A DNA stretch of 34,597 nt, from contig VUYT01000064.1 of NCBI GenBank assembly GCA_008802785.1, positions 1-34,597 on the forward strand, in the 5' to 3' direction. Positions within the stretch are counted from its first letter, which is position 1, and every line of letters begins with the position of its first letter. The translations under genes were made by a program, and so were the position numbers. Shown piece after piece: positions 1-34,597 of the stretch. Under the pieces are notes generated by a model. It was not told the DNA's origin. It saw only the letters and a program-made list of their open reading frames with translations, and made no database searches. The stretch is from Symmetrospora coprosmae. Its lineage: Eukaryota; Basidiomycota; Cystobasidiomycetes; Symmetrosporaceae.

Positions 1-130
1 AACCCGAACTGCAAGACCCGCCTCGTCAACGCACTCTGCTTACTTTCAGTGAGCGTATTGACGTCTGGGCCTTACACGCGCATCCCGCGAAAAGATCGGC
101 TTTTGACCGCAGACCAACGCAAACAGCACA

Positions 131-400
131 ATGGCCGACGAATTCGATCCACAGGCGGATCACTCAGTACAAGAGTGGAAGCAGGCTTACATGGCCGAGC
201 TGGCAAAGTACACCCAGCTCAAAAAAGCTGTGCAGGATGCCGAGGACAAAGCCTCCGAGCTGGAGCTGGAGGTAAAGTACGGCAAGGCAGAGCCGGAGGC
301 AGCAGCGGAGCCAACGCTCGCATGCTACTATGCGAAAGGGCCGACTAATGGCTACAGTGGTAATTGCGCGTGCACGGGAGGGCTAAGCCTGATAGAATGA
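131..400 (+). CDS. Small charged coiled-coil-like protein, unknown function, C-terminus uncertain
   Basis: The ATG lies in a good context (CACAATGGCC) and opens 89 codons. The first ~60 residues are charged and helix-prone (EWKQAYMAELAKYTQLKK...), with G/C-ending codons as in the other genes here. An in-frame TGA upstream and possible acceptors at about 49 and 110 suggest a spliced 5' leader, so an earlier coding exon outside the window cannot be excluded. Codon quality falls after residue ~62. A possible intron (donor GTAAAG at about 272, branch-like CTAAT and CTACAG near 357) would end the protein after about 48 residues. I do not recognise a family. It converges on the serine-rich gene to its right. 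Confidence 0.4.
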   Translation: MADEFDPQADHSVQEWKQAYMAELAKYTQLKKAVQDAEDKASELELEVKYGKAEPEAAAEPTLACYYAKGPTNGYSGNCACTGGLSLIE

Positions 401-571
401 TGCAACAACAGTCCACTGACGGTCTATGAGCCTGAATCCGGATGTATTGAATTGGTATCGATGAGAGTGCAAGCGAGCGAGTATAGCGTCGCTGATGATG
501 GGTCGTAATGTCGTGTGTTACTCCCTGCTCGTCCTTCCCGATTCTCCATGACCAGCCCTGGCGGTCATCTC

Positions 572-1654
572 TCAAAAACGGTCGGGAGGGAGGCCGTCCT
601 CGACTTGCACCGATGGAGATTGATCGAAGACGTACCGCGCAGAGCGCGGACTAGTTGGGTAGCGTCGTCGCCTACTGTGCGCATGGCTCTCGGATTGGCA
701 CATGTGAGGCAGTTCCGCGGGGACGTCGCAGGCAGTAGGTCCAAGATTGGGAGACACGCCCGCAGAATGATAGCCGGACTCTGCGCGCTCGTGCGTCAAA
801 TCCGAGATGGACGGAGCGTCGTGCACAGTCACGTTTGACGACCACGATACGCTCAAGCGATGCCCGCGGCTGCGTGTATAGTTTAGGCCGTCTCGACTCG
901 CGCTGCGCTGGCTCGGTCTGCTGCTGCTGCTGCTGGTGGCGGGTACCGCAGACACATCATCGTGTGACGGGCGACGGTTGCTGTTACGATTCGCAGCACG
1001 AGGGGGAACAATAGAGGTGATGTCGAAGGACGTCGCTGTGGCGGAGGCGCTGTCGGCAGCCGAGAGGGGGGGCGTTTCGGGCGACCGCTTCAGGGCTGCT
1101 TCGATACGGTTGGCGCCGTACTTCGCAATGAGATTGCGGTACTCGGAGTAGTCCTCATCGCCTCCTTCGTCAAAGACGAAATCGCAGACGGTTTCTCCGC
1201 CCAGAGTGGCGAGAGGAGGCGTCGTTGGAGAAGAGGATTCGGATGGCGTGACGGGGAGGGAGCTTTCGCTGCTATGCGAGTAGATGCTACTTCCGCCGGA
1301 CGACGAGCTTGCGTTGCTGTCTCCGCGATTGCTGTAGAATCGAAACCGGGTAGGATCCGCTCCAGTATGGGTCAGCCTGAGTTACTCGGAGGGCGCCCTG
1401 TGGCGACTGTCGAACGCATGTCCGAGAAGCGTGCCTGGATACAGGATCACTCACAAGTATGATATGTTGTTCGTACGCACAGACAGAAGTCCACTGCTGC
1501 CTTCGTCTTCCTGGCTGCTGCTACCGCTGCTACTGCTGTAGCCGCCGTGGCCGCCTCTTTGCCCTGAGGTGGACGTGGCCGACGGCGATAGCGAACCGCC
1601 AACGCGCCTGGACGTCGTCTCCCTCAATAGAGTGGGCCGCTTCGCAGAGGACAT
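572..1654 (-). CDS. Serine-rich, probably disordered protein of unknown function
   Basis: I read two exons, 1455-1654 and 572-1331, giving 319 residues. The ATG at 1654 sits in a good context (CGCAATGTCC). The intron has a GTGAGT donor and TACAG acceptor, and the join preserves frame (TT|C, Phe). The protein is dominated by Ser, Arg, Gly and Pro tracts, including poly-Ser near residues 45-75 and after residue 185. One more ordered, acidic-to-amphipathic stretch lies in the middle (VCDFVFDEGGDEDYSEYR, then LIAKYGANRIEAALKR) and is the best candidate for a functional motif. No transmembrane segment or signal peptide is visible. I cannot place it in a family. Confidence in the gene is fair because the frame stays open and codon-biased across both exons. 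Confidence 0.72.
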
Positions 1655-2850
1655 TGCGATGGTCGTGCTGATTGTGTGAAGCGTAATTGCGTGGCCTCGC
1701 AGAGTGCGCTTCTGGGTGTTCGGATGTCTTCGGAGGTATTTTCGTACTTGATGGACGTCGACGTCCAGACTGAGTACTCGCTGTAACGCCGGAGCCGTCG
1801 TAGATGTCGGTATCTCCAGGAACAGCAGCGGTAGACAGCAAGGGACAGTTGCCCTTCTGCGTATGGAGATAGAATGCACAGTGTGAATAGCGAAAGGGGG
1901 AGTACGGAAGGAGCGAAGCGGCGCCCGCACTTGTCCCTCCCCTTCTGCCCTTGTGCTCGCTCGCCTGCTGCCCGCCCATCCACCCGCCCATCGGCCGTTC
2001 GTGCCCTCTTTCCTGAAATCTGAGGCGCATCGTCGGCGCAGATGACCGCAACCACAAAACCGCGCTTGACCCTCGGCTGTCTCGTGAGCGAAAGCTTGTC
2101 GATCACGCGCCTGTCAGCGGGATCGACAGCAGATCGGCCCTGGCTGAGTAAGAAGACAAGGTCCGGCGCTAAGGGGGTCTGCATTTGCTCATCTCAGCAA
2201 GATCGAGGCGCGTGTCAGGCACAGGAGCACTCAGGAGCACTTTGTACACAGTGCGCGTAAACGGGTCTCGTCGCATTGCGTTCTGCCCGCGCACAATGGC
2301 CGGAAGACTATAGACACATTCCCAGATCAACTTGTGGCTCACAGCTTCGTGGACGACGCCCACGAACGAGGCACATGTGGGGCGACTGAGGGTACTCTGA
2401 CCTCGAAGCTGTACCTGCCGGAACATGCACAACAACGAACAAACTGTTGCAGACATCCCCGAAAAGACCGTTCGCTTGTGTGGTCGCACGCGTCAAGGAA
2501 CGACTGTAGGTGCTTCTGGATGGGCGAATCCTTCGCGGTCAGCATGCAAGGGCTTCCGCCGCAGCAGCGTGCGTTCCGTCTCGTAAATGCAAGTCACGGA
2601 AGTCAGTACGCGTTGCGTGAGGCCTTTGGTGACGAGGTCAGGCTTCGTGATCAGACACTATAGCATGGTCTTGCAGGCTTGGAGACTGGCACTTGTGAGG
2701 ATCGGGCATGGCGAAGCGACCTCGGGCATCGGGCACGTGGTCTCCGGGCCCAGGAACGGCTGGGAGTCGACTCGGTCGTCTGCTTAGGCACGCCAAACCC
2801 CATCACATTAGTCAGTCCTCGTTTGATACATCTCTGGAGAGTCTCTCGAC
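1655..2850. other. Intergenic region between divergent genes
   Basis: About 1.2 kb separates the start of the serine-rich gene (-) from the start of LYC1 (+). Several short open frames occur on both strands (for example near 2169-2489 and 2334-2663), but none has convincing codon bias, splice structure or family resemblance. I see no tRNA. It presumably holds both promoters and 5' leaders; I could not identify a specific control site. Confidence 0.5.
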
Positions 2851-4228
2851 ATGTCGCGCAATCCAGGCGGGTCCGCATCGCGAGCGTGGTCCGCGTCGGT
2901 CCCATTGCAAGGCGATGGATCGGGCTTGGTCGTCAAGGAGGCCAGTCGAGCGCAATGGCTCAAGACGCACGAGCACGAGTACAAGTTCTGGGGCGGCGGA
3001 CTGAGCCTCGAAGATTTCTCGAGGAGGGAGGTCCACTTGTGCGAAGAGTCTGCTTTGGGTTTGCAGGGCTGGCGACCTTGGTGAGTCCTCTTGTGTTGTC
3101 CAAGGCGGTCGTGAGGGTGAAGGCTGAGGTGCCTCTGTCACCGCTCGCTAGGGTTCTGGTTCCTGAAGACAACATTGAGACTCTCGACTTACTCGCCTTC
3201 TGCGAGACGTTCGCACGCCCGGTGCTGCTCAAGTCAGGCGAAGATGCAGCAGCGACTGACTCCATCTGCCACTCTGTGCTGAGCGTGGTACGTACTCGAT
3301 CCGCATCCTCGGTCATACACCCTTCCAATGCTAACGCCGTCTTGTTGTATCTCCCTCAGTTCACTCCAGAGTGAGTCCGCAAACCTGATGCTCGAGCACC
3401 CGTCCCGCACCTACGCCGTAGACAAGCTGACGCATCGGCATCGCCTCCCTTCTCCACAGATCGTATCGCAGAAGAGGCTATGCTCAGCGGCTGCTGTCCA
3501 TGCTACATGCTGAGCTCGCTCGCGAATCTCCTTTATCTGTCCTTTTCTCCGATATTGGCAATTTCTATTCCCGAGTGAAACCAGCTCTCGCCGCGGACAA
3601 GCCAGGCGCAGGATGGGAGCTTGTCTCGCCTGTGCAAGTCACCTGGAGTTTAGACGATGATGTGCGCGCGCAAGCCGCTGAAGGCACTCGGCTTCACTGG
3701 TTGGCGGAATCGGACCTCCCCATGCGATGCAAGCAAGATGTCCAGCTCGTGCGCGAGGACATTGGCGCGAAGAACGAGCCTGCATTCGCTATCTTGCCAA
3801 CGCACGAGCAGGTCATCTGGCATATCCAAAAGACCAAGTGGTACGAGGACATCGAAGCACCGCTTGGCCGGAAAGGTCAGCCTCGCCTCGAGAAATGGGG
3901 TTGCGAGCTTCGTCGGGAGGGCACATCCGAAGGCACGGTGCCATTTGCTATCTGGACATACGGCCTCGCAAAGAAGGAAGTCAGCATTATCCGCCTGCGC
4001 TGCTCCACCGCGACAGACCTCCGTTTGCTTGTGCAAGCGGCGCAGCAGGCTGGCAAGGAGGCCGGCATGCAGAAGATCACTGCGTGGAACGTCGAGCAGC
4101 AATTGCTCGAGGGCACGGGTTGGGAGAACGCGCCCCGGAACAGTAGCTTGCCAGCTGTGGCTTGGTATGGGAGCGAGACCAGCACGGCGCCGCGATGGTG
4201 CTACAACGAGCATTTTGCATGGTGCTAG
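2851..4228 (+). CDS. LYC1: LYC1-like lysine N6-acetyltransferase (GNAT superfamily)
   Basis: Four exons, 2851-3080, 3152-3287, 3360-3370 and 3460-4228, give 381 residues in one frame, close to the usual fungal LYC1 length. The N-terminal part (THEHEYKFWGGGLSLEDF, then W..WVLVPEDN) and the acetyl-CoA-binding motif around residues 123-137 (FTPESYRRRGYAQRLL) fit this GNAT family, as does SVLFSDIGNFYSR. In yeasts LYC1 acetylates the side chain of free lysine, the first step of a lysine degradation route. The third exon is only 11 nt, yet it is needed to keep frame and it completes the conserved FTPESYRRRGYA segment. The first intron's join restores Trp (TG|G). The preceding intron (3288-3359, 72 nt) has no stop, so retention would insert 24 residues. 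The start is the least certain part: an in-frame TGA lies just upstream of 2851, so either this ATG is used or there is an unseen first exon. Confidence 0.85.
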
Positions 4229-4726
4229 AGCCTTGTTGTATTACAGGTACGCAAAGGGTCAAGGGTAAATGGCGATTCAACCCGTATATGAGAGGCTAGT
4301 CGTGCCCTGATGGGGTCGGCTACCGCAGCTCGTGTAGTGTCAGCGTAGTTCCTTAACCGCCCATATTCGACCTTCGTGCGGGCTGTGTAATGCATATCAA
4401 TTTGCGTCCGGCTCTTCTTCGTATATCGCCCCCTTCTCTGGTTTGCCCTCCTGTTGGCAGGCTGCCTTATAATCGTTCCGCTGCCAGTCTCTGCCTGGCG
4501 CGCGAAGAAGGTCCCTCTGAACGTCTGTTCAGCAAGGAGAACCCAGCAGCGCTATCTTCGAGAGCCGACTTACAGCACGGATTGCTTGAACTTTGGACTG
4601 GTCCATCGCTTCCTGCTGGAGGGCGCGACCTTCGAGGGCGCCGGCGTCAGCGGAGCCGCAATGCCGAATCCTAGCTCTGTCTGAATGAACTTTGGCTCTC
4701 TGCGCACACCGCCCAGCGGTCGCGCT
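4229..4726. other. Convergent 3' intergenic region
   Basis: About 500 bp lies between the stop of LYC1 and the stop of the F-box gene. Two overlapping open frames (4390-4674 and 4454-4684, +) lack family resemblance and consistent codon bias, so I treat this as 3' UTR and spacer. Confidence 0.5.
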
Positions 4727-6481
4727 TCAGTTCGGTATGTATCGTCGAAGGCGTGGCGATGCTTCGCGCGTGGCCAGCTCGGTACCTGGCATCTGAAGCG
4801 AGATTGTGTTGCGGTCTGATGTCAGTGCGCTGCCTACGGGGGTAGACGAGCGGACAAGTACCAACATCCTCATTTGGTCTTTCGCCACAGCATGGCCGTC
4901 GCCTCGGGAGAAGAGAGGGACTTCGAAGCGATAGGCGATGCCTTTGGCATCCATAAGCGTTCTGGCAGTGAGCACTCTGGTCTGCATCTCCTTCCGGAAT
5001 GCATCGTCTCTATCGATTACCACGGGCAGGATCTCCTTTGATAAGGCGTGACCAACGCTACCCTGGTAGGCCGTGGTGAGGAAATCGTCGAAGTCTTCAG
5101 AGTCAGGATCCCAGTGGTACCTTCGGAAGATAGCTTGGTCGATCGCCTTCAGTCGTTCTATCAGATGATCTGTGTCGTGTCCGCTGAGAATTTCCTCCGG
5201 GTCGTCCTCGTACCAGAAGAGCCGTTCGAAAGCCCATGTTTGATAGATGTGATCCCAATCGAGGACTAGTTCGATGGAGCATAGGTTCGGTGCAACTAGT
5301 GCTGAGAGCCACGCTTCCACGCTGTCGAAAAAGGCCTTTGAATCGTTGTAGGCGAAATCCGTCCAGGGATGTTGCTCTGTGGGCGCGAACCAATTCGCAT
5401 AGAAGGCGATGCTGACGGAGGTGAGCGAGTCGGGAAGGTCCGAGAATGGGAAGCTCTCGCCGGTCTGTAGTTGATGAGACAGTGCGTTAAATTGCGCCGT
5501 CTGGATATTTGGACAACGCTTGAGGAGCTGCAGCGTGAGTACGCCAGGGTCGTGATCGTATTGAGCGAGCTCGTATACGTCATTCTCGGTGTTCAACGTG
5601 GCGTATGGGGCTAGAAGGCGGAGGTGCAGCAGCTGGGTGAGCTGCAGGGCGCTGGGCTGCGAATCGAAGATACCGACAACATCCGGCAGATGGCTTTGGT
5701 CTATCTCTAACGTGGTGAGTCCTTGGAGAAATGGAAGACTGATGAAGTTACTGAAGGTATAGTCGACCGCAAAGTGTTGGAAAATGCTATAGCGCGATGG
5801 GATGCCGGAGTCGGAGCTTTCCACCAGGTAGCGGCAGCTGAAGGACCTGATGGACGGAGCGACTTGCATGAAAATATCTGGCCAGAATCCGCCTCGCTGA
5901 TCGACTACACCGACACGGAGTTCGTGCCATAAGATCGATAGAGGCGCGATGTGCTCGAGGACGAAGCGCGGTGGTCGCGTCTGCTGACGGAGGATATGTA
6001 CGAGATCGACCAGGTTGATGCTCCGAGAGCTGCGGTTGCGTAGGCTGATGTGAAAGAGCATACGGTACGTGTCAAAGAGCTCTCGAAGCCGCCAGACCTC
6101 TATCCCCATGACAAGGACCACATGAGTGACAGTGTGGGCGTGTCTTCGCAGGAGATTTCGGATAGCAAGTCCGTCTGCGGATGTGGTTCTCCAGCGAGCG
6201 ATGCGCAGCAATATGGACGTCGTTGGGAAGCGTGCTTGCTGCAAGGCAACGAGAGCCGCCCTCTGGCCCGGACGGTCTGTGATAGTAAGGTGTCGAAATA
6301 CGCCACTCTGGGCGATGGGCTGGAGTGCCCGGCAGACGGTGGAGAGGCTTGCGAGATCAGGCTTGTCGAGGTGCGAGCAGACTTCATCTAGAAGCTCATT
6401 CGACAGACGCAGGATGGGTGCGAGGATCCAATTCCGACGCGTTCGGCGACGGAGCTCCTTGGCTGTCACGTTGAACGCCAT
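4727..6481 (-). CDS. F-box protein
   Basis: A single uninterrupted 584-codon frame, unusual beside its intron-rich neighbours. Residues about 22-65 (ILRLSNELLDEVCSHL, DLASLSTVCRALQPIAQ, FRHLTI) have the F-box pattern: a leading Leu/Pro-position hydrophobic segment, L..I/V...L, L..L..VC..L and a closing hydrophobic strand. F-box proteins recruit substrates to SCF ubiquitin ligases through Skp1. The remainder contains repeated Leu-rich stretches spaced like irregular leucine-rich repeats (LTTLEIDQSHLPDV, LTQLLHLRLLAPY, LPDSLTSVSIAF), which suggests a substrate-recognition solenoid, though I cannot count clean repeats. Such F-box/LRR-like single-exon genes often occur in families in basidiomycetes. 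Substrate unknown. Confidence 0.82.
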   Translation of the reverse strand: MAFNVTAKELRRRTRRNWILAPILRLSNELLDEVCSHLDKPDLASLSTVCRALQPIAQSGVFRHLTITDRPGQRAALVALQQARFPTTSILLRIARWRTTSADGLAIRNLLRRHAHTVTHVVLVMGIEVWRLRELFDTYRMLFHISLRNRSSRSINLVDLVHILRQQTRPPRFVLEHIAPLSILWHELRVGVVDQRGGFWPDIFMQVAPSIRSFSCRYLVESSDSGIPSRYSIFQHFAVDYTFSNFISLPFLQGLTTLEIDQSHLPDVVGIFDSQPSALQLTQLLHLRLLAPYATLNTENDVYELAQYDHDPGVLTLQLLKRCPNIQTAQFNALSHQLQTGESFPFSDLPDSLTSVSIAFYANWFAPTEQHPWTDFAYNDSKAFFDSVEAWLSALVAPNLCSIELVLDWDHIYQTWAFERLFWYEDDPEEILSGHDTDHLIERLKAIDQAIFRRYHWDPDSEDFDDFLTTAYQGSVGHALSKEILPVVIDRDDAFRKEMQTRVLTARTLMDAKGIAYRFEVPLFSRGDGHAVAKDQMRMLVLVRSSTPVGSALTSDRNTISLQMPGTELATREASPRLRRYIPN

Positions 6482-6823
6482 CGCGTCTGGCTTACGGAGA
6501 GGATAGCATCAGCACAGGCACAGCGCTCTGCGCGATGGCACTCTTTGCGTCCGCTCACGCACGCCGTCCACTTCAAGGCCTTGCACTTGTCGTTGAGTCC
6601 CGTGTAGAGTCGAGTCCGCAGCTGGCAGAGGATGTACGTGGGACCTCACGTGGGTGACGAGCGACCGGACCATCGGCCACACAGCAAAGTGGAACAGCAG
6701 CATGCTGGCAGATTCATTGACGCTGCAGCTGTAGGATGCTACATCTGGGTATGAGAGCTATCGCTAGGAGGGTACCTTCGAGAGAGCCGTAACAAGCTGT
6801 TCGAAGCGGTGATGTCGGATACT
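6482..6823. other. Spacer upstream of the F-box gene
   Basis: About 340 bp between the stop of the 95-residue gene and the start of the F-box gene, both on the minus strand. It should hold the F-box promoter and the upstream gene's 3' UTR. I see no convincing coding frame or named site. Confidence 0.45.
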
Positions 6824-7519
6824 TCAAGCAGTGAACTTCATGCCGCCAGCCTGCGGACGTGCAAGGCAATAACGCATTGTAAGCCCCAGCTCCCTGCGAG
6901 AGTCGTCCACAAACATGACCGCTCACTCCAGCTGCGCCCTGGCCTGGGTTGCCCTCAGAGTATCCTGGATTGGGCAGAAGGAAACCAACGTCAGAAAGCG
7001 AGACGACAACTGGCCAGCTTCCTAGGAGAGACGCTCCATGCACTGACCAGGTCTGCCAAAGCCGACTGGGTGCTCGACACGGTCCTCTGGGGCAGTCGGG
7101 TGCGCATCGTGCTTGTTGCCCTGTGGCGGGAGGCAAGATGGCATGATTCAGTACTTCAGATCTGCATGTCCCTTGGGAAGCGACTGCAACCAATGGCTTA
7201 CGTGGTGTGGGTTACCTGTGCAGCAGTAAGGCGCGCCAGTAGCGTACATGTCAGTGGCCGCTTCCCTTGCTCGCGCCGACCCTCGCAAGCCCCGCACTCA
7301 CCGAGCACGCGGTCTTCGGCAGGGAGCTCCTCGACGGGTCCGCTCTTGTTGGGAGAGTGCAGAGAACTGTCGTTGATGCAAGTCTGTTAGCACTTAACAC
7401 CTGGCATCCGGATGGCGGTGTCTGTTCTGCCCGTCCGCAATCACGCACTCGGTGTTCTCGGCATTATCCTTGGTAGCCTTGAAGGGGTGCTTGAGCTTGT
7501 CTACGAATCCGCCAGTCAT
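6824..7519 (-). CDS. Small hydrophilic protein (95 aa) assembled from six short exons
   Basis: Reading from the ATG at 7519, six exons join in frame: 7449-7519, 7302-7366, 7202-7215, 7048-7120, 6927-6964 and 6824-6850 (71, 65, 14, 73, 38 and 27 nt). Every junction has GT...AG ends, with donors GTGCGT, GTGAGT, GTAAGC, GTCAGT and GTGAGC. The product begins MTGGFVDKLKHPFKATKDN and ends AGGMKFTA. It is rich in Gly, Pro, His, Glu and Asp, has no hydrophobic segment, and carries two related elements (PAEDRVLGNPHH and APEDRVEHPVGFG), suggesting an internal duplication. It is probably cytosolic and disordered. I do not recognise a family; small stress- or starvation-induced fungal proteins have a similar character, but that is only a resemblance. 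The continuous sense across five introns makes the gene credible even though no single exon stands out. It is divergent from ILV5. Confidence 0.72.
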
Positions 7520-8213
7520 GGTGAGGTGCGTGGTTGGACTGTATGTGATGGTATGGGAGCAAGGAGAAGGAGAGCTCGTCGTTATCGGTCGCAGCACTTT
7601 CACGTGGAAAGGAGTGTCCATTCTCGAGCATGTGCTCCCAGCCACCGAGCGTCGATCAGCTCGAGCGAGGGCCGCTGTTGCGAGACGTCAGAGGTGCTGC
7701 GGCGCGTCGAACAGGTTGAAGGCATAAGTATGAGGAGGCAGAGCGAGTATACGTTAGCATCCTAGTCGCTCGTCTCGCTGGTCAGCTGTTGAAGGCGGCG
7801 CTTCTGGTGCCCGGGGTCGTCTGTCGTTAGTTGCTGGAGCTGGAGCTGCGGGGCAAGGACAACTGCGCTGCGTCCGGGACCCGCCCTGTAGAAATCGAGC
7901 TACTGTGGTGCCCGCGGAAGCCCGTTTGCACGTCTGTACAGCCAAATGCGCGACCGCTGTGTACTGTCGCGTCGAGATGGACACCCGTCAAACAGTTGCC
8001 GTCCCTGTCCCGGCAATGTAACACGCAGCGGTCAGTCGGCCGAGTCGGCGGAGTTTCCGAAAATTTGGGCTCCAGCGGAGGAGAGGCAGGGCGAGTTGGC
8101 GGCTGGCTGGCTCGTGGTGAGTCGGAAGGGGACGAGAGGACGCTGTAGCTTGGCTTCTCGAAAAGTTACGCATCTATCCTATCACCAGCTGCACATTCAC
8201 AGTACATTGCACC
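7520..8213. other. Divergent promoter region between the 95-aa gene and ILV5
   Basis: About 690 bp with no supported gene. TGAGTCG at 8118-8124 is one base from the Gcn4/CpcA element TGASTCA, which would suit an amino-acid biosynthesis gene, but one near match in this length is weak evidence. Confidence 0.4.
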
Positions 8214-9802
8214 ATGGCCTCCCGATCTGCTGCATCCACCATCGCCAGGACGGCGCTCCGAACCGCTGGAAAGCGCCAGTTCAGCTCGGTCGCCCAGAGG
8301 ACGGCGCGACCCGCTGCCCGACAGGCGCAGGCTGCTTTCCGCGCCGCCATTAGCGTGAGTGCGGACGAGCGCAGCAAGTAGATACAGTTCTCTGACATCT
8401 TGTCTACTGCAGAGCCGCGGTGTCAAGACCCTCGACTTCGCCGGCACGAAGGAGACAGTTTACGAGCGTGCAGACTGGCCCGTTCCCAAGCTCCAGGAGT
8501 ACTTCAAGAACGACACCCTTGCTCTCATCGGTTACGGTTCTCAGGGTGCGTATTGCGCTGCTCGGACAAGGGAGCGCGGTGGGCAGGCTCGTGTAGCCGG
8601 CCCCCGGAGCTGCTGGCCATGACGCGCGAGCTGCCTTTGCTGAGGCTTTGCTGCTCTCACTCACGTACAGGCCACGGCCAGGGTCTCAACGCCCGAGACA
8701 ACGGCCTGAACGTCATTGTCGGTGTCAGGAAGGATGGCGAGAGCTGGAAGCAGGCTCAGGAGGACGGCTGGGTGAGTCCGCACTTCTGAGGTGAAGTGCT
8801 CACCCACGCAGGAGCTGACATTTTTGGACGTGCTTGCAGGTGCCCGGCAAGACTCTCTTCCCCATTGAGGAGGCCCTCGAGAAGGGAACCATCATCATGA
8901 ACCTGCTCTCGGACGCTGCTCAGTCGCAGACCTGGGACCAGATCAAGCCCTACATTGTCAAGGGCAAGACCCTCTACTTTTCGCACGGTTTCTCCGTCGT
9001 CTTTGCCGATGACACCAAGGTCGTCCCTCCCAAGGATGTCGATGTCATCCTTGCCGCACCCAAGGGCTCTGGCAGGACCGTCCGAACGCTCTTCAAGGAG
9101 GGTCGTGGCATCAACGCCTCGGTCGCCGTCTGGCAGGACGTGACTGGCCAGGCAAAGGAGCGCGCTGTTGCCCTCTCGATGGCCATTGGATGCGGTTACT
9201 CGTACGAGACGACGTTCGAGAAGGAGGTCTACTCTGACCTCTACGGCGAGCGTGGTGTCCTCATGGGCGGTATCCAGGGCATGTTCCTCGCCCAGTACCA
9301 GGTCCTCCGCGAGAATGGACACTCGCCGTCCGAGGCCTTCAACGAGACTGTCGAGGAGGCGACTCAGTCCCTCTTCCCCCTCATTGGCGCACACGGCATG
9401 GACTACATGTACGCCGCCTGCTCCACCACGGCACGACGAGGCGCCCTCGACTGGTCCAAGAAGTTCTACGAGGCAAACTTGCCCGTCTTCAAGGATCTGT
9501 ACGCTAACGTCAAGAACGGAAACGAGACCCGACGATCGCTCGAGGTAGGTATTGCCTCACGTGCAAGGCAGCGGGGGAGTAGCTTGCTGACTCGCTCCTC
9601 CGTCACCGCAGTTCAACGGCCGCCCAACGTACAACGCCGACCTCAAGAAGGAGCTCGACGAGATCGACAACCAGGAGATCTGGAGGGCAGGAAAGACTGT
9701 CCGAAGTGAGTCCTTCTGCACGCGCAAAGGCTTTCGCTGGCCAGAATTGACCCGTCTCGCTCGTTCGCAGGCCTCCGCCCGGACGCCCGCGACACCGCAT
9801 AA
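8214..9802 (+). CDS. ILV5: Mitochondrial ketol-acid reductoisomerase (acetohydroxyacid reductoisomerase)
   Basis: Six exons (8214-8354, 8413-8545, 8671-8771, 8840-9544, 9612-9705, 9771-9802) give 401 residues, the usual fungal length. The enzyme converts acetolactate and acetohydroxybutyrate to dihydroxy acids with NADPH and Mg2+ in valine and isoleucine synthesis. Exon 1 encodes an Arg/Ser/Ala-rich, acid-free presequence (starts MASRSAASTIARTALRTAGK) typical of import into mitochondria. The nucleotide-binding loop GYGSQG lies at 87-92. The metal-binding DLYGE motif puts Asp and Glu at about 258 and 262, followed by GVLMGGIQGMF. The class I C-terminal helices are present (MDYMYAACSTTARRGALDW). 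The last exon is only 32 nt and adds the LRPDARDTA tail; its join (A|GC, Ser) keeps frame. Nothing looks broken. Confidence 0.97.
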
Positions 9803-10171
9803 TCGCTTCGCGGCGCCTCCTATTCCGTCTCCAAGATCGTGTATCTTACACACACTCCACGCTTGTTACGTCTCGTTAGCGCAATGCCTGCGGAAACTAG
9901 ACTACGGTATACCCCTCTTTTTGAGGCGTTCTGAGCGATGGCTGGCTTGGTCTCCTTCCTCTATGCAACGGCAACCGAAGGCCTCCAGCAGCGCTGTTAA
10001 GATTATCCGATTCTGTGCATCAGACTTGCTTGACGTCGTCTGGACGCACTGCCCCAAGCTGCCTGTGGCACCGGAGATCTCGTTGTGCTTGCCGCTATCG
10101 CTTACTGACGGACCGACTGCTAGTATTACAGGCCGACTAGGTACGTAACACTGCTGATATTCAATCCCGAA
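9803..10171. other. Convergent 3' intergenic region
   Basis: About 370 bp between the stops of ILV5 and the galactonate-dehydratase-like gene. An open frame running past the ILV5 end (to 10148) is an artefact of its last intron and exon. Nothing else is supported. Confidence 0.5.
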
Positions 10172-11979
10172 TCACCACTCGTTTATGCCTCCATCCTTGG
10201 CACGGCTGATAGGGTTCCTCCAGCTGAAGTCCTTGTGCTCCTCTGCGCACTTTCGGATGAGCTCCTCGTTCATCTCGATACCGAGACCCGGGGCCGTGAG
10301 CAGGTCAATCATGCCGTCCTTGACTGCAAGAACTTCCGGGTTCTGGAGGATCCGTAGCAGAAGCCAGTCAGCTCAGGTTGACATACGCCTGCAGACACCG
10401 TCCACTCACCTTGATGTAGCTGAAAAGGTCGTAATCACCAGCGTCTGCAAGGTGAGCGAGAAGCCGCTTGATCAGCACGACTGATGAAGTGCAGAGCCAC
10501 AACTCAACTCACTGTAGTGCATCTTCCAGCTCATCTCGCAAATGACAAAGTTCAAGCAGTTGAAGCCGAGCTGGAGAGAGGCTGCGAAGGCAATAGGACC
10601 CTGTAAAGACTCGAGAGGGTTAGCTCAATATGTACAATGCAGGGAAGTCTGGGGCGACGCACGAGAGGACAGTGAGGGGCGAAGGCGATATCGTACGTCT
10701 CGGCCATGTTGGCAATCCGCTTCGTCTCGGAAATACCACCAGAGTGCGCAATGTCGGGCTGGATAATGTCAATGCAGCCGGCCTCGAAGTACGGGCGGAC
10801 ATCCTGTCGGGTGAGGAGACGCTCTCCAAGGGCGATGGGGATGGTCGTCTGCGCGTACAGCTTCTCAAGCTCGGGAATCTGCTGGGGGAGAAGGGGCTCC
10901 TCGATGAAGAAGGGCTGGTGGGGTTCGAGGACTCGGGCAAGCTGCTTCGCCATGCCCTTGTGGACACGGCCGTGGAAGTCGAGACCGACATCCAGGCCGA
11001 TAGACCTGACGGCGGCGCACCGCTTGGCCGTCGCCTCGAGAGCGGATGGCGAGTCTAGCCAGCCGAGCTGCAGACAGAGATCGTCCAATATCAGCTTAGC
11101 CAGCGGAACCGTCGCTGAGCGCTCGTCCGAAGGCGGAGCCTACTTACCGATTCAACCGCGTTCATCTTGACGGCAGTGAAGCCCTGAGCCTTTCGCGCCT
11201 TGGCTTGGTCCAGAACATCGTCCGGGCGGTCACCGCCGATCCAGCCGTACACTGCAGAAGGGCAGGGTCAGTAGAGGCCGATAGGAGCGTGCTGCCAAAG
11301 GATACAGCTCATCTGACTCACCCGGGCATCGCGTCCTGACCTTGCCTCCGAGAAGCTGCCACACGGGAACTCCCAGCGTCTTTCCCTTGATGTCCCAGAG
11401 GGCAATGTCGAGACCAGAGATAGCGCTCATCATAACGGGACCGCCTCGGTAGAAACGGTGCCTATATGCGGACTGGTAGATGTCCTCGATCTGTGAGAAT
11501 TGTGGGTGCAAGAAGGCATTTGCATTAGCAATGGCTTCCGCGACTGCGGCCTGAAATGGATGGGTCTCACGTTGCTAGCATCCCAGCCGACAAATCGCTC
11601 TCGCAAGTCGACAAGAGAGCCTTCAACAGCTTCGCAGTGACCTGAATTACACAAGTGTCTCGCGTCAGCTGCTGCTTCGGCAAGTCGCGGCGCAGGCAGT
11701 CTAACACGCACCCTCGAGGGTCGCCTCTCCCCATCCGACAAAGCCCTTCTCGGTCTCGACACGGACAAAGAGCCATCTCGGCTTGATGCGGAAGTGCTCA
11801 ATGCTCTTGATAGGATCGACAGAAGGATCTTGTGCTCCGTTCTTGGGCGGGAGGAGACCCTTGAGGTAGATGTCGGTGTCCGAATAGTGCACACCGCCGA
11901 ACTCGTGCGGCTCGGCGATGGCGAGGGCGGCCTTGGACACGATGTCCTGGTCGTTCTGGACCTTGACGGTAGGAGCCAT
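10172..11979 (-). CDS. D-galactonate dehydratase-like enzyme (enolase superfamily, mandelate racemase/DgoD type)
   Basis: Eight exons (11712-11979, 11571-11641, 11322-11490, 11148-11251, 10663-11067, 10513-10600, 10410-10444, 10172-10342) give 436 residues. The product resembles bacterial DgoD throughout: [20 protein letters not shown] near residue 75, [24 protein letters not shown], and [13 protein letters not shown]. Active-site segments are all present: AVKMNAVES before residue 204, LDFHGR (Asp234, His236), FIEEP (near 258-262), GER (Glu286), QPDIAHSGG (Asp309) and APHCPLGP (His336). Members dehydrate an aldonate to a 2-keto-3-deoxy acid using Mg2+. The N-terminal extension of about 65 residues before the core is longer than in DgoD. 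The true substrate (galactonate or another hexonate/deoxyhexonate) cannot be read from sequence. It shares a 511-bp divergent promoter with the KduD-like gene, which would act on such a product. Confidence 0.93.
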
Positions 11980-12490
11980 AACTGCTAGAGTGCTAGAAGG
12001 CAAGCAAGGGTCAGCTTGTTGTAACGCTCGGGGCCAGACGGCAACAGACGGCGCCAGATGAGCTCACCTGCTGGTGCGGAGTGTCTGGTCTGGTGCTGAG
12101 GCTAGATAGGGAACAAGGGTAGGCAATCGCTCTGTTGTATAAAGGCAAGGGAGAATGTGAGGAGAAGAGTGCATCAAGCTGGGAAGCTGACTGCGAGTAG
12201 CCCGGCAAGCGGGCTCAGGTACAAGAGCTTCGGCTAACTTACCCGCTAGCCGCCCGGCCGGCCTGCAGCAGCGGGCGCGTGCTCACCGAGAGGCCGCCAC
12301 CGGTACGCAGGCTTGCACTCCAGACAGTCTTGGAAGCTCTCGCTCTCTCCTACTTCATCCGCAAACACAAGCACATCCAGTACTATCTCAACAATCCCCT
12401 CGTTCACAGCTTCAGCTCGTGAGCAGACCCTCTCCACCCTCACCTTTCACCAGATCTGACGTCTCTCCTCCCGTACCTCCGGCAGATACC
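11980..12490. other. Shared divergent promoter of dehydratase and KduD-like genes
   Basis: 511 bp separates the two start codons, head to head. No supported coding frame. This arrangement would allow co-regulation of the two enzymes; I found no repeated operator-like motif. Confidence 0.5.
12138..12143 (+). promoter_or_regulatory. TATA-like element
   Basis: TATAAA followed by GG in the divergent promoter. It lies about 350 nt before the KduD-like ATG on the same strand and about 160 nt upstream of the dehydratase ATG on the other, so its owner is unclear. Single short match. Confidence 0.3.
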
Positions 12491-13701
12491 ATGACTTCCT
12501 TCCTCGAGTCGCGCTTCGGCCTCCATGGCAAGACCGCTCTCACGACCGGTGCTACACGAGGCATCGGCAAGAACATGGCTCTGGCTCTTGCCAAAGCTGG
12601 CGCGGATGTCCTCCTCATCCAGGTTCGTTATGCTCGAGCGAGCTCTCGCCTCATCCGTTGCGAGCCGGCTCGTCTGCGGAGCCAGCTGTACTGACAGCAC
12701 CACTCTTCCCCTCGCCCGCGCCCAGCGAAGCGAGGCCAACACAGAGACGCGCGATGAGATTCGCTCCCTCGGCCGCCGGTCCGAGATTGTCGTCTGCGAC
12801 CTGGCCGACGCAACCGCCATCAAGGCCCTCACGAAGAAGGTGACTTCACCAAAATCCGAGGGCGGCATGGGCGAGACCATCGATATCCTCATCAACTGCG
12901 GCGGTATCCAGCGTCGCACGCCTGCCGAGAACTTCCCGGACCAAGACTGGGATGAGGTTCTGCAGGTCAACCTTAACACCTGCTTCACCCTTTGCAGGGA
13001 TGTGGGCCGGCATATGCTCGAGAGCCGGGGTGGCGTCTCTGGAGAGGAGCCCAAGCCCGCAGGAGCAGCAGACGCCAACCCTCGAGGACGTGGCAAGATC
13101 ATTAACGTCGCTTCGCTGGTGTCCTACCAGGGCGGAATTACCGTTCCAGCTGTAAGTCATCAATCTGCCCTACAATACGGACGACAATGCTGACGGCAAT
13201 TCTCCTTACAGTACGCGGCCGCAAAGGTAAATATAGTTGGCGTGATTAGAGAACACTCCGCTCAAATGTGAATAATCCCGTAACCCCACCCGCAGCACGC
13301 CATCCTCGGCATTACGAAGGCCCTTTCCAACGAATGGGTGTCAAAGGTGCGCTGAGCAGGAAGGCCATAGCGTCACCCTGCCCGCTGACTCACTGATGCA
13401 TGTTCCACGCAGGGCATTAACGTCAACGCTATCGCGCCTGGTAAGCTCATGGTTATCCGGCTATCAGCAGACTTCCCCTGACTGACTTGGCCACCTTTCT
13501 GCAGGATACATCGCGACCGACATGAATGAGGCGCTCATTGCCAATCCTACGAGGTCCAGACAGATCTTGGAGCGTATCCCTGCTGCGCGATGGGGATCTC
13601 CAGAAGACTTTGAAGGTGTGGTCGTCTTCCTCGCGGGATCGGGCAGCAACTACGTTTCCGGAGAGTGCGTTGTGGTGGATGGCGGGTGGATGGGCAGGTA
13701 G
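12491..13701 (+). CDS. KduD-like short-chain dehydrogenase (2-dehydro-3-deoxy-gluconate 5-dehydrogenase type)
   Basis: Six exons (12491-12622, 12726-13151, 13212-13226, 13296-13346, 13413-13440, 13505-13701) give 282 residues. It is a classical SDR: cofactor motif TGATRGIG at 19-26, catalytic Ser174, Tyr187 and Lys191 in YAAAK, and the C-terminal VDGGWMGR. Over its length it resembles bacterial KduD ([33 protein letters not shown]-like segment, IPAARWG.PED), enzymes that interconvert 2-keto-3-deoxygluconate and a diketo acid with NAD. Two oddities: the usual NNAG motif reads NCGG (residues 101-104), and about 19 residues rich in Gly, Pro, Ala and Glu are inserted before the strand carrying Ser174. 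The whole YAAAK catalytic motif is encoded by a separate 15-nt exon. Head-to-head position with the dehydratase supports a joint role in sugar-acid catabolism. Confidence 0.92.
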
Positions 13702-14007
13702 ATGCGGCTATGTAGACCATATCTGCTACTATGATGTCTCTTGCAACGCAGTTGTCGCATGGCAGCAACATCCGCCTCTTCATGAGCTCTTCAGACAACG
13801 CCGAGAATGGACCGGTCTCTTTCGGACAGCGATTCGCATTGAGCTTGTCAGAAGGCAGCATACAAACCGCACAATTCAGAGATTGGACCACAGCAAGTAG
13901 CAAAGCATGCTGATGTGATAGCTGGGACGGGCCCACGATTGCAAGAGGGAAACGACTCTGCTCTGTATGTACTACCGCTACAGGTTCTGGTGCATAAGGC
14001 AGCAAAT
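13702..14007. other. Convergent 3' intergenic region
   Basis: 306 bp between the stops of the KduD-like gene and the polyol dehydrogenase. Short open frames here show no family resemblance; I see no gene. Confidence 0.5.
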
Positions 14008-15514
14008 CTAGTAGTCACCGACCATGAGCTTGATGATGAGCTTGCCCTCGTCATCCTTGCCCTTCATGAGGAACTCGAAGGCTTTGTTGGCGTCCTTCAG
14101 GTTGAGCTTTGTCGTGACGAGCTTGCTGGCATTGGGCAGCTTGCCAGAGCTGAAAAGGTCAATGGCTTCCGGGTACGTGTGGTGGTACCTGAAGACGCCG
14201 ATGAGGTCCACCTCTCGGAACATGGCTCCTGACAATGGAAGGGTCGGGGTCGGTGTTCCCATGCCAACAAAGCATACCTTGCCACCGGTCTTTGCGCACT
14301 GTAAAGTGAACCAAGTAAGAAGTGTCAGCTCTGCATCGCACGATGGAGCCTTTGGGTGATACGACACTCACGTGAACGGCAGCCTGGATACAGCTCTCCA
14401 CACCAGTACACTCAAGAACAAGGTCGAAGCCTTCTGCATTGGGCGCGGTCTCCTTGATGATCGTGTCTGCGGTTTCGCGAGCCTTGGCAAGGCTTTCTGC
14501 GGAATCCTTCGGGCGCGGACCCATTGGGAGGGTGTAGCCCTTCGTTGCAAAGCCTTCTCGGGTGGAGAACTGCACGCGCTCATCGTTGATGTCGACAGCT
14601 ACGACATGCGAGGCATCATATGCCGCTGCGATGCTGCAACCTGCGAGGGATCAGGAAGAGAGGGGTGTCAGGTGCGTCTCCACAGACCTTGTCTCCAGAA
14701 GGAAGCACGCACCGAGGAGACCAACTGCTCCTGCTCCGAGCACGAGCACAGACTGGCCTTTCTGGATGTTGACCCTCCGGGCGGCGTGGAGAACTACCGA
14801 GAGAGGCTCGATCAATGAAGCCTCCTCGTAGGAGCAAGAATCGGGGATGGGATAAAGGAGCTCCGCAGGGTGGTTGATGAAGGACTGCAGGGTACCGTCC
14901 GCGTGGGGGTAGACCTTGGCGGAAGAAGCGAAGCGCACTGGGTGTTTTGTGGCCTCAGCGGTAGCACCCGGCTAGCTGAAGAGCAAGTACAGCCAGCCTC
15001 ACTGTTGTAGCACAGATTGTAGCGGTCGAGCTTGCAGAACTTGCACTCTTTGCAGTAGACTCCAGCCTCGACTGCGACGCGATCTCCGACCTTGATGTTC
15101 GTGACGCCTTCTCCAACGGCCACGACCTCTCCGGCCGACTCGTGCCCGAGGGCCATGGGGTCGCGGAGGACATACTCGCCATTGCGGCCGCTGAGAGAAG
15201 ACGAATTGACGGGAGTTGTGTCAGCGGCTAGCCAACTCGGGCGACGTCAGCAGGACAGGAGAGAGCGCACTGGATGTAGTAGTGCAAGTCGGAGCCGCAG
15301 AGCCCGGTGGCCTTAACGGCGATCTGAGCCTGTCCAGCTTGAGGAGCCTGGATAGTTCGCTCAGTCTGAAGGTAAGATGGATGCAGAGCATCGCCTGTCA
15401 GCTTGTGTATTCCAATTAGCGGTGCACTGCCAGACCCACAATCCTGAGGTCCTTCGCGCCGTGCAGGACAGCTGCGATGTTGGCCTTGCCGGAGCTTCCG
15501 TTGACGGTGGACAT
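14008..15514 (-). CDS. Zinc-dependent polyol dehydrogenase (sorbitol/xylitol/L-arabinitol dehydrogenase family, MDR)
   Basis: Six exons (15440-15514, 15271-15365, 15003-15190, 14713-14937, 14372-14640, 14008-14298) give 380 residues, normal for medium-chain polyol dehydrogenases. Catalytic zinc ligands are visible: Cys48 in GLCGSD, His73-Glu74 in GHESAGEV, and the Glu of LIEPLSV. The structural zinc cysteines 103, 106, 109 and 117 have the usual spacing. The nucleotide fold has LVLGAGAVGLL, and the strand end VVAVDIND carries Asp, which favours NAD over NADP. These enzymes oxidise a polyol (sorbitol, xylitol, L-arabinitol) or, in related groups such as L-idonate 5-dehydrogenase, a hydroxy acid; the sequence does not tell which. 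It is divergent from the PanE-family gene with 304 bp between starts. Confidence 0.93.
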
Positions 15515-15818
15515 AGTTGCTAGATGAGAGATTGGCTAGGAGAGACAGAAAAGAGTGGATTGGGAGATGTTTGAGGAGGTGAGAGAGGACCCGAACAATG
15601 TGCTGTGGAAGCTCTCGAGCTCTTCTTCTCGCGTGTCAGATAGCCGCTCCGAATTGCCGTCGCAGAAGACAGCGTCTATGAGGGCGGCTATCAAAGGCGC
15701 GGGCCTCCGCCGTGCCCCGCCGCGTACCGCATACAGCTTGGGCGTTGGTGACGGCTCCATACAAGCCTCTGCTTACACCCAGTCCATCTCCACCATTACA
15801 TCTACATCTACCCTCACC
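15515..15818. other. Divergent promoter between polyol dehydrogenase and PanE-family gene
   Basis: 304 bp between the two start codons. An inverted CCAAT pentamer (ATTGG at 15531-15535) lies only about 20 nt upstream of the polyol dehydrogenase ATG, probably too close to be a functional CCAAT box. No coding frame is supported. Confidence 0.45.
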
Positions 15819-17222
15819 ATGGCATCTGAAGACATCCTCCTTTTCGGCCTCGGCGGCGTTGGCGCCGTCTACGCCTACATCTTGAGCCGTGCGCAGAACG
15901 TCAGGGTGACTGTGGCAGCTCGGTCCAACTACAAAGTCGTCAAGGAGCAGGGCCTCGAGATCCAGAGCGAGAAGTACGGCAACACGTCCGGCTACAAGTT
16001 CCACAATGGTGCGCTGGCTGTCCCATTCAAGCCCGAACGCGCCCGTCTTCCCTTCTGGTGACAGGCCCCACTGATGCATTTCCACCCTGCCTTACATAGC
16101 CGTCGCCTCTGTTGACGACCCCAGCTTGAAGGGCGTCGACTTCAAGTACATTGTTTGCACCCACAAGGCCGTCTTTGCGGACCCATCAGTCCCCCAACAG
16201 CTTGCGCCGGTCATTGGCAAGAACACCACCATCGTCCTCATTCAGAACGGTGTCGGTATCGAAGAGCCATTCCAGGCAATGTACCCCAACAACACGGTAC
16301 TCTCCGGTGTCGTGCGTCACTACCACTAGCGATACTGCCATGCGACAATCCTGATTCCCGGTTCTTCCCCACTCCCAGACGTGGGTCAATGCGAACCAGC
16401 CCAAGACCGGTACCATCGTGGTAAGTGTACACGCCTGTTCGGCGTGAAATACACGCTTACTAAGGCGGACACACCTACAGCACAAGTTCAACGAGACGAT
16501 GCAGTTCGGAGGGCACTTCAACCCGAAGATTGACCGAAAGCTCGAGGACGAACGCCTGAACCACTTTGTCGACCTGCTCAGGCAAGGAGGTACCGATGTC
16601 GAGCTTGTGCCATCTATTGATCTCTGGCGGTGGAAAAAGACTATTTGGTATGTGGTCTTTGCCCGCTGCCGGCCGCCCGGAGTCCTTCGCTAACGCTGTG
16701 CCCGCCTCCGCAGGAACGCCTGCTGGAACACTGTACGCTGGCTCGCTGGGGCGGAGCCAGCTGCTCAGAGCTGACTCTTGACGCTCGTATCATCGCAGCT
16801 CACTGCTCTGACGCTCAGCCGAACCGATCAGCTACTAGCTGCATCTGACTCTGGACCCATCGTCGCAAAGAGAATCATCGCAGAAATGAATTCCATTGCC
16901 AAGGCGCTCGGTCACGAGGTCGAGGAAGAGTACCTGACAAGCCTCATCGAGCGAGACGCAATCAAGAACGGTATCTACAGCTCCATGTGCATGGACGCTG
17001 CTGCATCCCGCCCGATGGAGGTCGAGGTTGGTCGACGATGACTGAGACTTCCTGTAGAGAAGCCGCTGACCACATTCTCTCCCTTGGCAGACCATCGTCG
17101 CGCTTCCGCTCAGGAAGGCGAAGGAGCTCGGTATCGAGACGCCTACGCTCGAGTGCATTGTTGCCCTTGTGTCTGCGCTGGACTGGCGTTTCAGGAACGG
17201 CGTCAAGCCGCCCGGGCACTGA
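15819..17222 (+). CDS. Ketopantoate reductase (ApbA/PanE) family oxidoreductase
   Basis: Seven exons (15819-16008, 16100-16311, 16379-16420, 16481-16647, 16714-16732, 16799-17026, 17091-17222) give 329 residues, typical for the family. The N-terminus has the Rossmann loop (FGLGGVGAVYAYIL, glycines at 10, 12 and 15). The helical C-terminal domain has the family's Lys-containing W.WKKTIWNACWN segment and SSMCMDAAASRPMEVE, which matches the conserved SSM..D...R..E region of PanE. PanE makes pantoate from ketopantoate with NADPH, but fungi have several paralogues acting on other 2-keto or lactone substrates. Proximity to a dehydratase and two sugar-type dehydrogenases makes a catabolic role as likely as pantothenate synthesis. 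The fifth exon is only 19 nt. Confidence 0.88.
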
Positions 17223-17720
17223 GCTGCGCCTTTGAGTGTTTGATGAGCAGTAGTAAGCACGTCCTCGATGTCTCGCAGTCGTAGTGTGCGTTTTGCGTGC
17301 AACAGAGGGTCGACGTCAACGGCCGAGCACGTGCCTTCTGGTCTGCCATTCCCGAATTTGCCACTTCCAGGTTCGTATTGTGCAGCCTCCCTGCAGGTAG
17401 ACTCAGAGCAGGAGAAGCGTTTGAGACTATGTACGCATACGATTGTGCTGGACTCATCATTGTCGTGTCGTCGGTGGATGCGGGCGCCTGCTTTTGCGTT
17501 GGCCAAGTTCTGCCCCTGCAGCTGTTGCGGGTCAGGTACGCGACAGCGACGCCCCTCTCCCTCACTCTCCTGCAGCGGTAGTTTGACCAGTCTGATAGCG
17601 GCTCTAAACCAGTGCATGGCATACTTCACCATCTTGGGATACCTCCTTGACGCTTCCGAACCAGCACCTGCTTGACGTTGTCACTCGGCAAGGCGCGTTG
17701 ACGACCCGGACGCGCCAGAG
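17223..17720. other. Intergenic spacer
   Basis: About 500 bp between two plus-strand genes. Overlapping open frames on both strands (for example 17268-17675 +, 17203-17622 -) lack family resemblance. It should hold the 3' UTR of the PanE-family gene and the promoter of the next gene. Confidence 0.45.
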
Positions 17721-19403
17721 ATGGAGTTCGACGAGGATGGCAACGAGCTGGATCCGGACTTCCTGCTAGGTGCGTCAGCTAACTCTGCCGAGGCACCAGC
17801 GGCTGCTGATTGTTCTCCTGCTCCAGATATGCCGACGCAGGGTGGTGGTTTGGGGATGGGGGGCCTGGGCGACGAGGAGGACGAAGCGCAGGGGGATGAG
17901 GATGATTATGGGCGGGAGGACCAGCTGGACGAGCTCAGCGACTTGCAGGAACAGCATACCTATCGCCTCAACGGGACAGGCAACGACTCCGCCGAGCTCG
18001 CACAGCAGCCCGTGCGCCGGAAGCTGAGCGCAAACCACTTTGGCGAAGCGAGCAGGCACTCGCTCGCGTTTGAGCTGGCCAGCGCAATGGATCCTGCTAG
18101 CGGCTCTGCCAGTCTCATGTCTGAGCTCGGGCTCGAGGACATGCATGGCGGGCTGCGGGTTCACCCAGAGGAGCTTGAGGACTACGACGAGGATGGCTCT
18201 GTCGACCCGACTGAGACGCGCCCTGGCGGCAACCACCACCGTCGAGCAGCCACAACAGCCAGCAGCACCCTTGGCGGTAACGACCAGAGCCTCCGCACTC
18301 CGCTTCGCAAAGCAAAGAGCAGAGCGTCCTACGCCTCGCTCGGCGCATCTCCATCGGCTGGTCTTGCAGGAACAGGAGCGTCACCACCCCTGTCTAGGCC
18401 TTCCGCCACTTCCGCCTTCTGGGAGCAGCAACGCGAGGAGGAGGACGAAACCGCTGCTGCGGCATTCCAAGAGCAAGCTGTCGCTCTCCGAGACTGCATT
18501 AGCTCGACCGACACGTTTCTTTCACGCCTGCGTGAGCACGACGATGTCGCTGGAACCGATGAGTCCGGAGACGCGCGACCAGCTGCATCGACGTGGACAG
18601 ACCGACAGGGGGCAGCGGAGACGCTCGCGTCTGCCCTCATCAGAGCCATGTACGAGTACCTCAAGCATCGGGAGGAGGAGCTCAAATTTCTGCGAGAGAC
18701 GGAGAAAGCTCTGCTCGACCAGGATCCTGCGTGGCAAAGTGCGCTTGCGGAGCTCGAGCCATTGCCGCTCGCTCTGCACGCGGATGCTTCCCCTCCGAGG
18801 GAGATTGCCCCTCAGAACGGACATCTCGAGACGCTCGCCGAGGAGAGCGAGGAAGTAGACCAAACAGATGGGCCGATATCTGCAGTCCAGCCCGCCCTTC
18901 CGCCAGACGACGTCGACACGGACTTCAAAGAGGCTGTTCAATCGGTGACTATCCAGTTCATGGACGTCCGTACCGCTACGGAAGGGATTATTGCGAGCTT
19001 GGGCGCTATCTCCGAGCATGCGCAAATAAGCAAAGCGACCAACACGGACGCGTCGCGGAAGCTCAAATCCATCGACAGCGCATTGACGCGTCTTCGCAGC
19101 GAGGCGGAGAGCGTAGAGCGCAGTCAGGCGTACATTCGCGCGTGGGAAGCCGAGGAAGCGCAGGAGGCGAATTCAGGGGGTAGCACAGCGCCAAAGCAGA
19201 GCGCTCTCCCGGGCCTAAGCGCTGTTCCTCGGAAGAGGAAGACCAGCAGCCACAGCACGCGCTCCACTTCAAGCAGCACGGCCAGCAACTCCGGCACTGG
19301 CAGATTCAGCCAGCGCGTACGAAGCGAGATGAAGGCAGCTATATCGCTATTGGAGACGTCTCACGAGCGAGCCAGAGTGTTGCTGTCTGCTGCGTCCGGG
19401 TGA
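17721..19403 (+). CDS. Acidic protein with C-terminal helical region, unknown function
   Basis: The frame is open for 560 codons from an ATG in a good context (CAGAGATGGAG). The N-terminal third is acidic and low in complexity (MEFDEDGNELDPDFLLG, later DEEDEAQGDEDDYG). The second half holds long charged helices likely to form coiled coils, around residues 238-345 and 400-480 (for example YEYLKHREEELKFLRETEKALL, interrupted, and LKSIDSALTRLRSEAESVE). The tail is basic and Ser-rich. A 57-nt segment, 17770-17826, has all the marks of an intron (GTGCGT donor, CTGAT branch-like site, TTCTCCTGCTCCAG end). Removing it joins FLL directly to DMPTQG and leaves frame unchanged, so the protein may be 541 residues. 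I do not recognise a family; scaffold or cytoskeletal roles would suit the composition but are not shown. Confidence 0.72.
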   Translation: MEFDEDGNELDPDFLLGASANSAEAPAAADCSPAPDMPTQGGGLGMGGLGDEEDEAQGDEDDYGREDQLDELSDLQEQHTYRLNGTGNDSAELAQQPVRRKLSANHFGEASRHSLAFELASAMDPASGSASLMSELGLEDMHGGLRVHPEELEDYDEDGSVDPTETRPGGNHHRRAATTASSTLGGNDQSLRTPLRKAKSRASYASLGASPSAGLAGTGASPPLSRPSATSAFWEQQREEEDETAAAAFQEQAVALRDCISSTDTFLSRLREHDDVAGTDESGDARPAASTWTDRQGAAETLASALIRAMYEYLKHREEELKFLRETEKALLDQDPAWQSALAELEPLPLALHADASPPREIAPQNGHLETLAEESEEVDQTDGPISAVQPALPPDDVDTDFKEAVQSVTIQFMDVRTATEGIIASLGAISEHAQISKATNTDASRKLKSIDSALTRLRSEAESVERSQAYIRAWEAEEAQEANSGGSTAPKQSALPGLSAVPRKRKTSSHSTRSTSSSTASNSGTGRFSQRVRSEMKAAISLLETSHERARVLLSAASG

Positions 19404-19691
19404 GCAAGGCAAGCGCAGTACACGGCAGTGGGAAGTCCAAGCAGAATGAGTAATCAGTCAAGCATACATCCGACTTTCTTGTCAGTGTCCTATACCAGCT
19501 TATTATCCTACCTAGAGGCAATATTCCGTGGGTCGCATATGCATCTGCAAAGCATCTCTCCTTAGTCAGTGCCGCAAGTCGTGTGTGCGCGCTTTTAAGG
19601 AGAGAACGGTGTAGCCTTTCGAGCAGAAAAGCAAAGGACCCTAACAGCAAAGGATGTAAAGGCTTGCGCTATTGACAGGAATCCGGCATCT

Positions 19692-21334
<1,643 letters not shown>

Positions 21335-21952
21335 GCAACAGCGGTGCAGACAATCTCTCTTCTCTCTTGTAGAAGCTGCTGCCCTTTGATGCTGATCTGG
21401 CTGGTGCTTTCCGGGTGCAAGTGCAAAGGCAGAGGGACCGCTGGCTTCCGCTGAGCGCGGGCCGGGATGGGATGGGATGGGCGAGCTGAGCAAGCATTCG
21501 TCCCTCACCCACAGGGCAACGACAGGAATGACAGGAATGACTAATAGCTGACTCGCTCCGTCATCCGCTTGCAATGTTAACGCTTCTGAACCTTCGCTGA
21601 CGCGCTTCGTATCGTGCTAGTGGCATATCCTTCCGATGCTACACATACGCGACCCGCCGGCTGGTATCGCAATCAGGCACAGAGCTGGAGGCTAACGAGC
21701 TGCTGATGATGTAAGAGAGGTCACTAACGACTGCCGGCCACTCCCGTCCGTCCTCGTCTTCGCTTCTGCCCTTGCTTTCGCTCCCTTACCGCCGACTCTC
21801 GTTACCCCTTCCCTCGCCGTCGCGCACATACGCTCGAGCTGGTACTCGAACGTTTCCCTGCGCGTCCACGCTCTAGCCGGTCTAGAGTCACAGAGACGCA
21901 GAACCACTCTGGCCCTTCTTCTGCGCGACGAATCGACAGCAGGCCTGTCACG
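21335..21952. other. Divergent promoter region of TRR1 and the aspartic protease
   Basis: 618 bp between the two start codons. It holds a Yap1-type site (listed separately), three head-to-tail GGGAT units at about 21466-21481, and two GACAGGAAT units at about 21521-21538. No coding frame is supported. Confidence 0.5.
21538..21544 (+). promoter_or_regulatory. Yap1/AP-1 response element (TGACTAA)
   Basis: TGACTAA is an exact match to the fungal Yap1 element TKACTAA. It lies about 204 nt upstream of the first TRR1 ATG. TRR1 is a well-known Yap1 target in yeasts, so oxidative-stress control is a reasonable inference; the site could also serve the divergent protease gene. Confidence 0.5.
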
Positions 21953-24049
21953 ATGCTCCTCCTCTCTCGGAAGTTCGCATGGTCGCCCCTCCTCCTTCTC
22001 CCTGTCGCAGTCGCTGCAGGGCAGGCCCACACCACGCGAGGCATCGGCATACCTCTGGTGAAGCGCGCCCATGTGTACACGCTGGACGAGCAAACAGGAG
22101 CCCGGGTGGCCAACCTGCCAGCTCTCCGCCAGCATGTGTCGGACATCGATGCAAAGTACAGACAGGGCATGAAGAACTGGCAGCTCAACACCGGCGAACT
22201 AGATCTCTGGCCCGTGCCCGCCGCAGTCGCTCCCGCGGCCGAGGACACGGAGTACGAGGACGCCTTGGACACCCTCCTGGGCAGCTTCGCAGCCGACATT
22301 GATTCGGACGGCCCCGGGGAGGATGCAGATCCGTCTGGGGCCATCAGCCGTGACCCCCTGAAGGTCTTCAATGAAAGCAACGTCCGGAATCAGTTTCCCA
22401 TCTTATCGACCCGCCTGCCTGCAACGGCTACTGCCCAGACTGCCAGCACTGCCACCGTGTCGGCATACAGATCGAGGGAGAGGCGAGGAAGGAGACTGAA
22501 GACACGTCAGAGCGAACCTCTCGTGCCGGTCCAGAATGGTCTCCTATGGGTAGGGGCGGTCAGCATTGGAAGCAACAATCAGACCTTCCTTATCGACATG
22601 GACACGTGGGTCTCGTAGTGTACGCTCTCGTGACTCGGGAGACGCAGGACAGGGGCTCACCTGCCTTATCCCCCTCTGTCAGCGGGTCTGCCGACTTCTG
22701 GGTTCCGAGCGTGGATTGCCGATCTGAGCAGTGCTCGAAGCATCGCAAGTACGATCCCGACGCCAGCAATACCAGTCAGCTCCAGAGCGATCAGACATTC
22801 AAGATGTGAGTTACCGCCCTGTCGAGCTCTCAAGCGATACCGCTCGCTGACGTGCGGCCCATCGCCGAAATGCAGAACCTACGGAGACGGCGCAAAGTCA
22901 TCTGGCCCCGTCTACACCGACAGTGTGACCATGGCCGGCATTACCGCCGACCAGCAGTACTTTTCGCCAGTCACGTCCGTGTCCGAATCATTTGGCAAAG
23001 ACCCCGAGGACGGGATCTTGGGCATGGCCTTCCAGACCATATCTGAACTGAACGAGCCTCCCTGGTTTCAGACTGTACGTAGACTTGCTCGGGATGGACG
23101 CAGCCCATCAAATGACTTTTCTCCTTCCCGCCAACATAGGCTGTGAGCCAGGGCAAGGTCCAGTCGGCGGTCTTTAGCTTCCGCCTGGCCAAAACAGGTT
23201 CAGAGCTGTATCTCGGAGGCACAAACCCCAACAAGTTCAGCGGATCCATCGAATGGCATCCCATCACATCCAAGTCGTACTGGGTAAGCCCATTGATTCC
23301 CCTAGTCTCCCCTATAGAGTCTGTCAGGGCTGAAGCGACATCTCCACCAGCTTATTGCGGGGCAACCAAGTATCAATGGGAAGCTATATGGGAGCAAGCC
23401 CTTCAACATGGCTATTGACTCCGGCACGACCGTTATTGTTGCCCCTTCGGCCGAGGCGAAAGCATTCTGGCGGAGCGTGCCTGGTGCCGCTCCGTACACA
23501 GCGGCAGCCGGATACTGGACCTTCCCTTGCAAGAGCCCCCCTAGCGTGAGTCTTGATTAGCAGAATGTGGAGGGGCGCCGATCTGACGTGCTGTATGCTT
23601 CTCGACGCGGCCAGATCTCATTCACCTTTACGAATTCGAACAAGGCCTGGAGTATCGCCCCTCAGGATTTCAACCTTGGCCAAACCGCATCTAACTCCCC
23701 AAACTGCGTGGGCGCGATCATTGGACAGGATGGCACGTCTGCTCCCTGACCGAAGCCAGCGGACTTTGCCTCGACTGACACTTCATCAACCCCGACAGTT
23801 GGCGTCAACGCATGGATCATGGGCGATGCATTCATGAAGAGTGAGAGGCCTCCTGCGAGCGTGCCACATACACACTTTCCCCCGCTGACTGTCGCCTCGG
23901 CCCACCACAGATGTCTAGTACGCTTGTAGACGAGCCTGCAGGCCCTGCTCGGATTTTTCCTTTGACTTCGGAGCTGACGGTACCTGCCAACCCTCAGCTC
24001 CGTTTTTGACTTGGAACAAAGCAGGATCGGCTTCGCGCAGCCAAAGTGA
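21953..24049 (+). CDS. Secreted pepsin-like aspartic protease (A1 family)
   Basis: Nine exons (21953-22605, 22683-22805, 22876-23074, 23140-23283, 23351-23545, 23615-23732, 23799-23840, 23911-23917, 23998-24049) give 510 residues. A hydrophobic signal peptide (about residues 1-22) is followed by a long propeptide with Kex2-like dibasic sites (KR38, and RR pairs at about 177-181). The catalytic aspartates are Asp217 in DMDTGSADFW and Asp396 in AIDSGTT; the flap is ITYGDG. The second exon join completes the first DTG (AC|C). The C-terminal FMKNVYSVFD and RIGFA, invariant in pepsins, are read only by including a 7-nt exon (ATGTCTA). The intron at 23733-23798 begins with GC (GCACGT), a GC-AG intron that is the only way to pass from GQD to VGVNAWIMGD in frame. 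Probably vacuolar or secreted. Confidence 0.92.
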
Positions 24050-24197
24050 TCCGCTTCCTCTGCCGAAGCAAGACCCACGATACTTTCAACACGGAGCTAG
24101 AGATACAGTATTCATACAAGTGTAGCCAGCGACCCCAATGTAGCCCGAAACCAGACCTACGTAACTTCTGCCCGAGAACACTCAGCCGACTAGACAC

Positions 24198-27100
24198 CTA
24201 GAGATCCTGACCAAACGTCTTCACAATGGTAGCACCGCCGACCAGCTTGTAGCCATTCGTGCGGAAGAGAGGGCACGACAGGAAGTGCTTGAGATCGTAA
24301 ATCTCGACCTCCTTCGCCCGATCTTGCAGCTCGCTCAGCTTGATCTGCACCTCGGAGGGGGCCTGGTCATTGTTCCGGATCGCAAAGTAGCGGACCTTGT
24401 CCTTGACAATCTGGCCGAGCAGGAAGGCAAGCAGCTCCTCGTGATCTGAAGCCTTTGTGAGGTACTTCTTGAAGCCCTGCGTAAGCAGAAATGGGGAGCA
24501 TTAGTTACAGCTCGACACTAACGCGGCATTGCAACCAAGACGACTTACTCTTTCGAGCTGCTTCTTGATCGACAGCTTCTGCGCACTGACAAAGCTCGCG
24601 ATAGTCACCTGCACCGCCAGGTCAATGTCATCGCTGCGAACCGAATTGCGCAGGTGCATCTTTGCGCTAGCTTCCGCCATCCGAATCGTCGACTCGAGGT
24701 GACGGACAGTAATAGGGAAGGATCCTGTCGAGAGGGATTCTCGGCGTAGATCGGCATACAGGCGCGAGATCTTCTCCATGTCCATTTGCACCAAGTTCGG
24801 CTGGATGCGCTCGCGCGCGTACTGTATATACTTCTTGAGCGTATCTTGCGGCAGGATCTGCGCACAGAAGCGTCAGCGGAAGTCCGCGATTTACAGGAGC
24901 GTAAGAGTTGGCTCACATCGGCGTCCAAGCTAGTAGTCACGTTCATTTCCTCCTGCTCGGCCACAAAGTCTGGATGGCTTCTTGTGTGGCTTCCCACGAC
25001 GAACCTGGCCAGCATCTCGTCGAGGACCGGATCGACGGCATCCTTGACCACGCAGAGTACGTCGAACCGAGACAAAATGGGCTCGGTGAGCTCGACGTTC
25101 TGGCTGAAGGGGATTGTCGGATTGTACCGCCCTCGAATGGGGTTGGCTGCTGCCACAATGGCGCAGCGGGCCTGCAGGGTCGTCACGATGCCGGCCTTTG
25201 AAATCGAGATGGACTGCTGCTCCATGGCCTCGTGGATGGAGGTCCTGGGAATGCAACGTCAGATCGGGTGTAGACGGTGTTTCCGCGCAAATTACTCACC
25301 GGTCGGCATCGTTCATCTTGTCAAATTCGTCGATGAGACAAACTCCTTTGTCCGCCAGTACCAGAGCACCACCTTCAAGCGTCCACTCCTGTGTCACAGG
25401 GTCGCGCCGTACGCTCGCGGTAAGACCGACAGCAGACGCGCCCTGCCCGGTGGCGAAAACAGCCCGGTGCGCGGTCTTCTCAACGTACTTCAGGAACTGC
25501 GATTTGGCGGTTCCGGGGTCACCGAGCATAAGGACATTGATGTCGCCGCGGATGCGATGCTTGTTGTTGATGTTCTTGGTGACACCGCCAAACAGGGAAA
25601 GGGCAATCGCAGTCTTGATGTCCTCGTGGCCGTAGATGGAGGGCGCAATTGACTTGATGATGCGCTTGCCGATTCGCTCGTCCCGCGCAAGTGTGCGAAT
25701 ATGCTTCTCGTCTTCCTCAGTCAGGCGGAAGGACGAGTACAGATCCTCCTTTTTCAGAATGTGGTTCGCCTCGAGGACGGTACTGAAGACGGGAAAACCG
25801 TTCTTGATGTTGAGACTCGTGTCAAAATTATTTCGGTAAATGCCAGTGACCTCGACTTCCTCTCCAGGCTTGGCGAAGTCGATGAGATCCCAGAGGAGGA
25901 TGACCTCGCGGTGCCGTGGCAGACGTCCAGCAGGTACGGATCCGGGCGACTCTTGCAGAGTCATCTTTTGGTAGTTGCGATATACGGTCTGCGAGGGGAT
26001 CCATCAGCTATTGCAGGGAATGAGCTTTGTCTGAGCTGTCTCACCTGCTCGCTGTTGACCACGAACGGACCACGACCGCCACAGCCCGAGCAGAAGCTGA
26101 TCTTGACCTCTGAGGTCGCGTCCTGGAAGAATGGCCCTAGGATGGCGTCACATCGGCCGCAGTTGAACTTGACATACTTCAGTTGAGGGAAGATGCCCGT
26201 CCGCCGTGTGACGACACCGGTGACGCGCACAAGGGCGTCGAGATGAATCTGCCGCAAGTCTCGGAGGGTGTACGAAGTCGGGAGCTCGGTGATGCGGACG
26301 TGGACCTCGGGATGAATTCTCTCGTAGACGGGGTAGTAGAGGAGAATGACGTCTAGCGCAACCTGATCGAAGAGCGAGAGCATCGGGGTCGGGCAGTTGG
26401 CTAGGAAGTAGGCGAGGATGGCCTTGCTGTCGGAAAGGTGCAGGAACGAGACGTGCAGTGACTCGTGATTCACTGAAGGAACGCGGGGGAGGTGCCAATT
26501 GTGAGCTCTCCCAGCGATCTGTACGCACGGGTCTGCTTCCAACGTCCACTTACTCTCTCCGAGCGCCTTGATGCGCTGCCCATAGACCGAGGTACCCTGA
26601 TCGTCGACGTAGGTCATCAAGAAGTTGCGGAACTCGCGCATAATTGTCTTCCGGACAGCTTCTGTCTCGATCCATTCTTTGATGCTGTTTGCCTTGATGT
26701 CGGAGAGCTGTTCGAGCGGGAGCTCATCATCGTCGCCATTGTCAAAGACGCCGTCTGCCGGCTGAGCCTCATCGTAGACGTTCCTCCTCCGACGCCGCTC
26801 GAGCAGAGCTGCTTCGCCATCACTCTCCTCCGAGTCGCTCTGCAGGAAGGCAGGCGCTCTTGAGCGTCTCACGCCTCCTGGTCCCCTCCCGCCGGTAGCC
26901 CGGTCGTCTCGCTTGTCGCGCCGGTCCATCCTCCTCTCGGCTGCCGCTCGCGCCATGGGATCCATCTGATCGTACTCCTCCTCATCGAGATCGATGCCCT
27001 CGTATGCATCTAGCTTCTCGTTCTCCACGTAGTCTCTGTGGATGACGGCGGGTCGGGGGATTATCGTCTCCCGTCAGCTTTGACGCGTCGAGGGACTGCG

Positions 27101-27516
27101 GCTGGTAGGCAGCACCGCAGGAGAGCGAGAAGCCCAAGGCAAAGGACGAACGCACTCGACCATCTGATCACCGAAGAGGTCCTCGCCTTCAGGCTCTGCC
27201 TCTGCCGGCCCATCGCTCTCGCCATCTGCATCGCTTCCCACATCCAGGTCTTGAACGGCACCCTCAATGTCGCTGATATCCTCGTTCTCTACGTCGCTGC
27301 TCATGAAAGGCTGAGGTGGTGACGACGGAGGCAGCGAGGAGGGAGGCGCGCTACTGCGCCCGCTGTTCTCAGGAGGGGCTGCTGCTCCTGCCCTGCTTCC
27401 TTCAGCGTCGTCGCGTCGACGCTTGACTGGGGACTGCGTGCAGAGCGGACCGCGTCGAGGGGTTGCTCAGCGCCTGAGCTTTCAGGATGGAGGCTGCTTG
27501 TAATACCTACCACCAT
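24198..27516 (-). CDS. MCM2: MCM2, subunit of the replicative MCM2-7 helicase
   Basis: Eight exons (27511-27516, 27156-27433, 26554-27035, 26045-26472, 25300-25988, 24917-25244, 24549-24857, 24198-24476) give 932 residues, normal for MCM2. The acidic N-terminus with [20 protein letters not shown]-type sequence is specific to MCM2. The zinc finger has Cys at about 360, 363, 383 and 386. The AAA+ core has Walker A GDPGTAKS (554-561), Walker [10 protein letters not shown] (615-623) and the arginine finger SRF (about 686-688). It acts in the nucleus at origins and forks. The first coding exon is inferred to be just ATGGTG, spliced through GTAGGT to an exon starting with SPVKRRRDD; without it the open frame has no upstream ATG before residue Met at 27304, though that internal start remains possible. 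The intron at 26473-26553 is 81 nt with no stop. Confidence 0.96.
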
Positions 27517-28104
27517 ATTGCAGTGCTGCTACTCCTCGAATCGAATGGTGTGATTGCCCTGCTACAGTCTTGCTGTCCTACCGGTAGTGCTCAGAGGTTG
27601 GGAGACAGAAGGAGAGACGCGTCGAGCTCTTTCGGGGAGGGGCGGCGAACCGCGGACTCCAGTGGCAAAGCCATCACGTAGATTGCAATAGAGAAGCCTC
27701 CAACACCTCGTGAGGAATATTCCGACGGCAAGGTGACAAGCATGCGTTGGCTCCGAAGCCGACATATTCTCGCTACTCGTTACACGCAGACACATATACG
27801 GCCAGCCCCTGGTCGGAGGCTGGGTGGAAAGGCCACGATATAATCTAAGACCAGGCACACAAAGCGTGTATCAATGGTTCATGATGACATAGAAGAGCTT
27901 GCGCGTGTGTATGAGCAAGGCTTGCGAGCGGCGTGCGAGTTCAAGGGGTAGTGACGATCACGTAGATAGGCGGGCGTGTATGTAGCCTTCTCACGCGAAC
28001 ATGCAGATGCCTGATGCAGGCTAGCCGCGTAGAAGGAACGAAAATGTTGTGGGTGGTGTGCTAGGGCCGACTGAAGGTGTTCCGGATCTGCGGCTGCGGT
28101 GCCT
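27517..28104. other. MCM2 promoter region / WOPR 3' region
   Basis: 588 bp between the WOPR stop and the MCM2 start, both genes on the minus strand. It contains an MCB element (listed separately). No coding frame is supported. Confidence 0.55.
27617..27622. promoter_or_regulatory. MCB element (ACGCGT)
   Basis: The palindrome ACGCGT lies about 100 nt upstream of the MCM2 ATG. MBF complexes bind this element to drive G1/S genes, including MCM genes, in yeasts. A second ACGCGT lies inside MCM2 intron 2 at about 27084-27089. Confidence 0.55.
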
Positions 28105-31100
28105 TTATGTCGAATAGCGTGCGTATTGATCCGCGTCGTGGCTAGCCTGACTCAGGCCGCTCTCAAACGGCTGCTTCGCCTGTTCCTTCATCGAGCTTGA
28201 AAGAATGCTGGCGTAGTCTGCAGCTGTAACGCGTGGATGTCGCTTATACGAGGGTGGCGCCGACCCCTCGGTCATGGTACTAAGCGAGAAGCGTGGAGCC
28301 TTCTCATGCTGTGGTCCAGGTCCATCGCCATGCACGGATCCGTGGGCCAGTTCTCCCTCGACTATGTCCCTGTGTTCATAGGCTGCAGGTGCCACCGGTG
28401 ACGATGGCTCCACAAAGAGAGCACCGTGCTGTTGCACGGGATGCGGCGGAGACTCGCTGTATGCCGCAGAGCTCGGCAGTAGCGGGCTGTAATGGCTGGT
28501 GGGGAGTTTAAGCGACGCGTGGCTGTTGGACCCACTGAGCTGATGCACTCGTGGCGGTGTCGTGCGTGCTACGGTGACCGGGAGGGCAGAAGCTACCTGC
28601 GACCCTGATACACCGTGCTGCGAAGTGGCTTGCTCGGCAAGCGCATCAGACTCCTCGCCGAGGATTGCACCCGCCGACAGGGGTAAAGGCGGGAGGACTG
28701 GAGTTGTCGAGGTGTAGTCCATGGTGTACGCAGTCGACACCTCCAGTCCTTGTACGGAGTACGCTGTGCTATCATTATACTGTGGTGGCTGTGGTAGTGA
28801 TGGCATGTGCGGAGATTGACATGCCTGTATGCTTGTCTCGGCGCCAGGATGATAGGCAAAGCCGGCGTCGGAAGCGTATGCATGATTGGGGTACGCCGGA
28901 GTCGGTGCGTACGGGTCGTATGACCACTGCGGTGCGGGGTACTCTGTTGCGGGATGCTGAGTGTACGAATATGCTGGATGATTGTAGTGCAGACCCGGAG
29001 CTACACGCGTGGGCGCGCCATACGCTGTCCCATCCGTTGCATTGGTAAAGCTGGTCCCGTGATACGGGGAATCGAGCGACCCTCCTAGCTGCATCGAGTA
29101 TGGCGGGTGTTCGGGTGGAGATGTAGACGGACGGGAAGTACCATTTGGTGGCAGGCCGGTTGGCAGCTCCGGCACGTCGCAAAGACCAGTTGGGGCCACG
29201 TAGCCGCTGTAGCGCCTCGCGGGTAGCTGAGACACGCTCGATGCTGAATACGGGAGGAAGGCATTACCGCCAGTATGGCCAAAGGAAGCTGACCGATAAT
29301 GCCTTTCGGCCGCAAACGAACCAGCAGCTTCCGATCCGCCGTACGGTAGCGTCCTTGGCGGCTGTGTCGAGTAGTCGTAGTGGAGGGGCAATGGTCGGTA
29401 CAGGGGAGTATGGTATTGCGGCTGTTGCAACCCGGCTTGGACGTCGAATGCGGAGCTGGAGCTGTACGATGCAGGCATGTCCACGGCTCCATAGACCGTC
29501 TGTACCGCACTTTGCGACGTGGGTCGGGAGCCTGACGATGTCTGGCGTCCAAAGGGGAGAGGGTACGGCTCGTGGCGGGCCGAAGATGGCCGCCTGCGCA
29601 AGGGCTCGCGATGTGTCGTAACAGGAGATAGCTCGCTTTGTCCCGAGGTGGACGAGTGAGCGGTTCCAGACCTGGCCAGGCCAGAAGAGGAATTCGTAGA
29701 CTTTGGCGAGAAAGTTGCGGGTATCGCGTAGGGCAATGTGTTGGAGTATCCTGTGGCGGTATAGCCTGTGTAGTGCTCGCCGCTCTGCTGAGCAGGCTGG
29801 CCGGGCAGGCCCGACGCAAAGCTTTGTGAAGCAGGCGGCGCGGGATGCCCCATCTCAAGGGACATAGTAGAGCTCGAAGGGTCGTAGATTGACAGCTCGT
29901 TGGTGCCTGAGCCAGGCAAAGCCGGCACTGTCCCCGTTTGTGCCGGATGACTGCTGCTCTCTCGCATCACTGGCGTCTGTGCTTCCGGAGGCTGTCCTCG
30001 CGGGGCAGACAAGGTCTGCGGACGGGCGTATATCGAATGGACAGCCGCTGACTTGCTAATCGTTTCACGGCGCGCCGAGGTGTCCGAGCGCAGCCTCTTG
30101 GCCTGAGTATTTGGCTTTCTCGCCATGGGCTCATCATCCGTCACCCGCAGGAAGCGCACCGCGCCGTCCTCGAGCGTCTCTACGACTGGTGGGTGTCGGA
30201 AATAGCTGGCCGAGAGGAAGATGTGGCTGATCTCGAGACTGGCCAGCTCGGGTACGCTCGTCGGGCAGATTAGGCGGCCGCTGCTGACATCGTCTGCGCT
30301 GTAGTCTGTGCAGGGATTTGGCGATTCAGCATTGAAGCAGATTGTACAAAACGCTCGTGATGGGCCCGCAGTCGACACTCACAAGTGATCATGTGCTGGC
30401 CAGCAACCGAGATGGCTTTCTTGATGAGACCGCCATCCCTAAAGCTCCCGGTCGCCGTCAGACTGCCCCGCAACGCTCTCTGAACCTTTGTCGAGCTGTC
30501 CTTCGCTGCTTCTTCGTCAGGACGTGCCAGTCCGAATGCTGGCACGGAGCTGGATGTCGAGTAGGCATCGGACGGTTCTGGTACGGCAGCTTCAGGGACC
30601 GCAAAGAGCGAAGAAGCAGAGGTTGCTGGAGTGGGCGGTGGAGAGAAGAGCTCTGCGCGTTCAGGTTGCACGACGTCGCTGCCTGCTGCAGGCCGGTCAT
30701 TGCTGTCGTCTGGAGCTTCTTCTCCCTCGTTCGCGTTGTCAGGGATCTCCCTGTCGTGCAACAGGCAGGTCGTGGAGAGCAAGTGAGCGGAGGAGCACAG
30801 CCAGCTGGATCGCGGCTGGCTCACTTGTAGATGAGAAAATTATTCAGTATCCTGCTGGGCGACCAGCGCCTTCCATCTGTCCATCTGATGATAGAGAAGC
30901 AATCGTCGGTTTCACGTGCGTCAGAAGCCAGTTCGCACCGTCTCGGCATCCGGGAAGTACGCACCTCTTGATCTTGGACTGTTCTTCGCTAAAGACAAAG
31001 ATGTCGCCAGAGGAGATTGACTTGCGTTCTGCATCCGACAGCCTGTCTGTCGTTCTTGGGAGGATTCCACGCCGGCATCCTGCAAAGAGGCGGCGGTCAC

Positions 31101-31322
31101 GAGGGCAGGAAGCGAGGGAGCTCGAGGTTGTCAGCAGCCGACAGGCAGCCAGGAACAAATGAGGGCAAAGAGCGCACCTTCCAGGATCAGGAGAGCATCC
31201 TGTGTGTCTGCAACAAAGCCTCTGAAAGCTGGCTTTGCCGTGAGTGGTGCTCCTGGCGCTGCCGCAGCCGGTGGATCTCCTCTTCCGCTGCCGCCGCCTC
31301 CGCTTCTCGTCACCCTGTGCAT
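28105..31322 (-). CDS. WOPR-domain (Gti1/Pac2 family) transcription factor
   Basis: Five exons (31178-31322, 30965-31079, 30825-30884, 30383-30750, 28105-30305) give 962 residues. The first WOPR box spans about residues 33-108: FRGFVADTQDALLILEG, CRRGILPRTTDRLSDAERK, then RWTDGRRWSPSR and FLIYKE. The second spans about 212-290: GGLIKKAIS, MITYYSADDV..GRL, VPELASLEIS and FRHPP. These are the two halves of the DNA-binding WOPR fold. Between them is a roughly 105-residue acidic, Ser/Pro-rich linker. The remaining ~670 residues are a disordered tail rich in Ser, Pro, Tyr, Thr, Gly and Gln, encoded in one 2.2-kb exon. Relatives (Candida Wor1, Histoplasma Ryp1, Ustilago Ros1) are master switches of morphology, sporulation or virulence; the role here is inferred. 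A putative NLS (AKRLRSD) follows the second box. Confidence 0.93.
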
Positions 31323-32230
31323 GCTTTCTCAAGTCCGGCTCGAGCACAGCGTCGACTGGCCATGCGTCACTGATCTCTCCACCCTCGTCCTTCCTTTGTA
31401 AGAGGACAGAGCTTTAGGGTTACTGCTGCTGCTTGCAGAGTATAAGCTCTTGCGGCCGTTCGTGGCTCTCTGACTGTCTGGAAGGCTCGAGCGCCTGGGT
31501 CCAGTGGCGTGCCTGCCTGCTGTCTCCGTCGTGTCGCGGTGCAGTGAGCGAAGTCGTTGGCCGAAGGCGAGATGGATGGCATGAAGCAGAGCGGCTGCTC
31601 TTGCCGCAATGGAGCAGAGATTGCTGCTGCTGCTGTTCTCTCTCACATCCCACCGCCCCTCACCAACAGGCACAGACAGCTCGCTCACCGTCAGCAGCCG
31701 GGCGGTTTTGGGCTGCACTGCTGCCGCTGTGGGCGGCGGGGGGCCTGGACCTGGACCTGGGAGCCCAGGAAGACGACCTCCGCTCGGTGGCAAACAGTGT
31801 CTCAGGCTGACGGGACAACACCCCCTCCCGAGATGATCATGTACGAATGTCTGCGTCTCTGCCACCCTTCGCTGCTGCTGTGCACTGCATCATCCTGCTG
31901 CATCCTGCACCTGCAGCAGACCGCACCTGCTGCGCAGGACGCGCCGCGCGACGTCACCTTTCAATTGACGGAGGCATCCGCTCATTTCCGACCTCGGAGG
32001 TCCGGTTCGGAGAAGCAATGTTGCTGGGCCGGCCATTTGCTCCTCCACGTCCTCAACGAAAGCATCGCGGCGCTCTGAGCAGGTTCTTCCACTTACCCTC
32101 CTTTCTCTGGCCCCTTCCCAATCTCGGGGGCGGCCGGCTTGGGCTGCCGATTTACGGGTGCCGGCCCGCCGCCTCCTCCTCGTCGCTTTCCGTACTTGAG
32201 GACAACAGCGGCTTTCTGCGCTTCGAGAGT
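31323..32230. other. Long upstream region of the WOPR gene
   Basis: About 900 bp upstream of the WOPR ATG, overlapping the 3' end of the coiled-coil gene at its far side. It has CTG/CAG-rich and pyrimidine-rich stretches (for example about 31620-31650). Open frames on both strands are repetitive and unconvincing. Wor1-family genes often have long promoters and leaders, so this may be regulatory; no specific site was identified. The coiled-coil gene may extend to 32093. Confidence 0.4.
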
Positions 32231-33410
32231 TCAGAAGTGAAAGTCGACCAGTCCTGCAGCACGTATAGCAGCGCTGTAAGGCGGACGGACGGCCAGCCGC
32301 CATCGAGCGACCTTTTCTGGGTGCTGCTCTAGCAGCTGCGTCCATCCGAGTTGGAACCGGCTCAGGTCGACCCCGTCGTCCGCACGCTTGATGATGGCCT
32401 GTATGGAGTTGGCCAACGAAATGCAATGCTGTCAGAATTCGGATATCTGAAGCTCACCTTGTTGTTCGCCTGCACCTCCTTGCTGGCGGTGGTGACGGAC
32501 CAGAAGCTGGTCACCGACTCGAAAGACTTCGTTCTCGGAGGCTTCTTGATCATGCGGATCTTGCTATCGGGATTGCGGGTCAAATAGCGATGCAGTTTGT
32601 CGTCGGGGAACACGCTGTGAGGCCCACCCAGGCGGGCGAGCGCTTGTCCATGTTCCTCTGCGTGCCTGGCACAATGAGACACACGGTACTGCCCGTGTTT
32701 AATAAGCGGGCAGCCTGCTTGAGTTCCACATTCGTGGTAGCGCAAAGTGAGAGACCGAGACTGCGGGCATGGACAGACAGTGTAGGTTCATCACTTCGCC
32801 GTTGTGCATCCATTCAGGGTGCTTACTTGGTCGCGCTGGTGCCGTCGGGACGGGAAGCCGCAGCTTCATACTTTCTCATGTACTTCTCAAATGCCTCAGC
32901 CGTCTGCATCTCGAGACCCGCTAGCTCCCTATCGGTATCGTCGTCCTGCTCCTCGCCCGGGCCCGGCGCTTCACCTCCATCATCTCCTGGTGCCGGCGCT
33001 CCGCCTTCCGCCCCTGGTACCGGCACGTCGCCATCATCTCCTGGTACCGGCGCTCTTCCACCGGCGCGCGGTACCGGCGGTCCGTCTTCAGCACCGTCGT
33101 TCGCATTGCGCTCATCATCTGCGATGCGCGCAGTCCCCGCTGCTGTCGCCTCTCGCAGTTTCTGTTTGAGTTTGCTGTGTTTGGCCAGCATAGAGCGCAT
33201 GTCATCCTGTCCCTGCTGAAGTTCTGTCTGCAAGCTCTTGTAATCTCTGTTTGCTATCTGTATGATACTATTGAGTCTTGCTATCTCGGTGTTCGCCTTC
33301 TGCAAAGCGGCAGTTGCCTGGAAAGCCTGGGCAGCCTGGTAGTGCTCGTATTCGACTTTGTAAGTCTTGACGGGACGATTAGATTGGACAGGCAGGTCCG
33401 GTGGAGCCAT
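32231..33410 (-). CDS. Coiled-coil protein with 9-residue repeats, unknown function; frame discrepancy
   Basis: Exon 1 (32827-33410) starts MAPPDLPVQSNRPVKTYKVE and encodes a heptad-like coiled coil at about residues 22-95, then acidic Pro/Gly repeats and a short helix. A GTAAGC donor and GCCCGCAG acceptor lead to a second exon, 32458-32760. A third (32231-32398, after a GTGAGC...ATACAG intron) is clearly coding (AIIKRADDGVDLSRFQLGWT). Within exon 2, codon bias supports one frame up to about 32630 (NVELKQAARLLNTGS, NMDKRSPAW) and another from about 32620 (FPDDKLHRYLTRNPDSKIRM). One base seems to be missing in between, in a G-rich run. This may be an assembly error or a damaged gene. The end is also uncertain: a plausible extra intron would move the stop to 32093. 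If exon 1 is not spliced, it ends by itself at 195 residues. Family not recognised. Confidence 0.6.
32960..33085 (-). repeat. 27-bp tandem repeat encoding Pro/Gly/Asp-rich 9-residue units
   Basis: A core CTGGTRCCGG recurs every 27 bp at 32987, 33014 and 33041, with a near copy at 33068. On the coding strand this gives about five degenerate 9-residue units such as APVPGDDGD, VPVPGAEGG and APAPGDDGG. The period is an exact multiple of three, so copy-number change would not break the frame. Confidence 0.75.
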
Positions 33411-33512
33411 TGCTGCTTATGTGTCAGTATGCAGTGGAATGGTATGCAGTACAGACGGGTCAGAGCTAGAGGACGAACGTCTTCAAGGATGCGCTCGGGA
33501 ACGGGCGACGAA

Positions 33513-33548
33513 AGGACAAAAGCCTTTTGCGACCAGAGGACAAAAGCC
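33513..33548. promoter_or_regulatory. Direct repeat in a divergent promoter
   Basis: AGGACAAAAGCC occurs at 33513-33524 and again at 33537-33548, 24 bp apart, in the 228-bp gap between two head-to-head genes. A pair of identical 12-mers here could be a regulator binding site; the binding factor is unknown. Confidence 0.4.
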
Positions 33549-33638
33549 CTCTGAAAGGGACGAGAAGTGCGGCGAACGTAAGGGTTCAGTGGGTCTGCTC
33601 CCGTCTTTCCATCATCACATCGTCATACAGCTCGCAGG

Positions 33639-34597
33639 ATGTCAGCTAGCGGAAGCGGCGGGACAGCGTCATCCCCCAGCCCCGTTCCGCCAGGTGCTTC
33701 CGAAGAGGTTTGGGAGGAGGTGCTGCAAGGTGAGCAGTTCAGCGCGTCAGTCTATGAGAGAGGCACAGCTCATGTCGTTGTGGTGCATCAGGAATACGCG
33801 AGATGAGGTCCACTGCCCGGCTGTCCATTGAGACGGCGGTGTGGGCTCCCGATCCTCGCGACGTACACGGCTTCCCTGCACGTCAAGAGGATGACCGCCA
33901 TCCATGGACCACGCATCTTGAAGGCGCACCGCCTCGTGCTGACGAGGAGATGTCTGCTGCCGGCTATGCAGTCATTGTCGAACGACGCTGCTGCACCGTA
34001 GGCCTGCTCGAGCCTAACCAGTCTCTACTCGCATCTGATCTCTGTCTCATCCTTACCAGTCGTGCGGAAAGCGGGCAACCACTCCTATAGCCAAACTTGC
34101 ACTACACCTCCGCTTCGCAGACGATTGGCGCGTTGTCTGCGAGAACTGCCTCGCCGCAGAGTACGGCACTTTGACAGAGATCCGAAAGGCAGCCGGAGAC
34201 CCTGCGGCCAAGCCGCGGCCATCGAGGGCAAAGACGCGAAGCGGGGAGGCTCAGCCAGCACAGGAGCAGGAGGCTCCGGGCTATGTTACCTGGTTCTGGG
34301 ACGTCCTGCCTAAGCACACTAATGGTGAGCAAGTCTGTTATTCGTACGAGCAACAGCGAACCATTTAAAGGGCAAACCCGATCGAGGTGCGGCTCGCGGG
34401 CAGCCGCCACCCAGACACCGTTGTAGCCACTCTCTCTTTTCTTGCAATCAATGAATATAACAACACCATTGACTAACCTGAATCGCAACACTACAGCTGC
34501 GAGGGTGAGCGACCACATTCACCACAAGGAAGCTACGCAGCGCTTCATCTACAGCTTCCACCTCTGGGAGCAGGAAATGGAGTTTGATTTGAGTGAG
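33639..34597 (+). CDS. CxxC...CxxC zinc-ribbon-like protein, unknown function (5' part, runs off the window)
   Basis: Exons 33639-33729, 33792-33997, 34060-34324 and 34497 onwards join in frame and the last is cut by the window end, giving more than 220 residues. It begins MSASGSGGTASSPSPVPPG. The third join (donor GTAGGC) brings together RRCCT and SCGKRA, forming a CxxC pair that is followed about 28 residues later by VVCENCLA, a second CxxC, as in zinc ribbons. After a basic, Ala/Pro-rich linker comes GYVTWFWDVLPKHTN, and the last exon reads RVSDHIHHKEATQRFIYS. The introns are 60-62 nt except the last, about 172 nt, which ends in a good branch site (CTAAC) and CTACAG. I do not recognise the family. 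It is divergent from the coiled-coil gene. Confidence 0.72.

Follow-up and report, generated by a model that had tools for sequence, protein, structure and literature searches.

Tiny exons form a known class, for which the available text of PMC11121469 gives a microexon size range of 3–30 bp. Examples include a 1-nt exon in CYP621A of Fusarium, which has SRA read support and was compared across 20 orthologs, a 1-nt exon in APC11 of Arabidopsis, as cited in the same source, and an 8-nt exon placed inside a conserved motif of CYP5141A1 (all as given in the excerpts of PMC12940212). For the P450 genes of Phanerochaete chrysosporium, microexons down to 6 bp are described, and a link to alternative splicing is suggested (excerpts of PMC1184071). 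For Xlr2 of Trichoderma virens, the available text of PMC11121469 describes a microexon whose inclusion depends on glucose, which results in two isoforms. The available parts of PMC4014442 and PMC3990503 mention microexons solely as an aligner setting.

The exon described here has the sequence ATGTCTA (positions 23911–23917) and belongs to an aspartic protease gene of Symmetrospora coprosmae, located in a stretch of 34,597 nt (contig VUYT01000064.1; this whole stretch is called the window, and all positions refer to it unless stated otherwise). As judged from the DNA, it very probably represents exon 8 of 9, and it is a new, well-supported but unproven case of the known class of tiny exons. 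Among the matches listed for open-access literature on fungal, basidiomycete, and aspartic-protease microexons, none reports this protease exon by title or abstract start. As in Fusarium CYP621A (in the excerpted part of PMC12940212), direct joining of the flanking exons would be out of phase and the missing bases are needed for a conserved motif, which makes the exon obligatory for the frame. In contrast, it comprises 7 nt instead of 1 nt and is known from the sequence of one genome, whereas CYP621A is backed by 20 orthologs and SRA reads. With the P450 genes of Phanerochaete, as excerpted in PMC1184071, the protease gene shares exons of 6–8 nt in a basidiomycete; however, these genes encode another protein family, and the suggested link to alternative splicing finds no evidence in the protease gene. 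Like the microexon of Xlr2 (PMC11121469, in excerpt), it is fungal and its inclusion alters the protein. Unlike in the Xlr2 switch, skipping would destroy the C terminus of the protease, so that constitutive use is expected. The original prediction had placed the exon near the lower limit known, which does not hold given the published 1-nt exons (PMC12940212) and the 6-bp exons of Phanerochaete (PMC1184071), each as excerpted; known splicing limits are unchanged by the protease microexon.

By translation, nine exons on the + strand (21953–24049) code for an intact pepsin-type aspartic protease of 510 residues and are separated by introns of 65–80 nt (Table 1). The spliced protein matches PF00026 over the whole domain, with 257.0 bits (cut-off 19.9) from profile position 3 to 314 of 315. 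It aligns with solved relatives and holds the stretches DTGSADFW, IDSGTTV, and TYGDG. Herein, the two catalytic D-[TS]-G motifs and the flap tyrosine of the pepsin family (PF00026/A1) are present. The product is predicted from its sequence to be a eukaryotic aspartyl protease of this family. A hidden error in the region of intron 6 was considered and set aside. Excision of this GC-AG intron resolves the region without a gap relative to both the closest paralog, C8, and the best solved relative, 9uf9_A. The alignment program picked intron 6 with the paralog templates C8, C55, and C76 and did not use it with C44.

Table 1. Exons and selected introns of the predicted protease gene, and small exons of two paralogs (a slash marks a splice boundary; positions are those of the window unless another sequence is named)
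Feature	Position	Strand	Content	Basis
Exon 1	21953–22605	+	signal-peptide-like hydrophobic start (by eye), propeptide, start of protease domain to DT of first active-site motif	translation; end set by alignment program
Exon 2	22683–22805	+	GSADFWVPS...	translation, spliced alignment
Exon 3	22876–23074	+	flap YGDG...	translation, spliced alignment
Exon 4	23140–23283	+		translation, spliced alignment
Exon 5	23351–23545	+	second active-site motif AIDSGTT	translation, spliced alignment
Exon 6	23615–23732	+		translation, spliced alignment
Intron 6	23733–23798	+	GC-AG type, 66 nt, phase 1, ATG/GCACGT...CGACAG; CTGAC starts 24 nt before acceptor end	
Exon 7	23799–23840	+	42 nt, VGVNAWIMGDAFMK and first base of N codon	translation, spliced alignment
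Intron 7	23841–23910	+	70 nt, phase 1, GTGAGA...CACAG; branch-site-like CTGAC at 23885–23889, starts 26 nt before acceptor end	
Exon 8	23911–23917	+	predicted 7-nt microexon ATGTCTA; N-V-Y with both outer codons split	
Intron 8	23918–23997	+	80 nt, phase 2, GTACGC...CTCAG; branch-site-like CTGAC at 23974–23978, starts 24 nt before acceptor end	
Exon 9	23998–24049	+	SVFDLEQSRIGFAQPK, stop TGA	translation, spliced alignment
C-terminal peptide of the microexon-spliced protein			NVYSVFDLEQSR	
Tiny exon of C47	L034, 2919–2940	reverse complement	22 nt	by eye
Tiny exon of C47	L034, 3034–3049	reverse complement	16 nt	picked by program
Small exon of C1	L029, 2509–2533		25 nt, directly after NYYT/VFD intron	by eye

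The bases around exon 8 are as the original prediction described them, with ATGTCTA located between introns and followed by GTACGC (...CCACCACAG/ATGTCTA/GTACGC...), and the string CCACCACAGATGTCTAGTACGC occurs a single time in the 20-Mb genome. A search of this genome for 5.8S rRNA, intended for placing the fungus, gave no match. With 7 nt, the segment is shorter than 30 nt; it is bounded by an AG acceptor and a GT donor (CACAG/ATGTCTA/GTACGC) and is needed for both frame and motif. Joining of position 23840 to ATGTCTA and onward to 23998 creates the junction sequence ATGAAGA-ATGTCTA-CTCCGTT, which is read as MK-NVY-SVFDLEQSRIGFAQPK-stop. Skipping was expected to break the frame and the motif, and it does so: the translation is frameshifted, and the PF00026 score drops by 22.2 bits.

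The gene structure was determined with a custom protein-to-genome spliced aligner that permits introns of every phase and exons however short, lets frameshifts compete, and models all exons except those lying wholly within one codon. With C8, which has no intron at this place, as the template and without being given the exon beforehand, it returned the eight introns of the hand-made model, microexon included (score 750). The introns 23841–23910 and 23918–23997 were chosen with all four paralog templates used out of 12 loci (C8, C55, C44, and C76). A parameter sweep with C8 led to the microexon in 27 of 36 settings; at the highest intron cost of 26, which the other nine settings share, the local alignment ends ahead of both introns.

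At the homologous place, the intronless C8 reads CTCAAGG-ATGTCTA-CACG and is identical to the microexon in 7/7 bases. C44 and C55 both contain ACGTCTA (6/7 identical), and C76 contains ACGTCGT (4/7). The solved relative 9uf9_A (E 5.5e-92) aligns as SFLKGVYTTFDFANNRVGFS with AFMKNVYSVFDLEQSRIGFA of the gene, with no gap across the exon. A sequencing error or a pseudogene, with a disrupted frame and a 7-nt match due to coincidence, would agree with the weak donors of both flanking introns. However, the remaining gene is open across nine exons, with both active-site motifs, the flap, and the C terminus intact. Frameshift steps were permitted and yet are absent from the full C8 alignment and from the C-terminal ends displayed for the further alignments, and the complete match to C8 argues against coincidence—hence, this explanation is extremely improbable.

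The genome contains at least 12 loci with PF00026, and the C-terminal motif is readable in 11 of them; the motif counts exclude C33, the C-terminal part of which is unreadable. Among the paralogs, the position of NVY is occupied by DVY, NVY, NVV, NYY, NHY, SVY, SVF, or KWY. The motif N-x-Y-x-VFD, which had been called invariant, is thus typical of the family only. In 6/11 readable loci, an intron lies within the Y-x-V codons or at their edge, at four exact positions: in the Y codon at phase 2 (this gene), in the Y codon at phase 1 (C22), in the x codon at phase 2 (C75), and before V at phase 0 (C1 and both C43 genes). C8, C44, C55, C76, and C47 exhibit no intron at these codons. The intron in the N codon is confined to this gene (1/11) and absent from the other 10 readable loci, so that conservation gives no independent support. 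Because the whole-gene alignments are poor for C43 (twice) and C33, with scores of 68, 74, and 96, the two motif introns of C43 were read from local sequence; those of C22, C1, and C75 were read likewise. Contig C43 carries, at 19500–28500, two adjacent diverged aspartic protease-like loci, to which the templates align poorly.

Alternative ways of splicing the region were enumerated (ALTERNATIVES) by combining GT/GC donors at 23830–23959 with AG acceptors at 23860–24009 and introns of at least 40 nt. Herein, 44 paths keep the frame, consisting of 4 single-intron and 40 two-intron paths, and the protein length is unchanged in four of them (NVY, SES, IRF, and TCS). N-x-[YF]-x-VFD is obtained in 2/44 paths, both via the microexon, one of which uses GC as its first donor and carries an insertion. 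The claim that ATGTCTA is the only sequence that restores the C-terminal end is, hence, correct for the motif and too strong for the frame alone, which all 44 paths keep. When splice-site scores are summed, which sets two-site paths against four-site paths, the microexon path is the best of the 44 with 21.6 over four sites. The same microexon with a GC first donor reaches 13.3, the best path without the microexon 9.5 over four sites (IRF, with a second 7-nt exon at 23919–23925), and the best single-intron path 6.3 over two sites. The predicted exon model (23840 / 23911–23917 / 23998) is thereby borne out: the spliced alignment arrives at it as the optimum without prior information on the exon, its splice-site sum is the best of all paths, and its PF00026 score is the best of five models, with 257.0 bits compared with 252.1 (IRF), 250.4 (SES), 234.8 (exon skipped), and 233.5 (intron 7 kept, donor 23926).

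The splice sites were rated against 25 hand-picked reference introns, of which 22 stem from the translation of this gene and the paralog alignments and 3 were read from the sequence in addition; introns that scored low or looked odd were dropped. Both donors that flank the microexon are weak (4.2 and 4.65 bits vs a leave-one-out minimum of 4.7 in the 25 reference donors). The acceptors of introns 7 and 8 are ordinary (6.5 and 6.2), and the lengths of both introns lie within the reference range of 62–87 nt (median 72). YTRAY is contained in the last 60 nt of 17/25 reference introns; a branch-like site alone is, therefore, weak evidence.

Gene models lacking the tiny exon, as obtained by path enumeration and site masking, were rejected because they either depend on a poor donor or lack N-x-Y. 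In one of them, intron 7 is exonic: exon 7 would extend from 23799 to 23925 and be followed by one 72-nt GT-AG intron (23926–23997), giving a protein of 536 residues in which SERPPASVPHTHFPPLTVASAHHRCLVRF replaces NVY before SVFD. This is the sole path with a GT donor among the four frame-keeping single-intron paths, and it requires no tiny exon, so that automatic gene prediction may well settle on it. As the actual structure it is nevertheless very improbable. Donor 23926 scores 0.13 and, thus, falls below all 25 reference donors, and the PF00026 match stops at profile position 298 of 315. Moreover, the insertion is absent from five solved relatives displayed at residue level (among them three forms of a single protein) and from the paralogs C8, C44, C47, C55, C76, C22, C1, and C75 and the two on C43.

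A single 150-nt GC-AG intron (23848–23997) would give MKSES-SVFD via the junction AAGAGTGAGAG-CTCC. It keeps the frame at a length identical to that of the microexon protein, it is the best alternative once the splice sites of the microexon are masked, and the gene already contains one GC-AG intron. However, the GC donor at 23848 (GAG/GCCTCC) scores –13.3 bits vs 2.15 for the gene's own GC donor, the intron exceeds all 25 reference introns in length, and N-x-Y is lost along with part of the PF00026 score (250.4 vs 257.0); its use is hardly conceivable. The same can be said of the adjoining 7-nt exon TACGCTT (23919–23925), which is allowed by AG at 23917–23918 and GT at 23926–23927 and would yield MK-IRF-SVFD with frame and length kept and 252.1 bits for PF00026. 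Its splice-site sum is 9.5 vs 21.6 for the microexon ATGTCTA, and I-R-F has no match among the paralogs read in this segment, which leaves it next to no likelihood.

The level expected by chance was estimated by dinucleotide shuffling of the interior of the 157-nt interval, with the donor and acceptor ends kept, frameshifts turned off, and the C-terminal part of one template aligned. The observed score of 80 was reached in 0/1500 shuffles (maximum 78, mean 70.1), 18/1500 of which used two introns. If either the acceptor or the donor of the microexon is masked, the score falls from 80 to 70. Random 157-mers with the composition of the interval contain some open in-frame 7-nt exon between AG and GT in 30,954 of 200,000 cases (15.5%), and a family-compatible [NSKR]-x-[YF] 7-nt exon in 1,307 of 200,000 (0.65%), this test with random sequence having been set after the answer was seen. 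Because open in-frame 7-nt exons arise that often by chance, the frame alone is weak evidence for the microexon; motif, homology, and splice signals combined are strong evidence.

The best explanation of the locus, to which we assign a probability of roughly 0.93, is that an intact nine-exon gene for a secreted-type aspartic protease would use 23911–23917 constitutively as a coding microexon. Where short introns are spliced by intron definition, a long exon is not required. The two ordinary short introns of 70 and 80 nt that flank the microexon would each be removed in this manner: the spliceosome would pair the two splice sites of the short intron with each other, and the exon itself would, hence, need no length for its recognition. 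To the C-terminal pepsin strand, the microexon would contribute the last two bases of the N codon, the whole V codon, and the first two bases of the Y codon. Since 7 equals 1 modulo 3, skipping shifts the frame, which would make inclusion obligatory for the full-length enzyme. Retention of intron 8 creates an in-frame stop TAG at 23916–23918. From the frameshift on skipping and the stop on retention, constitutive inclusion is expected.

The same stop could be read as part of a switch. Retention of intron 8 would terminate the frame with TAG at the microexon's end and remove the essential C-terminal strand, the tandem donors 23918/23926 together with the second possible 7-nt exon (23919–23925) would give alternative isoforms, and splicing of the 7-nt exon would, thus, set the amount of active secreted protease. 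We consider such a role very unlikely. As for the origin of the microexon, the most likely event is the insertion of a new intron into the N codon, 7 nt ahead of the intron in the Y codon. The Y-x-V stretch appears to be a favored site, with introns in several genes of the family, and an intron gain upstream of such a site would be the simplest reading. With six of 11 readable loci carrying introns within the same three codons or at their edge, and one of them a second intron 7 nt upstream, the family offers a neat setting for microexon origin by intron gain or sliding.

A pipeline that applies a minimum exon length would probably produce a wrong C terminus for the protease, either by skipping the microexon or by keeping intron 7 (536 vs 510 residues). 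The paralogs C47 and C1 may run a similar risk of misannotation. Their exons of 16 and 22 nt (C47) and 25 nt (C1) belong to the same family, genome, and C-terminal segment as the 7-nt exon, but are longer and flanked by introns at different positions. Small exons are, hence, not rare within the aspartic protease family of this genome. C47 is saccharopepsin/cathepsin-like and seemingly contains two consecutive tiny exons, the 22-nt exon followed by the 16-nt exon, just before and in the WIIGD motif; PAPAGPI of the 22-nt exon resembles HPPAGPL of cathepsin E.

Further open frames are located in the neighborhood. Downstream of the protease gene and on the opposite strand, two open frames (25299–27028, – strand) with MCM2_N, MCM_N, MCM_OB, and MCM domains represent an MCM2-type replication helicase gene. 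An open frame at 19695–20144 (– strand) matches pyridine nucleotide-disulphide oxidoreductase and probably encodes a thioredoxin reductase-like protein.
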